Shown one piece after another: positions 1-64,000 of a stretch of 64,000 nt of DNA. The stretch lies in assembly GCF_900103415.1 (NCBI RefSeq), contig NZ_FMXB01000012.1, forward strand, positions 1 to 64,000. Direction: 5' to 3'. Position 1 is the stretch's first letter. Every line of letters begins with the position of its first letter. This DNA comes from Methanobrevibacter millerae (GTDB lineage: Archaea; Methanobacteriota; Methanobacteria; Methanobacteriales; Methanobacteriaceae). The notes under the pieces were generated by a model. That model was given only the letters and a program-made list of their open reading frames with translations. It searched no databases and was not told the origin of the DNA. The translations under genes were made by a program, and so were the position numbers.

Positions 1-1190
1 TAAGCAGTACCATTTACTACTTCAGCAGTGAAGTTCTTACCGTCAATCGTAATAGTCACATTACCAGTTGCATTATCACCAACAATAACAGCAACTGTAC
101 CATTTCCTAAATCAACAACAGTTAAATCAGGAACGATCATTGCTTTTTCCACAGTAACGTTTGAAATAACTTCATTAGGAGCGTAATTATCGTCACCTGA
201 ATACCTGACAACAACAGTATGATTACCAGCAGTCAAGTTACCAATCTCAACAGTAGCAACACCGTCTTTAACTTCAGTTGTAATCTCCTTACCACCAACA
301 TAAACAGTAACATTACCAGTAGCACCATCAGGAACAGTAACAGTAACAATACCGCTTCCACCCTCAGTAATATTACCAATTTCAACATTTATTGGAGTAT
401 CGTACTTAGGAACATCAATAACAGAAGTAGTGGAAGTTGAATTATGCGTATCATCACCAGAATAGATTACTTCAATATCATGGACACCAGGAGTCACATC
501 ATCAACATTCACATAAGCAGTACCGTTAATTACTTCAGCAGTAAAGTTCTTACCGTCAACAGTAATAGTCACATTACCAGTTGCATTATCGCCAACAACA
601 ACAGCAACAGTACCGTTACCTAAATCAATAACGTTCAAGTCAGGTACAACTTTAGCTTTCTCGACAGTAATATTGGAAATAACTTCATTAGGAACGTAAT
701 TATCGTCACCTGAATACCTGACAACGATTGTCTGATTACCAGCAGTCAAGTTACCAATCTCAACAGTAGCAACACCATCATGAACTTCAACAGTAACATT
801 CTTACCGCCAACATAAACAGTAACATTACCAGTAGCATTATTTGGAACAGTTACAGTGACTATACCGCTTCCGCCCTCAGTAATATTACCAATTTCAACT
901 TTTATCGGCGTATCATACTTAGGAACATCAATAGTTGAATCCTTAGCAGTAGCATTGTGAGTAGCATCACCAGAGTAAGTTACATTAACATCATGAACCC
1001 CCGGAGTCACATCATCAACATTCACATAAGCAGTACCGTTAATTACTTCAGCTGTGAAATTCTTACCGTCAACAGTAATAGTCACATTACCAGTAGCATT
1101 ATCGCCGACAACAACAGCAACAGTACCGTTACCTAAATCAATAACGTTCAAGTCAGGTACAACTTTAGCTTTCTCGACAGTGAAGTTGGA
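1..1190 (-). repeat. Near-identical 513-bp tandem units in the adhesin gene
   Basis: The same stretch recurs at about 1, 514 and 1027, exactly 513 bp (171 codons) apart. For example, the segment encoding GTAYVNVDDVTPG is found at 498 and again at 1011. Each unit encodes two Ig-like domains. The copies differ at scattered third positions and a few residues, which points to recent duplication or gene conversion compared with the more diverged domains from 1.2 to 12 kb. Confidence 0.85.
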
Positions 1191-4100
1191 TAATGTGTAG
1201 TTAGATACGTAATTTCCATCTCCGGAATATTCAACGACGACCGTTTTATTTCCAGGAGCCAGGTTATCGAATCTGACACTTGCATTTCCTTTAATTAATT
1301 CAACAGTCTGTGCTATATTGTTAATGGTTACAGTGACATTGCCGGTTGCGTTTTCAGGTAATGTTATATTAATTACAGCCACATCACCTTCAGTAATATC
1401 TTCAACATCGACTTTAATGGTTGAATTGGCCTTGTTAACGTAGAATACGTCGTTGGCTGTTGCAGTGTTGTAATTGTCATTTCCATTGAATGTTACTTCA
1501 ACAGGATATTCACCGGCTAATAAGTTGTATAAGTATACATGAGCTTTTCCATCATAAGTTTGAGTTGGACCTGCTCTAAGTATTACGACACCACTGTCAT
1601 CCGTTTTAAGGACAATAGTATGTTCAGTTCCGTTTACTTTAACAGTTACGTTTCCTTCAGCATTTACACGGATAATAATATGTTCAACATCACCATAGGA
1701 AATGTTTTGAACTTCCAATTTAATTATCGGATCAGCCTTAAATACAGTGAAGTTGGCTTCGCCGCTAACGCTGGTTAAGTTATCATTTCCGTTATAGGTA
1801 GCATAAGCCGTGTAATTGCCTGCAACTAAATCGTCAATGACAAATGTTGCTTTGCCGTTTTCTAAATTCTTGGTATCAATGACAGTTGTTCCAAGTCTTA
1901 AGGTCACGTTACCTATTGCATCAACGTAAACAACAACGGTTTCGCTGTCAAGGTAGGTAATGTTCATGACGCTTAATTCAATTGCAACACCTGATTTATT
2001 TACCGTGAATTTATTCTCAGCAGTTGCATTGAGGTATTTTTCATTGCCATTGAAGTATAATGTAATGTTATAATCACCGGCAGCCAAGTCGTATAGGGTT
2101 AAATTGCCTTTTCCTTCTTCAATGAATGAAGTGTAGTTAACTCCGTTGATTTCAACTTTAACCAGGCCGGTTATGTTATATTGAGTTTCGAATTTGATTA
2201 ATTCATCGCTTCCAAATGTGATGTTGGTTCCGTTAACGACAAACTCAGGCTGATACTTGGATACGATGAAGCTTGAATTGGATTTGTTTGTGAAGTATTT
2301 GTCGTCACCTTCATAGGTTACGTTGAAGCTGTACTTGCCTGCATCCAATCTGTAAATGTTGAATGTAGCGTTTCCGTTTTCAACATCTGCATAATAGTGG
2401 CTGTCTCCAACGTCAAGCAATATCCTTCCTGTTGCATCATTAAGGAGTATTACTGTAATTTGTTCTACTCCGCCGACATATGAGTTGGTTACAACAATAT
2501 CCATTGGAATTGGGTTTTTGGATACCTTGAACTCTGCAGAAGCGTTTGATACGAGATAGTTCTTGTCTCCATAATAGACTGCATGTACATGGTACTCTTC
2601 AGCGTCCAAGCCCGGAATTACGATTGTAAGGTTTGAACTGTTGACAATGTGTTCAACGCCGTTTACGAATACGCTGATGTTTCCTGTAGCTTCCACAGGA
2701 CCGAATTCGAGTTCGATAGTTATGTTTTCACCTACAGTAATGTTAGCGATTTCCTTAATCGTTAATTGTGTAGGCAGTTTGGATACAACAAAGGTATTAG
2801 AACCTGTGTGTTCTATCTTTTTAGTACCGTTTATTTCAATGTAAATAGCTTCTACAAGATATTCTCCGGCATCGAAATGGCCTAAGTTCAATACAACTGA
2901 AGTTGCATTAAATGGACTGCCAGAATAACTAGTGAATGTCTCATTTCTATTAATTAAAATATTGCCTTGGGAATCAGTAACAAGGATTTCCACTTGATCT
3001 CCTTTATGATTACCTGAAACCATAACTGAAATACTTTCTGTATCATTAACAAATATTAATGGTTGGGTACCAACATATAAATTCAATGCGGTAGGATATA
3101 CTTCGAATTCCGTCTTGTTTTCGCTTCCTATGTATTTTCCGTCACCGAGATATACTGCAGTCACATTGTAAATTCCGATTGCAGGAGTTTCAAGATGCAG
3201 CATTCCAGTACCGTCATTTACATAGACGATGTATGATATGTTTTGTAATCCGTCATTTATTGTTACGTTAACTTTTCCAGTTGCATCAATAGGAGCTTTA
3301 ATGGTTATGTTAACGTCAGTTCCGTTTGCAACTATTCCTAAATGGCTTACGGTTAAGTTAATGCTTGACTGTACTTTGTTTACATTGAATAATGCGTTGC
3401 CTTCACATTCATTGTAGTTTTCATCTCCAAGATATCTTGCGTATACCGGATATGAGCCGTTAGCCAGATTATCCAGTTCTAAAGTAGCAAATCCGCTTTC
3501 GATTGTAACTGTGTAGTTTTTACCGCCGACACTAATCAGCACTTTACCTGTAGCGCCTGTAGTTACATTGACTTTAATTGTTTCTTTTTGACTTACATAA
3601 ATGTCTGATACGTTAATCGTTAATTCAGAGGCCAGTCTTTCAACTTCAAATGTCTTGATAGTTATATTGGAAGTGAAGTTTCTGTCTCCAGGATAATAGA
3701 CCGTTACGGTATGGTTACCGTAGGCTTCAGTCAAGTTAATTTGAGCAAATCCGTTTTTCAATGTTTTTGTGTAATTTACGCCATCAACATTAATGAGAAC
3801 GTCACCGGTTGCATTAACATTGCTAACGGTAATATTGACCACTTGCACTACGCCGACATCAATTGAACTTAGAAGTTCAACATCTATGCTGATAGGAGCC
3901 TGATAAACGACAAATACGTCATTTACGCTTAATGAAGTGTAGTTTTCATTGCCGTTGTAAATAACTTCAACAGGATAGGTGCCTGCTGCCAAGTCATATA
4001 CAGGCAGTTCAACCTTATTGCTGTTGATTTCAAGTTCTCTTCCTTTAACGGTGCCGTTAACCTTAATAGTTACGTTTCCACCCACATTAACGTTGACAAT

Positions 4101-7100
4101 AATGTTTTCAACGCTGTAATAGATAATGTTTGAAACGATTACGCTCAGCTGAGGAGTTGCTTTAGCAACTGTGAAGTCCGCTTCGGCGCTTACTGAAGTC
4201 AGATTGACGTTTCCGTTGAATGTTGCGTTGGCAGTGTAGGTACCGGCAGCCAAATCAGTAACTGTGAATGTTGCCTTGCCGCCAACTAAATCCTTGGTAT
4301 CAATTACATTTGCTCCAATTCTTAAGGTTACGTTTCCAACTGCGTTTACATAAACAACAACAGTCTCGTTGTCAAGGTAAGTAATATTCATGACGCTTAA
4401 CTCGATTCCAACACTGGTTTTATTAACAGTGAAGTTGTTCTTGGCTGATGCGTTCATGTATCTTGCATTTCCGGCGAAGTAAACTGTCACGTTATAGTCT
4501 CCAGGAAGCAGGCCGTTAACCGTCAGGTTGCCTTCGCCTTCCTTGATAAATGAAGTGTAGTTGACGCCGTTTATTTCAACGATAACCTCAGAGGTAATGT
4601 TTTCTGAAGTTTCGAATTTGATTAATTCCTCGTCTCCAACTGTAATGTTGGTTCCGTTTACGATAAATGCAGGCTGCAGTTTGGATACTTTTAATTTTGA
4701 GCGTGTATTGTTGGCGAAGAACTTGTAGTCTCCGACATATGTTACGTTGAAGTCATATTCACCAGCTTCAAGACCTGTTATGTTGAACTGTGCAAGTCCG
4801 CTTGTTACGTTGGCGTAGTAATGCTGGCCGTTAATGTCAAGGAGCACTTGACCGGACGCATTGTCAGGCAATGTTACGTTAATCTGCTCGATTTCTCCAA
4901 CGGTTGAGTTGGTTACTTTAATGTCCATTGGAGCAGGGTTTTTAACAACGTCAAATGAAGCCGTTGCATTTGATTCAAGATACCAGTCGTTTCCGTGGAA
5001 TACCACATTGACTTTATAGTGTGAAGCATTCAATCCTGCAATCTCTAAAGTTAAATTGGAAGTGTCGGTCTTGTATTCAACGTCATTTACGAATACGCTG
5101 ATGTTTGCGTCAGCTGCTCTTGAATCCAAGTCAATGCTTAATACAATGGTTTCGTTTTCGCCGACAAATATTGTGGCATTAATGCTTTCAATCTTGATTT
5201 GTGAAGGGAGCTTGTCAACATTGAATGAACCCGTACCTTCATGGACTGTAACTTTGCTTCCGTTTATTTCAATATAGTAAGCGAATACGTCATATGCGCC
5301 TGCATGCAATAATTTAGGCAGGGTCACGTTTGCTGAACTTAACGTATCGTTAGGAGTGATTGTAGCGTTCTGTTTGAATATTTCACCGCTTGCATTTGAT
5401 ACGATGATTGTCATTTCGCCGTTGTATCTTCCAGGAATCACGACAGTAATGTTTTGGGATTGATTTACATAGATATTTTCAACTAAAACTCCCAGTACTC
5501 CTCCGGTTGCATATACTTCATATGATGTTCTGTTGGTATTGCCGAGATACTTGTCATCACCGAGATATTCACCGTAAACCTCATATAAGCCTAAATCAGG
5601 ATTATCAATGTGGAGGAATCCTTTTCCTTCGTTTACAAATACGATGTATGACTTGATGATTTCGACTCCTTTATATATAGATACGTTAACTTTACCCGTT
5701 GCATCTACAGGTACATCGATAGTTATGTTAAGGTTGTTACCATAAGCAATTATTCCATCTTCAGATACTGTTAAATTAATACTTGAAGCAACTTTATTAA
5801 CTTTAATTGATTGAGTATTGTTAATTCTTGAAAGGTAATTGTCATCTCCAAGGTAAGTGACATTTACATTATATGTTGTGTTCCTGAGACCTGAAATTTC
5901 AACTGATCCTTTACCTAAAGTGAGGTTGATTGTGTAGTTGTTTCCACCTACATTTACAACGACATAACCTGTAGCGTTACTTAATAATTCTACGCTGACT
6001 GTTGCATTGTCGCCAACGTTGATTGTTGGAGTAACCGTTACGATTACGTCCAGCGTGCATTTGGATACAGTGAAGTTTTCAGTCGTTGCGTTTGCGAGGT
6101 ATTTGTTGCTTCCGCCATAAATAGCTACAACAGTTTTATTGCCAACCACTAAATCAGATACCTCGAAGTATGCAGTACCTGATGCATATCTTTCCGCATT
6201 ATATGATTTGCCGTTGATTTCAATAGTTACATTATTGCTTGGAGCAGTCACGTTAATGTAAGCCGTCTGACCGACCAATATGGAATCTACAGCTATTGTA
6301 AGAGGTGATTCATATTTGAATACCCAGAAATCGGCAGTTGCATATCTGTCACCATATTTAGCATCACTGAATGTAGCATTGACAGTGTAATTGCCATAAG
6401 GTCTGGTTACATTCAATTTGGCAACGCCGTTACTGATTGTAGCATTACCTTCAAAGACTCCATCAATGTAGATTGATACGTTGCCTCTGGCATCATCAGG
6501 AACATTAACGATTACGGTAGTGTTCAAGCCAACATAAGTGTCATTTGCTGAAACGTTGATTTGATAGCAGGATACTTTAGTTACAGTTAAAGTATTGTGA
6601 ACGGTTGCAGCTGCAGTATTGTTATCATCACCGATATAATCTGCAGTGATGTCGTAAGCGCCTGCGACCAGTTTATCAATGACAAATGTAGCAACACCGT
6701 TTACGATTGTAGCATTGTATTCAGTGCCATTAACGATAATAGTAATGTTTCCTGTAGCGGTTTCATTGATTGTAACTATGATTGTAGCGTTAGTAGCTGC
6801 ATCAACGCTTACAGGATTAATAATATTAAGCACTGAATTGACCTTATTGACCTTAAATGTCTTGTTGACCTTATTGGTATTGTTGATGTTGTATTTGCCG
6901 TCACCGGAATAGTTGGCCCAAACCATATAGGTACCTGCAGCCAAGCCGGAGACGTTCCATTCAACCATATTATTGACAATAGGTAACGTGATGAACTGAG
7001 TATTATTAAGCCTGAGTGTAATGAATCCTGTAGCGTCATTAGGATCTACAGTCACATTGATTCTGGCAATGTCACCATAAATTATGTCGACAACATTAAT

Positions 7101-10100
7101 AGTTAATGTGGTATTGGACTTGGTTACGCCCAGTTTGGTGCCGTTTATGCTTGAAAGATATTGGTCATCGCCGATATAGGTTACATTTACATTGTATGTT
7201 CCGTTAGCAAGATCTTTGATATGTACATGACCGATTCCACCGGTCAGGTTAGCTGTGTAGTTAACGCCGTTGACAACAACAACCACATATCCTGTAGCGT
7301 TGGCAGGAACTTTAACCTCAATATCAGCAATGTCGCCGACAGTAATGTTTTCAACAGTGACATTTACATATGAATTGCGTTTGTTAACTGTAAAGTTAGC
7401 GGTTGTGGAGTTGGATACATACTTATCATCACCAACATAAGCTGCAACAACAGTCTTATTGCCATAAGTTATTGCAGGAACGTAGAATGTTGCAATACCA
7501 CTAACAGTAACATTGGTTAATTCAATACCATTAATTTCAATTGTTACGCTTTCAGTTACATCTTCAGGAACGGTTACAATGACTTTTACAGTGTCGCCAA
7601 CATAAATACTATCTTTATTGACTACAGTAATTTCAATTGGAATGTCAACTCTTGATACATAATAAGTGGTTTCAACAGTCTGGTTAGCATATTTAACATC
7701 CTCTAATGTTGCATTAACCACATATCTTCCTTCTTTTGTCTGGTTAATGTAGAATATGGCTTTGCCGCCGTGAGTTGCATTAGTTAATTTGGTGCCATTT
7801 ACCCAAACCGTTACAGTTCCTGTAGCATCAACAGGAACATTGACAACAATGGTTGTGTTTTCACCGACACCCACATCAACAGCAGTAACATTCATAAGGT
7901 AAGAATTATCCTTAGTTACATTCAATCCGTTTACAAGGGTTGCATTCTTTGAAGTGTAGTTAGCATCACCAGTATAATTTGCTATAATGTCATATAAGTT
8001 TACAGGCAATTTATCAACAGTGAATCTAGCCACACCACCGATAATATCAGCAGTGTAATTCTTACCGCCAACAGTAATGTTTAAAGTACCAGAAGCATCA
8101 CTACTAATTCTAACATAGATTGTAGCATTAGTGTTAGCATCAGTAAGAGAATCAACAATAGTGATTGCAGGAGTTGCCTTAGTCACATTGAAGTCCTTAT
8201 CAGCAGTACCAGCACCGTATTTAGCATCACCTTTGTAGTATACGTGGACTGTGTAATTTTCAACAGCTAAAACACCCGCATCAAATACAACTTTACCGTT
8301 AACAAGAGTGAACTCGCCTTTATCTGTATCATTAATCTTAATGGTTAAATTACCAGTTGCATCAGGAATAATAATTTCAATTATAGTAGGATTACCATAA
8401 GGCACATTACCAACATTAATTGTGATAACTGGCGGTACTTTACTCATTTCAAAGGTTTCAGTGTTATTTTCACTTGGTTTGTACTGATCATCACCAAGAT
8501 AAGTAGCATAGACATAATAAGTACCATTTCCAAGACCAGAAATATTAACTGAACCGAGACCTCCGGTAGTATTAATTGTATAATTGGTGCCGTTCACATT
8601 AACAACCACATATCCAGTAGCATTAGCCGGAATTTCAACACTAATTGTAGCATTGCCGCCAACACTATTGTCTGTAGCAGTCACATTTACAAATGATTCA
8701 CGTTTAGTTACAGTGAAAGTATCAGTAGTTGAATTGAATAAATACTTATCATTACCATTATAAGTTACTGTGATTGTTTTACCTCCGTTAGTTACAGATG
8801 GAATAACGAAAGTAACAACGTTTGAATCAGATTTGTTAGTTAATGTTATGCCATTGATTTCAAGAGTGATATCTTCGTTTTTAATGTCAGTTGGTAAAGT
8901 TACGGTTACGGTTACATTATCGCCGACCTTAATATTTTGACTGACAACATCAATAATGAGAGGCGTTTCATGTTTGAATACCCAGAAGTCGCAGATTGCA
9001 TATCTAGGTCCGTATTTGCCGTCTGTAAATGTTACGTTAACCGTGTGGTTTCCGTAAGGTGCAGTCACATTCAATTTAGCGATTCCTTGGCTGATTGTAG
9101 CGTTTCCAACGAAAATAGTATCAACATAAACAGATACATTACCTTCAGCATCAGCAGGGACTTTGACAACAATTGTGCTGTTTAAACCTACCAAGGTATC
9201 ATTTGCTGTCACATTGATTTGATAGCAAACCACTTTAGTTATCGTTAATGCATTTGAAAGCGTAAATGTGGCATTAGTGTTATTATTATCACCAGTGTAA
9301 TTGGCAATGATGTCATAAGTGCCTGAGAGCAATTGGTTAATGACAAATGTTGCAACGCCGTTTACGATTGTAGCGTTGTATTCAGTGCCGTTAAGTGTAA
9401 GAGTAATGTTTCCTGTTGCGGTTTCATTAATTCTTACTATAATGGTTGCATTTGTGGCAGCATCAACGCTTACAGGAGTATCAATGCTGATTACAGAATT
9501 AACCTTCTTGACTTCAAAGTTCTTGGATTCTGTATTGTTGATGTTATAATAATTATTTCCATTATAAGTTACGTTAACCGTGTAATTTCCGGCAGCGAGG
9601 CTTTCAACAATCCAGGTTACCTTGTTATTGACTATAGTCAAGGTTATTTCGCTGCTGGCAGTGTCATTAAGTTTAAGAGTAATGCTTCCTTCTACGCCGT
9701 CAGGAACAGTTACAGTGATTGAAGCGTTCTCACCGTAAACAATATCATCAGCGACAATTGAAAGAGTCACGTTAGCTTTGGATACCTTGAAAATGCAGTC
9801 ATCTTCAGCCGTTGTGTAATTGTCATAGGCTTCACCGTAATACTTGATATGTACACTGTAAGTACCGTTGGCCAGTTTTTCTAGCGGAATTTCAGCTACA
9901 CCATTATTGAAGCTGTCCACACGGATTTGATAGTTTGTGAAGTTTCCGGATACTATTACATAACCATTAGCATTGGCAGGGACATTGATTGTCAGTTTGC
10001 CGTTCTCCAATGTAGTAACATTGATTGCTGTTACGCTCACATCAGGAGTTCTCTGTTTTACTTCAAATCCACCCATGGCTTTACTTGGATTCAAGTCTCC

Positions 10101-11980
10101 ATCTCCACCATAGAATGCCCATAGAACCTTATGTCCAACAGTTAAATTGTCAATGTTGAATGTGGCAATACCATCTACGATTTTTGAAGAATAATCAATA
10201 CCGTTTATATTGATTGTAACGTTTCCAGGAGCACTTCTGATTAAATAACCACCATTATCTAAAACTCTGACATGAATATCTGTAGTGTCCCATACGAAGA
10301 TATTTCCTGCAGCAATATACAATTTAGTATCCATTGTTAGAACTTCAAACTCAGCCGTATTGGAAGCAGAATTGAAGTTATCGTTTCCGCTGTGAATAAC
10401 TTCTATTGTATGTGTACCTGTTCTAAGGCCGGTCAGGGATTTTGAAGTTTTATTATTTGCATCTAAAGCCTCATTTTCTGCAATAATGACACCATCCAAC
10501 TTGATAGTTACATTTCCTGCAGCATTTACAGTAATATTTAGCTTTTCAGTTTTACCGAATAAAATATCAGCAACTTGTATGTCTATTTTTGGATTGGCTT
10601 TATATACCTCGAACTTGGATTGGCCGGTGTTGCCTTCATCGGATTCGTCTCCGCTGTAGACTACATCAATCACATAGTCACCAACAGGCAATCTGACCGT
10701 AAATGAGGCTGTGCCATTATCAAGAGTTACATTTTCATATACTTTCAGCGTATCGTTAATTTTAAGAGTTACATTACCTCCAACAGCGCCCTGGACTTCA
10801 ACCAGAATAATGGTGTCATTTCCATAGGTTACGTTATCGGCTTGAATGATTACTGGAGGCTTCAATTTGCTTACTTTAAATAGTGTAGAGTTGGAAGTGA
10901 ATTTATACTTGGCATCCTCAAATAAAACTGTTATGTTATATACGTCCACATCCAGGTTTTGGAGAGGTATTTTAACCGTTCCGTTAATGATTTCAAGAAT
11001 ATGTTTATATTTGAATTCAGTTCCGTTAATAGTTACGTTTACAATTCCCACAGCATCCTGAGGAACCGCAATGACAATATCCTCTTCGCTTCCGTGAGTA
11101 ATGTTTTTAGCATCAATCAGGACATCCGCATCGTATTTGTGCACATTGAACGGAGCATAACCTGTACTTGGCGCAAGGGTTTCATTTCCTGCAAACATTG
11201 CAACTACATACTTTTTACCTGCAGTCAAACCTGTTTTATTGAATGAAGCCATTGAATTGTTTAAAGTTAAATTGTATTCGACATTATCCAGAATAACAGT
11301 AATGATACCTTCCACAGTCTGGTTGGAAATTATCGTAACATTTATATAAATTGTTTCATCAACCATAATGTCCTCGGCACTTACCTTTATTTCAACCAGT
11401 GTCCTGATTCTTTCCGTGATATTTTCATACGTGAAGTTTGAGGAAGGCTTGTAATTATCGTCACCGGAATATGCGGCTTCTATTCTTATAGCGCCCGGAG
11501 GCATGTTATAGGCTATGCCCATTCCGGTACCGTTTACAAGTTCGACATTAATGATTTGGCCTCTTACATTCAGGGTCACATTACCTGTAACATCATTAGG
11601 ATCAGTTACGATTCCAGTATCGTTGTGCTCGACGGTTACGTTAATAACGAAATCGTAATAATGGGTAGTTACATTCAGAATTATTCTGGATTCGGCTTTT
11701 GTCACATTGAGTACGGTTGTGGTTTCAAACGGCCTGTACTGTCCATCACCGGCATATTTTAAAACGACAGTGTGACTGCCGACTTCCAGATACTTACCGT
11801 TTACCAATGTAGAGACATTGATTGTACCTTTACCCTGTTCTAAAGTAATGTTACCCATGAATTGGTCATAAATATAAACAGAGACATTGCTTTTTGCTTC
11901 TTGAGGCAATTCCATGCTTACAGTTCCGTTTAAGTGGAATGTGGCATTGGTTGTTGAAGCTTTAAAGCTAGGATATTTTC
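1..11980 (-). repeat. Array of about 45 Ig-like domain repeats
   Basis: Segments encoding the Gly-Asp strand recur about every 245-290 bp (for example near 190, 455, 700, 965, 1215, 1480, 1780, 2040, 2300). They build a rod-like stalk in the C-terminal two thirds of the adhesin. Higher-order copies are visible: a block near 2131 recurs at 4555 (2,424 bp away) and one at 6681 recurs at 9342 (2,661 bp away), both offsets being multiples of three. The domain count is an estimate from spacing. Confidence 0.8.
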
Positions 11981-14900
11981 TTGTAAATTTTTCAACATAA
12001 GTGTAATAATCCTGATTGGTTAGATAAACATCAACATATTCAACAGCTCCAATTGAAGCACCCTCATCTAAAATGTCTGCCTTTTTAACAGATATGTGAC
12101 CGTTTGCATCAGTCAGGAAAGTGCAATTCTTCTTGTTCAGCTGGATTCCATCAGCATTTCCTATTTCAATGGTGAAATTCTGACCGGATTCATTAGTTGG
12201 AACCGCTGGATTTCCGGGTAATGTTTGTTCACTTGAACCAGTGTTAGCCTCACCGTTTTCATTCCAGTATTTAACGTTTTTAACCTTCAAAGTCTTTGAA
12301 TTATCCATGAAAATTCCGTTTAAGTAGTTATCCCAACCTTGGAAGTCTATGGTGATAATTCCATTCGCATCATCGACTACAAATGATGAAGTATTAGCCC
12401 TATTCTTTAATAATACTGCATTGTTTAATGTAAAATCTGCAGTTGAATAAATTGCAGAACCCTTGAATGCCTTGTTACCTGTGAAGTTTAAATTATTATT
12501 AGTAATAGCGAGAGTTGTGTACAATCCTCCACCTTTTTCGTTTGCAGTATTATTATAAAATGAAGTATCATACATTTTAAGTGCTTTTTCGGCTGAAATT
12601 GCTCCACCATTAACTTTAGCTGTGTTGTTTATAAACTTACAATCATACATATTGAAGTCTTGTCCAGTATGAAGAGTCATCAGAGCTCCACCACTAAGTT
12701 TAGCTGTGTTGTTTATAAAGGTAACATTTCTAAACTCAACATATTTATATTGTTTAACTTGAACGGCACCTGCCCCATAGGAATGCGGACCAATACACTC
12801 TGCAATGTTATTTACGAATTTTACATTTTCAACTTTGAAACTTAAATCATAGTTGTTGTGGTTATATTTAGTACCTGTTTGTATATATAATGCTCCGGCT
12901 TCTTTAGAAGATGAACAGTTCTCAAATAAACAATTTCTTATAGTATAATTTCCATGTGATCTTGCATAAATAGCTCCTCCTTGAACCCAAATCTCAGCAC
13001 CATCATTATCATTTGCTTTATTAGAAGTAGTGTTAATATAATTGCCTACAAAAGTACAGTTATCAATCAAGGCATTGTAACAATTATCCCATAAAATAGC
13101 TCCACCATCAGCCTTTTTATCAGATTGAACGGAGTTATTATAGAATTTTGAATTTTTAACAGTACCATAAGATCCCAATTCAGACCAGTAAATACCACCA
13201 CCACCCAAAGTGGTTCTTGGATCTGTGCCTGCTGGAGGATCTTTAACTACCTTACCTTTAGCATATGCAATATTTCCTGTGAATATACAACCGTCAACAG
13301 TATTGTTCATGGAATTAGTTCCACCATACCAGTAAATACCTCCACCATCATAATCTGCAATGTTATTAGTAAAGTTAGAACCATATACAGTAGAATATGA
13401 ACCAATTGAGTATATTGCTCCACCAAACTTAGCAGAAAAAGAATTGTTGAATGAAGAATAAGTTACATTAGTATGATTACCTTCCAAGTATATTGCTCCA
13501 CCACGAGCATCACTGTCATCAACTTTAGAACGTAAGAAATCAGAATGTGTTATAGTAGTATAATTACCTTCAACATAAATAGCACCACCATTCAACTTAG
13601 CATAAGAATCAACAAAACTGGAACCCTCAATAACAGTACGTGTACCATTAACGTAAATAGCTCCACCTTGAGAACCATCGGCATCCACCATAGAACCAGT
13701 GAAACTAGAATTACTTACAGTAGTGTCATTACCTCTAATATAAATAGCACCACCACGCATTTCAGCAGAAGAACCAGCAAAGCTGGAACCCTCAATAACA
13801 GCATACTCACCAAATACATAAATAGAACCGCCTTCGGATTCAGCATCATCCACTTTAGAACCATTGAAAGTAGAATTACTTACAGTAGTATAATTACCAT
13901 TAATATAAATAGAACCACCATCCAACTCAGCATAAGAACCAGCGAAGCTGGAACCCTCAATAACAGCATACTCACCAGAAACGTAAATAGAACCGCCCTG
14001 AGAACCTATAGCATCAACTTTAGAATCAGTGAAATCAGAATCCCTTACAGTTGTATAATTACCATTAATATAAATAGAACCACCATTCAACTTAGCATAA
14101 GAATCAGCGAAGTTAGAGCCTTCAATGAGCGCATGTTCACCGTTTACATAAATGGATCCACCCTGAGAAACATCACTATCTACCTCACAGTCTGTGAAAT
14201 TAGATGTTTTAACAGTAGTATTGGTACCATTAATATAAATAGCTCCACCATAAAGGTTGGATCTTGAATGCTCGAAGTTAGAATCAGTAATAGTCGTATT
14301 TAAACCACTAATATAAATAGCTCCACCGCGTGCTTCATGGTTATTGTTAGCGTAATTATTTGTGAAGTTTGATGATTCGATATCAGCATAATCACCGCTT
14401 ATGAATATTGCTCCACCACCATTGTCACGGGAACCGAATGCGTGAGTATTGTCAAATGATGAGTTTACAATTGTTGCGTGTAAACCGCGTACATAAATTG
14501 AACCACCGGATACGGTAGCGTTTGTATTTACAAATTCAGCTGATATTGTTGCGTTATGTCCTTCAACGTAAATAGCTCCACCATTTTGAGGAGAACTGGA
14601 ATCTTCAATGACACAATTTACAATATTCGTATAATTACCTAGGATATAAATTGTACCACCGTCTCCCACTCCTACAGTTGAGTTTTTAAATGTGGAATCC
14701 GTTACGTTTACATCATTACCTGTGATGAAGATTGTACCACCGATATATCCAGCGTAACTGTTTTCAAAGTGGGATTTAGTTAATAAAGTGTCATTTCCTG
14801 TAATAATAATGGTTCCTCCTTTTGTTGAGGAAGTACCTCTAGGAATGCCAGTACCGGTACCGTTGTTATTAATACAGGTGATATTGTAAATAATACCGTT

Positions 14901-17900
14901 GTTTCCATCCCAGTAGATTGCTCCACCATCATCAGTTACTGTGTTATTTGTGAAGTTGGAATTGTACAGTTTGCCCCCATGACCGGAAACGTAGATTGCT
15001 CCACCGTCTTCAATAGCATTTATATTGCTAAAGTCAGTGTTGTTAACAGTAACGTCATCTCCAGCAACATAAATTCCACCGCCCTTATATGCAGTGGTAT
15101 AGCTTATTTTTGAAGTGTTAATTACAGCTCCGTCACCGGAAATGTAAATTGCTCCACCAAGTCCTCCGACAGAAGGAGCTTCAATTGTTTCTAAAGTATC
15201 ATAAATTATATCCAATTCTTTTTCAATATCTTTAATATCTCCAAACAAGCTCTTTAAAGCATCCCTTTGAGATTCAGTTGCGGTTTCATTTATTGCCAAT
15301 AAGGTTTCTTTCAAGTCACTTAATAATTCTGAAACATGAGTAATTTCAGTGAAATTAAATTCAGTGCCGTTTAACATGTTTTCAGCGGCCTGTTTAAGTG
15401 ATTGTAAAATATTATTTAATGTTGTGATATTGGCGGCAGAAATACCCGCTGAGGAAAGTGCGGAAAGGTTTCCAATCATTGAATCAATTTCATTAATGAT
15501 TTTGCCTGGAGCAGAAAAACTGTTTGAAACATTTGAAATTTCATTTAATTTGTTTTCAACCGTTTTAACGTCTTTAAACAATACATCTAACTTTTTAGAT
15601 TCGGCGGCAGACAGGGTTCCATTAATTTCAGTTAAAGTCTGATTTAAATTATTCAATAATCCTAATGCAACAGTCATATTAGCTGCATTAACTAATCCTT
15701 CATCATTCAATATATTTCCAACGGCCGTTTTAAGAGCCTTTAATGAATTGTTTAGTTTGGTAATATTATCAGAAGATATGCTTCCACCTTTTATAGTATC
15801 CAAATAGGAAATCATTGAATCAATGACCTTCAATGTATTATTGACGTCATATACACAGAACTCGTCTATAGACATGTAATATGGAAGAACGCCTATTGCT
15901 GCGGAGTTAGTGATGACGGACTGTTCTAAAATAGCATTATTACCCAATATGTAGATTACTCCACCGTTATTTGGTGCGGTACAGTTATCGAATGTACAGT
16001 TTCTGATTAAGGTATTGTTACCTAGGATATATATTGCTCCACCGTCTTCAATACCAATAGTTGAGTTTTTAAATACTGAATCCGTAATGTTTACATCGTT
16101 ACCGGTGATGAAAATTGTACCTCCCTGCAATCCTCCATAACTGTTTGTGAAAGTGGATTTGGTTACGGTTACGTTTGAAGCTGTAAGACAGATTACTCCT
16201 CCTTTAGTTGATGAAGTTCCGTTGATACCTGTACCTGTACCATTGTTATGATCACAGGTGATATTGTAAATAATACCGTTGTTTCCTTGCCAGAATATTG
16301 CTCCACCGTCGTCTTTTGCTGTGTTATTGATAAATGTGGAGTTATGTATTTCACAATAGGTACCGTTAATGAATATTGCTCCACCGTCATAGTTGATTGT
16401 GTGGTTGGTAAACGTGGAGTTAATGATTTTACAATCAGCTGCTCCAGAAGCGTAATATGCAGCACCACCGTCACGGGCAGCGTGGTTTGAGTTGAATGTG
16501 GAGTTTATGATTATTCCTTCACGGGCACCTGCGTCAAATGCGATTGCACCACCGTGACCGGTTAATGTGTAATCAACTGCAGTATCAGGATTTGCATCAT
16601 TTCTATCTTCCTTATAATTTTTCCAGGTGTTGTTTGCAATACCCAATGCGGAGTTTTCTTCAAATGTACAGGCTTCGAATGTTATGTTGTCGTTGTCCTG
16701 CAGGAAGACTGCTCCACCACGGCCGGCTGCAGTACAGTTAATGAATGTTGCGTTGTAGACGTAAACGTTGTCACCGGTAAACATTATAGCACCTGCGTCA
16801 CCACCAGTGGTATTTGTATCCCAGTGTGATGAGTCCCATCCGGCATATTTCACTTTGCCGTCGGAACTGTTGTCAAGCGCACCTCCGAATGCGGTTGCAT
16901 TGATGATTGTGATGTTTATCATTTCACCATAATCACCGTCGTAGTAGATTGCACCGGCTGAACGGGCGGCTCTGGTGTTGTTGAATGTGGAATTGATTAC
17001 CCTACCGTAGTTTGCACCTGCAAGCCAGTCAAGACCTCCACCGTTGGTACCTGAAGTACAGTTTTCGAAGTATGAGTTTGAAACGGTCACATGGTCTGAA
17101 CCGAGCATGTATGCTCCACCACCACGACGTGCGGAATTTGAGTCGATGAAGATACAGTTATCGATTAAACCGTTGTCTCCTCCCCAGAGGATGGAACCTC
17201 CGTCACCGCCGAAGTATTCGTCAATCGCCCAGTCAGTTGGGGAAGGATCTGTATCATTTGTATCAACGTGGAATAGCCATTCATATCCGTTATTTCCGTC
17301 CGGAACAGTGACATATAATGAGTATTTGACTTTATTTCCATCATCGTCCAAAGTAACAAGGACATATAATTTATTGGTGGTTTCTGCAGTAGCTACAGGT
17401 AACATATCCAAATGAATAACCTGTGAAAGGCTGACCAGATTTACGTGATCACTATCAATGGCCATACCCAATGCGGAGTTGGACGTGAAGTTACAGTAGC
17501 TTATATTACCGTTGATTCCGTTCCATGCGAATGCTCCACCGCTGCGTATAGCAGTGTTATTTACAAAGTTTGAATTGTAGATTGTTGCATTGGATGAACC
17601 GTATGCAAAGCTTATTGCACCACCGTCACGTGCAGCAGTGTTGTTTATGAATTCGGAGTTCATGATTGTACCGTTTGAAGCACCTAAATCGAAACCGATA
17701 GCTCCACCAAGACCGGTTTTCCATACATTATGTCCACTGCTTGTGTCTCTAGGATTATTATATGTGTTGTTTGCTGTACCTAACGCACGGTTGTTTTCAA
17801 ATATACATAAATCAAAGGTCACATTGGTATTGTCCTGAAGGAAGACTGCTCCTCCACGTCCGACTGCAGTACAGTTAGTGAAAGTGATATTATATAGATA

Positions 17901-20900
17901 TTCGTGACTACCGGTAATCATGATTGCTCCGGCGTCACCGCCTGTGGTGTTGGTATCCCAGTGTGATGAATCCCATCCTGCGTATTTGACTCTGCCATCC
18001 TTGCTTTCGGACAGGGATCCACCCCATGCCTTGGTGTTGATAATGGTAATGTTAATCATTTGACCATACCATCCGTCGTAGTAAACCGCACCGGCTGAAC
18101 GGGCTGCTCGGGTATTGTTGAACGTGGTGTTGATAATCTTACCGTATCTTGCACCTGCAAGCCAGTCTACTCCTCCACCGTTGGTACCTGAAGTGGAATT
18201 TTCGAAGTAACAATTGACGAACGTTACATTGTCACTTCCCGTCATGTAAGCTCCACCACCACGGCGTGCGGAATCGGAACCTATGAATGTACAGTTTTCC
18301 ACAGTACCTACGTCACCGCTCCAGAGGATGGTACCTCCGTCTCCGCCGAAGAACTGATCGATTGCCCAATCTTTAGGTGATATAGTTTGGCTTATGGTTG
18401 TGGTTTCATCCAGTTTAAGCCATACTAAAGTGCCTGTGCTGTCATCAGCAACGTATGATTCAAATACCCTATTTGAAGCGTTAGTATAATTCAATACGTA
18501 TAGCTTACCGACGTCAGAAACTGAAGGAGTATCCGTAGGCAATTTTTTATCATTTACAACTATTACATTTTCCATCGTCAATGTCATGTTATACTGCAAT
18601 GTTTCACCGGTTGCCCTGTTGTCTATGAATTTGGAGTTCCTGATGGTACCGTTGTGACCATTCCAGAAGATAGCACCACCTGAACGTTTTGCAGTGTTGT
18701 TGTAGAAGGTTATGTTTTCCACAACACCGTTTTGAGCACCTTCATACCAATCGATAGCACCACCGTTAAGGCCAGCAACGTTATTTGCGAAGTAGGAATG
18801 CTTGAGAGTAGTGTTGTAACAGTCTTCTGATACACTACCCTGCAGGAAGATAGCTCCACCACGTGCAGCAGCAGTATTGTTGACGAAATTAGATCTTTCA
18901 ACCTTACCGAGCGCTCCGGACCACATGACAGCACCACCGTCACCACCGTAAGTTAAAGTACCTCCTACACTAATAGCCTCAACAAGACCTAAAGCAGCGT
19001 TATTATAGAATTTAGAGTATTTGATGGTACCGTTGTGACCATTCCAGAAGATAGCACCACCAGAACGATTAGCGGTGTTGTTGATGAAAGTGGCATTGCT
19101 TATAACACCGTCATGAGCACCTTCGTGCCAGTCAATAGCTCCACCGTTGGTACCTGCAACATTGTTTTCAAAGTAAACGTCAGTGAAAGAAGTGTTTTCA
19201 CAATTTCCGTGAGAACAGTTCTGCAGGAAGATAGCTCCACCACGACCACCATAATTATAAGAGTCGTTGAATATAGCCCTGTTGTCTATGAAACTAGAGT
19301 TTTTAACAGTACCGTTGATACCAGTCCAGATGACTGCACCACCGTCACCGATATTGCCGTGCTCATCCATAACTTCACCTTTAGCTGTGTTGTTGATGAA
19401 TTTGGAATCCCTGATTTCACCATTGTGACCAGACCAGAAGATAGCACCACCATTGGATTTAGCTATATTGTCCCTAAATGTAGAATTATAAATATTACCG
19501 TTATGAGCACCTTCATGCCAGTCAATAGCACCACCGTTAAGGCCTGCAACATTGCTTGCGAAGTAAGAGTCCTTGAAAGTAGTATTGTCACAGCTTTCCA
19601 CCAGACTGTCCTGGAGGAATACAGCTCCACCACGTTTTGCGGCAGTGTTGTTTACAAAGTTACTTTTCTCGACATTACCTATAGCACCAGACCACATGAT
19701 AGCACCACCATCACCACCATAAGTTAAACTACCATTTACACTTATGGTCTCAACAATACCTAAAGCTGAATTATTATAGAATTTGGAGTATCTTACAGTA
19801 CCGTTGTGACCGTTCCAGAAGATTGCACCACCTGAACGTCTAGCAGTATTGTTGATGAAAGTACCATTATTAACTACACCATGTTGAGCACCTGCATGCC
19901 AGTCAATAGCACCACCATTGGAACCTGCAACATTGCTTTCAAAGTAACAGTTATTAAAGGTAGTGTTGTCACAGTTACCGTGAGTACAGTTCTGCAGATA
20001 TACTGCTCCACCACGACCACCATAATCATAAGTGTCATTGAATATAGCAACATTATCAATGAATCTACAGTTAGTTACAGTACCATTGATACCTGACCAG
20101 ATGATTGCACCACCATCACCAATGTTACCCTGTGCATCAATAACTGTACCTTTAGCAGTGTTGTTGGTGAAGTTGGAATCCCTGATTTCACCATTGTGAC
20201 CAGACCAGAAGATAGCACCACCATTGGACATTGCTACATTATTGGTGAATGTAGAGTTATATACATTACCGTCATGAGCACCTTCGTGCCAATCTATTGC
20301 ACCACCATTAATGCCGGCAACATTATCCTCAAAGTTACACCAGTCAAATGTAGTATTGGTACAATTACGGTCAGCATTACTTTGAAGGTATACTGCACCA
20401 CCCAAACTGGCTGCAGTGTTATTGGTGAAGTTGGAATGACCTACATAACCTATGGTACCTGTCCATACTATTGCACCACCATTACCACCAGTAGTATCAT
20501 ATGTAGCAGCACCATGTTGGTGTGCAGTTACATTACCAATTGCATGGTTATCATCAAAGTTACAATTACTTATAGTACCGTTAATACCATACCAGTATAC
20601 TGCACCAGCACTACGCCATGCCGTGTTATTGGTAAAGTTGGAGTTGATTAACCTACCTTTCTGAGCACCTTTTTGCCAATCTATTGCACCACCGTTAAGA
20701 CCTGCAATATTATTTACAAAGTTGCTGTTGGATACTGTAGTATTTGTACAGTTTTCCGTAGAGTTACCATGAAGGAATATTGCTCCACCGCGGTATTGTG
20801 CAAAGTTAGCATCAAATGTACAGTTATCGACAGTACCGTTACTACCTACCCATAGCACAGCACCACCGTCTCCACCACCAGTAACGCCACCGATTTCACT

Positions 20901-21659
20901 AATCACATCACCGGTAGCATTATTGTTAATGAAAGTTGAATCTCTTATCGTTCCGTCATGTCCACTCCAGTGAATAGCTCCACCCGAACGCTTAGCAATG
21001 TTGTCTGTAAATGTGGAGTTGATTACAGCACCGTGAGATGAACCTGCACTCCAGTCTATAGCACCACCGTTAAGACCTGCAATATTACCAGTGAACTCAC
21101 AATTCTCAATCGTACTGCGTGATGTGTGTTTAATATATATAGCACCACCGTGTTCTACAGCAGTGTTATTAATGAAAATACAATCTGTGATAGTTATTAT
21201 TCCTTCTGAATAAATAGACCCTCCATTACCATTAGATGCATTTCCATTGATAAATGTAATTCCTTTTAACGTTACGGTAGCTCCGTCAGCTATATCAAAT
21301 ACCCTGGCCATATTCTTGGCGTCAATGATAACTTTGCCTTTACCGTCAATGATGATGCTTTGGGTAATATGTATACCGTTTTTCAATTCATCAGGATCGG
21401 AACTACTGTTAAAGGTATAATTTTTAGTTAAATTGACGGAGTCATGCCCGTTTAAATCATTCTGCAGCTCTGAAAATGTTCCTGCATCACTTCCAGCCTG
21501 CAGCTGATCATCTAGGTTAGGAAGTGAATATGCAGAGACATTATTACTAATTGAAACCATGTCCGGCGTATTCAGGTCATCACTGGCGGAAACCGCCTGA
21601 AATGAGAACAAAATACACAGGATTATGCATATTATTAATATTATCTCTTTTCTTTTCAT
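1..21659 (-). CDS. Giant adhesin-like secreted protein (3' end beyond window)
   Basis: An ATG at 21659 opens a frame that is the same frame at the left edge (codons at 3-59 read as an Ig-like repeat), so at least 7,219 residues are encoded and no stop is reached. Spot translation at the start, 15.2-15.9 kb, 5.0 kb and the left edge agrees. The first about 25 residues are a signal peptide (MKRKE then a hydrophobic core ending AVSA). Residues about 100-3,130 are right-handed parallel beta-helix repeats rich in GGAI(D/Y/F)W and (F/N)NN(T/I)A motifs. A helical insert sits at residues about 1,930-2,160. From about residue 3,230 onward come about 45 Ig-like repeats of about 85-90 residues, each with a Y-x-GDD/N-x-Y type strand. 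NxS/T sequons are very frequent. A GGAGG ribosome site lies upstream. This matches methanobrevibacter adhesin-like proteins; the ligand is unknown, and the wall anchor, if any, lies outside the window. Confidence 0.93.
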   Translation of the reverse strand, partial: MKRKEIILIICIILCILFSFQAVSASDDLNTPDMVSISNNVSAYSLPNLDDQLQAGSDAGTFSELQNDLNGHDSVNLTKNYTFNSSSDPDELKNGIHITQSIIIDGKGKVIIDAKNMARVFDIADGATVTLKGITFINGNASNGNGGSIYSEGIITITDCIFINNTAVEHGGAIYIKHTSRSTIENCEFTGNIAGLNGGAIDWSAGSSHGAVINSTFTDNIAKRSGGAIHWSGHDGTIRDSTFINNNATGDVISEIGGVTGGGDGGAVLWVGSNGTVDNCTFDANFAQYRGGAIFLHGNSTENCTNTTVSNSNFVNNIAGLNGGAIDWQKGAQKGRLINSNFTNNTAWRSAGAVYWYGINGTISNCNFDDNHAIGNVTAHQHGAATYDTTGGNGGAIVWTGTIGYVGHSNFTNNTAASLGGAVYLQSNADRNCTNTTFDWCNFEDNVAGINGGAIDWHEGAHDGNVYNSTFTNNVAMSNGGAIFWSGHNGEIRDSNFTNNTAKGTVIDAQGNIGDGGAIIWSGINGTVTNCRFIDNVAIFNDTYDYGGRGGAVYLQNCTHGNCDNTTFNNCYFESNVAGSNGGAIDWHAGAQHGVVNNGTFINNTARRSGGAIFWNGHNGTVRYSKFYNNSALGIVETISVNGSLTYGGDGGAIMWSGAIGNVEKSNFVNNTAAKRGGAVFLQDSLVESCDNTTFKDSYFASNVAGLNGGAIDWHEGAHNGNIYNSTFRDNIAKSNGGAIFWSGHNGEIRDSKFINNTAKGEVMDEHGNIGDGGAVIWTGINGTVKNSSFIDNRAIFNDSYNYGGRGGAIFLQNCSHGNCENTSFTDVYFENNVAGTNGGAIDWHEGAHDGVISNATFINNTANRSGGAIFWNGHNGTIKYSKFYNNAALGLVEAISVGGTLTYGGDGGAVMWSGALGKVERSNFVNNTAAARGGAIFLQGSVSEDCYNTTLKHSYFANNVAGLNGGAIDWYEGAQNGVVENITFYNNTAKRSGGAIFWNGHNGTIRNSKFIDNRATGETLQYNMTLTMENVIVVNDKKLPTDTPSVSDVGKLYVLNYTNASNRVFESYVADDSTGTLVWLKLDETTTISQTISPKDWAIDQFFGGDGGTILWSGDVGTVENCTFIGSDSARRGGGAYMTGSDNVTFVNCYFENSTSGTNGGGVDWLAGARYGKIINTTFNNTRAARSAGAVYYDGWYGQMINITIINTKAWGGSLSESKDGRVKYAGWDSSHWDTNTTGGDAGAIMITGSHEYLYNITFTNCTAVGRGGAVFLQDNTNVTFDLCIFENNRALGTANNTYNNPRDTSSGHNVWKTGLGGAIGFDLGASNGTIMNSEFINNTAARDGGAISFAYGSSNATIYNSNFVNNTAIRSGGAFAWNGINGNISYCNFTSNSALGMAIDSDHVNLVSLSQVIHLDMLPVATAETTNKLYVLVTLDDDGNKVKYSLYVTVPDGNNGYEWLFHVDTNDTDPSPTDWAIDEYFGGDGGSILWGGDNGLIDNCIFIDSNSARRGGGAYMLGSDHVTVSNSYFENCTSGTNGGGLDWLAGANYGRVINSTFNNTRAARSAGAIYYDGDYGEMINITIINATAFGGALDNSSDGKVKYAGWDSSHWDTNTTGGDAGAIMFTGDNVYVYNATFINCTAAGRGGAVFLQDNDNITFEACTFEENSALGIANNTWKNYKEDRNDANPDTAVDYTLTGHGGAIAFDAGAREGIIINSTFNSNHAARDGGAAYYASGAADCKIINSTFTNHTINYDGGAIFINGTYCEIHNSTFINNTAKDDGGAIFWQGNNGIIYNITCDHNNGTGTGINGTSSTKGGVICLTASNVTVTKSTFTNSYGGLQGGTIFITGNDVNITDSVFKNSTIGIEDGGAIYILGNNTLIRNCTFDNCTAPNNGGVIYILGNNAILEQSVITNSAAIGVLPYYMSIDEFCVYDVNNTLKVIDSMISYLDTIKGGSISSDNITKLNNSLKALKTAVGNILNDEGLVNAANMTVALGLLNNLNQTLTEINGTLSAAESKKLDVLFKDVKTVENKLNEISNVSNSFSAPGKIINEIDSMIGNLSALSSAGISAANITTLNNILQSLKQAAENMLNGTEFNFTEITHVSELLSDLKETLLAINETATESQRDALKSLFGDIKDIEKELDIIYDTLETIEAPSVGGLGGAIYISGDGAVINTSKISYTTAYKGGGIYVAGDDVTVNNTDFSNINAIEDGGAIYVSGHGGKLYNSNFTNNTVTDDGGAIYWDGNNGIIYNITCINNNGTGTGIPRGTSSTKGGTIIITGNDTLLTKSHFENSYAGYIGGTIFITGNDVNVTDSTFKNSTVGVGDGGTIYILGNYTNIVNCVIEDSSSPQNGGAIYVEGHNATISAEFVNTNATVSGGSIYVRGLHATIVNSSFDNTHAFGSRDNGGGAIFISGDYADIESSNFTNNYANNNHEARGGAIYISGLNTTITDSNFEHSRSNLYGGAIYINGTNTTVKTSNFTDCEVDSDVSQGGSIYVNGEHALIEGSNFADSYAKLNGGSIYINGNYTTVRDSDFTDSKVDAIGSQGGSIYVSGEYAVIEGSSFAGSYAELDGGSIYINGNYTTVSNSTFNGSKVDDAESEGGSIYVFGEYAVIEGSSFAGSSAEMRGGAIYIRGNDTTVSNSSFTGSMVDADGSQGGAIYVNGTRTVIEGSSFVDSYAKLNGGAIYVEGNYTTITHSDFLRSKVDDSDARGGAIYLEGNHTNVTYSSFNNSFSAKFGGAIYSIGSYSTVYGSNFTNNIADYDGGGIYWYGGTNSMNNTVDGCIFTGNIAYAKGKVVKDPPAGTDPRTTLGGGGIYWSELGSYGTVKNSKFYNNSVQSDKKADGGAILWDNCYNALIDNCTFVGNYINTTSNKANDNDGAEIWVQGGAIYARSHGNYTIRNCLFENCSSSKEAGALYIQTGTKYNHNNYDLSFKVENVKFVNNIAECIGPHSYGAGAVQVKQYKYVEFRNVTFINNTAKLSGGALMTLHTGQDFNMYDCKFINNTAKVNGGAISAEKALKMYDTSFYNNTANEKGGGLYTTLAITNNNLNFTGNKAFKGSAIYSTADFTLNNAVLLKNRANTSSFVVDDANGIITIDFQGWDNYLNGIFMDNSKTLKVKNVKYWNENGEANTGSSEQTLPGNPAVPTNESGQNFTIEIGNADGIQLNKKNCTFLTDANGHISVKKADILDEGASIGAVEYVDVYLTNQDYYTYVEKFTRKYPSFKASTTNATFHLNGTVSMELPQEAKSNVSVYIYDQFMGNITLEQGKGTINVSTLVNGKYLEVGSHTVVLKYAGDGQYRPFETTTVLNVTKAESRIILNVTTHYYDFVINVTVEHNDTGIVTDPNDVTGNVTLNVRGQIINVELVNGTGMGIAYNMPPGAIRIEAAYSGDDNYKPSSNFTYENITERIRTLVEIKVSAEDIMVDETIYINVTIISNQTVEGIITVILDNVEYNLTLNNSMASFNKTGLTAGKKYVVAMFAGNETLAPSTGYAPFNVHKYDADVLIDAKNITHGSEEDIVIAVPQDAVGIVNVTINGTEFKYKHILEIINGTVKIPLQNLDVDVYNITVLFEDAKYKFTSNSTLFKVSKLKPPVIIQADNVTYGNDTIILVEVQGAVGGNVTLKINDTLKVYENVTLDNGTASFTVRLPVGDYVIDVVYSGDESDEGNTGQSKFEVYKANPKIDIQVADILFGKTEKLNITVNAAGNVTIKLDGVIIAENEALDANNKTSKSLTGLRTGTHTIEVIHSGNDNFNSASNTAEFEVLTMDTKLYIAAGNIFVWDTTDIHVRVLDNGGYLIRSAPGNVTININGIDYSSKIVDGIATFNIDNLTVGHKVLWAFYGGDGDLNPSKAMGGFEVKQRTPDVSVTAINVTTLENGKLTINVPANANGYVIVSGNFTNYQIRVDSFNNGVAEIPLEKLANGTYSVHIKYYGEAYDNYTTAEDDCIFKVSKANVTLSIVADDIVYGENASITVTVPDGVEGSITLKLNDTASSEITLTIVNNKVTWIVESLAAGNYTVNVTYNGNNYYNINNTESKNFEVKKVNSVISIDTPVSVDAATNATIIVRINETATGNITLTLNGTEYNATIVNGVATFVINQLLSGTYDIIANYTGDNNNTNATFTLSNALTITKVVCYQINVTANDTLVGLNSTIVVKVPADAEGNVSVYVDTIFVGNATISQGIAKLNVTAPYGNHTVNVTFTDGKYGPRYAICDFWVFKHETPLIIDVVSQNIKVGDNVTVTVTLPTDIKNEDITLEINGITLTNKSDSNVVTFVIPSVTNGGKTITVTYNGNDKYLFNSTTDTFTVTKRESFVNVTATDNSVGGNATISVEIPANATGYVVVNVNGTNYTINTTGGLGSVNISGLGNGTYYVYATYLGDDQYKPSENNTETFEMSKVPPVITINVGNVPYGNPTIIEIIIPDATGNLTIKINDTDKGEFTLVNGKVVFDAGVLAVENYTVHVYYKGDAKYGAGTADKDFNVTKATPAITIVDSLTDANTNATIYVRISSDASGTLNITVGGKNYTADIIGGVARFTVDKLPVNLYDIIANYTGDANYTSKNATLVNGLNVTKDNSYLMNVTAVDVGVGENTTIVVNVPVDATGTVTVWVNGTKLTNATHGGKAIFYINQTKEGRYVVNATLEDVKYANQTVETTYYVSRVDIPIEITVVNKDSIYVGDTVKVIVTVPEDVTESVTIEINGIELTNVTVSGIATFYVPAITYGNKTVVAAYVGDDKYVSNSTTANFTVNKRNSYVNVTVENITVGDIADIEVKVPANATGYVVVVVNGVNYTANLTGGIGHVHIKDLANGTYNVNVTYIGDDQYLSSINGTKLGVTKSNTTLTINVVDIIYGDIARINVTVDPNDATGFITLRLNNTQFITLPIVNNMVEWNVSGLAAGTYMVWANYSGDGKYNINNTNKVNKTFKVNKVNSVLNIINPVSVDAATNATIIVTINETATGNITIIVNGTEYNATIVNGVATFVIDKLVAGAYDITADYIGDDNNTAAATVHNTLTVTKVSCYQINVSANDTYVGLNTTVIVNVPDDARGNVSIYIDGVFEGNATISNGVAKLNVTRPYGNYTVNATFSDAKYGDRYATADFWVFKYESPLTIAVDSILVGQTAYINVTAPSNNVTIEINGKSYNAERYASGTAYFEVSDLVVGNKTVVAIYGGSNKYLANATTENFTVSKCTLDVIVTVTPTINVGDNATVSVELLSNATGYVVVNVGGNNYTINLTLGKGSVEISGLRNTTYNVNVTYLGDDNYLSRINNTQSIKVNKVASSINLTVSEDGIIAYGNNLNITIDVPVDATGKVNVSIYKGVEIIKSYIVFVNEGKGFLHIDNPDLGLYEVYGEYLGDDKYLGNTNRTSYEVYATGGVLGVLVENIYVNQSQNITVVIPGRYNGEMTIIVSNASGEIFKQNATITPNDTLSSANVTLPKLLHAGAYDVFAYYIEINGSKVTVHEGTGSFNVDKLPSQIKIESINATIFVGENETIVLSIDLDSRAADANISVFVNDVEYKTDTSNLTLEIAGLNASHYKVNVVFHGNDWYLESNATASFDVVKNPAPMDIKVTNSTVGEIEQINVTLPDNASGQVLLDINGQHYYANVTSGLAQFNITGLEAGEYDFNVTYVGDYKFFANNTRSKLKVSKLQPAFIVNGTNITVGDEELIKFETSENITSEVIVEINGVNYTSFIKEGEGNLTVNGLLPGDYNVTVYFAGNARYMNASAKNNFTVNKTSVGIELSVMNITYLDNETVVVYVNAVGNVTLRIGANVIDTKDLVGGKATFTVTDLAAGTYTANATFNGNVNLTSVSAEADFTVAKATPQLSVIVSNIIYYSVENIIVNVNVGGNVTIKVNGTVKGRELEINSNKVELPVYDLAAGTYPVEVIYNGNENYTSLSVNDVFVVYQAPISIDVELLSSIDVGVVQVVNITVSNVNATGDVLINVDGVNYTKTLKNGFAQINLTEAYGNHTVTVYYPGDRNFTSNITIKTFEVERLASELTINVSDIYVSQKETIKVNVTTGATGKVLISVGGKNYTVTIESGFATLELDNLANGSYPVYARYLGDENYNECEGNALFNVNKVQSSINLTVSHLGIVANGTDVNITIKAPIDATGKVNVTINDGLQNISYIVYVNDGTGMLHLETPAIGIYNVTAVYLGDGKYIGSENKTEFEVYPTALNLYVGTQPLIFVNDTESISVMVSGNHKGDQVEILVTDSQGNILINRNETFTSYSGSPFNATSVVLNLGHFDAGEYLVEAIYIEINGTKKIEHTGSNTFVVSKLPTQLTIKEIANITVGENITIELEFGPVEATGNISVFVNGVEHIVNSSNLTIVIPGLDAEEYHVHAVYYGDKNYLVSNASAEFKVSKNPIPMDIVVTNSYVGGVEQITVILLNDATGRILLDVGDSHYYADVENGNATFNIYRLDAGKYSFNVTYEGDDKYFTNKSNSSFIVSKYQPEFVVNGTNITFGSDELIKFETQYNITGLVKVEINGVNYTSFIEEGKGNLTLYDLAAGDYNITLYFNGNEKYLNATAENKFTVNKSGVAIELSVMNITYLDSETVVVYVDAIGNVTLRLGTTVIDTKNLENGKATFVIDDLVAGNYTAYATYNGNDNLTSVSGEANFTVFKADPIIKLEVQNISYGDVEHIIIRVNAEGNVTVKVNGTEHTIVLKTDDSGVVILRAGPTQTYDGKAHVYLYNLLAGEYPVEVTFNGNDNYNTATANDVFYVNKANSTIKVDVEDITEGDVAVINITLPENATGNVTVTINNIAQTVELIKGNASVRFDNLAPGNKTVVVEYSGDGNYVSNYTLSNFTVEKAKVVPDLNVIDLGNGTVAVVVGDNATGNVTITVDGKNFTAEVINGTAYVNVDDVTPGVHDVNVTYSGDATHNATAKDSTIDVPKYDTPIKVEIGNITEGGSGIVTVTVPNNATGNVTVYVGGKNVTVEVHDGVATVEIGNLTAGNQTIVVRYSGDDNYVPNEVISNITVEKAKVVPDLNVIDLGNGTVAVVVGDNATGNVTITVDGKNFTAEVINGTAYVNVDDVTPGVHDIEVIYSGDDTHNSTSTTSVIDVPKYDTPINVEIGNITEGGSGIVTVTVPDGATGNVTVYVGGKEITTEVKDGVATVEIGNLTAGNHTVVVRYSGDDNYAPNEVISNVTVEKAMIVPDLTVVDLGNGTVAVIVGDNATGNVTITIDGKNFTAEVVNGTA
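12250..21300 (-). repeat. Parallel beta-helix repeats of the adhesin
   Basis: Repeats with the GGAI(D/Y/F)W core and NSxFxNNxA ladders fill this part of the gene. Blocks have been copied at several scales: a unit containing the segment at 16821 recurs at 17958 (1,137 bp), and units starting near 18641 and 19022 are 381 bp apart, with a further copy 771 bp on near 19801. All offsets keep the reading frame. The family fold (pectate-lyase-like or chlamydial Pmp-like solenoid) is recognised from the motif pattern only. Confidence 0.8.
15183..15870 (-). other. Helical, internally duplicated insert within the adhesin
   Basis: In the adhesin frame this stretch encodes about 230 residues with no GGA motifs but with Leu/Ile/Lys/Glu heptad-like helices. 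Two copies of about 110 residues can be aligned: one starts IDSMISYLDTIKGGSISSDN, the other IDSMIGNLSALSSAGISAAN, and each continues into an N-I-T-x-L-N-N helix and then a second helix pair ending in K-x-(V/I)-E-(N/K)-(K/E)-L. It splits the beta-helix region, with ordinary GGAI repeats on both sides. It is likely a coiled-coil or helical-bundle extension; its role is unknown. Confidence 0.7.
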
Positions 21660-22420
21660 AATACACCCCCTCCTTTTTATAACATTAGTTATATTCTAAT
21701 GTTACGGAGAGTCTATAGTGATATATATTTTTGATATATTCAAATATATAATGTTTATTACTTTTCGAACAGTTTGAATAAAATCTAAAAAAATAAACAT
21801 TTTCATAATTAATTTAGATAAATAGCCAATATCATATAATTTTTTAGATTAAAGATTGCATAGTTACAACCAATAAAATTAATTTAATATATGGCACTAG
21901 TATTACATTTTGAATTAATACTTTAACGAATGATTAATATAAAAGCTATTTGCGCCGTATAAGGCCATAATTCCAATTATTTAATGTTCATTGACTATGA
22001 ACAATCAAATTCATAGATTCCTAATTATGTTCAATTTTTAAAATGTATTTTTTATACAATGTTTAAAATCAGACATAACGATTATTTAAATAGAAAATTA
22101 GCAATGTTATAAATAAATCATATTCAAATAAAATAATACTTTTTAGCCCAAAATGAAAAATTGTTAATACATTATGATTAATGAACAAAACACAATATAA
22201 GATTATACATTTTCAAGAAAATTGAAATGAAAAGGCAAGTATTATAATATTAATTATATAGGTAAAGAAAGGATTTCAATAAACATCAAATAAAGCCAAT
22301 TCTAATTATATAAATATATAATTATATTGTAAACTTCAAATGCATAAAAAGTACTAATGTCACAACTAAAAAAGATTTATTACTTCTTAATAATATAATT
22401 ATACTACAGAGGTAAACGAA
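21660..22420. other. Divergent AT-rich spacer between adhesin and symporter genes
   Basis: No credible ORF or tRNA is visible. The left end carries the adhesin ribosome site (GGAGGGGGTG on the minus strand) and inverted repeat. The right end has TATA-like runs near 22308-22330 and 22391-22406 ahead of the symporter gene. The rest is low-complexity A/T sequence. Confidence 0.6.
21680..21704. promoter_or_regulatory. Inverted repeat at the adhesin promoter/leader
   Basis: TAACATTAG (21680-21688) and CTAATGTTA (21696-21704) are perfect 9-bp arms around a 7-nt loop. On the minus strand a TATA-like stretch (about 21721-21732) precedes the repeat by roughly the archaeal TATA-to-start distance, so the palindrome sits at or just after the transcription start, upstream of the GGAGG ribosome site. 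It could be an operator or a leader hairpin. Confidence 0.55.
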
Positions 22421-23719
22421 ATGATAGAGAAAGTAAAAAAGATTAGCCTCGGAAACTGGATGCTTATCGGAATGCTTCTTGGTTTTCTTGTGGGCTTACT
22501 GTTAAATTTCTATGTACAAAATCCATTCATCAAAAACGTTATCCTTATAGACAACGTATTCTATTTGGGAGGAACGGGATTTATAAAACTTATGAAAATG
22601 CTGGTTGTGCCTTTGGTCTTCTTTTCGATTGTAGTCGGTGTGGCTTCAATTTCAGACATTAAAAAAATCGGTGCAATCGGAGGAACAACAATACTGATAT
22701 ATCTGGTAACGACAGCGATTGCGGTGAGCGTCGCCCTTATGATAGCAGGCGTAATCCAGCCGGGCACAGGGCTTAACATGTCAGGACTTGCGCAAGCCAA
22801 CGTTACCACAAACACGACTGTTACCGATACCATTCTGGGCATGATACCGGACAATCCCTTCAGTTCACTTGCAAACGGTGACATGCTGCCGGTAATCATT
22901 TTCGGACTGCTTGTGGGTATTATACTGGCCAAATTAAGGGAAGAGACACAGGTAGTAAACGATTTCTTTACTCAGGGAAACAAGATCATGATGGAAATGA
23001 CCCGTATCGTGATGAAATTCGCTCCTATCGGAATTTTCTGTCTGATGGCAAAGACCTTTGCATCCCTGGGCTTTGAAGGGCTGCTGCCGCTGGCCAAATA
23101 CGTATTGTGCGTGCTTGTAGGCCTGGCGATACAGGCGTTCGTCGTCTATCCGAGCCTGATGGTTATCGCAACAAGGCTGAACCCTATCAAGTTCTTCAAG
23201 AAGTTCATATCAGTAATGTTTTTCGCGTTCTCATCATCAACTTCAAACGCAACGATTCCATTGAACCTGTCAAAGCTTTCCGAACTGGGAGTTTCACGTG
23301 AAGTCTCCTCATTCACCATTCCTTTGGGTGCCACCATCAACATGGATGGAACGGCAATAATGCAGGGCTGTGCGGTAATGTTCGCATCGCAGGCATACGG
23401 AATAGATTTGGGAATGAGCGCGCTTCTGACGGTAGTCTTTACTGCGGTAATGGCTTCAATAGGAACGGCAGGAGTTCCTTCAGTCGGACTGATTACGCTG
23501 AATATGGTGTTCAATTCAGTTGGCCTTCCGGTTGATGCAATAGGAATCATCATGGGAATAGACCACATCCTGGACATGTTCAGAACTGCGGTAAACGTTA
23601 CGGGAGACGCAATCTGTACAATTATCGTCTCATTCAGAAACAAGTCCATGGACGTTGACGTGTTCAACGGCAAAAAGGCTCCTTCGGAAGAGTCATGGGA
23701 TGACATAACCCAATTTTAA
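22421..23719 (+). CDS. Na+/H+-dicarboxylate (glutamate) symporter, DAACS family
   Basis: A membrane carrier of 432 residues, the usual family length, that imports an acidic amino acid or C4-dicarboxylate with sodium or protons. Visible family signatures are the serine-rich hairpin SSSTSNATIP at about 271-280, the NMDGTA motif at about 307, and the late D-(M)-F-R-T-x-x-N-V-x-G-D motif at about 388-400. Multiple hydrophobic segments start in the first 35 residues. The start ATG follows a GAGGT ribosome site. It is a single gene, divergent from the adhesin and convergent with serS. The substrate (glutamate, aspartate or dicarboxylate) cannot be decided from sequence alone. Confidence 0.93.
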   Translation: MIEKVKKISLGNWMLIGMLLGFLVGLLLNFYVQNPFIKNVILIDNVFYLGGTGFIKLMKMLVVPLVFFSIVVGVASISDIKKIGAIGGTTILIYLVTTAIAVSVALMIAGVIQPGTGLNMSGLAQANVTTNTTVTDTILGMIPDNPFSSLANGDMLPVIIFGLLVGIILAKLREETQVVNDFFTQGNKIMMEMTRIVMKFAPIGIFCLMAKTFASLGFEGLLPLAKYVLCVLVGLAIQAFVVYPSLMVIATRLNPIKFFKKFISVMFFAFSSSTSNATIPLNLSKLSELGVSREVSSFTIPLGATINMDGTAIMQGCAVMFASQAYGIDLGMSALLTVVFTAVMASIGTAGVPSVGLITLNMVFNSVGLPVDAIGIIMGIDHILDMFRTAVNVTGDAICTIIVSFRNKSMDVDVFNGKKAPSEESWDDITQF

Positions 23720-23774
23720 AAAACACATTAAAGCCATCGCCATTAAATTTTAATAATAAAAAAAGAGAGGGAAG

Positions 23775-25052
23775 CTATTTTTTAGCTTCAATAATTGTTT
23801 TTCCGTTCATGTAAGGGACAAGCACTTCAGGAATCTTTACGCTGCCGTCAGGCTGCTGGTAGTTTTCCAGAATGCAACACATTGTTCTTTCGGTTGCAAT
23901 TGCAGTACTGTTTAGGGTGTGCAGTATCTGGGCGTCTCCTGAACCTGCCCTTCCGAAACGGGTTTTGGTTTTTCTTGCCTGATAATCCTTACAGTTAGTG
24001 CATGAAACAAGCTCCCTGAAGGCCTTTGAACCAGGGAACCATGCTTCCAAATCATATTTTATAGCAGCATTGTCATTTAAAGCAGATGAGACAATAGCTA
24101 TTATCTGATACGGAAGACCGAGCTTCTGATAAATCCTTTCGGTAACCTCCATCAGGTGATTGTGCTGGTTTCTTGAATCTTCAGGAGTGGAATAGATGAA
24201 CTGCTCAATCTTTTCAAACTGGTGAACCCTGAATATACCAAGGGTATCCTTACCGTGGGATCCGGCCTCCTTTCTAAAGCAGGTTGAAAGTGCACAGTAC
24301 CTTAAAGGCAATTCATCGGGAGATATGATTTCGTTTCTGTGCAATGCAGCTAAAGTCTGCTCTGCGGTTGCAATTAAATACATATCTTCATTTTCAACCT
24401 TGTATAATGTTTCGTAGAATTCGCCAAGCTCTGAGGTTTCGGCTGCGACTTCTCCTTTTACAAAGAAAGGAGTCTGCATAGGAATGTAGCCTTCGCTTTC
24501 AAGTTCGGACAATGCAAACTGGATTAACGCAAGGTTCAAATGGAGTATGTCCCTTTTCAGATAGTAGAAACGGGCTCCTGCAATGCTTGCTGCGGTTTCC
24601 AGGTCAGCACCGTCAATTTTGTTAATCAAATCAACGTGATTTAGAAGCTCAAAGTCATATTCAGGTATTTCGCCGTATGTTCTGACTACGACGTTATCGT
24701 CTTCCGTGTCCGAAATCGGCACATCCTCGTCTATGATGTTTCCGACCTTGTATCTGAAATCGTCCCTGAGCTTGAGATATTCCTCGTTTTTAGCACTTAA
24801 TTCCTTAATTTCTGTTGCAACTTCCTTGGATCTTTTTATTACTTCCTCTAAATTACCTTCCTCTTTGGCTTTCTTGAATGATTTTGATAATTTATTTTTT
24901 TCAGATCTCAAAGCGTTTAGTTTCCTTTCACCTTCTCTCCATAAGGTATCATATTCAATTACCTTGTCAACGTTTTCAGTGCTTCTGAATCTTTTCTTCT
25001 CAGAGTCAATAATTATTTCCGGATTTTCTCTGAACAATTTAATATCTAACAA
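23775..25052 (-). CDS. serS: Seryl-tRNA synthetase (canonical type)
   Basis: Charges tRNA-Ser with serine in the cytoplasm. The 425 residues contain the N-terminal two-helix coiled-coil arm (about 30-105), class II motif 2 (FRKEAGSHGKDTLGIFRVHQ, about 257-277) and motif 3 (about 380-400, ST-x-IATERT...ENYQ). It is the common bacterial/eukaryal-like SerRS, not the rare methanogenic-type enzyme found in some methanogens. The start is a TTG at 25052: a stop lies five codons upstream and an AGGGGA-like ribosome site precedes it, so no ATG alternative exists upstream. A T-rich tract on the minus strand just past the stop (about 23755-23770) may terminate it. Confidence 0.96.
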   Translation of the reverse strand: MLDIKLFRENPEIIIDSEKKRFRSTENVDKVIEYDTLWREGERKLNALRSEKNKLSKSFKKAKEEGNLEEVIKRSKEVATEIKELSAKNEEYLKLRDDFRYKVGNIIDEDVPISDTEDDNVVVRTYGEIPEYDFELLNHVDLINKIDGADLETAASIAGARFYYLKRDILHLNLALIQFALSELESEGYIPMQTPFFVKGEVAAETSELGEFYETLYKVENEDMYLIATAEQTLAALHRNEIISPDELPLRYCALSTCFRKEAGSHGKDTLGIFRVHQFEKIEQFIYSTPEDSRNQHNHLMEVTERIYQKLGLPYQIIAIVSSALNDNAAIKYDLEAWFPGSKAFRELVSCTNCKDYQARKTKTRFGRAGSGDAQILHTLNSTAIATERTMCCILENYQQPDGSVKIPEVLVPYMNGKTIIEAKK

Positions 25053-25888
25053 TTTGTGTCCCCTTTAAAATCTTTTATCACTATATAATTATTATACTCA
25101 TATTTTTTAAACTTAATCATTGACATCACAAATTTTTCAGTTGAACCCATAACCAAGATTATTTTCCAGATTCTGAAATTTCGTGCATTAGCTAATATGT
25201 AATATATATGTAAACTAATGAAAAATATACAAACAATGAAGATAATGTAAAATAGGACAAGTAATAAAAGCATGGAAATTAATGAATATCATATAAGAAG
25301 TATCATTTGAATATAGTAACATATAGTGAATTGCATACATTGATAATTATGTTAAATAATATAAATGTAGTGAATAATAGAAGCATACAAAATATGGTGA
25401 ATTATACCTTTGAGTATGTGATTTCTCAATTCATCATTTCATCCGGCAGCTGAGCCTGAAGAAAAAACATCATCCCCGAAATAAGATTTGAAATAGATTT
25501 CATAGCTTTCATTGAAAAAGAAGGAATTAAACAAATATACGGAAAAAAGGTTATAAATGAACAAAACTTAATTATTTTAATGAAATGATAAAATTAATTC
25601 AAAAAAATCTATTGTAGACAAAAAAAATTTTCTACAATATATATGGTCTGAGACTCCTCATGATTTAAAAATTCAAAATGAATGATTAAATTGCCTGAAC
25701 ATGAAAAGTTAAATTACTTCAAAAAAACAAATCTAATTTCAGAAATTCAGAGCGTGTTTACCCCTGGTGAAAGTTTACAATATACAATTCCAAAATGAAC
25801 AGATACACATTTGAAAAAATAAAGATAGCAAAAATAGAAATAAAAAAATTATTTGGCCTGAATCAATTAATAAACAAGTAAATTAAAA
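25053..25888. other. Long AT-rich gene-poor spacer with possible gene remnants
   Basis: No intact gene is supported. An inverted repeat (TATTGTAGA 25610-25618, TCTACAATA 25631-25639) lies in the middle. Two plus-strand stretches read as coding-like peptide but with in-frame stops: about 25394-25588, and about 25690-25880, which reads roughly KMNRYTFEKIKIAKIEIKK before a stop. This looks like decayed sequence rather than simple promoter space. Confidence 0.45.
25394..25588 (+). pseudogene. Possible decayed small gene
   Basis: From the ATG at 25394 the frame reads MVNYTFEYVISQFIISSGS, then two in-frame TGA codons close together, then continues as RKNIIPEIRFEIDFIAFIEK and on to NEQNLIILMK and a stop at 25588. 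The even amino-acid composition after the stops hints at former coding sequence. The family is not recognised and chance is possible. Confidence 0.22.
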
Positions 25889-26242
25889 TTAATCGATTTC
25901 TCTGCTTATCATTGACCTTCCCATTCGGGTATTGTCCAGTAACTTCAAATTGTCATCCACATCATATTTTAAGTTGGTAACGAGATCTATTTCCTCATTC
26001 CAGCCTTCCCTTTCGGAAGTTCTAAGCTTCTCCCATCGCTCATAATCCTCATCAACAGGAATTCCGTTCTTTTTAACGTTTTCAATGGTCGTAAAGAACT
26101 TCAATTGAATGCTTTCACGCAGCTCCAATAGCTGATTGTACTCTTCCAAAAGATTATCCAGCTGAAACGACATCAAACGCAATTTTTCACATTCCAGCTC
26201 CAATTCCAATCTCTCAACTTCACTATTAGTCATATTAATCAT
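25889..26242 (-). CDS. Hypothetical coiled-coil protein (117 aa)
   Basis: Family not recognised. Residues 5-50 form a Glu/Leu-rich predicted coiled coil (E-V-E-R-L-E-L-E-L-E-C-E-K-L), followed by a charged helical tail ending MISREID. It has no signal peptide or membrane segment, so it is probably cytoplasmic. Its start overlaps the end of the upstream 89-residue gene by 8 bp, so the two are almost certainly translated from one mRNA. The M at residue 4 is an alternative start. Confidence 0.7.
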   Translation of the reverse strand: MINMTNSEVERLELELECEKLRLMSFQLDNLLEEYNQLLELRESIQLKFFTTIENVKKNGIPVDEDYERWEKLRTSEREGWNEEIDLVTNLKYDVDDNLKLLDNTRMGRSMISREID

Positions 26243-26504
26243 TAATTTTTTCTAAAACTTCCCTGTATTGGGATTCATCTATTTTATCTTCATTTTTCTT
26301 CAGGAGAATCTTCAAATGACCTTTACAGTAAAAGCAATTATAGATTTGCTCGTTTGTAATGGCTGCAAAACAGATTCTGGAAAGCTGATCTGGCGTAAAT
26401 TCTCCGGAAAAATTTTTAAACTCAATTAATATGGACTCTGCACGCTTAAAATTGTTTGCTGCAAACAAGTCCCTTATTTTGAATTCAACCTCATGCGGAT
26501 GCAT
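26235..26504 (-). CDS. Hypothetical protein (89 aa), first gene of a two-gene unit
   Basis: Family not recognised. A small mostly helical soluble protein with one Cys pair (NCFYC at about 55-59). The TATA-like sequence TTTATAAATA at about 26520-26529 lies 16-25 bp before the ATG, suggesting a leaderless or nearly leaderless transcript starting at the gene. It overlaps the following 117-residue gene by 8 bp. Confidence 0.7.
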   Translation of the reverse strand: MHPHEVEFKIRDLFAANNFKRAESILIEFKNFSGEFTPDQLSRICFAAITNEQIYNCFYCKGHLKILLKKNEDKIDESQYREVLEKIND

Positions 26505-26590
26505 AATATCACAATTAGTATTTATAAATATTAAGATATATGAAATTTTTCAATTGAAAAAAAAAGAATTTTAATAATGTTAAAACATTA

Positions 26591-26971
26591 TTAATCGTTA
26601 ATAAGCAGTTTATCCTTAAAGCTGCTACGGATTTTGCCTTTGGTTTCATCATTGAATTTGGTATCACCCATATCCTCATCAATGCTGAACATAGCCAGTT
26701 CATAAACAATCCTGTTGAGAGCCTGGCCCTTTTTAGTCAATATGTATTCAACGTCACGTTCGTATCTCTTGGATATCCTTTCAATTAGCCCGTCCTTTTC
26801 CATGGATTTCAGGCAATTGCTCAATACTTTATTTGACAGCTTAGGTTTGTCTTTTTTAAACTCTGAAAAGCGAGTTTTTCCAAAAAACAAATCTCTGAGA
26901 ATTTCAACAACCCATTTCTTTCTAATCAAGCTGACTGATAATTCAATTGGACATTTGCTGTAGGCACTCAT
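26591..26971 (-). CDS. HxlR/DUF24-family winged-helix regulator
   Basis: A DNA-binding transcription factor of 126 residues. The family hallmark is the N-terminal CP-x-E motif (C7) followed by a winged helix (L-I-R-K-K-W-V-V-E-I-L-R-D-L, then RFSEF and the recognition helix LSNKVLSNCLKSMEKDGL) and wing (T-K-K-G-Q-A-L). Many relatives sense redox or electrophiles through that Cys. A GGAGGT site lies 7 bp before the ATG and a TATA box (TTTATATATG) about 40-50 bp upstream, so it is transcribed alone. The target is unknown; the nearby possible RNA promoter at 27058 and the ArsC/Spx-like gene are candidates only by proximity. Confidence 0.88.
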   Translation of the reverse strand: MSAYSKCPIELSVSLIRKKWVVEILRDLFFGKTRFSEFKKDKPKLSNKVLSNCLKSMEKDGLIERISKRYERDVEYILTKKGQALNRIVYELAMFSIDEDMGDTKFNDETKGKIRSSFKDKLLIND

Positions 26972-27086
26972 TCAAATTACCTCCAAGTAATCATATAGGC
27001 TTTTTTATCATATATAAAGTTATCGTTTTTAAGAAGTTACTGAATGGTTACCAAAAGCTTTTATATAACGAATGCCGAAGTTTAAA

Positions 27087-27232
27087 TTGAAAGTTTTAGT
27101 ATCTAGGACTTTCAAATATCAGAACAACTGCTTATAATATCTCAACTCCCAACAATCCCATATTTCCCAACTAAATAGATTTTACGGTTGTTTTGGTATT
27201 GAAAGGGGATATCTAATCCCCACTAATTTTTT
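27087..27232 (+). ncRNA. Possible small RNA between hxlR-like and arsC-like genes
   Basis: A plus-strand TATA-like box (TTTATATAAC, about 27058-27067) is followed at promoter distance by an inverted repeat (TTGAAAGT 27087-27094, ACTTTCAA 27108-27115). The stretch ends with a terminator-like hairpin GGGGAT-5 nt-ATCCCC (27205-27221) and a T-run (27224-27232). No ORF fits. The hairpin could instead act for the facing arsC-like gene, so this is tentative. Confidence 0.35.
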
Positions 27233-27241
27233 AAAAAAAGA

Positions 27242-27592
27242 TCATAAAAGGTTTTCTTCCCATTCCTTGACCTTAAATCCGGTCAGGACAAGATCATCCT
27301 TTACAATAACAGGCCTTTTGACGAGCATACCGTCGGTTGCAAGCAGTTTCAGCTGTTCGTCTTCAGACATTTCAGGGCGTTTGTCCTTGAGATTCAGTTC
27401 ACGGTATTTCATTCCGCTTGTGTTGAAAAACCTGTTCAGTGAAAGACCACTTTTCTCATACCATTCCTTCAATTCCTCATAGGTAGGATTGTCTTCAATG
27501 ATATCCCTTCCTTCAAAATCAATATTCTTTTCTTCAAGCCATTTTTTAGCCTTGCGGCAGGTTGAACATTTCGGGTAGTAAACAAATAACAT
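27242..27592 (-). CDS. ArsC/Spx-family thioredoxin-fold protein
   Basis: A protein of 116 residues of the arsenate reductase/Spx/YffB family. The N-terminal Y-Y-P-K-C-S-T-C-R-K-A loop has C9 and C12, followed by the family E-E-K-N-I-D-F and the conserved R-P-V element near residue 93. The CxxC form is shared with Spx-like members, and whether it reduces arsenate is unclear. It is the last gene of the purF-to-arsC-like minus-strand run, 21 bp after the HAD gene. A T-rich tract and hairpin (27205-27240) lie just past its stop. Confidence 0.88.
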   Translation of the reverse strand: MLFVYYPKCSTCRKAKKWLEEKNIDFEGRDIIEDNPTYEELKEWYEKSGLSLNRFFNTSGMKYRELNLKDKRPEMSEDEQLKLLATDGMLVKRPVIVKDDLVLTGFKVKEWEENLL

Positions 27593-27613
27593 GATTATAG
27601 ATTGTATTTCAAC

Positions 27614-28258
27614 TTAAAAATACTTTAGTATCTGGGAAAACTCGTCAACGCATTCAAGCACATAATCGTTTTGCCAGACATTTTCATCGCCGTAGCCCCA
27701 CTTCACTACAATACAGTCGATTCCGGCGTTTTGAGCGGTTTTAATGTCAGTACCCGAGTCGCCAATATAAACTGCCTGTGAAGGTGAAACTCCCGCCTTT
27801 TCAATGATTTTATTTATTCCTTCAGGAGAAGGCTTTGACGGCGTATCGAAGTTATGCCCTTCAATCAATACAAAATCAATGTCATCAAAAAACCTGTCAA
27901 CAAAAGACTCGATGGAATCAGTAAAGCGGTTTGAATTAATGGCCAACAAAACCCCCATTTCCTGCAGTTTCAAAAGTAACTCATGAGACCCAGGAAACGG
28001 AAGGGTATTTTCCTTTTCAGAATTATAATAGATATCCAGATAGGTCTCCTTAAGGGCTTCCATGTTTTCGGGAGTGTTTTGATCCTTTAACACAAGAGAA
28101 AGGATTTCATCGATGTTTCCGCCCAAACATGAAAAGAACTCCTCACGGTTTAAGCATTCAAAACCAAGTTTAGCCAACGCCTCATTAAAGCAGATGACAA
28201 CATCATCCACCGAATTGAAGAGCGTTCCGTCAAAATCAAAAATAGATAGCTTTTTCAT
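27614..28258 (-). CDS. HAD-family phosphatase (phosphoglycolate phosphatase-like)
   Basis: A soluble phosphatase of 214 residues. Motif I is DFDGT with nucleophile D8 and acid D10; motif II is the Ser of INSNR at about 112; motif III Lys lies in SKPSPEG; motif IV is GDSGTD. The helical cap between motifs I and II is the PGP/Gph subclass 1A arrangement. Its ATG overlaps the end of the upstream NifH-like gene by 4 bp (ATGA), so the two are translationally coupled. The substrate is unknown. Confidence 0.88.
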   Translation of the reverse strand: MKKLSIFDFDGTLFNSVDDVVICFNEALAKLGFECLNREEFFSCLGGNIDEILSLVLKDQNTPENMEALKETYLDIYYNSEKENTLPFPGSHELLLKLQEMGVLLAINSNRFTDSIESFVDRFFDDIDFVLIEGHNFDTPSKPSPEGINKIIEKAGVSPSQAVYIGDSGTDIKTAQNAGIDCIVVKWGYGDENVWQNDYVLECVDEFSQILKYF

Positions 28259-29049
28259 AAAAATCCTTTGAAAAATTCCTCAAGTTCCTCATCGCTCATG
28301 GGTTCGGGAAGTGAAGGCTCTTCATTGTTCATAATGCTTAAAGCAAGGTCACGGTATTCGCAGGCTTCCTCTGATTCAGGGTATTTTTCTACAACAGTCT
28401 TTGCATCTAATTCACTTTCCTGAATCAAATTGCTTCTGTGGATTGTGCCTAGTACATGGGTTCCTATCTTTTTGGCAAATTCATTTACTATTTCCTCTTC
28501 ATTATTTACGTTTCGGCAGTTGCATACGATTCCCGTAAGGTTTCCCTTAAGCTTCTTAATGCCTCTGACAATGTTGTTTGCGGCATAAAGTGACATGAAC
28601 TCGCCTGATGTAACGATTACCACCTCATCAGCGTATTTTTCACGCAAAGGAACTGAAAATCCTCCGCAGACAACGTCACCCAATACGTCATAGATGACAA
28701 CGTCCAGATCCTCGTCGAATACTCCGAGATTTTCAAGCCTTTTCATTGCGACAATGACTCCACGTCCTGCGCATCCGACACCGGGTTCGGGGCCTCCGCT
28801 TTCAACGCACAATATATCCTTATAACCTTTAAAGACAAAATCATCCCTTTCAGCGTTTCTGTTTTCCTTGATTGTCCTTACGACTGTCGGGATTCTTTTT
28901 CCGTATAACGTACGAGTCGTGTCGGCCTTGGGATCACAGCCTATAACCAGACAGTTTAAACCGTCGTTTGCATATACAGCAGACAGGTTAGCCACTGTCG
29001 TACTCTTTCCAATACCGCCTTTTCCGTAAATAGCTATTTTTTTAATCAT
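28255..29049 (-). CDS. cfbC: NifH-like ATPase, probable F430 biosynthesis reductase CfbC
   Basis: A homodimeric iron-sulfur ATPase of the NifH/BchL superfamily. The P-loop is GKGGIGKST near residue 9. The two Cys that bind the bridging 4Fe-4S cluster are seen in GVGCAGRG and GDVVCGGFS. CfbC delivers electrons to CfbD for reductive cyclisation of Ni-sirohydrochlorin a,c-diamide on the way to coenzyme F430, and all methanogens need it. No nifD/K or cfbD is in the window, so a different NifH-like role is not excluded. A TTG at 29064 extends the frame, but the ATG at 29049 with AGAGGTCA just upstream is preferred. It overlaps the U32 gene by 8 bp. Confidence 0.75.
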   Translation of the reverse strand: MIKKIAIYGKGGIGKSTTVANLSAVYANDGLNCLVIGCDPKADTTRTLYGKRIPTVVRTIKENRNAERDDFVFKGYKDILCVESGGPEPGVGCAGRGVIVAMKRLENLGVFDEDLDVVIYDVLGDVVCGGFSVPLREKYADEVVIVTSGEFMSLYAANNIVRGIKKLKGNLTGIVCNCRNVNNEEEIVNEFAKKIGTHVLGTIHRSNLIQESELDAKTVVEKYPESEEACEYRDLALSIMNNEEPSLPEPMSDEELEEFFKGFL

Positions 29050-30289
29050 CCTGTGACCTCTCAACTAATTTATATACAAAATCGTTTTTTCTAACCTTTT
29101 CGGGAAGCAATACTCCTACATTGGAGTTTTTAGAAACATTTTGGACATCTTCGCCTTCAACCTGCATGGAATCTATTGTATGGGTTATGGAACCTGTGGT
29201 CTTTCCCTGGATTATTATCTTATCTCCGATTTGTAAATCATCCCAGACCCTCAGCTCAGCCACATTAACCCTGTTGTAATAGTTGACAACCTGTCCGATG
29301 TCCTTTTTAATGTATTTTGACTGATTGTCTTCACTTGTCTCAAATGGAGTGTTGAAATAGAAATTGGTGTCAAAGCCCCTGTTGAAAACGCTGGTTAAAT
29401 CATCCATCCATTCATCCCGTACATTATACTCGGAAGGGTTTTCATTGTATGAATCGATTGCCTGCCTGTAGATTCCGGTTACCATCGCCCCGTAATCAGC
29501 GCTTCGGGCTCTTCCCTCTATTTTAAACGAATCGACACCGCTTTTCATCAGTTCGGGAATGTATTCTATCATGCACATGTCCTTTGGAGAAAAGAAGTTT
29601 GTCCTGTAGCTTTCATCATCGCTTCCAGTTATAATGAAGCGTTCATCCTCAACGTCTGAGAAGTTAACGACATTGTCCTCTCCTTCCTCATAGGTAAGCG
29701 TCCAGTTCTTTCGGCATGGCTGAAGGCAGTCACCACAGTTGGCGCTTCTTCCATACAGCCCGTAGCTTAAAAAGCATCTTCCGGATACCGCCATACATAT
29801 TGCTCCGTGAACGAATATCTCAGTTTCAATTGGAGACTTTGAAGCGATTTCAGTAATTTCCCTTAACGAGAGCTCGCGTGAAAGTATCGCCCTTTTGGCA
29901 CCCAGCTTCTTAAGTGTCTTTAGGGTATATGAATTTGTGACGTTTTCCTGAACGCTAATATGGGCTTCAAGGCCGTTTGAAACGCAATTTTCTATTAATC
30001 CAATGTCTGATAAAATGAGTCCGTCGATTTCAGAAGAAGAAATTATCTCCAAATTAGAATCAAGTTGCGAAGCCAGCTTCTCGTTTAAAATTATATTTGT
30101 GCCCAGATATGTCTTTGCGGAGTATTCCTTGGCTATTTTGGAGACTTCGCTTAAGTCCTCCAGTGAAAAGTTGCGGGCATTAGCTCTCATGTTAAAGTTA
30201 TCCAACCCAAAATAAACGGCATCCGCACCGTTTTCCAGTACGGCACGAAGAGATATGAAATTTCCTGCGGGAGCCAATAATTCTACCAT
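29042..30289 (-). CDS. Peptidase U32-family protein
   Basis: A TIM-barrel protein of 415 residues. It starts ELLAPAGN and has the U32 signature E-x-F-V-H-G-A-I-C-M-A-V-S-G-R-C-F-L-S at about 155-173, followed by the cysteine-rich R-S-A-N-C-G-D-C-L-Q-P-C-R. Bacterial relatives (TrhP, RlhA) hydroxylate tRNA or rRNA using prephenate and an iron-sulfur cluster held by these Cys, so an RNA-modifying role is more likely than proteolysis. It begins 6 bp after the purF stop and overlaps the CfbC-like gene, placing it in the middle of one operon. Confidence 0.88.
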   Translation of the reverse strand: MVELLAPAGNFISLRAVLENGADAVYFGLDNFNMRANARNFSLEDLSEVSKIAKEYSAKTYLGTNIILNEKLASQLDSNLEIISSSEIDGLILSDIGLIENCVSNGLEAHISVQENVTNSYTLKTLKKLGAKRAILSRELSLREITEIASKSPIETEIFVHGAICMAVSGRCFLSYGLYGRSANCGDCLQPCRKNWTLTYEEGEDNVVNFSDVEDERFIITGSDDESYRTNFFSPKDMCMIEYIPELMKSGVDSFKIEGRARSADYGAMVTGIYRQAIDSYNENPSEYNVRDEWMDDLTSVFNRGFDTNFYFNTPFETSEDNQSKYIKKDIGQVVNYYNRVNVAELRVWDDLQIGDKIIIQGKTTGSITHTIDSMQVEGEDVQNVSKNSNVGVLLPEKVRKNDFVYKLVERSQDD

Positions 30290-30295
30290 GTTATC

Positions 30296-31717
30296 TTAAG
30301 GTTTATAATAAGTTTCAGCTTCAATGTTTTCAGGCAATTCTGTTGGGTAGCATTCATTTAAACAGCCTAAACATAAATTCTCTTCAGGCATTCCTATTGC
30401 TTCGACCAGCGCTTCTAAAGTAATGTAGCCTAAAGAATCTATTTCCAGCTGCTCGCGTATTTCCTCAACGCTATAATTGGCAGCAATCAGTTCCTTTTTG
30501 GTAGCCATTGCCACCCCATAATAACAAGGTGAGATGACAGGAGGGCATCCGACCAAAAAGTGGATTTCGGCAGGCTCGGCTTCCTTAACCAAATCAAGCA
30601 GCTGCTTTGAAGTTGTTCCCCTTACTATACTGTCATCAATAAGAACAATCTTTTTGCCCTTTATTGCCTGCTTTATCGGATTCAGCTTAAGCCTTACTGC
30701 AAGTTCCCTTTCCTCCTGGGTCGGCATGATGAATGTCCTACCAACGTACCTGTTCTTGATTAATCCTTCACCGTAAGGAATTCCTGAAGCTCTTGAATAG
30801 CCTATTGCTGCAGGAATTGAAGAGTCCGGAACCGGTATGATAACGTCAGCGTCAATAGGATATAATTTGTATAGCTGCTTTCCGATATTTAATCTGGTAT
30901 TATAGACATTAATGCCGTCAATCGTACTGTCAGGCCTTGCAAAGTAAACGTATTCGAACATGCAGTGTGACAGGTTTGATTCGTCAGCGATTTCAAGCAT
31001 GTGACTTGCTATTTCCTCGTTTTCAAAGTAAACGACTTCACCTGGTCTGATGTCTCTTATATATTTCGCATTGATAACGTCAAAGGCAACGGTTTCTGAA
31101 GCTAAAATATAGTCACCGTTTCTTTCGGCAATTGCCAATGGCTTGATTCCCATAGGATCGCGAACGCCATACAAGTCGCCGTTTACAAGAATAACCAGAG
31201 CATATGAACCGACCAATTTGGCTGAAACCGCTTCGATTGCATCAATAATGTCTTTGTGATTATCATAATGCTCCTTTTTAAGCATGTAACAAATTACTTC
31301 AGAGTCAGTGTCGGATTTGAATTCATAGCCTTCATCAATAAGCTCATTTCTCAGTTCTTCGGAATTAACGATATCTCCGTTATGAGCCATGGCAATGAAT
31401 CCATCGTCAAAATCAGTTACAAAAGGTTGTGAGTTTTCCAGTCTTGACTGACCGGTTGTAGAATACCTTACGTGGCCAATGGCCATATTTCCTGAAAGGT
31501 TCTGTATTTCATAATCCTTGAAAACATCGGTAATCAGTCCCATGCCGCAATAATAAGCCAATCCCTTTTCCTGTTGGAATGTAGCTATTCCGGCAGATTC
31601 CTGACCCCTGTGCTGTAAAGCATATAAACAGTAATAAACAAAAGAAGAAACATTCTTAGAAGCATCTTTAGAATGTATCCCTACAATACCACATTTATCC
31701 TCTATTTCCCCTTGCAT
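30296..31717 (-). CDS. purF: Amidophosphoribosyltransferase
   Basis: First committed step of purine synthesis: PRPP plus glutamine to phosphoribosylamine. 473 residues. An eight-residue propeptide precedes the catalytic Cys9 of C-G-I-V-G-I (Ntn glutaminase), as in Bacillus-type enzymes. The PRPP site [12 protein letters not shown] lies in the C-terminal domain, and the cluster Cys of C-L-G-C are near residue 450, consistent with a 4Fe-4S form. The ATG follows GGAG at 8 bp, and an A/T-rich TATA-like stretch (31735-31750) may give it its own promoter. It heads the purF-U32-cfbC-HAD-arsC-like run. Confidence 0.96.
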
Positions 31718-31780
31718 TTAGAAACTCCAAAATAATTATAATATAATTTATCTTGAAACTAGTATAAAATAATAATGTTT

Positions 31781-32686
31781 TCATTCCCAGAAGTTTTCAA
31801 AAGTGTTGGGAATATCATAATCATCACGGGCTTCAGGAGGCTTTCTCTCAGTTCTTGAGGACAGTTCTTCGGCCAATTCATCCTGTGAGTCTTCAACAAA
31901 AATAAGTGCGGTTTTAATGATTTTTAACCATTCAATAGCATGATTTCTGGATTGTGCGGCGATGTATCCCTGACCTACGAGTATATTGTCAGGCCTGAAC
32001 TTGTTGGTGGCTATAACAATCTTTTCTGCATCAAGCAATTCCTCCCTAAACACTTCAGCCCACAGGTCTTCGAGATTATAGATTTCAAGGAAATCCTTGG
32101 AGTATATGTCCTCAAAGCGGTTCTTGAATTCGGTGAAATCACTTTGAAGTGAGTTCTTTTCCTCACGAAGATTGCTGTTTTCCATGGCCATGACTTCATT
32201 TTCCTTAATGAGCTTATTATAATCATCAAGCAGATTATTATAGTTGTGCGTTACCTTCAAGAGTTTGTTTTCTAAAGTATGGATATTAATGAGATTTAAA
32301 GAATAAGATAAGGTAGATTTGATTATTGAATTTAAAATCTCCTTTTGTGCAAGCTCCGCATTAACTTCCTCGCTTTCATACAATACGTTATTATAGTCAA
32401 AGAGGCCAATATGGTTAAAATCGGTTTTCAAATCGTTATATAACAGATTGAAGTTGTCATCCTGGCCGTATCCTCCGATGAGAATGATGTCTGCACCTTC
32501 GGCTACCTTTTTAGCCAGATTCAAATCTGTAGTTGGTATGATGGAAGAAACAACAATATTATAATCCCTTTCAAGTTGAATGTTATCGATAGCCTTTGAA
32601 ACAAGTCCCGCAATGTCCAGATTGGAAACGATAATTCGAACATCAATTTTAGAGTTGTTACTGTTATTTTCCATATCAATTACCAT
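31781..32686 (-). CDS. Unknown protein with receiver-like N-terminus and coiled coil
   Basis: Family not recognised. 301 residues. Residues 10-100 have alternating hydrophobic strands (V-R-I-I-V-S-N, then A-D-I-I-L-I-G-G) that resemble a Rossmann or receiver-like fold. Residues about 135-200 form a coiled coil. Residues 205-270 include D-A-E-K-I-V-I-A-T-N and a mixed alpha/beta stretch, and the tail is acidic. It starts 1 bp after the galE stop, so it is cotranscribed with galE; M5 (32674) is an alternative start. No membrane segment is seen. Confidence 0.75.
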   Translation of the reverse strand: MVIDMENNSNNSKIDVRIIVSNLDIAGLVSKAIDNIQLERDYNIVVSSIIPTTDLNLAKKVAEGADIILIGGYGQDDNFNLLYNDLKTDFNHIGLFDYNNVLYESEEVNAELAQKEILNSIIKSTLSYSLNLINIHTLENKLLKVTHNYNNLLDDYNKLIKENEVMAMENSNLREEKNSLQSDFTEFKNRFEDIYSKDFLEIYNLEDLWAEVFREELLDAEKIVIATNKFRPDNILVGQGYIAAQSRNHAIEWLKIIKTALIFVEDSQDELAEELSSRTERKPPEARDDYDIPNTFENFWE

Positions 32687-32687
32687 C

Positions 32688-33665
32688 TTAAATAGAATTT
32701 ATTTTCTGATGCCATTTCCATGCAGATGAAACGATGCATTCCAAATCGTATTTAGGCTGCCAGCCAAGTTCATTTCTGATTTTTGAAGCATCTGCAATTA
32801 GAATGTCCGGATCTCCTTCACGGCGGTCGGCTATTTCGACCTTGAAGTCCTTTCCGGTGACCTTTTTACACATGTCAATGATTTCACGGACTGAATAACC
32901 TTCACCGTTTCCCAAGTTGAAGATGTTTGAAGTGTTTTTATCACATAAGTATTCATATGCTGCTATATGAGCACTTGCCAGGTCATTAACGTGAATGTAA
33001 TCCCTGATACAAGTTCCGTCAGGAGTGTTATAGTCGGTTCCGAAAATGGAAATGCTGTCCCTTTTTCCGATTGCCGCATCAAGAACCAGTGGAATCAAGT
33101 GGGTTTCAGGGTCGTGAAGCTCACCGATTTCACAGTCAAAGTCACATCCCGCAGCATTGAAATATCTCAGTGAAACGTAATTGAAGTTACCTTTTTCGGC
33201 TTCCCTTTCTAAAGCCTTTTCGGTAATCCATTTGGAATGTCCATATGGGTTGATTGGCTTTAATTCCTGATCTTCTGTGATAGGAACCTTTTCGGGATTT
33301 CCGTAGACCGCTGCGGTTGAAGATAAAATGAATTTATCGACACCGAATTCCCTCATTACCTTAAGGAGATTTAAAGTGTTTTTGTAGTTGTTTTTAAAGT
33401 ACTTCTGCGGAAGCTCAACGGATTCAGCCACGGATGAAAAGGCTGCAAAGTGCAGTACCCCGTCAATGTCATATTTTTCAAATACTTCGCGAAGGTCACT
33501 GCTTCCAAAGTCGCAGTTTACGAACTCACCCCATTTGGCGAAGTTTTCATAGCCTTTACATAAGTTATCGAGAACTACTGTTTCGTATCCTGCCTTATTC
33601 AATGCCTTGTTGGTATGGGAGCCAATGTAGCCGGCTCCTCCAGTTACTAAAATCACCATTAACAC
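32688..33665 (-). CDS. galE: UDP-glucose 4-epimerase
   Basis: An NAD-dependent short-chain dehydrogenase-type sugar epimerase of 325 residues interconverting UDP-glucose and UDP-galactose (or the N-acetyl forms). The nucleotide site is GGAGYIGSH near residue 9, the catalytic Tyr-Lys pair is in Y-G-H-S-K at about 145, and the preceding Ser lies in S-S-T-A-A-V-Y-G. It supplies sugars for the pseudomurein wall or surface glycans. The start is ambiguous between 33665 and M3 at 33659. It lies directly after the geranylgeranyl reductase stop at 33666. Confidence 0.93.
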   Translation of the reverse strand: MLMVILVTGGAGYIGSHTNKALNKAGYETVVLDNLCKGYENFAKWGEFVNCDFGSSDLREVFEKYDIDGVLHFAAFSSVAESVELPQKYFKNNYKNTLNLLKVMREFGVDKFILSSTAAVYGNPEKVPITEDQELKPINPYGHSKWITEKALEREAEKGNFNYVSLRYFNAAGCDFDCEIGELHDPETHLIPLVLDAAIGKRDSISIFGTDYNTPDGTCIRDYIHVNDLASAHIAAYEYLCDKNTSNIFNLGNGEGYSVREIIDMCKKVTGKDFKVEIADRREGDPDILIADASKIRNELGWQPKYDLECIVSSAWKWHQKINSI

Positions 33666-34844
33666 CTAGACGAATTTACCTAACTTCAATAAAGCCTTAG
33701 GTGATATCTTTATTAATTTCTTAACGATTTCGGTTGTTGAAATCTTATCGAAAGATTCGCCCTGGAATGCGTGGCCTATGCTGTTAAGCTCATCATCGGA
33801 TAGGGTAAGCAGGTATTCCTGAACCTTTTTATACCTTTTGATTTCATGGTCGAGCTCCTGGTGAGCCAGTTCGTCATATTGCTTGAGGAACTTTTTGGAG
33901 CAGTCTTCCTTGATTGCCTGGGCAGCTACCTGACCTGCGCACATTCCACCAGTCATTCCGCTGATGATTCCTCCTCCGGTCAATGGGTTGACCTGTCCTG
34001 CTGCGTCTCCGCAGACTAAAATGTTATCGCCATAAAGTTTTTTGGTCATTCCGCCGACAGGGTCTCCGCCCACATTCAATTCGACGGCCTGAGCGTTTTT
34101 AAGGTAAGGTGATTTTGCAACAAAGTCATCCAGATATTCCTTGGCGGTTTTTTCTGCCTTATGAGGCAATACTGCCAAACCGACGTTTGCGATGTCTTCA
34201 CCTTTAGGGAAAATCCATACGTATCCCCCAGGTGCGCATGAACCTAAGTAAAATTCGATGACACCAGGCTTTTCGAATTCGACATTACACATTTCATACT
34301 GTACACCGGATTCCATTTCCTTTGGCTTAGCGGCAGGTTTCAATCCTGCCCATCTTGCAATGTGGCCTTCAGGACCGTCTGCTGCGATTAGGATTTTACA
34401 TTTGAAATCCTGTTTTTCGCCCATGGATTCTGTGAATACAAGATAACCGTCCTTAACTTTTTCAATACCTGTTACTAAGGTCTTGATTCTGATTTCAGCA
34501 CCTGCCCTTGCGGCATCCATTGCCATGTGCTTGTCGAATACTTTTCTTTCAAGAATGTATCCTGCTTCAGGCAGCTTTACCTGATCTTCAGTCATCCATA
34601 TGTCTGTACCGTCAGGGGTCTGAATCCTTACGCCTTCGATTTTTTGAGTAATCCAGCGTGGAGAAGGCTTGATTCCTAATTTTTCAAGTCCCTGAATTGA
34701 AACACCTTCAGCACATCTTTTCGGTGCACCAATTTCTGATTTCTTATCCATTAAAATAACTTTTGCTCCACCTAATGCAGCGTGTTTTGCTGCTGATGAG
34801 CCTGCAGGTCCTGAACCCACTACTATAACATCTGTTTCAATCAT
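33666..34844 (-). CDS. Geranylgeranyl reductase (archaeal lipid hydrogenation)
   Basis: A flavoprotein of 392 residues that saturates the isoprenoid chains of archaeal ether lipids (digeranylgeranylglycerophospholipid reductase). The FAD site is V-G-S-G-P-A-G-S near residue 10, the family C-A-E-G-V-S motif lies near residue 43, and the second FAD motif is V-C-G-D-A-A-G-Q-V-N-P-L-T-G-G-G near residue 270-285. The gene is 4 bp downstream of a ferredoxin gene; in Methanosarcina an adjacent ferredoxin is needed for full reduction, so the pair likely acts together. Confidence 0.93.
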   Translation of the reverse strand: MIETDVIVVGSGPAGSSAAKHAALGGAKVILMDKKSEIGAPKRCAEGVSIQGLEKLGIKPSPRWITQKIEGVRIQTPDGTDIWMTEDQVKLPEAGYILERKVFDKHMAMDAARAGAEIRIKTLVTGIEKVKDGYLVFTESMGEKQDFKCKILIAADGPEGHIARWAGLKPAAKPKEMESGVQYEMCNVEFEKPGVIEFYLGSCAPGGYVWIFPKGEDIANVGLAVLPHKAEKTAKEYLDDFVAKSPYLKNAQAVELNVGGDPVGGMTKKLYGDNILVCGDAAGQVNPLTGGGIISGMTGGMCAGQVAAQAIKEDCSKKFLKQYDELAHQELDHEIKRYKKVQEYLLTLSDDELNSIGHAFQGESFDKISTTEIVKKLIKISPKALLKLGKFV

Positions 34845-34848
34845 AAAA

Positions 34849-35016
34849 TCATTCCTCTTTTTCTAAAGCGTTGATTGGACAGGCCTTAACGCATGTGTCA
34901 CAATCTCTACAGTCATCTTCATTAAAAACTAAAGCGTACTCTCTTACTTGAATTAAATTTCTCGGGCAAACACCTGCGCACTCTCCGCAGAATGAGCACC
35001 ATTCTTTGACTATCAT
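34849..35016 (-). CDS. Small 2x[4Fe-4S] ferredoxin next to geranylgeranyl reductase
   Basis: A 55-residue frame from the ATG at 35016 to the TGA at 34849, with GGAGAT 6 bp upstream. Two CxxCxxCxxxCP motifs are complete: C-S-F-C-G-E-C-A-G-V-C-P at 7-18 and C-R-D-C-D-T-C-V-K-A-C-P at 36-47. It is the first gene of the ferredoxin-reductase-galE-unknown unit and is the likely electron donor for lipid saturation. Confidence 0.93.
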   Translation of the reverse strand: MIVKEWCSFCGECAGVCPRNLIQVREYALVFNEDDCRDCDTCVKACPINALEKEE

Positions 35017-35040
35017 AAAATATCTCCTATTCTAAAAACA

Positions 35041-35095
35041 AACTAAAAAGTTTAGTTATTAATAATAATGTCTTTATTACTATTTAAACGTTTAG
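35041..35095 (-). promoter_or_regulatory. Promoter region and small inverted repeat of the ferredoxin unit
   Basis: On the minus strand a TATA-like TTTAAATAG at about 35083 lies 25 bp before an inverted repeat AACTAAA-AAG-TTTAGTT (35041-35057). The palindrome would fall at the start of the transcript, 25 bp upstream of the ferredoxin ATG. Confidence 0.4.
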
Positions 35096-35161
35096 ATAAT
35101 ATTGATAATTTAATTAATAAAAAATAATAAAGGAAAAAAAGAATTAGAAAAAAATAATAAA

Positions 35162-35587
35162 TTATTTGACCAGTAAAACCGGAACGTCAGATGTCCTTAA
35201 AAGTCTTTCTGAAACAGAACCGATCTGGTGATCGCTTATATTATTCTCATCAAAGGAGACAAACCTTTCATTATCAGAGCCCAATGCGTGAATAACGACC
35301 AAATCAGCCCCCGTTTGCTTAACGATGAATTTCATGTCCCTTAATGCGTCTGCAGTCAGGAGATGCTCGACAACTTCAACATTAAATTCAGCCGCCTTTT
35401 TGGTGATTTTTGCCAAAATGGCATCACCTGAGTTTTCCTCGGATTCATAGCTGTTTAAGGAGAATTCCTCAAGAACATGAACCGCAGCTATTTTTGATGA
35501 GAATTTACTGGCCAGTTCAATGGCGACGTCAGCCGCTTCATATCCGTAATCGGACCCGTCAACGGGAACGCAGATAACGTCAAACAT
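35162..35587 (-). CDS. Universal stress protein (UspA family)
   Basis: A cytoplasmic nucleotide-binding-fold protein of 141 residues. The start I-C-V-P-V-D-G-S-D-Y and the end G-S-V-S-E-R-L-L-R-T-S-D-V-P-V-L-L-V-K are typical. The usual G-x-x-G loop before the last helix is replaced by A-L-G-S-D-N and a longer loop, so ATP binding may be altered. Its ATG is directly adjacent to the atwA stop, so it is cotranscribed with and coupled to atwA. Confidence 0.88.
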   Translation of the reverse strand: MFDVICVPVDGSDYGYEAADVAIELASKFSSKIAAVHVLEEFSLNSYESEENSGDAILAKITKKAAEFNVEVVEHLLTADALRDMKFIVKQTGADLVVIHALGSDNERFVSFDENNISDHQIGSVSERLLRTSDVPVLLVK

Positions 35588-37294
35588 CTATTCGTTCTCC
35601 TTCAGATAGCTTGCGTGACAGAAATCAATGAAATTATCGACAATTTCATCCATATTCTCGCTGTCGTCGATTATTTTACCGTCATCCATAAAGAGCGCCC
35701 TGTTGGACAGTTCCTTGATGAATTCCGTATTGTGTGAAACCATTACAATGGTAATACCGTACTTTTTAGAAATGGTTTTAAGTGAATTCGTTACAGTCCT
35801 TAATGTAATAGGATCCAAATCACCGAACGGTTCATCTAAAAGCAGTATTTCAGGCTTTGAAACAAGAATCAAAGCAAGCATTACACGTACTTTCTGGCCT
35901 CCGGAGAGTTCATATGACTTTCTCTGAAGGATATCCAAATCCAAATCAAGGCTATCGAAAATGTCTGCAACCGCTTCACGGGTTGCGGTTTCAGGGAATC
36001 TCGGGAAGAGCTCGCCTAAAATGTCAGGAGGAAGTCCAACCTGTTCCAGACGGGCTTTCGCTTCATTTTCCTGCAAATCAGTAAGAAGATAAAGTGAATC
36101 CAAGAGTTCATCACTGAGTCCCATCCTTTCAGCCCTTTGGCGTGCTTCAGATACAATATTTTGATTTTTATATCCCAGACGGGTTGCCAGCTGGTCAAGA
36201 ACTGTGGCATAGTGAACCAGAGAGAATTCCTGGTGCATGAAACCCAGCTTTGAACGGATTTTCATACGTCCCAGTCCGGCAATGGCTATGTCATGCCATT
36301 CACCGTCAACTTCATATAATACTTCACCGCTATCGGAATCGTCAAGTCCTCCAAGCATCCTTAAAAGAACGGTTTTTCCGGCACCGCTTGGACCAATCAG
36401 GCTTAAAATGTTTTCCTTTTGAACCTTGAAATTAATGTCTTCAATCTGAAGTACCTCTCCTCCGTTTAAAAGGTAGAATCTCTTATTAATATCCTTTACG
36501 TCAATAATGTCCTTGTCTGTTGAAAGGTTTTCGATATCGACAATAGGATCCATTGAACTCATGAACTCCTCGGTAATCTCATTAGGAGTGCCTTCCTTTA
36601 CGATTTCGCCGTCCTCCATCAGCATTACCCTGTCGGCAAGATACTTTTGGACTTCAGGCAAGTGTGAAACAAGGACTACGGTAATGTTTAGCTCCTCATT
36701 AATCTTTTTGACAGCATCGAGGATTTCCTGTTTTGTTTTGGGGCATGCCATTGTTGCAGGTTCATCTAAAAGCAGGGCTTTCGGACGCTTTGCGAGCTGA
36801 CGGGCCATGATCAGCCTTTGCTTTTCACCGCCGCTCAACACCGCAGCGTAATGGTCTTTCTTGTGGGTAAGGGATACCAGTTCAAGAAGCCTGTCGGCCT
36901 CCTCGCCGAATTCACTTTCGGCAACGTTAAAGTCAGTGCTTCCCTCATCGAGATATTCACGTGCGTATAATTTTCTTAAGACGTTTTGACGTACCGTTTC
37001 AGGCCATAATCCGAAAGACCTCTGAAGGTGAATGGCAGTGACCTTTTTAAGCTCATTATAGTAATACTGGGAGGATTTTGCGTCAACGCTTACGTCGCCG
37101 ACGGTAATGGAACCTTCATCAATATGCTCCACACCCCTTAATGCTCTTAAAAGTGTCGTTTTACCGGAACCGCTTTTACCCATGATTCCAAGTATTTCGC
37201 CTTCATTAACTTCAAAACTAACGTTTTTTAAACCTACAACGGTATTTCCGTCGTCCAATTCATATGATTTACTTACATTTTCGACTTTAATCAT
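35588..37294 (-). CDS. atwA: Methyl-coenzyme M reductase activation component A2
   Basis: A twin-ABC ATPase of 568 residues with no membrane segments. The first ABC has GKSGSGKT at about 38-45, LSGGEKQR, and the Walker B stretch LLDEPATMACP typical of AtwA. The second has GPSGAGKT near 302, LSGGQKVR and LLLDEPFGDLDP. AtwA is the ATP-dependent part of the complex that reduces the nickel of F430 in methyl-CoM reductase so that it becomes active. It is divergent from the 99-residue gene at 37368 with a 73-bp shared promoter region and is followed at once by a usp gene. Confidence 0.9.
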   Translation of the reverse strand: MIKVENVSKSYELDDGNTVVGLKNVSFEVNEGEILGIMGKSGSGKTTLLRALRGVEHIDEGSITVGDVSVDAKSSQYYYNELKKVTAIHLQRSFGLWPETVRQNVLRKLYAREYLDEGSTDFNVAESEFGEEADRLLELVSLTHKKDHYAAVLSGGEKQRLIMARQLAKRPKALLLDEPATMACPKTKQEILDAVKKINEELNITVVLVSHLPEVQKYLADRVMLMEDGEIVKEGTPNEITEEFMSSMDPIVDIENLSTDKDIIDVKDINKRFYLLNGGEVLQIEDINFKVQKENILSLIGPSGAGKTVLLRMLGGLDDSDSGEVLYEVDGEWHDIAIAGLGRMKIRSKLGFMHQEFSLVHYATVLDQLATRLGYKNQNIVSEARQRAERMGLSDELLDSLYLLTDLQENEAKARLEQVGLPPDILGELFPRFPETATREAVADIFDSLDLDLDILQRKSYELSGGQKVRVMLALILVSKPEILLLDEPFGDLDPITLRTVTNSLKTISKKYGITIVMVSHNTEFIKELSNRALFMDDGKIIDDSENMDEIVDNFIDFCHASYLKENE

Positions 37295-37367
37295 AGTTTA
37301 TAGCCCCATTAATATTATACAAATTTATATTAATGAAACTATTTAAAAATATTTATTAGGTGATAAA

Positions 37368-37667
37368 ATGAGTTGTGAAAACAAGATTCAAGAATATTTA
37401 AATAGTCTGCAAGAGGACAAATTAACTATTGAAACCCATTTTGCAAACATGGAAAAGATAACTAGGGAAAGCAAGGAACTGGAAAGAGACCAGTTAATCG
37501 GACTGCTGTCTAACTTCAGCACCCTGAACATTCAATACGACCAATTATGCAATGATTTAATCACATTTATGAAAATCTTCAAACCCGAAACTGAAGAAAT
37601 CAGAATTTACAAAACTGATGAGCTTGTTGAGTTATTAAACCAGAAAGCAAATGAACTTGAAAACTAG
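37368..37667 (+). CDS. Hypothetical small helical protein (99 aa)
   Basis: Family not recognised. An all-helical, Glu/Lys/Leu-rich soluble protein with likely coiled-coil segments at about 5-50 and 80-99 (T-D-E-L-V-E-L-L-N-Q-K-A-N-E-L). The ATG is preceded by AGGTGAT, a strong archaeal ribosome site. It is divergent from atwA and overlaps the end of the convergent zinc-ribbon gene by 4 bp. Confidence 0.75.
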   Translation: MSCENKIQEYLNSLQEDKLTIETHFANMEKITRESKELERDQLIGLLSNFSTLNIQYDQLCNDLITFMKIFKPETEEIRIYKTDELVELLNQKANELEN

Positions 37668-38191
37668 CTTCTGTAAGAAAGCGTAACTTCCCCACCAGGA
37701 TTTGTAGTTGAATTTTCAGCTACAACATTACCATTCCTTATGAGTTGAACAATCAAATTGTTTGATGATTCATCATTTTTCTGAACCGTTACGGAAACTT
37801 GATCCCATGAAGCTGAATCCAGATTAATGGAAGCGTTACCTGTATCTGACTTTTCCTGCAGGTAACCTGGAGTACCGGCTTTGGAATACCAGCTGCCGTC
37901 GTAAATGATTTTTACTTGATAAGGATGAGTGGAACCTTGTTGAACATTCTGATCTGCCGTAATAACATTCAATGATTCTTCGTTAGTCGGTTGGGAATTA
38001 TTATAAACAACAGAGAATAATAAAAATGCAATAACTACAATCCCAACGATTAAAACAATTTTCTTCGCTATTCCCATAGACCACCCGCCTTTTTTCTTTT
38101 CGACAGGTGCTTTTTTCAATGTATAGGAACAGTTTACGCAATATGTAGATGATGAAATATTTTCATATCCACATCTTGGACATTTAACCAT
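37664..38191 (-). CDS. Zinc-ribbon membrane protein
   Basis: 175 residues. N-terminal zinc ribbon with C4-x2-C7 and C18-x2-C21, a basic linker (K-K-K-G-G), one transmembrane helix at about 43-63 (I-V-L-I-V-G-I-V-V-I-A-F-L-L-F), then an extracytoplasmic domain of about 110 residues with beta-strand character. The layout suggests a cytoplasmic metal-binding tip and an outside domain; the function is unknown. It lies 88 bp downstream of uvrC. Confidence 0.8.
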   Translation of the reverse strand: MVKCPRCGYENISSSTYCVNCSYTLKKAPVEKKKGGWSMGIAKKIVLIVGIVVIAFLLFSVVYNNSQPTNEESLNVITADQNVQQGSTHPYQVKIIYDGSWYSKAGTPGYLQEKSDTGNASINLDSASWDQVSVTVQKNDESSNNLIVQLIRNGNVVAENSTTNPGGEVTLSYRS

Positions 38192-38279
38192 AATATAAAC
38201 CTATAAATTCTTGTATGAAATTATTTTTTAAAGTACTTATATTTAAATTTAATTGTTAATTTGGGCTTTTTTTGACAAA

Positions 38280-40031
38280 TCAATGGTAATAATCAAAAAC
38301 ATTTTGGGCAGCATTTCTGCTCATCCCCTCCACTTCCATAAGCTCTTCGAAGCTTGCATTTTTGATGTTTTCAACACTACCGAATTCCTTTAAAAGATTC
38401 ATTTTCCTTTTATTTCCTATTCCTTTTATGTCATCAAGACTGGATTGGCTTATATTCTTGCTTCTAAGCTTTCTATGATAGGTAATTGCGAAACGGTGGG
38501 ATTCGTCACGAACCTGCTGAAGGAGGTGCAGGGCACGATTGTTCTTGGGAATTATGATTGGCCTTTTCGAGTTCGGAAGATATATTTCCTCAAATTCCTT
38601 GGCAAGGCCTATTACCGGTATGTGGGTCAGATTCATTTCGTCAAGCACTTCGCATGCCATGCCCAGCTGGCCCTTTCCTCCATCAATTACAATCAAATCA
38701 GGCTCGGGATCCGTTTCAATTAACTTCAATCTGCGGGTTAAAAGCTCCTTCATCATGGCAAAGTCATTAGGTCCCGGAGTTTCCATACGGAAATGCTTAT
38801 ACATCTTCTTGTTGGGCTTGGCGTCCTTAAACGATACCTTTGAGCCTACGGCGAATTCGCCCGAAATGTTACTTATGTCATATCCTTCGATAACACGGGG
38901 TATGTTTTCAAGCTTCAGATACTTCTTAAGCTCTATTAGAGAGTTTTCAAGTTTTTTCTTTTGATGCTGAATAATTTCGGCATTTTTCTGGGCCATCTTT
39001 ACGAGACGAAACTTGACACCCTTTTGAGGAACCTTGATGTAAACCCTGTTTCCCCTCAAATCGCTCAGCCATTCCTCAAGCAATTCGGAATCGTCAATGT
39101 CCTCGGCCAGAAGAATCTGCTTTGGAACGTGCCTGTTGTAGCCGTAATACTGCTGGATGAAAGCCGAAAGTATCTCAGAAGTGGAATCGTATTCCGATGC
39201 GCTCATTAAAAAATCGTCCCTTCCGGTGATTTTTCCGTTCCTTACGGGCATTATGATGACAACGATGTCCATTTTTCCCTGGGCTATGGCTATTACGTCC
39301 TGGTCCAAATCGTCATCGGCCAAATCGACGAACTGCTTTTCCATTATCTCTTCAATGGATGCAATCTGGTCCCTGAGTACGGCTGCCTTTTCATACTCCT
39401 CATTTAAAGCGGCCTGAGTCATTTCCTCTTTAAGGTTTTTAACTATCACAGAGTATTTTCCCTGGAAAAACAAATCGATCTTGTTTATTATCTCGGAGTA
39501 TTCCTCCTCGGAAATCCTCTCATCGCATGGAGCGTAGCACAAATCAATCTGTGAATTGAGACATGGCCCGTCCATATTTCGGCAGGTTCTTATTTTAAAA
39601 AGTGATTTGAGAAATTTGACTGTCCTTTTAACCGAACCGACATCGGTGAATGGACCATAATAAACCCCGTTTTTCGTGACGTTTCGGGTAATGACCAAAC
39701 GGGGAAACTTCTCATCGGTAATCTTAACGTATGGATATCTCTTGTCGTCCTTGAGCTGGATATTATAGCGGGGATGGTGCTTTTTAATCAGTGTGGCCTC
39801 TAGAATCAGGGCTTCCTTTTCGGAGTTCGTCAGGATATATTCCAGGCTGTCGAAATGACTCATCAGTATCTGGGTTTTCGGCCTGTCAAGCTTCTCCCTG
39901 AAATAGGACATTACTCGGTTTTTAAGGTTTTTCGCCTTTCCGATATAGATGATTTCATCATCGGCGTTTTTCATTATGTAAACGCCCGGCTTTTTAGGCA
40001 GGTTTTCGGGAGAAGTGATTTTTGATGACAT
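38280..40031 (-). CDS. uvrC: UvrABC system protein C
   Basis: The dual-incision nuclease of nucleotide excision repair, acting with UvrA/UvrB (not in this window). 583 residues, full length. The GIY-YIG nuclease is at about 12-95 (G-V-Y-I-M, I-Y-I-G-K-A-K-N-L-K-N-R, E of E-A-L-I-L-E). The UVR motif is near 200 and the RNase H-like C-terminal nuclease has Y-D-I-S, IDGGKGQ and R-D-E-S-H-R, keeping the D-D-H triad. A helix-hairpin-helix pair closes the protein. It starts 12 bp after the stop of the giant helicase gene, so the two are probably one transcript. Confidence 0.97.
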   Translation of the reverse strand: MSSKITSPENLPKKPGVYIMKNADDEIIYIGKAKNLKNRVMSYFREKLDRPKTQILMSHFDSLEYILTNSEKEALILEATLIKKHHPRYNIQLKDDKRYPYVKITDEKFPRLVITRNVTKNGVYYGPFTDVGSVKRTVKFLKSLFKIRTCRNMDGPCLNSQIDLCYAPCDERISEEEYSEIINKIDLFFQGKYSVIVKNLKEEMTQAALNEEYEKAAVLRDQIASIEEIMEKQFVDLADDDLDQDVIAIAQGKMDIVVIIMPVRNGKITGRDDFLMSASEYDSTSEILSAFIQQYYGYNRHVPKQILLAEDIDDSELLEEWLSDLRGNRVYIKVPQKGVKFRLVKMAQKNAEIIQHQKKKLENSLIELKKYLKLENIPRVIEGYDISNISGEFAVGSKVSFKDAKPNKKMYKHFRMETPGPNDFAMMKELLTRRLKLIETDPEPDLIVIDGGKGQLGMACEVLDEMNLTHIPVIGLAKEFEEIYLPNSKRPIIIPKNNRALHLLQQVRDESHRFAITYHRKLRSKNISQSSLDDIKGIGNKRKMNLLKEFGSVENIKNASFEELMEVEGMSRNAAQNVFDYYH

Positions 40032-40043
40032 TTTAAAAGTAAC

Positions 40044-43000
40044 CTAATTGAGCTCAACCATATCCTTGTCCATCTTGACTGAACCGTCCGCAATCATCGA
40101 ATCCAGAACACGCTTGATTGACTCTGAAGTCTTGCGGGAAGTTGACTTGAATCCGAAATTGCGTGAAACTTCCCTTGTAAGAGCTGCCGTTGGCACACTC
40201 TGCTTGTGGGAGATAATCGTTTCAATGTTTTTAGCTATTTCCTCATCTGAAATCAAATCTATGTTAGGCTTTACGCGCTTTCTTATAACCACGTCATTGC
40301 TTAAAGCGTCATACAGGAAGTCTCCTATTCTTATGATATCTCCTGAATTTTCCGACTCCTTAATCGCCTTGCTGACCTGCTTTTTCATTTTGGAGCCTGC
40401 CCTTTTGATGTGGCAGCTGTCCTTAACCCTTTTGGTGACTTCATCAACATGAACAGGACCTTCAACATTGACAATTTCACTGACTGACTTGGAAACGTCT
40501 TCAATCGGACGGTTGAATAGGTCATCCTGTGAATTAAGGCCGAAATCGCTTGCAAACTTGTATTCAAAGATTTCATCTTCAATGTTTCCCCTTTTCGGAA
40601 GCTTGTTGTCGTCAAAAGCCTTCAGGGTATTGTTGCTTTTGAACCTTTCCTTTTCGATTTCCTTGTAGTCCTCGTCAGCTATCTGGATAATGTCCTCCAG
40701 AGCCTGGTCCTTTTTAACTTCACGCCTTTCCTCTTCGTGAACGGTTACAATAGTATCCTTATCACTGCTCAGTTCCTTTTTGAGCTTTTCCATCTGGAGC
40801 TCCCTTTCATATCTGAGCTCCTCCTCTTCGGCAAATGTAAGTCCCTCATCTTCCGGAACATACTCCTCACCTTCATAATCCTGAACAGGAGTCAGGTAAT
40901 CGTCCTCATTATATTCGGCAGTCCTGTCAACAACGGAAACGTATCCGACCTGCGTCGGGTTTTCAATTTCCTCAAGGGACTTTTTGATGTATTTGATGTC
41001 CCTTATTCCGCTTTTTATCGAATCTTTTACTGACTTGTTCCTGTTTCTGTCCTCATCATAGTAGAGATTGTTCTTTCTGAGAGGACTGTTGACGTCATTA
41101 ATGCCTTCGTAATAGGTAACTCCATCGGGAGATGTAGATGGGGCATAAACTTTTTGCGTGTCTTCCTCATAAGCATCATCATTTTGATTTTTTGCTTCAT
41201 TATTTTCATAGTTATCTTTTTGAACTTGAGTATTTTCATCGTCTTTTTCATTTAATGCATCAGAAATAACTTCGTCAAAAGCACTGCTTACGATTGCAGA
41301 GGCAAGGTTTGTAATGTCCTCATCCTCAAAACTGCCTTCTGGATTGGACTGGAAAGCCTCATCTATAATACTGTCTAACTTAACTTGTTTACTAGGTTTC
41401 ATATCAGATACACCATCAACATTTCTCTTAAATACAACATTTACAGGATTTTCATCAATAACTTCTTCATAATCATCATTTGAAATTTTAGAGCCCGGAG
41501 TGATGATTTCTGCTTCAACGACATCCTCATCGCTTGGCGCAGGCCTATGTTCAATAACATCCTCATCAATGACTTCGGAATGGACGGTTTTAACTTCCTC
41601 TTTGGTTAAATCAATTCTTGTGGTACCTCTAATGGCTTCGGAAATGCGGGATTCACTTAAACCGTTAGGATTTTTAGGTTTTCTGTCACCGAATAAATTT
41701 TTAATAGGATTGACCTCAACGACAGGAGGTTCATTTTCATCAACCTGCTCAATTGTACTTTCTTCGTCATTGCTATGATCTACGTAAATATAATCGTCAT
41801 CGGAGCCCAGATCCACATTTTCATCTTCATTAATTTCATCCGCTTCAGGAATGTCCTCATTAATTTCAGGGGATTCCTCGATTTCATCATCGCTATGGTC
41901 TACATAAACATATTTGTCATCTGAGTCCAAATCAATCTTTTCATCATTAATAGGTTCCTCTTTAGCCAGGATGTCATCATTAATTTCATCATTGGAAACA
42001 TTTATTTCATCATCATTGCCCACATAAACGTATTCGTCATCGAAATCAGAATCTGGCGTTTTATCATTAATGATTTCCTCTTTTGCTGGAACATCATTCA
42101 AATCGATGCTGTCTGTAGAAGTGGAAAATTTGACCTTAGGAGTTTCCTTTGTTTCTTTTTTATCCGGAATTATATCTATGACTTCCTCTTCAACAGGTTC
42201 TTCCACAATAGGTTCATTAACTTCCTCTTCAACAGGTTCTTCCACAATAGGTTCATTAATTTCTTCTTCGATCGGTTCTTCTTCAACAGCAGGTTCTTCT
42301 ACCTGTTCGATAGATTCCTCTTCAACAACTCCATTAACTTCTTCATCAGCAGGCTCTTCATCATCAATAGCTTCATTAACTTCCTCTTCTACAGGTTCAT
42401 CATCCAAATCCTCATCGGATTCATCAATATCTTCTGTTAAATCGTCCTCAATGATTTCCTCATCATCACTGTGGTCAACATAAATGAAATCGTCTTCATC
42501 AATTTTATCTTTAATAATCTGATCCAAATCATCAATATCCTCCAAATCATCCTCATCATGATTGAATATTGAAAATTTATTTTTAATTGTAGACAATATG
42601 CCGCCGCCGGCAGCTTTTGAAATAGTAGAACCGAATTTAACTTTAGGAGTTTCAGATTCTTCATCTATTTCTTCTTCTTGGCCTTCTTCTGCGGTTCCTT
42701 CGTCTTTATGTTGAACATCTTCGCTATCGTCTTCATCACTTTCAAATGTATCTTCATCATCTACACCGTCGTCTTCTTCAATAGGTTCATCGTCAGATAA
42801 TTCATCAATAATTTTATCAACGTCAAATTCTTCAGATTCTTCCAAATCATCCGGAGTTTCTTCATCAACTTCCAGCTCATCAGGAACTTCTTCAACAGTT
42901 TCGTCTTCATCCAACTCAACAGAATCTTCTTCAACAGTTTCGTCTTCATCCAACTCAACAGATTCCTCTTCAACTGATTCGTCTTCATCAATATCTTCAT

Positions 43001-46000
43001 CGTCTTCCTTTAAAAAGTCAGAAATTTCATCTTTTACACTGTCATCGGATAAATCAATAGGCTTTTCATCATCCAATTCATCTTCATCATCATTAACTGG
43101 TTCTGATGAATCCATATCCTTATCATCATTAATTGGCTCTGATGAATCTACGTCCTTATCATCATCTGAATCAACTTTATCATCATTAATTGATTCGGAT
43201 TCATCTTTTACTTTCGGAGAATCCTTCTTATCAGCAGCAAATACAAAGTCATCGAAGGCACTGAAATCTTCATCCATTTCAATGAATTCGCTAGGTGACT
43301 CTTCAACCACGTCATCATTAATTTCTTCTATAACCTCAACAAACTGGCTAGGAGACTCTTCAACAAATTCCAAATCGTCATCATGGTCGAAATCGTCCTC
43401 AGAATCCTTGCTGACAAAAATTATGTCATCATCAAAGTCAAGACCGTCCGGAGGAATGACTTCAATGTCATCTCCAAGCATAGCCATTTTAGCCTCTTCC
43501 TCTTTTCTCCTCTGCTCTTCAAGTTCTTTTTCACGCTGCTTTCTTAATTCTTCAGCTCTTTTTTCAGCTTCGATTCTGCGCTCTTCTTCTTTCTTTCGGG
43601 CAATTTCCTGTTCCTTACGGGTTTGCTTTATGGATTTTTCAATGTTGTCCAATAGCTTTTTGCGTCCCAGGTCACGGTTTCTATACCAGTCTGTGGACCA
43701 TAAATGATAAAGCTTCCATCCCAATCCTTCAAGTACCTGTTCACGAAGCCTGTCACGGTCACGGGCAACTTTGCTGGACGCATACATCTTTCCGTCGGTT
43801 GTAATACCCAATATGTATTTGCCAGGATTTTCCTCATCGACAATGGCTAAATCAACCCTGAATCCGGCACATCCGATTTGCTTGTCTACCTGATAGCCGT
43901 TTTCTTCCAAAAAGCTTGCAATTGCATCTTCAAACGGTGCTGATGAATGTTCCTCGTGGGTATGTGCACCTATGGTTAAGTTTTCGGCATATTCAAGAAA
44001 TTCCCTTAATGCCCTTACACCATGTGGCGGATTGGCAGTAAGTTTCATGCTTGATGCCTTGAAATTGGAAAATACAACACATTTCTGTCTTGCACGTGTA
44101 ATCAATACATTTAATCTTCTCTCACCGCCGTCCTGGTTTAGAGGACCGAAATTCAATGACATCTTTTTATCATCATCGAAACCGTATCCTACACTGATTA
44201 ATATGACGTCCCTTTCGTCTCCCTGAATCGTTTCAAGGTTTTTGACAAAGAACCTTTCATCCTTGTTTTCAGAAAATAATGGTTCAAGTTCAGGCCTTTC
44301 ACGGCGCTTTTCTTCCAGCTTTTCCAAAATAGCGTTCTTTTGTGCGACGGAGAATGTTCCAACACCCAGACTTTTAGTGTCGCCGTATCTGTCGAAATGG
44401 TCAAATATCGCTTCTACGACATCTTCGGCCTCTTTCGGATTTGCAGAGGATGATCCCCTTTCATAGGCGGTATTCGGATTATAGTGGAATTTCAAACCGA
44501 GTTCCTCGTCATTGTGTGAAGGTGAAGGATATACAAGCAGTTCATTGTCATAAAACTCCCTGTTTGATACGTTAATCAGTGATTCGTGACGGCTCCTGTA
44601 GTGCCATTTAAGCATCTTTACAGGGAATGAAAGCTTACATAAATGGAGGATGCTTTCCATATCCAGTGAGGTGGCTTCCTCCTCATCGCTTTCGCCGCTT
44701 GCCATCTGGTCAAAGAATGATGTCGGAGGCAGCTGCTGGGTATCTCCCATAACGACAGCGGTTTTTCCTCTCATGAATGCACCAAGTGCATCTTCCGGCT
44801 TTACCTGACTTGCCTCGTCAAAAATGACTACGTCAAACTGGAGTTCCTCGTTTGTAGGGTCAAGATACTGGGCAACTGAAAGCGGAGACATCATGAAACA
44901 CGGTTTGATTTGCTTAATCATTCCTCCGGCCTTTTCCAATAGTTTCCTAACAGGAAGGTGGCCGCTTTTTCTTGTAAATTCTCCTGCCAGAACCTTTGCC
45001 TGAGGGTTTTCCGTTGCTCCGAATATCTGCGGAATGTTGCTGTTGAGCTTATGGAAAATCCTTTTACGGTTCAATACCAGAATCTTTTTGTCCAGATCCT
45101 TGAATTCCCTGATTCTGTTTTCATGAAGCTCGCCGATGAATGTGGCCAGTTCCTGATTTTCAACAAAGAGAATGTTTAAAAGAGAATCGGCGAAGTTACC
45201 TTCAACCAATGCCTTTACGTCATCCTTTTTAATGTTTCTTTTCTCGATGGAATCAACGAATAAATCTGCAGACGTTCCCTTTAATGAGTTTTTGGTGTTA
45301 AGGTACTGTGACCATAAGTGAAGGCTTGAAAGCTGTCCTCTCCAGTTGTACAGCTGGGTTTGCCATTCCTCAAAGGTCACGTCATTGGCGCCTTTCTTGA
45401 ATATCAGTTTGCTTCTAGGGTTCAGCTTGGACTTTAGCTTGTCCAAATCGTTGCTGAATTCGTTTCCGGAGTCAATGTAGTCGACCAAATCCCTTTCTGG
45501 ATTGATTTCAAACAAGTCTTTTGATAAGATGTCAACGGTATTCTGTGAAAAGATTCCTTCCCTTGTAAGTGCGGTGAACTGCGTCATCCACTGGGCGATT
45601 GATTTTAAATCATTAATGTCTGCATTAAGATGCCAGTAATCGCCGAAATACTGTTTTGCCAGGGCCTCATTGGCTTCCAGGTTTTTCTTAAGCCCGATAG
45701 CTACCTTTGCATATTTCAGGTCATTGATTATTGAATTGATGTCATCGCTGACTGGAACCCTGTAATAGCGCTCAACAAGCTCCACATGCTGCTTGCCTTT
45801 AAAGAAGCGCAGCTTCTTATGGGACTGTTCATTGAGCTGATATATTAATGCGTCTATGTTAACGTGATAAATGCCTGGATTGAACTTGTCCAGAATTCCT
45901 GCAACTTTCTGATATCTGTCCAGTTGCTGAATAATGCGGTAAGCGTCATCATTGTTCCTTTCCCATGCGCCTGATTTTAATATCTTGGCGTCAATCAGCT

Positions 46001-47666
46001 CGGAATTCTGTGATTTGATAATGTCAAAAGCGGACAGTGACTTTTTAAATTCGTTTAACGTATCCGGCTTTTTGATTCCATAAATGTCATATACCCTTCC
46101 ACGCTCAACCAGAAATGCGTCAAGGGAAGTCAGCGTATCGTTAATAAGTATTTCAATTTCTCTTAAATCTGCCGGAAGCAGGCTTTTAGGTTCACATTTG
46201 CTCCAAGGATTTTCCTTTGAAATTGTCTGATAGAGCTCTGCAACGCTTTCAAGGCCTAAAATAATATCATCCAAATCCTTTAAGGAGATTGATTCCGGAT
46301 TGCTGAATCGAACCAGAGGCATCATGGCATTCTTTCGTGCAAAGTGGTCGTCAGCTGATTCCTTCATACCGTACAATTGGAAAGCTGAGAGATTCACTGC
46401 AAATACCGGCCTGTGAATAACGCTTGCGTAATCGTCAAGCTGCCTTTTTAAGGTTTCAAGTTTCCTTATTGTCTGGTCAATATTTAATGTATCCACGGCA
46501 CGCACGGTCGTTGCCTTCTGCAAATCCTTTAGGAACTTCTTTCGTCTTGTCTTGTGTGAATGCAGTTCCAGAACGAATTTGCCCAAACCAACACTTGTAA
46601 GCCTGTCCTTTACAACGTCAAGCGCAGCCATCTTTTCTGAAACAAATAAAACTGATTTTCCTTCCGCCAGAAGCTCTGCAATCAGATTAACGATGGTCTG
46701 TGACTTACCGGTTCCCGGTGGCCCTTCAACGACCAGGTTGCGTCCTGCCTTAACGTCCTGAATGGCCGCAATCTGGGATGAATCCGCATCCAGAACCTGA
46801 TACATCGTACTGTATTCTAGCTGAGTGTCAACGTCCTCCTCGTTAAAGGCTTCAACGTCATTTTTAGCCGGATTGAATATTGCCTGTATCAGTTCGTTTT
46901 TGGTTAAATCGACATTATCTGCCCAGCTGTCAGGGTTTAAGTCATTATACATTACGAATTTTGTAAAGCTAAAAAAACCAAGGGCAATATTGTCGTTGAC
47001 CTTCCAGCTGTCCATTCTTTCAACCGCATGCCTAACTTGAGCTATGTAATGGTCTATTACTTCACCGTATCTCTTGAATTCAAAATCGGGAAGCTCGATT
47101 CCGGCTTCCAAAAGCTTTGCCTTAAGTGAAATGTTTGTCTGAATGTCCTCGCCGGTCCATTCCAGATTGAATGATTCTCCAACCTTTTTCCTCTCCATTG
47201 AAACCGGAATAAGAACAAGAGGAGCCTTATTTATCTGTCTAGGCTTGGACTTGTCCTTCCATTCCAAAAATCCTACGGCAAGATAAAGGATGTTGTAACC
47301 CTGTTCCTGAAGCATCGTTCTGGCCTGGTTGTTAATGTAATACAGCCTCTTTTGAAGCTCATTCGGGGTCAAATCGGTAGCCAGTTTCTTGTTTCCTTCT
47401 GAAAACTTTGACAGGTCAAAGGGAATGTGATCCCAGACAGAAGACTTTTCCTCTTTCTTGTCCTTTTTGTTGGCTACAAAATACATCTTGTTCTGCTGCA
47501 AGACCAAAGTCTGGAAAATATTGAGCGGAGTCTGGTTTAGGATAGTGACCGTTTTTGCACGGGACTTGAAATTGAGCAACTGGTTTCTTAAAGTCAAATC
47601 CAGCAGCTCTTTACGCAGATTTTCGAACTCCTTTTCGATTTTGTCATTTGGTGAGTTTGCAAACAT
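40044..47666 (-). CDS. Giant DUF4011/SF1 helicase/Vsr-like nuclease/DUF3320 protein
   Basis: 2,540 residues. Order: DUF4011-type N-terminus (about 10-230); SF1 (Upf1/Dna2-like) helicase with Walker A GPPGTGKS at 315-322, DEAS near 950, GDTQQLPP, T-I-Q-G-D-E-R-D-V and N-V-L-I-T-R-A-R-Q near 1,160-1,190; an MTES_1575/Vsr-like nuclease fold at about 1,225-1,320; a basic/acidic coiled coil at about 1,320-1,390; an Asp/Glu-rich low-complexity insert at about 1,390-2,180; then DUF3320 (about 2,395-2,455) and a winged-helix-like tail. In relatives the nuclease core reads E-x-D-G-x-x-Y-H; here it is T-T-D-G-K-M-Y-A. The helicase motifs look intact. Proteins of this type are known from anti-phage defence contexts, but this one precedes uvrC. 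A TATA-like TTATATATG at about 47700 gives it its own promoter with a short leader. Confidence 0.85.
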   Translation of the reverse strand: MFANSPNDKIEKEFENLRKELLDLTLRNQLLNFKSRAKTVTILNQTPLNIFQTLVLQQNKMYFVANKKDKKEEKSSVWDHIPFDLSKFSEGNKKLATDLTPNELQKRLYYINNQARTMLQEQGYNILYLAVGFLEWKDKSKPRQINKAPLVLIPVSMERKKVGESFNLEWTGEDIQTNISLKAKLLEAGIELPDFEFKRYGEVIDHYIAQVRHAVERMDSWKVNDNIALGFFSFTKFVMYNDLNPDSWADNVDLTKNELIQAIFNPAKNDVEAFNEEDVDTQLEYSTMYQVLDADSSQIAAIQDVKAGRNLVVEGPPGTGKSQTIVNLIAELLAEGKSVLFVSEKMAALDVVKDRLTSVGLGKFVLELHSHKTRRKKFLKDLQKATTVRAVDTLNIDQTIRKLETLKRQLDDYASVIHRPVFAVNLSAFQLYGMKESADDHFARKNAMMPLVRFSNPESISLKDLDDIILGLESVAELYQTISKENPWSKCEPKSLLPADLREIEILINDTLTSLDAFLVERGRVYDIYGIKKPDTLNEFKKSLSAFDIIKSQNSELIDAKILKSGAWERNNDDAYRIIQQLDRYQKVAGILDKFNPGIYHVNIDALIYQLNEQSHKKLRFFKGKQHVELVERYYRVPVSDDINSIINDLKYAKVAIGLKKNLEANEALAKQYFGDYWHLNADINDLKSIAQWMTQFTALTREGIFSQNTVDILSKDLFEINPERDLVDYIDSGNEFSNDLDKLKSKLNPRSKLIFKKGANDVTFEEWQTQLYNWRGQLSSLHLWSQYLNTKNSLKGTSADLFVDSIEKRNIKKDDVKALVEGNFADSLLNILFVENQELATFIGELHENRIREFKDLDKKILVLNRKRIFHKLNSNIPQIFGATENPQAKVLAGEFTRKSGHLPVRKLLEKAGGMIKQIKPCFMMSPLSVAQYLDPTNEELQFDVVIFDEASQVKPEDALGAFMRGKTAVVMGDTQQLPPTSFFDQMASGESDEEEATSLDMESILHLCKLSFPVKMLKWHYRSRHESLINVSNREFYDNELLVYPSPSHNDEELGLKFHYNPNTAYERGSSSANPKEAEDVVEAIFDHFDRYGDTKSLGVGTFSVAQKNAILEKLEEKRRERPELEPLFSENKDERFFVKNLETIQGDERDVILISVGYGFDDDKKMSLNFGPLNQDGGERRLNVLITRARQKCVVFSNFKASSMKLTANPPHGVRALREFLEYAENLTIGAHTHEEHSSAPFEDAIASFLEENGYQVDKQIGCAGFRVDLAIVDEENPGKYILGITTDGKMYASSKVARDRDRLREQVLEGLGWKLYHLWSTDWYRNRDLGRKKLLDNIEKSIKQTRKEQEIARKKEEERRIEAEKRAEELRKQREKELEEQRRKEEEAKMAMLGDDIEVIPPDGLDFDDDIIFVSKDSEDDFDHDDDLEFVEESPSQFVEVIEEINDDVVEESPSEFIEMDEDFSAFDDFVFAADKKDSPKVKDESESINDDKVDSDDDKDVDSSEPINDDKDMDSSEPVNDDEDELDDEKPIDLSDDSVKDEISDFLKEDDEDIDEDESVEEESVELDEDETVEEDSVELDEDETVEEVPDELEVDEETPDDLEESEEFDVDKIIDELSDDEPIEEDDGVDDEDTFESDEDDSEDVQHKDEGTAEEGQEEEIDEESETPKVKFGSTISKAAGGGILSTIKNKFSIFNHDEDDLEDIDDLDQIIKDKIDEDDFIYVDHSDDEEIIEDDLTEDIDESDEDLDDEPVEEEVNEAIDDEEPADEEVNGVVEEESIEQVEEPAVEEEPIEEEINEPIVEEPVEEEVNEPIVEEPVEEEVIDIIPDKKETKETPKVKFSTSTDSIDLNDVPAKEEIINDKTPDSDFDDEYVYVGNDDEINVSNDEINDDILAKEEPINDEKIDLDSDDKYVYVDHSDDEIEESPEINEDIPEADEINEDENVDLGSDDDYIYVDHSNDEESTIEQVDENEPPVVEVNPIKNLFGDRKPKNPNGLSESRISEAIRGTTRIDLTKEEVKTVHSEVIDEDVIEHRPAPSDEDVVEAEIITPGSKISNDDYEEVIDENPVNVVFKRNVDGVSDMKPSKQVKLDSIIDEAFQSNPEGSFEDEDITNLASAIVSSAFDEVISDALNEKDDENTQVQKDNYENNEAKNQNDDAYEEDTQKVYAPSTSPDGVTYYEGINDVNSPLRKNNLYYDEDRNRNKSVKDSIKSGIRDIKYIKKSLEEIENPTQVGYVSVVDRTAEYNEDDYLTPVQDYEGEEYVPEDEGLTFAEEEELRYERELQMEKLKKELSSDKDTIVTVHEEERREVKKDQALEDIIQIADEDYKEIEKERFKSNNTLKAFDDNKLPKRGNIEDEIFEYKFASDFGLNSQDDLFNRPIEDVSKSVSEIVNVEGPVHVDEVTKRVKDSCHIKRAGSKMKKQVSKAIKESENSGDIIRIGDFLYDALSNDVVIRKRVKPNIDLISDEEIAKNIETIISHKQSVPTAALTREVSRNFGFKSTSRKTSESIKRVLDSMIADGSVKMDKDMVELN
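41150..43490 (-). other. Acidic low-complexity insert of the helicase gene
   Basis: In the helicase frame about 780 residues are dominated by Asp, Glu, Ser, Val and Ile. A motif (F/Y)(I/V)YV(D/G)-x-(S)-x-D-E recurs near 42477, 42022, 41900 and 41780 (residues about 1730, 1882, 1923, 1963). A run of (E/D)-E-P-V-E-E-E-V-N repeats lies at about 42190-42400. It is likely disordered and may be an interaction platform or DNA mimic. Confidence 0.75.
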
Positions 47667-47744
47667 GATTATCAGTTTATTATTTTAAAATTCTTTGAAT
47701 CATATATAATTATTAATTATCTAATTAATAAAGTTTACTTTAAT

Positions 47745-48584
47745 TTAAATAACGGGTTTATAAGGGCCAAAAAAGCTGAGTTTATCACTAGCTATTTTTG
47801 ATGCGAAATTAGCGGATTTTAAAACTGATTTAGTGGTTAATTTTTTTGAGATGTATGCTGCCATATAGGTGTCTCCGCAGCCGGTTGAGTCAATTACATT
47901 ATCGCATTTAACGGCTTCGATTTTATATTCCTTATCAGAAATAATTCTGGAACCTTTAGAACCGTTTGTAATAATGATTTCAGAAATATTAAAGTCGTTA
48001 ATATCGTTTTCTCCAACCAATATTGAATATTCCGATTCATCAAGAAATAGGGCTTCAACAGAAGATATAATCTTTTCGGTTTCATCGCTATTTTTCAAGG
48101 CGATGGAGTAGTTATCTTCATCTATTTTCTCACCAGGATACCTTAAAAAGCCCTGAATTGACATATAAATCGGCACGTTAAAGCTTTTCAAGTAATCGAC
48201 AGTTTCCAAAGGAAAATCATAAGCGTTTAAAGGATTTAAAATAAAAGCGTCAATTTCATCAGGCAAAATCCCTTCCAAATCATTTTTTGTTATGGGAATA
48301 TCTGCAAAATTGCTTGACTGTATGCGAATGTCGTTATTGTTAATGTCAGGGTAGTGATTAATGAAATAGTGAGTATTGTCCTTTTTTATTAACTTGACTT
48401 TACTAGAATCCGGAAACTCACCGATTAAGGATTCGTCGCTTCCATTGACAATGACAATATAATCATCAAAAAACTCTTCAAAAACAAAAGACTGGAAATA
48501 AACGGCACCTCCTGTCTTTGATTCCTTTTTATCACCTACGATAATCAAATCATTTGTTACGGGACCTATAGCTACTAGCGTCAT
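47745..48584 (-). CDS. PfkB/ribokinase-family kinase
   Basis: A small-molecule kinase of 279 residues, soluble. The C-terminal signature D-S-T-G-C-G-D-T-Y-M-A-A-Y (about 240-252) supplies the catalytic Asp and anion hole, and the N-terminal G-P-V-T-N-D and T-G-G-A-V-Y-F loops form the substrate site. Methanogen PfkB kinases phosphorylate nucleosides, sugars or cofactor precursors; the substrate cannot be told. It follows the cation-efflux gene by 10 bp, so the two are cotranscribed. Confidence 0.85.
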   Translation of the reverse strand: MTLVAIGPVTNDLIIVGDKKESKTGGAVYFQSFVFEEFFDDYIVIVNGSDESLIGEFPDSSKVKLIKKDNTHYFINHYPDINNNDIRIQSSNFADIPITKNDLEGILPDEIDAFILNPLNAYDFPLETVDYLKSFNVPIYMSIQGFLRYPGEKIDEDNYSIALKNSDETEKIISSVEALFLDESEYSILVGENDINDFNISEIIITNGSKGSRIISDKEYKIEAVKCDNVIDSTGCGDTYMAAYISKKLTTKSVLKSANFASKIASDKLSFFGPYKPVI

Positions 48585-48594
48585 GATTTATTCC

Positions 48595-49443
48595 TTAGTC
48601 AAATTCAATCGTAATGTCTACAACATGATATCTGTTTGAAATGCTATAAATCTCTTCTTTTATTTTACTCTGATTTTTCAAATCATCAATTGAAACCTTT
48701 AACGTCATCACCGAATCGATTCCGTCAAGTGACCATATGTGAAAGTCATCAATCTCATTAATTCCGTCGATTGATAAAATGCTGCTTCTGAACTCGTCCA
48801 CGTCAAAGTTATCCGGGGTTTTTTGAAGCAGTACCTGAACAGCCTTATAGAGGTTTCTTCCAAGATTGAATATGAGCCACAGGGCAATTCCTATTGATAC
48901 GAAGGGATCCAGATATGGCGCGCCGTCCCAGAACATCAAAACTATGCTTAATATTAAAATAGCCACCCATTCGAATACGTCTCCGAGCTGATGAAAGAGT
49001 ATTGCCTTTTCGTTGAATGTTTCGCCGTCATGAAGTCTCCAGACTGAAATTGACTTGAAAATCAAGCCGACAATGGCTACTACAAGCATTCCTCCAGCAT
49101 CAACGCCTTCAGGTGCAAATAAACGTGGAATGGCTTCCGATAATATGACGAATGCCATTATTATAACGAAAACAGATATTATTACAGCTCCGAGAATTGA
49201 AAAGCGCTGATATCCGTATGAATAGTTGTCGGATGAATCTCTTTGGGAAATGCGTTCAAGAAACCATGCCAAAGCTATTGAAATGGTATCGGACATGTCA
49301 TGAATGCAGTCTGCAAGAATAGCCATACTGTTGGTCGCTAAACCTCCTGCAATGACTATAATGTTGAATGCAAGGTTCATGAAAAACACAAAGGCGAGAT
49401 TTTCACCGGCTTTCTTGTGATGATGATGCGTATCAATTCTCAT
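48595..49443 (-). CDS. Cation diffusion facilitator (Zn/Fe/Mn efflux)
   Basis: A membrane proton antiporter of 282 residues with six hydrophobic segments and a C-terminal ferredoxin-like cytoplasmic domain (from about 200). Metal site residues are visible as A-D-C-I-H-D-x-x-D in helix 2 and H-Q-L-G-D in helix 5, the H/D pattern usual for zinc or related metals. The N-terminal H-H-H-H may bind metal. It is first gene of a two-gene unit with the PfkB kinase. Confidence 0.92.
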   Translation of the reverse strand: MRIDTHHHHKKAGENLAFVFFMNLAFNIIVIAGGLATNSMAILADCIHDMSDTISIALAWFLERISQRDSSDNYSYGYQRFSILGAVIISVFVIIMAFVILSEAIPRLFAPEGVDAGGMLVVAIVGLIFKSISVWRLHDGETFNEKAILFHQLGDVFEWVAILILSIVLMFWDGAPYLDPFVSIGIALWLIFNLGRNLYKAVQVLLQKTPDNFDVDEFRSSILSIDGINEIDDFHIWSLDGIDSVMTLKVSIDDLKNQSKIKEEIYSISNRYHVVDITIEFD

Positions 49444-49568
49444 GGTTATTAATATTTAAAAGTAATACTTAAAAAAAGTTATTAAAAGTCACCTAAAGTA
49501 AAACTAAATTGCACTTTCAAGTAAATATTTATATAATCAAAAAATTAAAAGAATATTAGTGATTAAAA

Positions 49569-49748
49569 ATGGCAATAATTGGAACAACAATATTTTCACA
49601 TATAATTCCCGTAATTTTTGGATTTTTCGGATTATTACTTATTATTTCAGGCATATTGGATGAAAACAATCCTAAGTTAGGTTTAGGAATCGTATTATTC
49701 CTTGCAGCTTGTGCTTTCCCATATGTCGCATTGCATGCACTTATATAA
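49569..49748 (+). CDS. Small two-helix membrane protein (59 aa)
   Basis: A 59-residue frame from the ATG at 49569 to the TAA at 49748. Two hydrophobic helices (about 3-29 and 38-58) are joined by a short D-E-N-N-P-K loop. A TATA box (ATTTATATAAT, 49526-49536) lies about 35 bp upstream, giving a leader of about 10 nt, and a GTGAT ribosome site is present. Its end overlaps the convergent HisA-like gene by 8 bp. Function unknown. Confidence 0.75.
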   Translation: MAIIGTTIFSHIIPVIFGFFGLLLIISGILDENNPKLGLGIVLFLAACAFPYVALHALI

Positions 49749-50427
49749 TTGTTATTTCACCTGAATGTAGGCTCGTTCCTACAAGCACTTTTTTTATTCC
49801 AAGACTTTCCAGCTCACCGATGGAATTCTTGTTTAGACCGCCTGCAATAATCAATTTATCCTTCATGTCGGCGAAAAGATTTAAAAGATTTTCATTGTAT
49901 CCCTTTTCGGTTCCCACGCCGGATATGTCAAGAAGTATTATCTCATCGGGATTGACTTTTTTGAGGATTTCCTTGAACTCGGAAAGGGTCAAATCGAGAT
50001 TTTTGCTGTAGAGCTCGTCATCCTTTACGTCAACGCTGATTACTATCCTCTGTTTCGGGAACTTTTCAAAGATCTTATACATTTCATCAACACTTTCCAG
50101 TGTTTCCGTTGGAATTATGATTTTAAATGCGTAATCCAGGAAAAATTCAAATGATTCTGCGTTTTTAACCCCGGCATCCAAAATGACCGGAAGAATCGTG
50201 TTGACCATCTTTATGTCATTTATGTTGTGGCCATTGCTTTCAATGAGGTCTAAATCGGCAATGTACATCTCGCTTGCACCGTTTATTTTCAGTCCCTGAG
50301 CGATTTCAATCGGATTTGATGATGGAGCAAAGACTGTTTGAAGCGGTTGATATGTATCCCTTAAACCTGATTTGCCGCTTACTGCCTGACCATCCTTTAA
50401 ATCTATAACAGGTATCTTTTTAATCAA
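49741..50427 (-). CDS. HisA/HisF-related TIM-barrel protein
   Basis: 228 residues from the preferred start. The first strand I-P-V-I-D-L-K-D-G keeps the HisA catalytic Asp region, and the phosphate loops I-I-A-G-G-L and V-L-V-G-T-S-L-H-S-G near the C-terminus match the HisA fold. It is shorter and more divergent than true HisA and no his genes are nearby, so it may act in a methanogen cofactor pathway; this is inference. A GTG at 50436 extends the frame, but GGGTGATT lies just before the TTG at 50427, making that TTG the likely start. Confidence 0.78.
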   Translation of the reverse strand: MIKKIPVIDLKDGQAVSGKSGLRDTYQPLQTVFAPSSNPIEIAQGLKINGASEMYIADLDLIESNGHNINDIKMVNTILPVILDAGVKNAESFEFFLDYAFKIIIPTETLESVDEMYKIFEKFPKQRIVISVDVKDDELYSKNLDLTLSEFKEILKKVNPDEIILLDISGVGTEKGYNENLLNLFADMKDKLIIAGGLNKNSIGELESLGIKKVLVGTSLHSGEITII

Positions 50428-50493
50428 ACTAATCACCCTTAATATAAATTTAATTAAAATGGTATTTAAAATAAACGAAAAAACAATAGGAGG

Positions 50494-50528
50494 AAAATTA
50501 AGCTAAAATAAAATTTTAGCCTAATTTT
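50494..50528. repeat. Near-perfect 16-bp inverted repeat with 3-nt loop
   Basis: AAAATTAAGCTAAAAT (50494-50509) and ATTTTAGCCTAATTTT (50513-50528) are complementary except for one pair (50501 with 50521). It is in the spacer upstream of the HisA-like gene. It could form a long cruciform or hairpin; it is not next to any gene end it would obviously terminate. Confidence 0.7.
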
Positions 50529-50927
50529 GAAAATTAAAAATAATGATCAATTTAGGGGAGAGTATAAAAATATGATTTTTAACTCTTGTTTATTATGTTA
50601 ACCTTTATACTATATAAAGTTACCTATATTTTATAAAAATTAAATTATACTTGAATTAATTAAATTCAATTATAATGCTAAATTTTAAGTAACTGTTCAA
50701 TTAAATAATGCCAATATAAACAAAAATTAGATAAAATATAGAAATTATACAATCAAGGAAATTTTCAACTTAAAAAAATACAAAATTCAATAAAGTTCGC
50801 TTGAAAAAGTGACATTATCATATTCAAATACGAATCATTTCACAATCTGAAAAAATCTAATAATGCAAGTACATTTGATTAAAGTAACACATGATGTAGT
50901 AAATATGATGAATTTGAGAAGTTTTAA

Positions 50928-51021
50928 AAAATAAAAAAAAGGAGTTTGAAGTTGAAGAGGGAATTTTTGAAAGACAGAAAAAATATGTGTTTACACTGAG
51001 CTATTTAATTAACTTCAAACT
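50928..51021 (-). ncRNA. Candidate structured small RNA with own promoter and terminator
   Basis: On the minus strand a TATA box ATTTATACTT (51041-51050) lies about 25 bp before an 11-bp stem arm AGTTTGAAGTT (51021-51011). The partner arm is AACTTCAAACT (50953-50943), followed at once by CTCCTTTTTTTTATTTTTT, a typical U-rich archaeal terminator. The intervening 57 nt has no ORF. Promoter, stem and terminator line up at the expected spacing for a transcript of about 95 nt. No known RNA family was recognised. Confidence 0.5.
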
Positions 51022-51064
51022 ATATTATAATTTAATTTACAAGTATAAATACTTTTTGCTAAAA

Positions 51065-51108
51065 AAGTAATACCTATGTATTATAAAAAGTAATAAAAAG
51101 TATTACTT
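51065..51108 (-). terminator. Terminator-like repeat after the rpl37ae-DUF3194 cluster
   Basis: AAGTAATAC (51065-51073) and GTATTACTT (51100-51108) pair perfectly, with T-rich runs on the minus strand inside and after them. This is 28 bp past the DUF3194 stop and fits termination of the whole cluster. Confidence 0.5.
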
Positions 51109-51135
51109 CAAAAATCGAAAAAAAATAATAGAGAC

Positions 51136-51420
51136 TTATTCCATATAGTTTTCATCGATGTAAGCGTCAAACTTTAAATAAGCTTCATCAATAGCTTCAT
51201 TCAATAAATCCTGATTGATTTCGGACAATTCATCGAAACTGACACCTAAATCAACGTCTACGTCAAGTTGAGAATTTTCATAATTAATGGTGATATCCAA
51301 ATCAAGATCTTCAAGTTCCTTGGTTGAGATAACGCGTGAAACTTCCCTTTCGAGCATTTCACCAAAATCATCTGAAATGGTAGCTAAATCATCACGGGAT
51401 AATTCTTTAAGCTTTGACAT
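51136..51420 (-). CDS. DUF3194 protein
   Basis: 94 residues, acidic, with a helix at about 8-35, central strands (L-D-L-D-I-T-I-N-Y, then L-D-V-D-V-D-L-G-V) and a C-terminal helix. Proteins of this family commonly follow prefoldin beta in archaeal genomes, as here with a 25-bp gap; the function is unknown. Confidence 0.82.
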   Translation of the reverse strand: MSKLKELSRDDLATISDDFGEMLEREVSRVISTKELEDLDLDITINYENSQLDVDVDLGVSFDELSEINQDLLNEAIDEAYLKFDAYIDENYME

Positions 51421-51445
51421 GTTAATCTAAAAAAAAGAATGGAAA

Positions 51446-51802
51446 TTAAGCTCCATTAGGAGCCATTCCTTGCATTGCAGCTTGAATATTGGTTTGCATT
51501 TCTTCAAGTTTTTTCATGACCCTTTCTTCCTGGCGAGCCATGGTCTGTTTTCTTAACTTGAGGGTTTCCAGTTTTTCTTCTGCATCATCGACTGCATCCT
51601 TGTAATCCACTTTGATAAGCAAATTACCTGCTTGCTTGAATACTTCAGTATTTTCATCAGTCTTATTTAATTCTTCCAATGCTCTTTCAGTTTCTTGAAT
51701 TTGAACTTCTACAGTTTGAATTTGCATAGTTACAGCCTGAGCTTGTTGTTGTAACTGTTGAAACTGATTTAATTGCTGTTGTATATTTTCAGGAATCTCC
51801 AT
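51446..51802 (-). CDS. pfdB: Prefoldin subunit beta
   Basis: A chaperone subunit of 118 residues; four betas and two alphas form the jellyfish-shaped holdase that hands unfolded proteins to the thermosome. Two long coiled-coil helices (about 5-47 and 75-110) flank the beta-hairpin region (G-N-L-L-I-K-V-D-Y). The tail is Met/Gln-rich. It lies between the Pcc1 and DUF3194 genes. Confidence 0.95.
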   Translation of the reverse strand: MEIPENIQQQLNQFQQLQQQAQAVTMQIQTVEVQIQETERALEELNKTDENTEVFKQAGNLLIKVDYKDAVDDAEEKLETLKLRKQTMARQEERVMKKLEEMQTNIQAAMQGMAPNGA

Positions 51803-51842
51803 ATTTAATCACCTTTTTATTAAAATTACTTTTTTATAATAT

Positions 51843-52112
51843 TTATACGTTAGTCAAGTTATTGATTTCCAAAGACAGGTTGATCCATTTGATTGCCGAA
51901 TTGACGGAAGCCCTGAATGACGTCGAATCCTGAGCGTCAATGTCAACCAGTATGCATTTGCCTTCAAGGGTCAAATCCATTGTTGAGCGGTAATCCGGAG
52001 CTGTTTCGAATTCCAAAACGATTGAATTGTAAATGATTTTGGCCTGAGCATCACTTTCAAATTCAACGCAAATCTGGCTTTTAACGGATTCCAGGGGACT
52101 GTCTTCAATCAT
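51843..52112 (-). CDS. pcc1: KEOPS complex subunit Pcc1
   Basis: The dimerising subunit of KEOPS, which makes the t6A modification at position 37 of ANN-decoding tRNAs with Kae1, Bud32 and Cgi121. From the likely ATG at 52112 it has 89 residues, the family size, with the strand S-Q-I-C-V-E-F-E-S and the conserved R-A-S-V-N-S-A-I-K-W helix. A longer frame reaches 52163 but would overlap the Brix gene by 59 bp; the internal start overlaps by 8 bp. Confidence 0.85.
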   Translation of the reverse strand: MIEDSPLESVKSQICVEFESDAQAKIIYNSIVLEFETAPDYRSTMDLTLEGKCILVDIDAQDSTSFRASVNSAIKWINLSLEINNLTNV

Positions 52113-52590
52113 TCTTATCCAAAATCTTTTTAACGTTAATCTGGAAATCGGTCTTGTCTCCAAATTTATTGATAAAGTTTATCCTAGCTATCAAATCGCT
52201 GTCTTCACGGGAAATATAAATGTAATTCTCCTCTGCATCATCCACCAGTTCATAGCCCATAATGTCGCTTAAGCAGTTGAGCTGCTCAACTTCGGATACT
52301 ATTTTCAATTTTGACGGTGAGACATTCAGCCTTTCATTTGAAATGCTTACGGTTATAAGGATTGAAAGCAGTTCATCTCCCCTGTTGGAGTAGAAAGTGA
52401 TTTTGCTCGGATTGCCCTTAATCTCATTGACAATAGCCAGATTAACCTCCTCTTCTGCAAGAGCCTTAAGCAAAAGCTCGCGCATATTCATCTTTCCCCT
52501 GTTGACGGAAGTGGAATCCGTTGCATGGGAAAAATTCTTACAGAACTTTCTTGTTTTCTGGGAAGGTTTTCTGGAAGTTGAAATTAACAT
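52105..52590 (-). CDS. Brix-domain ribosome biogenesis protein
   Basis: 161 residues, an archaeal single Brix-domain protein related to Imp4/Rpf. The opening M-L-I-S-T-S-R-K-P-S-Q-K-T-R-K-F and N-R-G-K-M-N-M-R-E-L are the hallmark RNA-binding face. It assists rRNA processing or large-subunit assembly. It sits between rpoP and pcc1 in the conserved archaeal order. Confidence 0.9.
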   Translation of the reverse strand: MLISTSRKPSQKTRKFCKNFSHATDSTSVNRGKMNMRELLLKALAEEEVNLAIVNEIKGNPSKITFYSNRGDELLSILITVSISNERLNVSPSKLKIVSEVEQLNCLSDIMGYELVDDAEENYIYISREDSDLIARINFINKFGDKTDFQINVKKILDKND

Positions 52591-52650
52591 TTAAATCAAA
52601 AATAGTAAAAAAAATTATAGATTAAACAAGATAAAAATCTTGGTTTAATT

Positions 52651-52824
52651 CTATTTTTTAAGGCCGACTCTATTGGCCATGTTACCATCGGGAACACTAG
52701 CAGATACCCATCTGGTTACTTCAGGAACATTTTTAAATAAAATCCTGTATCTACAATTAGGACATTTGTTGTCCATGTAGCTTCTCTGATCTACTTCTGT
52801 TCCACAGCGTGGACACTTATACAA
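52651..52824 (-). CDS. rpoP: DNA-directed RNA polymerase subunit P
   Basis: A 57-residue frame from the TTG at 52824 to the TAG at 52651. Y-K-C-P-R-C-G and C-P-N-C-R-Y-R-I-L-F-K give the single zinc site of the Rpb12-like subunit. The TTG follows GGAGGAATAATCC, and the gene begins 3 bp after the rpl37ae stop. Confidence 0.92.
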   Translation of the reverse strand: MYKCPRCGTEVDQRSYMDNKCPNCRYRILFKNVPEVTRWVSASVPDGNMANRVGLKK

Positions 52825-52827
52825 GGA

Positions 52828-53097
52828 TTATTCCTCCGTTTTAATATATCTGATACTACGTGCTGCGGATTTAGCCATAGGGGTTTGAGGAACGTAAGCT
52901 CCACCGGTGAATACTGCACCGCATTTTCTACATTTCCAAATTCCAGCAGCTTGTCTTTTTACATATGGTCTATCACATTTAGGACAAACATGATTCTTTT
53001 TCATGTTTTCTTCGATGAGTTTAACAGATCTTTTAGCTTTTCTTCCGTATCTTGCACCGAACCTACCTGTAATACCTACTTTTTTAGTTCTTGCCAT
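52828..53097 (-). CDS. rpl37ae: Large-subunit ribosomal protein L37Ae (eL43)
   Basis: 89 residues with the zinc ribbon C38-x2-C41 ... C56-x2-C59 and basic N-terminus M-A-R-T-K-K-V-G. It heads the cluster rpl37ae-rpoP-brix-pcc1-pfdB-DUF3194, which combines ribosome, RNA polymerase, tRNA-modification and chaperone functions and is widely conserved in archaea. A TATA-like TTTAAATATG lies near 53206-53216. Confidence 0.96.
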
Positions 53098-53280
53098 TTT
53101 AATTTCTCTCCATTCAAAAAATAATAATAAAAATGTAAATCTTTACGATTTACCATGATTAAAAACAATCATAAAATTATCTAATGTAATAATATTGTAT
53201 CACATCATATTTAAAGTTAATGGTAAAATCAATGTATTTAAGAAAATAATTAAGCATTTTCTCAAAATAGCATTGAATTT

Positions 53281-54774
53281 CTAATCGAAAGTATGATAAT
53301 TAGGACTTTCGTTAGTAATCAGCAAATCATGAGGATGTGACTCTTTGATACCGCTGCTTGTAATTCTTACGAATTGAGCCTTTTTCTGCATGTCAGAGAT
53401 ATCCTTAGCTCCACAATAACCCATTGAAGACTTTAAACCACCAACCAATTGGAATAATATTTCACTGACGGTTCCCTTGTAAGGAACAGCGCCTTCAATT
53501 CCTTCAGGAACGTATTTAGTGTGGTTCATCTTACTTTTGGTCTTGTTGTGAGTACCCTGGAAGTACCTGTCAGCTCCACCGTCATATTCGCTGGTCATTG
53601 CGCCCATTGAACCCATTCCACGGTATTTCTTGTACTGCTTACCGTTCATTATGACAACGTCACCAGGAGCTTCGTATGATGCTGCAAGCAGATTACCAAG
53701 CATTACTGCATCCGCACCTGCACCTATTGCCTTTGCAACGTCACCGGAGTATCTGATACCTCCGTCTGCAATTACAGGAATTCCTGAATCTTCGGCTGCA
53801 TCTGCAACATCTGAAATTGCGGTTAGCTGTGGCACACCGACACCTGCAACGATACGGGTGGTACACATTGAACCAGGACCGATACCAACCTTAAGGGCAT
53901 CAACGCCCATTGAAATCAGGTCTTCTGCGGCTTCTGCGGTTGCGATGTTTCCGACACACAATTCAGCATCGATATTGTCCTTCATGGTTTCTGTGAACTT
54001 GACAACGTTCATGTTGTGTGCATGAGCGCAGTCGATTGAAATTATATCTGCTCCGGCCTCATCCAAAGCCATTGCACGGTCCAAATCAAATGGTCCACAT
54101 GCTGCTGCAACAAGGAAATTGCCATTTTTGTCACGTGCGGCTTTAGGATACTGGGCCTGGTTTAATATATCCTTAATAGTGATAATACCCACCAGTTTGC
54201 CGTCGTGAAGAACAGGCAGCCTTTCAACCTTGTTTTCATAAGCTATGTTTAAAGCCTCTTCGGCAGTAATCGGCTCCTCGACAGTGACAACGTCTGAAGT
54301 CATGATGTCCTTAACGGTCTTTTGAGGATCTGACTTGATGACCGGCCTGATATCCCTTTTTGAGATGATGCCTATAATCTTGTCGCCGTCAACAACAGGA
54401 AGACCGCTAATTAATTCATCCTGCATTTTAGCCTGAACTTCAAGGATAGTGGAATCAGGAGTAATCGTTACTACATCGCGAATGGTCAAATCTTCGGCGG
54501 ACTTAACCTTTTTAACTTCTTCAACTTGTCTGTCTTGTGAAATATTTCTGTGAATTACTCCGATACCTCCTTCCTGCGCCATTGCTATAGCCAGTTTGGC
54601 TTCGGTAACAGTATCCATAGCGGCACTTAAGACAGGAATGTTAAGCGTAATGCCCTTGGACAATTGAACAGTAGTGTCAATGTCTTTTGGCTCCACGTAA
54701 CTGGCATTTGGAGTAAGTAAAAAATCATCAAAAGTATAAGACATTCTTGCTTCTTGAACTTTTTTAGAAAACAT
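53281..54774 (-). CDS. guaB: IMP dehydrogenase
   Basis: Oxidises IMP to XMP with NAD, the first step toward GTP. About 497 residues. Residues around 90-205 hold two CBS domains. The catalytic loop G-S-M-C-T-T-R near 300 has the nucleophilic Cys, and the flap Arg-Tyr region is D-R-Y-F-Q. A GTG at 54783 extends the frame, but it is part of the AGGTG ribosome site; ATG at 54774 or 54777 is more likely. It follows mfnB by a few bases, so the two are cotranscribed. Confidence 0.96.
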
Positions 54775-54787
54775 CATAAACACCTAT

Positions 54788-55501
54788 TTAAAATGAATCG
54801 CATAATTCTTTAAGCTCAGCTACAGCAGTATGATGTATCTTTCCGGTATTTCTGTCCCCGCCTACACAGGCAGCGCCTCTGATACCGACAACATCACAAC
54901 CAATATCATACAATGGTTTTAACTGATCCTTTTTGACGGATCCTGCAAGAGCTGTCTTTAGATTATAGCTGTGAGCTTCCTGAACGAATTCAGTTAATTT
55001 ATCAATATCCAAATAATCAAATAATGTATGACCGTCCTTAACTGCAGTGTCAAGCATTGCCAAATCACAGTTAGCGTCACGAGCAACTTTCGGAATTTCC
55101 ATTGGATCAACGGCACCAACACGATGGGCATCAGCATATCCGGCAGCTACTACAATGGTATCTGGACTTACATCTTTAACAGTTTTAGATACATTTTTCA
55201 TAACTTCAACAGCTTCATCGTAATTTTTGGTTCCATATAATCCTACTTTGATATAATCTGCCCCTGAAACGTGAGCGCCCATTGCTGCAAGGGAAACTGT
55301 ACCAGGTTTGTAAGGCACGTCACCTAAAGTAGCGCTGACAAGCTTGTCTTCAGGAGTCAATTCCCTGATTTCTTTAATTACCCAAGGGAAATTAGCGCCT
55401 AAAGAGCCTTCTTTAGGATTTTTAACATCAACAATATCTGCTCCACCTTTAATAGATTCAAGAGCTTCTTCATGGTTTATAGGACTTATTAATAGAAGCA
55501 T
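54788..55501 (-). CDS. mfnB: (5-formylfuran-3-yl)methyl phosphate synthase
   Basis: Makes the furan precursor of methanofuran from two glyceraldehyde-3-phosphates. The ATG at 55501 has GGAGG upstream and gives 237 residues, the normal family length. With this start the Schiff-base lysine falls at K27 in D-V-K-N-P-K-E-G, as in the Methanocaldococcus enzyme. A longer frame to 55633 adds 44 residues that do not match the family. It is cotranscribed with guaB. Confidence 0.94.
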
Positions 55502-55731
55502 GTATTTCCTCCGTTCATATAATAAAATATTAAAATATAATATAGTTATATCTTTATTTCCTAGTTTATAAGTATATGCTTTATTTTGAGAAATTGATGG
55601 AAAATGAAAAATTTGTTGATAATTATTAGGCATTTTTCACTCCGGCATTATGCCAGTTGATTGAAAAATTTAAACAAAAAGTGTACAGTAAAACAATTAC
55701 TTTATATAATTTATAGAACAGATTTAAATTC

Positions 55732-56727
55732 GTGAAAAACATAATGGAAAACACCAAATACAGTTGCGAAAAATACATTATGAAAGAGTTTAAATTCGAC
55801 TACGGCCGTGTTCTCAACGATATGCCTGTTGAGTACGCCACCAGAGGGACTCCGGAATATGATGACGACGGCAATATCACCAACGCATTCATATTCTGCC
55901 ACAGATTCAACGGCAACTATTCCTCCTTTGATGAACTTGGACACCTGGTCGGCCCCGACAGCATACTGTCCGATTATAACTTTTTCTACATTTCAATTAC
56001 GTCTTTGGGATTTCCTGAATCATCTTCACCATCCACAAGCGGATTGAGATATGAATATCCTCAATATTCGATTTTAGATTGTGTTAACTTCAAAAGAAGA
56101 TTTTTGGCCGAAAAATTCAACATTAAAAATGTTTTAGGTATTCTTGGAGTTGGATTCGGCGGATATGAGGCATTTACATGGGCATGCGAATATCGCGATG
56201 AAATGGAATTTCTGATAATCGGAAACAGCGCATTTAAAACGGACGGCAACCGATACATATTTTCTAAAGCCATAGACGCCATGATTTCCTCATCCGACGA
56301 TTATTATGACGAGGACATCTACAGCCAATCAATATCAAGAATCATGGTTTCAATCAACAGGCTAATCTTTTCACAGCTATTTTCCAAGGAAATATATCAT
56401 AATTTAAGTTTACGGGAAATTGACGCACTGATGGATGAATTTGCCGATGAAGGAATGTTTACAGAGATTTACGATTTGAAATACAGAAATGACGCTGTCC
56501 TTGAATACAATGTAGAAGACAAATTAACCAACATCACCGCAAAGACATTAATCGTCAGCGATTCACAAAATACCCATTATACCCTTGAATACGATACCTA
56601 TCCCCTTGAAGAGAAAATCGAAAACATAAGCTTTTACATTTTCAATGGAATGGATTTCTTTTTCAGTGATGACTACTCAGAATTCTTCAACGTGTTTATA
56701 GAATTTTTAGAAGAGTTTAAAAAATAG
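55732..56727 (+). CDS. MetX-like alpha/beta-hydrolase fold protein, catalytic residues lost
   Basis: 331 residues, related to homoserine O-acetyltransferase/alpha-beta hydrolases: the oxyanion strand F-I-F-C-H-R-F-N-G-N, a lid, and the C-terminal A-K-T-L-I-V-S-D segment are recognisable. The nucleophile elbow, normally G-G-S-M-G-G, reads G-V-G-F-G-G at about 138-143 with Gly for Ser. The His motif, normally G-H-D-x-F, reads G-M-D-F-F near 312. It is probably non-enzymatic or has a different reaction. The TATA box TTTATATAAT (55701-55710) puts the transcript start at the GTG at 55732; ATG 55744 is an alternative start. Confidence 0.82.
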   Translation: MKNIMENTKYSCEKYIMKEFKFDYGRVLNDMPVEYATRGTPEYDDDGNITNAFIFCHRFNGNYSSFDELGHLVGPDSILSDYNFFYISITSLGFPESSSPSTSGLRYEYPQYSILDCVNFKRRFLAEKFNIKNVLGILGVGFGGYEAFTWACEYRDEMEFLIIGNSAFKTDGNRYIFSKAIDAMISSSDDYYDEDIYSQSISRIMVSINRLIFSQLFSKEIYHNLSLREIDALMDEFADEGMFTEIYDLKYRNDAVLEYNVEDKLTNITAKTLIVSDSQNTHYTLEYDTYPLEEKIENISFYIFNGMDFFFSDDYSEFFNVFIEFLEEFKK

Positions 56728-56763
56728 ATTTTGATAAAAAAAATAATAAAAAAATGGCAGAAA

Positions 56764-58713
56764 TTATTCCACCATTATTTTTTCCTTATAAGTATTCGTT
56801 TTATTTGCACTATCAGTGAATTCTACCGTTATTTCATGTTCTCCAAGGTATTTATCAATGATTTCAAATAAGACCTGTGTTAAATCATCGGTTGTGGTAC
56901 CGTTAAAGACAAGCTCACCATCAATGTATATTAAAAGGTGTCCATTGATGAAAGTCATGTTGAACAGTTTGTTCAAGTAATCAAGGATAAAGAATTTTGA
57001 TTTACAGATTACCTGATTGTCTGATACGCGCGTAACGGTATATGTCTTTTGAGCTACATAAGTGGACGTTGATTTAACCGGACTCTGCTTAACTGGAGTG
57101 CTTGGAACTGTCTTATTGGATGGAACATCTTTCTTTAAGAAGAGGTTTAAGAATTTTTGCAAATCAAAACCGTTAATAAATGCTGCCAAATCAAAGTCAG
57201 TAATGTTAAACAATGCCAAGATAGCAAATAAATCCAAGCTGGTCAAATTAAAGCTGGATATTAAACCAGATAAATTAAGACCACCCATATCAAGATTGGA
57301 TAAGTCTATTTTAGAGAAAATAGCAGACATATTGAAATTAGGATCGCTCATAATAGATGAAATGTCTGAAATGGTGATTGCAGACAGATTATAGCCTGAC
57401 ACATTGACACCCAAATCGGACACATTAATGCCGAATGATTCGAACAATCCCGTTAAATTTAACACGCTTGAGCCTAAACTTGAATAGTTCATGCTTGAAA
57501 AGAGGCTTCCTAAATTAAAGCCTGAAACATTAACACCTAAACCAGTACTGGAAAGGTCAATAGCATTGAAGTCTATAGAACTTTTGTATTGACCAGGCAT
57601 ATTATCAGTATAAGTGGTAATTTTGAATCCTGAACTCAAATAGGAAACAAGGCTGGATAAGTCCATTTTAGAAACATCTAAAATAGATATTACACCAGAC
57701 AGGTCTACACTAGACAAGTCCATACCAGTAGTGAAGTTTTCAAAGTCTAAGCTACTAATATTGAAACCTGGGAACTGAAAATCACTAGAATTTATACCAG
57801 TGAAGTCGAAAGTTGACATACGAATAATTGAATTGAAATCTGTTGAATCTAACATCGGTTCAAGTGATAAAAACATGTCAGTAATCTTCAAGTTAACATC
57901 ATTAAAGTTGGTGTATATGAAATCTGACATGACAGCAGAAATGCCAAGATCTGCTAAGCTATAACCAGTCAAATCAATAGATAAATCCAAATTGGCCATA
58001 TCGATACCGTTATCTGCAGTTATAAGCTGCATAGTCGGCAGAATTACGTCTAAATCAATATATTTTCCATTCATGCCCAATGCCATATCAAAATCCAAAT
58101 TCTTGAAGTGCAAATAGGTCTGCTCATAATCGTTATACTCAAAGTCAGCAATATCGACTAATAAGGTAACGCCGTTTACTTCAGGATAGGATTTGAAGAA
58201 CAAATTAAGGTCTTTTAAATTAACTTGCTCGGTTCCGGTTACCAAATCTAAGGTATCCATAAGAACTGAAAATTCAAGGGCTGATGGATTTGAACTAGGT
58301 AAAATGGATAAATCAAGGTTTTTAAATGTAAACATAGTGCTATTATAATCAGTATACTTTACTTCAGGAATCTTCATTTGCAAATCAAGTTTTGAAGAGT
58401 CGGCTGCTGGAGTGATTGTCATGGTAAAGTCAGACATGACCAGGCCGTTTTGGGAAAATCCTTCAATATTCAATTTGGTAGAATCCCCAGTAAAGTTTAT
58501 ATCTTTAATAACTAAACTATCATAATTTATCTCATTAATACTCGGTTCAGCACCTAATATTTCATTATCTATTGGAGAAGATAACTCTATATCATCAACA
58601 GGAATTGATAACAATGTATCATCAGTTGCTGTTAGATTTTCGCTAGCATGTGCACAGGACAATGTTAAGAAAAACATCAACATTATCATTAATACATATG
58701 TTCTAGATTTCAT
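56764..58713 (-). CDS. Secreted repeat protein with C-terminal Ig-like domain
   Basis: 649 residues. Residues 1-23 form a signal peptide ending in A-H-A-S. Residues about 60-300 contain repeats of about 50-60 residues with Y-(T/N)-(D/N)-(Y/F)-x5-(F/L)-K-(N/I)-(L/T)-D. Residues 310-540 are Leu/Asp/Ser-rich with many N-L-S/D-L-S-S-type elements. A Pro/Ser linker (about 535-560) leads to a beta-rich C-terminal domain of about 100 residues ending E-H-E-I-T-V-E-F-T-D. No C-terminal membrane anchor is seen. The ATG has GGAGGGATTAA just upstream. It is probably a surface or released protein; the family is not recognised. Confidence 0.8.
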   Translation of the reverse strand: MKSRTYVLMIMLMFFLTLSCAHASENLTATDDTLLSIPVDDIELSSPIDNEILGAEPSINEINYDSLVIKDINFTGDSTKLNIEGFSQNGLVMSDFTMTITPAADSSKLDLQMKIPEVKYTDYNSTMFTFKNLDLSILPSSNPSALEFSVLMDTLDLVTGTEQVNLKDLNLFFKSYPEVNGVTLLVDIADFEYNDYEQTYLHFKNLDFDMALGMNGKYIDLDVILPTMQLITADNGIDMANLDLSIDLTGYSLADLGISAVMSDFIYTNFNDVNLKITDMFLSLEPMLDSTDFNSIIRMSTFDFTGINSSDFQFPGFNISSLDFENFTTGMDLSSVDLSGVISILDVSKMDLSSLVSYLSSGFKITTYTDNMPGQYKSSIDFNAIDLSSTGLGVNVSGFNLGSLFSSMNYSSLGSSVLNLTGLFESFGINVSDLGVNVSGYNLSAITISDISSIMSDPNFNMSAIFSKIDLSNLDMGGLNLSGLISSFNLTSLDLFAILALFNITDFDLAAFINGFDLQKFLNLFLKKDVPSNKTVPSTPVKQSPVKSTSTYVAQKTYTVTRVSDNQVICKSKFFILDYLNKLFNMTFINGHLLIYIDGELVFNGTTTDDLTQVLFEIIDKYLGEHEITVEFTDSANKTNTYKEKIMVE

Positions 58714-59161
58714 TTAATCCCTCCAAATTTCTTTACTTACAGATAGTTAATTCTAAAAATTATAAATTAACTATCATTATAGTAAATAACATTAATTATT
58801 TACAATTAATAGTTATATTTTTATCTTATATAAAATTTAATATTTATTTATAAGAATAATCAAAATATTTAAATTAATTTTAGTTTTTAGGTATTTTTAA
58901 AAAATTTTTATATTGATTTGTATAGTTTTTTCACACTAAAATTAATTACAACTGTTCAAAAATAGAATATCAATTTTGAATGAACTTATAAAAATCATGA
59001 AATATGGACTAAAAAATTGCGATTTTATGATTTAACCTTTAAAAAAAATTTCACGAACAAATTGTTTAAAAATAAAAAAAATATACTATTAAAATTTATC
59101 AAAAAAAGATTATATTAATAAAACGTTCAATTTTAATATTTTAAAATTGAACATGAATGTC
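58714..59161. promoter_or_regulatory. AT-rich spacer with two inverted repeats upstream of the secreted protein
   Basis: GATAGTTAATT (58742-58752) and AATTAACTATC (58765-58775) form a perfect 11-bp inverted repeat 29 bp before the start codon. A second one, GTAAATAA (58782-58789) with TTATTTAC (58796-58803), lies next to it. TATA-like TTTATATAAG is near 58826-58836. The layout is like the adhesin leader at 21680. No gene is seen in the rest, which is A/T-rich. Confidence 0.45.
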
Positions 59162-60364
59162 TTAATATGGTGAATCGTGGCTTTTTACGTTATCCTTGAT
59201 TTTTCCATGAGCCTTAGGATAAAATCCAACCTGTGATGACAGTTTCCTTAGGTTTTCAATGATTTCATTTGTTGGAATGGCTACTGGACAGTTAAGCGTG
59301 CACAATCCGCATAACGTGCACATGTAAAGGCCGGATTCATAGCAGGTCTCGTCATCCTCAATGAATTTTGACATTGCAACTCCTCTTCCGCCGAGGTAAT
59401 TGTTGAATCCGAACTCATTTCCGACAGCATTGTACACCGGACAGTGAACCACGCAGTTTCCGCATCCAATACACCACAGGCATTCCTGGCTGGCTGAGCT
59501 TCTTCCGTTGTCCAAAAGGATTACAACTACCTTTTCAGCGCCGTACATGTTTTTCAATAGCTTTTTTTCGATATCTGCTGTCTTTGAAGGACCGGATATC
59601 ACGTTCATGTATGAGGTTACATAGTTTCCTGTGGCATAGACGGTTTCAAGCTTTGCAATTGAGACGGCGTCTTCCAGTGTTGGCACTATTTTATCGATTC
59701 CAGCTACGATTATATGCAAATCCTTCAGCGAAACCAGTGAAATATTGCCCTCATTGTGAACCATAATGCATGATCCCTCTTCGGCAGCTATTGCGTTGGC
59801 ACCTGATATACCTACACATGCATTTTCAAGCCGGTTTAAAACATCTTCACGGACAAGCTCCATGATTTCACGTGGAACAGGATTAACGTCACTGTTGAGG
59901 GAATCATTAACAATATCAGTAATCTCTGAAATGTTTAAGTGTGAAGCCGGACCCGTTGGATGAACGGGCTTGTTGTCAGTCTTTTTAAGCTGCAGAATCC
60001 TGTCTCCCAAATCGGTTTCGACAACGTCAATGTCTTTTGCTGCCAATTCCTTTTTGAGATTGATTTCACCCAAGGTATTTGACTTTGCCTTTGCAATGGT
60101 TTTTGAATCATAATCATATAACAAATCCTCTATGATATTAATTGCGTCTTTTTTGGTTTCAGCAAACTCAACGTCGATTCCGTTTCTTTTGAATGATTCA
60201 ATGGCTTGATTGTATAAATCGTCTGAGTTTTCTATGGAGTATCTCTTGATTTCACGAACCCTCTCAATCAGTCTTTTAACCTGAGGAGAATCCTTAATCT
60301 GACTGGATCTTGACTTTACGGTATTGAATGACTTTCTCATTGTTTCAAGTTCACTTGTCTTCAT
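59162..60364 (-). CDS. LUD-domain iron-sulfur protein (LutB/LldF-like)
   Basis: 400 residues. The N-terminal two thirds are a LUD domain. The C-terminal part has two 4Fe-4S motifs, C-L-W-C-I-G-C-G-N-C-V-V-H-C-P near 300 and C-T-L-C-G-L-C-T-L-N-C-P near 350. Bacterial relatives belong to the lactate utilisation complex; here no lactate or glycolate dehydrogenase is adjacent, so the electron donor is unknown. It starts 1 bp after the CCG-protein stop, so they are cotranscribed and probably form one complex. Confidence 0.88.
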   Translation of the reverse strand: MKTSELETMRKSFNTVKSRSSQIKDSPQVKRLIERVREIKRYSIENSDDLYNQAIESFKRNGIDVEFAETKKDAINIIEDLLYDYDSKTIAKAKSNTLGEINLKKELAAKDIDVVETDLGDRILQLKKTDNKPVHPTGPASHLNISEITDIVNDSLNSDVNPVPREIMELVREDVLNRLENACVGISGANAIAAEEGSCIMVHNEGNISLVSLKDLHIIVAGIDKIVPTLEDAVSIAKLETVYATGNYVTSYMNVISGPSKTADIEKKLLKNMYGAEKVVVILLDNGRSSASQECLWCIGCGNCVVHCPVYNAVGNEFGFNNYLGGRGVAMSKFIEDDETCYESGLYMCTLCGLCTLNCPVAIPTNEIIENLRKLSSQVGFYPKAHGKIKDNVKSHDSPY

Positions 60365-61024
60365 TTATGCTCCCCCATATTTGATTAAAAACTCGGTTAA
60401 ATCCAGAACGTCAATATCATCGTTTTTCAAATTGAGCTTGCAGAACGGGCATGAGGTTATTAATACCTCACAATCAGTGTTTAACGCCTGATTAATTCGG
60501 GACTTTGACATTTCATCAGCTATTTCAGGGTATGCTGATTTGACTCCTCCGCCGGCACCGCAGCAGAGACTGTTATCCATATTGTTTTGCATTTCAACCA
60601 AATTGGCAATGCTTGAAATGACCTCCCTGGGTTCTGCGTAAACTCCGCAGTGGCGTCCAAGATGGCATGAATCGTGATAGGTTACATTAAAATCCTTTTT
60701 ATCAAGATTTAGCTTGCCTTCATTAATTAACTGATTTAAAAACTGTGAGATGTGAATTACTTCCAAACCTTCGTAATCATCCTTTAAGGTCTTGTAGCAG
60801 CCTGCACAGGAAGTTAATATCAATTCGCCTTTTAGAATTTCAGTATTTTTTTCAATCTGTTTTAAAGCGTCATCGATAAATCCTGTTCTTAACAATACAG
60901 ATCCGCAGCATTTCTCATCCTTTAAAACCCTGTAATCGACGCCTGCCTTTTTCAACAGCTTTTCAGTTGCTTCGCCGATTGAAGTTTCCTTTTCCCGTGC
61001 GGTGCATCCCATGAAGTATATCAT
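60365..61024 (-). CDS. CCG-domain protein (HdrB/LutA-like)
   Basis: 219 residues with two cysteine-rich CCG repeats: C-C-G near 39 with S-C-A-G-C near 74, and C-C-G-A-G-G-G near 155 with S-C-P-F-C near 190. In HdrB such motifs bind a noncubane 4Fe-4S pair. It pairs with the LUD protein. Its first base coincides with the DUF2304 stop region, so the four genes from GT2 to LUD form one unit. Confidence 0.88.
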   Translation of the reverse strand: MIYFMGCTAREKETSIGEATEKLLKKAGVDYRVLKDEKCCGSVLLRTGFIDDALKQIEKNTEILKGELILTSCAGCYKTLKDDYEGLEVIHISQFLNQLINEGKLNLDKKDFNVTYHDSCHLGRHCGVYAEPREVISSIANLVEMQNNMDNSLCCGAGGGVKSAYPEIADEMSKSRINQALNTDCEVLITSCPFCKLNLKNDDIDVLDLTEFLIKYGGA

Positions 61025-61374
61025 TATTTGTTTTCCTCATCATCTAAAGTAATTTCATTGTTCAGGGCTACTTCCTTAACGATTTTATTTACGTCATCCT
61101 GGAGATGGTCGAGCTTATAGTAGAGCTTTGCGCCCAAATAGAAAATCAGAACCAGAGCAGCTATTATAAGGAAATCCAATCCACGGGTTATTCCGAACGC
61201 CCTTGCAAAAACAAGACTTGCATCAGGGAAAACTGAAAACAATATAACGAATATTAAAACTACAGTCCAAACAACAAATGAAGATAAAGAAGTTTTGCCT
61301 CTTCTTAATCTTAAAAATAAAATTCCAATAACTATTATCGCTAAAATCGGAAAAATAATAGAATAAATAAACAT
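61024..61374 (-). CDS. DUF2304 membrane protein
   Basis: 116 residues with three hydrophobic helices (about 3-22, 32-52, 65-88) and an acidic C-terminal tail. DUF2304 genes commonly lie beside family 2 glycosyltransferases, as here (12-bp gap), and may anchor or flip lipid-linked sugar. Confidence 0.85.
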   Translation of the reverse strand: MFIYSIIFPILAIIVIGILFLRLRRGKTSLSSFVVWTVVLIFVILFSVFPDASLVFARAFGITRGLDFLIIAALVLIFYLGAKLYYKLDHLQDDVNKIVKEVALNNEITLDDEENK

Positions 61375-61386
61375 AACTGCACCTCA

Positions 61387-62091
61387 CTAATCTAATAATT
61401 TATGCTTCATCATCTGAAAGAGAATCTTGATTGCGACTTTATAATTCGTTCCTTTTGCCTGGGTTTCTGGAGTGTAAATCGTTTGAATAGTTACCTCTTC
61501 AAAAGGAATGTCATTATCATTAATTTCACGTATGAATTCGGAAGATATCAGATAACCCTGAGCGTTTATTGTGATTTTGTTTAAAGCGTCAATCGTCAGC
61601 GCCCTGAATCCTGTCTGGGAATCGCTTACATCAACGCCATAGAAAATCTTTGTCAGAAGGTTCATTATTGCGTTTGCGATGTTTCTGGATTTGGGCATGT
61701 CCTTAAGGGGCCTTACGCCGATTACTGCCTCTGCCCTGCCGCTTACCAGCGGCTCGATTACCTTTTCCAAATCGTCGATTGAATGCTGTCCATCAGCGTC
61801 TATATTAACTATAAAACGTGGATTATACCTTAAAACGGCTTCAAATCCTGTTTGCATTGCCATTCCAACGCCACGGTTAATTATATGATTGTAAATAAAG
61901 ATGTTTTTAGGATATTTTCTTTGGGAATCCTTTAAAACTTCCAGAGTATTGTCTGAAGAGCCGTCATTGACAATGACCATCTTGAATCCCTTTTCGGCTA
62001 TTCCCTCAACCACCGGGCGAACCCTTGTCTCTTCGTTGTAGGCAGGGATAATGATATATGTATCCAGTTTGTCTTTTTCTGATATTTCCAT
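61387..62091 (-). CDS. Family 2 glycosyltransferase, dolichol-phosphate sugar transferase type
   Basis: 234 residues, GT-A fold. I-I-I-P-A-Y-N-E-E, V-N-D-G-S-S-D and N-I-D-A-D-G-Q-H (the DxD metal site) are seen, with the conserved D-S-Q-T-G-F-R-A acceptor element near 160. It likely moves a hexose from a nucleotide sugar to a lipid phosphate used in surface glycan or N-glycan assembly. No membrane helix is seen in the protein itself; the neighbouring DUF2304 protein may provide it. Confidence 0.9.
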   Translation of the reverse strand: MEISEKDKLDTYIIIPAYNEETRVRPVVEGIAEKGFKMVIVNDGSSDNTLEVLKDSQRKYPKNIFIYNHIINRGVGMAMQTGFEAVLRYNPRFIVNIDADGQHSIDDLEKVIEPLVSGRAEAVIGVRPLKDMPKSRNIANAIMNLLTKIFYGVDVSDSQTGFRALTIDALNKITINAQGYLISSEFIREINDNDIPFEEVTIQTIYTPETQAKGTNYKVAIKILFQMMKHKLLD

Positions 62092-62112
62092 TTTTAAACA
62101 CTTTTATTGATT

Positions 62113-62577
<465 letters not shown>

Positions 62578-62658
62578 TCACCTTACAAAGAAATATGTTC
62601 ATATTAATATAATAATTATTCGGTAAAAATGATTAAGCAGTAAAAAAATTAAAAAAAA

Positions 62659-63492
62659 TTAGTTTTTGTTGATAAGCTTTAAAAACTTATATCTGGCCTC
62701 ATCGATTGTCAAAGGATAGTCTCCTTCCATGTCAAAGCCGTCCTTTTCCAACTGCTGGAAAAGCTCCGTTACGATAGGAACCTTAAGATTGGCCTGTTCC
62801 AGGATATTAGGCTGTGAAAATATCTCTTTGGGAGTTCCTTCAGCAATCAACTCTCCATCAACCATGACAAAAGTCCTGTTTGCGTAATCCGGAACCAGAT
62901 CGACTTCGTGGGTTGAAATGATAATCGTTATTCCTTCCTCATTAAGTTCCTTAAGCAATGCTGACAAGTTGGTTACTCCCTGAGGGTCAAGTCCTGCGGT
63001 AGGCTCATCCAAAACCATGATTTCAGGCTTCATGGCCAATATTCCGGCAATTGCGACCCTTTTCTTCTGGCCTCCGCTTAAATGGTGAGGAGCAGTCTTT
63101 TCATAGCCGCTCATTCCGACACGCTCAAGAGCCTCTTCAACCCTGTTTTGAACCTCTTCCATCGGCAGCTTTAAATTTAAAGGACCGAAAGCCACGTCCT
63201 CCTCAACTGTAGGGGCGAAAATCTGGTCATCAGGGTTTTGAAATACGATTCCAACCTTTTGCCTGAACTTAAGCAGGGATTTCTTGTCGTATTTAAGCTC
63301 TTCGCCGTCAATGAATACCTGGCCTTCATCCGGCTCATAGATTCCATTCAAATGAAGGAACAATGTGGATTTGCCTGCACCGTTTTTACCTAAAAGGGCA
63401 ACCATTTCTCCCCTTTCGATTTTTAAACTTACTCCCTTTAAAGCCTGATAATCGTTATTGTATGAATATTTAAGATTTTTAACCTCTAACAT
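62659..63492 (-). CDS. cbiO: Cobalt/nickel ECF importer ATPase
   Basis: 277 residues. Walker A G-K-N-G-A-G-K-S-T near 37, Q-loop Q-N-P-D-D-Q, signature L-S-G-G-Q-K-K-R and Walker B V-L-D-E-P-T-A-G-L-D-P are complete. It drives uptake of Co or Ni with CbiQ (10 bp upstream) and substrate proteins expected beyond the right edge. A methanogen needs Ni for F430 and Co for corrinoids. Confidence 0.93.
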   Translation of the reverse strand: MLEVKNLKYSYNNDYQALKGVSLKIERGEMVALLGKNGAGKSTLFLHLNGIYEPDEGQVFIDGEELKYDKKSLLKFRQKVGIVFQNPDDQIFAPTVEEDVAFGPLNLKLPMEEVQNRVEEALERVGMSGYEKTAPHHLSGGQKKRVAIAGILAMKPEIMVLDEPTAGLDPQGVTNLSALLKELNEEGITIIISTHEVDLVPDYANRTFVMVDGELIAEGTPKEIFSQPNILEQANLKVPIVTELFQQLEKDGFDMEGDYPLTIDEARYKFLKLINKN

Positions 63493-63502
63493 TTAAATTA
63501 CC

Positions 63503-64000
63503 TCAATTTTTTGGTTTATAAACTGGAAGTTCACCGTCATATCCTCTTGAATCAAGAGCGTTCTGCATCGTTTCGCTTTTATCAAGAGATCTTAAAAATA
63601 TCGTACTTGCAAGAGCGCCTAATGATTTGAATGAATTCATATAGGAATGATATCCAAGTCTTGTTTGCTGTGCCTTCTGCATTGTATCTATTTCATTCAG
63701 GAATATAAATATTGTATTGTACATCAGAAGGGCAATTTCAATTACGACTTTAGGAACTTTTAATTCACCTAAACAATGCAATATTTTTGCAATTGGTGTA
63801 GTGAGCGCTAAAAAGCCCAAACAAGGTAAACATCCCATAACACGGGCAAACGTGTAAACCCCGTAATGCAGGGAATCCTTAGTAACTACTATCCCAAATA
63901 TTCCGGTTCTATAGATTATTTCTCCGCTTCCAAAGAAGAAAATTAAAAACAGACATGTTATTATAAGAAATGCCATTGGAATTGATAGGAATTTCAAATA
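63503..64000 (-). CDS. cbiQ: Cobalt/nickel ECF importer transmembrane protein (5' end beyond window)
   Basis: The visible 165 or so residues hold several hydrophobic helices and the C-terminal coupling region with S-L-G-A-L-A, typical of the T component. The frame is open through position 64000, and the TTG at 63997 is internal, so the N-terminus lies outside. It is upstream of and cotranscribed with cbiO. Confidence 0.88.
   Translation of the reverse strand, partial: YLKFLSIPMAFLIITCLFLIFFFGSGEIIYRTGIFGIVVTKDSLHYGVYTFARVMGCLPCLGFLALTTPIAKILHCLGELKVPKVVIEIALLMYNTIFIFLNEIDTMQKAQQTRLGYHSYMNSFKSLGALASTIFLRSLDKSETMQNALDSRGYDGELPVYKPKN

Follow-up and report, generated by a model that had tools for sequence, protein, structure and literature searches.

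Among described systems, the anti-phage system Hhe has the order DUF4011, SF1 helicase, and Vsr-like nuclease in common with the protein analyzed here, but Vibrio Hhe has an intact IECDGxxYH motif and gives no DUF3320 match at the threshold used, whereas the present protein has an altered site, an acidic insert, a DUF3320 region, and a core locus. The MTES_1575-type proteins of conflict systems (PMC3710099) have a Vsr-like REase followed by two wHTH domains that overlap DUF3320, an arrangement also found here; HEPN and transglutaminase fusions are the forms described in that paper, whereas the present protein has neither domain annotated and carries the acidic insert in addition. In P. aeruginosa, a large DUF4011 gene is core, occurs in every isolate, and flanks defence hotspot 1 (PMC10250203); it can be likened to the present gene by its size and core status, but it lies beside a defence hotspot. 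Two further comparisons concern disorder rather than domain order. Borg MTES_1575 proteins (PMC9879509) combine this domain with tandem-repeat disordered sequence in an archaeal context, as here, but their repeats are of a Lys/Glu type (EKIEKGII, EKEKVI), whereas the present insert is of an Asp/Glu type and about 780 aa long. D/E repeats in proteins of the HMGB1 type place an acidic disordered segment beside DNA-binding domains, where they autoinhibit DNA binding and speed target search (PMC10250230); they are eukaryotic and short (30 residues in HMGB1), and their mechanism is carried over to our protein by analogy. A short linker between the nuclease and DUF3320 is usual for the DUF4011-helicase-MTES_1575-DUF3320 family, though it is not known as a requirement for membership.

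The window, a stretch of 64,000 nucleotides from a Methanobrevibacter millerae contig (NZ_FMXB01000012.1), contains a giant ORF whose features are listed in Table 1. The first-pass annotation had proposed the order DUF4011, SF1 helicase, MTES_1575/Vsr-like domain, and DUF3320, and Pfam recovers all four in that order; its limits for the acidic insert, 1390-2180, were nearly exact and are now refined. The best PADLOC model is PDC-S37 (1655 bits), with a best-scoring stretch, residues 8-1394, that stops before the acidic insert, and the Hhe model scores 690 bits; compared with PDC-S37, the present gene is core and linked to uvrC. The helicase motifs I and II (GPPGTGKSQ and FDEASQ) are invariant in 98 of 98 aligned sequences, and the closest relatives of solved structure are Sen1, Smubp2, and Upf1, with DNA2 also matched. 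The DUF3320 region is modeled by AF2 as a tandem winged-helix pair at a pLDDT of 93.5, and its PDB matches are winged-helix structures. Elsewhere in the window, an ORF of at least 7219 aa (3-21659, minus strand), open at the window start, probably encodes a giant surface or adhesin-like protein, and an ORF of 649 aa (56764-58713, minus strand) has no Pfam matches.

Table 1. Features of the helicase gene and the adjoining uvrC, in window coordinates.
Feature	Position	Strand	Evidence or remark
Whole ORF, 2540 aa, DUF4011-SF1B helicase-MTES_1575-acidic insert-module-DUF3320	40044..47666	-	ATG start; internal stops = 0
DUF4011, residues 20-185	47112..47609	-	Pfam 154.6 bits
Split SF1B helicase (Upf1/Sen1/Smubp2/DNA2-like), residues ~295-1201	44064..46784	-	Pfam AAA_11/AAA_12
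MTES_1575 Vsr-like nuclease-fold domain, residues 1245-1342	43641..43934	-	Pfam 108.9 bits; AF2 model
Altered active-site motif GITTDGKMYA, residues 1287-1296	43779..43808	-	
Mixed-charge K/R/E-rich helix-like stretch, residues 1348-1397	43476..43625	-	
Acidic, predicted disordered insert, residues 1398-2177	41136..43475	-	Fast-evolving, gap-rich
39-nt tandem array within insert	42181..42398	-	5.5 copies
Additional tandem array in acidic part, 39 nt	42871-42989		
Additional tandem array in acidic part, 36 nt	43079-43165		
Insert-specific conserved module, residues 2178-2380	40527..41135	-	SPLRKNNxYY ... KYIxKSLxEIENPT...VVDRT ... LEDIIQ..EDYKEIEKER
DUF3320 region, tandem winged-helix pair, residues 2381-2540	40047..40526	-	Pfam DUF3320 2381-2428, 44.3 bits; AF2
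uvrC	38280..40031	-	Start 12 bp past helicase stop

The acidic part of the insert is 40% D+E, with a net charge per residue of -0.33, and the charge-hydropathy line places it with disordered sequences; windows over residues 1401-2000 hold 36-55 D+E and a net charge of -29 to -51 per 100 aa. The control that we used confines such composition to this gene. It took the most negative 200-aa window of each of 359 other ORFs (at least 200 aa long) from 50 genus loci: the median charge is -15, while the orthologues reach -94, and the only other ORFs at or below -50 (in L059, L014, and L035) are all pieces of the same helicase gene, interrupted by N runs in L014 and L035 and by a break in L059. With N runs in the split frames of L014 and L035, we do not claim a frame-split or phase-variable ORF in the insert. 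Further copies of the acidic insert or of the module were sought in this genome and none was found. An assembly or annotation artefact might be suspected from the few contigs that stop, or carry N runs, within the insert, but the identical architecture recurs across dozens of genomes assembled independently of one another, some of them apparently closed, and this explanation, already refuted, keeps only a negligible probability. The contigs of L004, L008, L009, L012, L015, L017-L019, L022, L024, and L025 all stop within the acidic insert, which suggests repeat or strain length variation.

In an alignment of 51 long-linker sequences, the mixed-charge stretch (1348-1397) is followed by two distinct parts. 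Residues 1398-2177 align poorly and are rich in gaps, with a pairwise dN/dS of 0.15-0.50, yet they are acidic in every lineage. Residues 2178-2380 are not acidic filler: they form a conserved module in which several blocks reach 2-2.9 bits per column (51 sequences), similar to much of DUF3320. The module has a dN/dS of 0.03-0.10, or an undefined dS with low dN, in nine of ten pairs, and 0.34 in the M. ruminantium-type pair; the corresponding pairwise values are 0.02-0.04 for the core and 0.03-0.12 for DUF3320. A largely neutral insert, that is, a tolerated disordered linker grown by slippage whose acidity is kept only against aggregation or sticking to DNA, would fit the 39- and 36-nt tandem arrays, the fast-evolving and gap-ridden acidic part, the wide range of lengths (395-1128), and the precedent of archaeal Borg proteins with repeat-borne disordered regions, one of them with MTES_1575 (PMC9879509). 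It fits less well with a segment that is always acidic and kept in every Methanobrevibacter-type lineage read, with a dN/dS below 1, and with a strongly conserved module at its end, and we regard it as rather unlikely. Within the acidic part, a YIYVDHS-type motif is repeated at residues 1724-1967 (bases ~41766-42497) and is a possible short binding motif; most rumen-type orthologues have one to four copies of it, and L123 (M. smithii type) and L136 have none. A reading of this motif as RPA-binding or SUMO-like was set aside as a resemblance only, the motif being missing from those two sequences.

The long linker is a property of one lineage. Measured in homologues from the MTES domain to DUF3320, the linker is 1034 aa in the present protein and 395-1128 aa in every Methanobrevibacter-type orthologue read through (51/51), the M. 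ruminantium type having 1128 aa. It is 136-212 aa in Methanobacterium-type genomes, 67-82 aa in the Methanothermobacter type, 52-58 aa in two outlying family genera, 61-67 aa in Methanocorpusculum, 49 aa in one Poribacteria genome, and about 50-110 aa in bacterial relatives with both domains detected. Second copies mostly have 44-57 aa, with 97-188 aa in some Methanosphaera copies. On the core tree the long linker is restricted to one clade, with weak basal support (0.555), and a single origin followed by later growth would be the simplest reading of these sequences, although it is not proven; acidic residues make up 22-29% of the linker in the termite-type lineages, rising to about 28-37% in the genus of the gut and rumen. 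The first-pass annotation had called the insert unusual for its family, and this holds, as most other lineages and most defence-type copies have linkers of 44-110 aa and the long insert is lineage-specific. It had also asked whether the insert might be absent from close relatives as a sequencing artefact or already described in the family: it is present in all close relatives, and we found no description of an acidic insert in the DUF4011-helicase-MTES_1575-DUF3320 family in the literature searched.

The same lineage has an altered nuclease site. The AF2 model of the MTES domain (pLDDT 77.8) has its best PDB fold match in I-Bth0305I, an EDxHD endonuclease, and this match, together with general knowledge of Vsr and EDxHD enzymes, suggests that its active site is equivalent to theirs; a search of PDB sequences with the MTES profile gave weak RAP-domain matches only. 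Where defence-type second copies and bacterial members read (G)IECDGxxYH, the genus Methanobrevibacter reads ITTDGKMY[A/S]. The histidine is lost in 69 of 70 Methanobrevibacter-type sequences, with alanine or serine instead in all genus sequences (47/47); Methanothermobacter, Methanocorpusculum, and two other genera have lost it as well. At the variable position, glutamate is lost in 57 of the 70 (E in 13/70), with T, N, or I in the uvrC-linked genera and Q in the M. ruminantium type. Both residues are kept in Methanobacterium-type sequences (5/5), and they are frequent in second copies (E in 11/11, H in 9/11) and in bacterial members (E in 7/7, H in 6/7). Of the four positions that give EDxHD its name, three (E, D, D) are unchanged in the genus sequences (47/47). 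Other acidic positions, namely the E of the first helix, the D of RxD, and the D of RDRD, remain in the genus, and Vsr carries Thr at the variable position. Given these residues and the Thr of Vsr, the site need not be dead; it may be weakened or changed. The pooled dN/dS of the MTES domain (0.031) is near that of the helicase (0.033), and the domain is therefore maintained, not decaying.

The retained acidic residues and the Thr of Vsr would also fit a role in resident innate immunity, as a still active helicase-nuclease directed against viruses and plasmids and vertically fixed, with the tether as an autoinhibitory safety catch that would be more needed in a permanent enzyme capable of self-cutting. 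The PADLOC matches to PDC-S37 and Hhe point the same way, as does the anti-phage Hhe annotation carried by plasmid-borne relatives, but defence neighbours are absent at the locus, the histidine is almost always lost, and mobile-defence-like behavior belongs to second copies with intact sites. We consider resident immunity unlikely, though it is the main rival reading. Core status alone is not decisive here and does not exclude immunity, because P. aeruginosa, too, has a large DUF4011 core gene, found in every isolate.

By bit score and genus, and with one ambiguous g2 match, 113 of the 119 genomes of the family that lie outside Methanosphaera carry the core orthologue, against 0 of 20 in Methanosphaera; the six others without it are drafts of 64-92% completeness. 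Its neighbours are the uvrC, PfkB-type kinase, cation-efflux protein, HisA, IMPDH, and mfnB genes. The co-directional adjacency to uvrC is conserved in the genus and absent from several other genera. In a count made by hand from result tables, 62 genus genomes have both DUF3320 and UvrC matches, and in 61 of them the two lie on the same contig within ~2 kb, the exception (G074) having a contig break between them. In 35 of 39 loci, 5-18 bp separate the helicase gene from the first uvrC ATG; of the other four, three seem to begin uvrC at a codon other than ATG, and g6 shows a gap of 880 bp. Helicase and UvrC distance matrices correlate at r=0.965 (37 loci), and uvrC is the probable operon partner of the helicase. 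Each protein is nonetheless independent of the other, because UvrC occurs without the helicase in Methanosphaera (20/20) and the core orthologue is present in four genomes of 92-99% completeness in which UvrC was not detected (G004, G005, G006, and G021); dependence on UvrC is weak. Long-insert lineages without uvrC linkage also exist (M. ruminantium type), and the coincidence of linkage with the change of the glutamate has no statistical weight because each looks like one event on the tree. Two loci deserve mention for their own sake: in L056 (5176-12861), the core orthologue adjoins a divergent DUF4011-helicase frame of 853 aa on the opposite strand (28% identity), and in L127 (G149; 7588-12189), a closed-looking Methanothermobacter-type genome, the orthologue lies in three frames (204, 1177, and 214 aa), a sequencing error or a pseudogene.

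Another rival reading is a role with RNA or in transcription: a Upf1/Sen1-like SF1B helicase could target R-loops or transcription that has stalled, for example as a repair-coupling factor beside UvrC. Sen1, Smubp2, and Upf1 are the best solved relatives, and Mfd and CSB homologues are absent in archaea (PMC7690668), but helicase likeness does not fix DNA versus RNA specificity, DNA2 is matched too, and an RNA polymerase-binding domain was not identified; we consider such a role very improbable. As a substitute for UvrD in excision repair, the helicase was considered and rejected, UvrD-helicase family members being present in 21 of 21 genomes.

The second copies behave differently. They are sporadic, in about a dozen of the 119 non-Methanosphaera genomes and in 12 of 20 Methanosphaera, and in L121 (1580-13528) the second-copy gene immediately follows the hsdM-hsdS-hsdR cluster of a type I restriction-modification system. 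Set against the near-universal orthologue, this sporadic distribution means that one archaeal family has core and mobile, defence-like versions. The M. millerae genome has both: its second DUF4011-helicase-MTES copy (L003 5080-12492, minus strand; contig C4 of G000) has an intact nuclease motif and a linker of 49 aa, and this mobile, intact-site, short-linker copy is a natural control within the same genome. In L003 the region between the helicase halves is much enlarged, and the gene that follows encodes a zinc-ribbon protein that weakly matches LmuB. Of the traits of Hhe, the core gene has neither a mobile or sporadic distribution or defence-island context nor the intact EDxHD-type nuclease residues. 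The first-pass suggestion that the gene belongs to a defence island is not supported: it is surrounded by housekeeping genes and followed by uvrC after 12 bp, it is near-universal and vertically inherited, and its nuclease site has lost residues still present in the mobile copies.

The core gene is more likely to encode a genome-maintenance protein than to be a mobile defence gene, and the best reading of its history is of a former defence-type helicase-nuclease retained for that function. The full form of this reading, in which a chromosomal, vertically inherited family member works in genome maintenance and not as a mobile immune module, with the acidic tether shielding its DNA-binding surfaces, is the one that we tentatively prefer, at slightly less than even confidence. 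In it, the SF1B helicase would engage damaged or invading DNA, and the nuclease fold would serve as a DNA-binding pseudonuclease or as a gated nuclease of weakened activity. DNA would be bound by the tandem winged helices, for which the long acidic disordered tether would act as a shield; by competing for basic surfaces, the tether would lower non-specific binding, and it would give the winged helices and the conserved module a long reach. A partner could dock on the module, possibly UvrC or some other repair factor. From sequence and structure models, an acidic disordered segment is predicted to lie in the same polypeptide as the DNA-binding domains, and, of the ideas for the insert, an autoinhibitory or partner-binding tail is the best that remains.

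A bolder form of the genome-maintenance reading is that a gut-methanogen ancestor domesticated a defence-type helicase-nuclease into a new archaeal excision-repair or damage-surveillance helicase, with a constrained pseudonuclease, incision by the UvrC of the same operon, a giant regulatory acidic tether, and a new docking module. We think this improbable as a whole. Excision repair in archaea lacks a defined pathway (PMC7690668), which makes a helicase with a fixed place next to uvrC a concrete candidate for a partner. The protein also stands out as a prokaryotic helicase with a very long acidic disordered region whose lineage history is clear, and it is a natural test case for the change from a defence to a housekeeping enzyme. 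Methanobrevibacter are major gut methane producers, and scans that equate DUF4011-helicase-Vsr with defence would count this core gene as immunity in nearly all of them.
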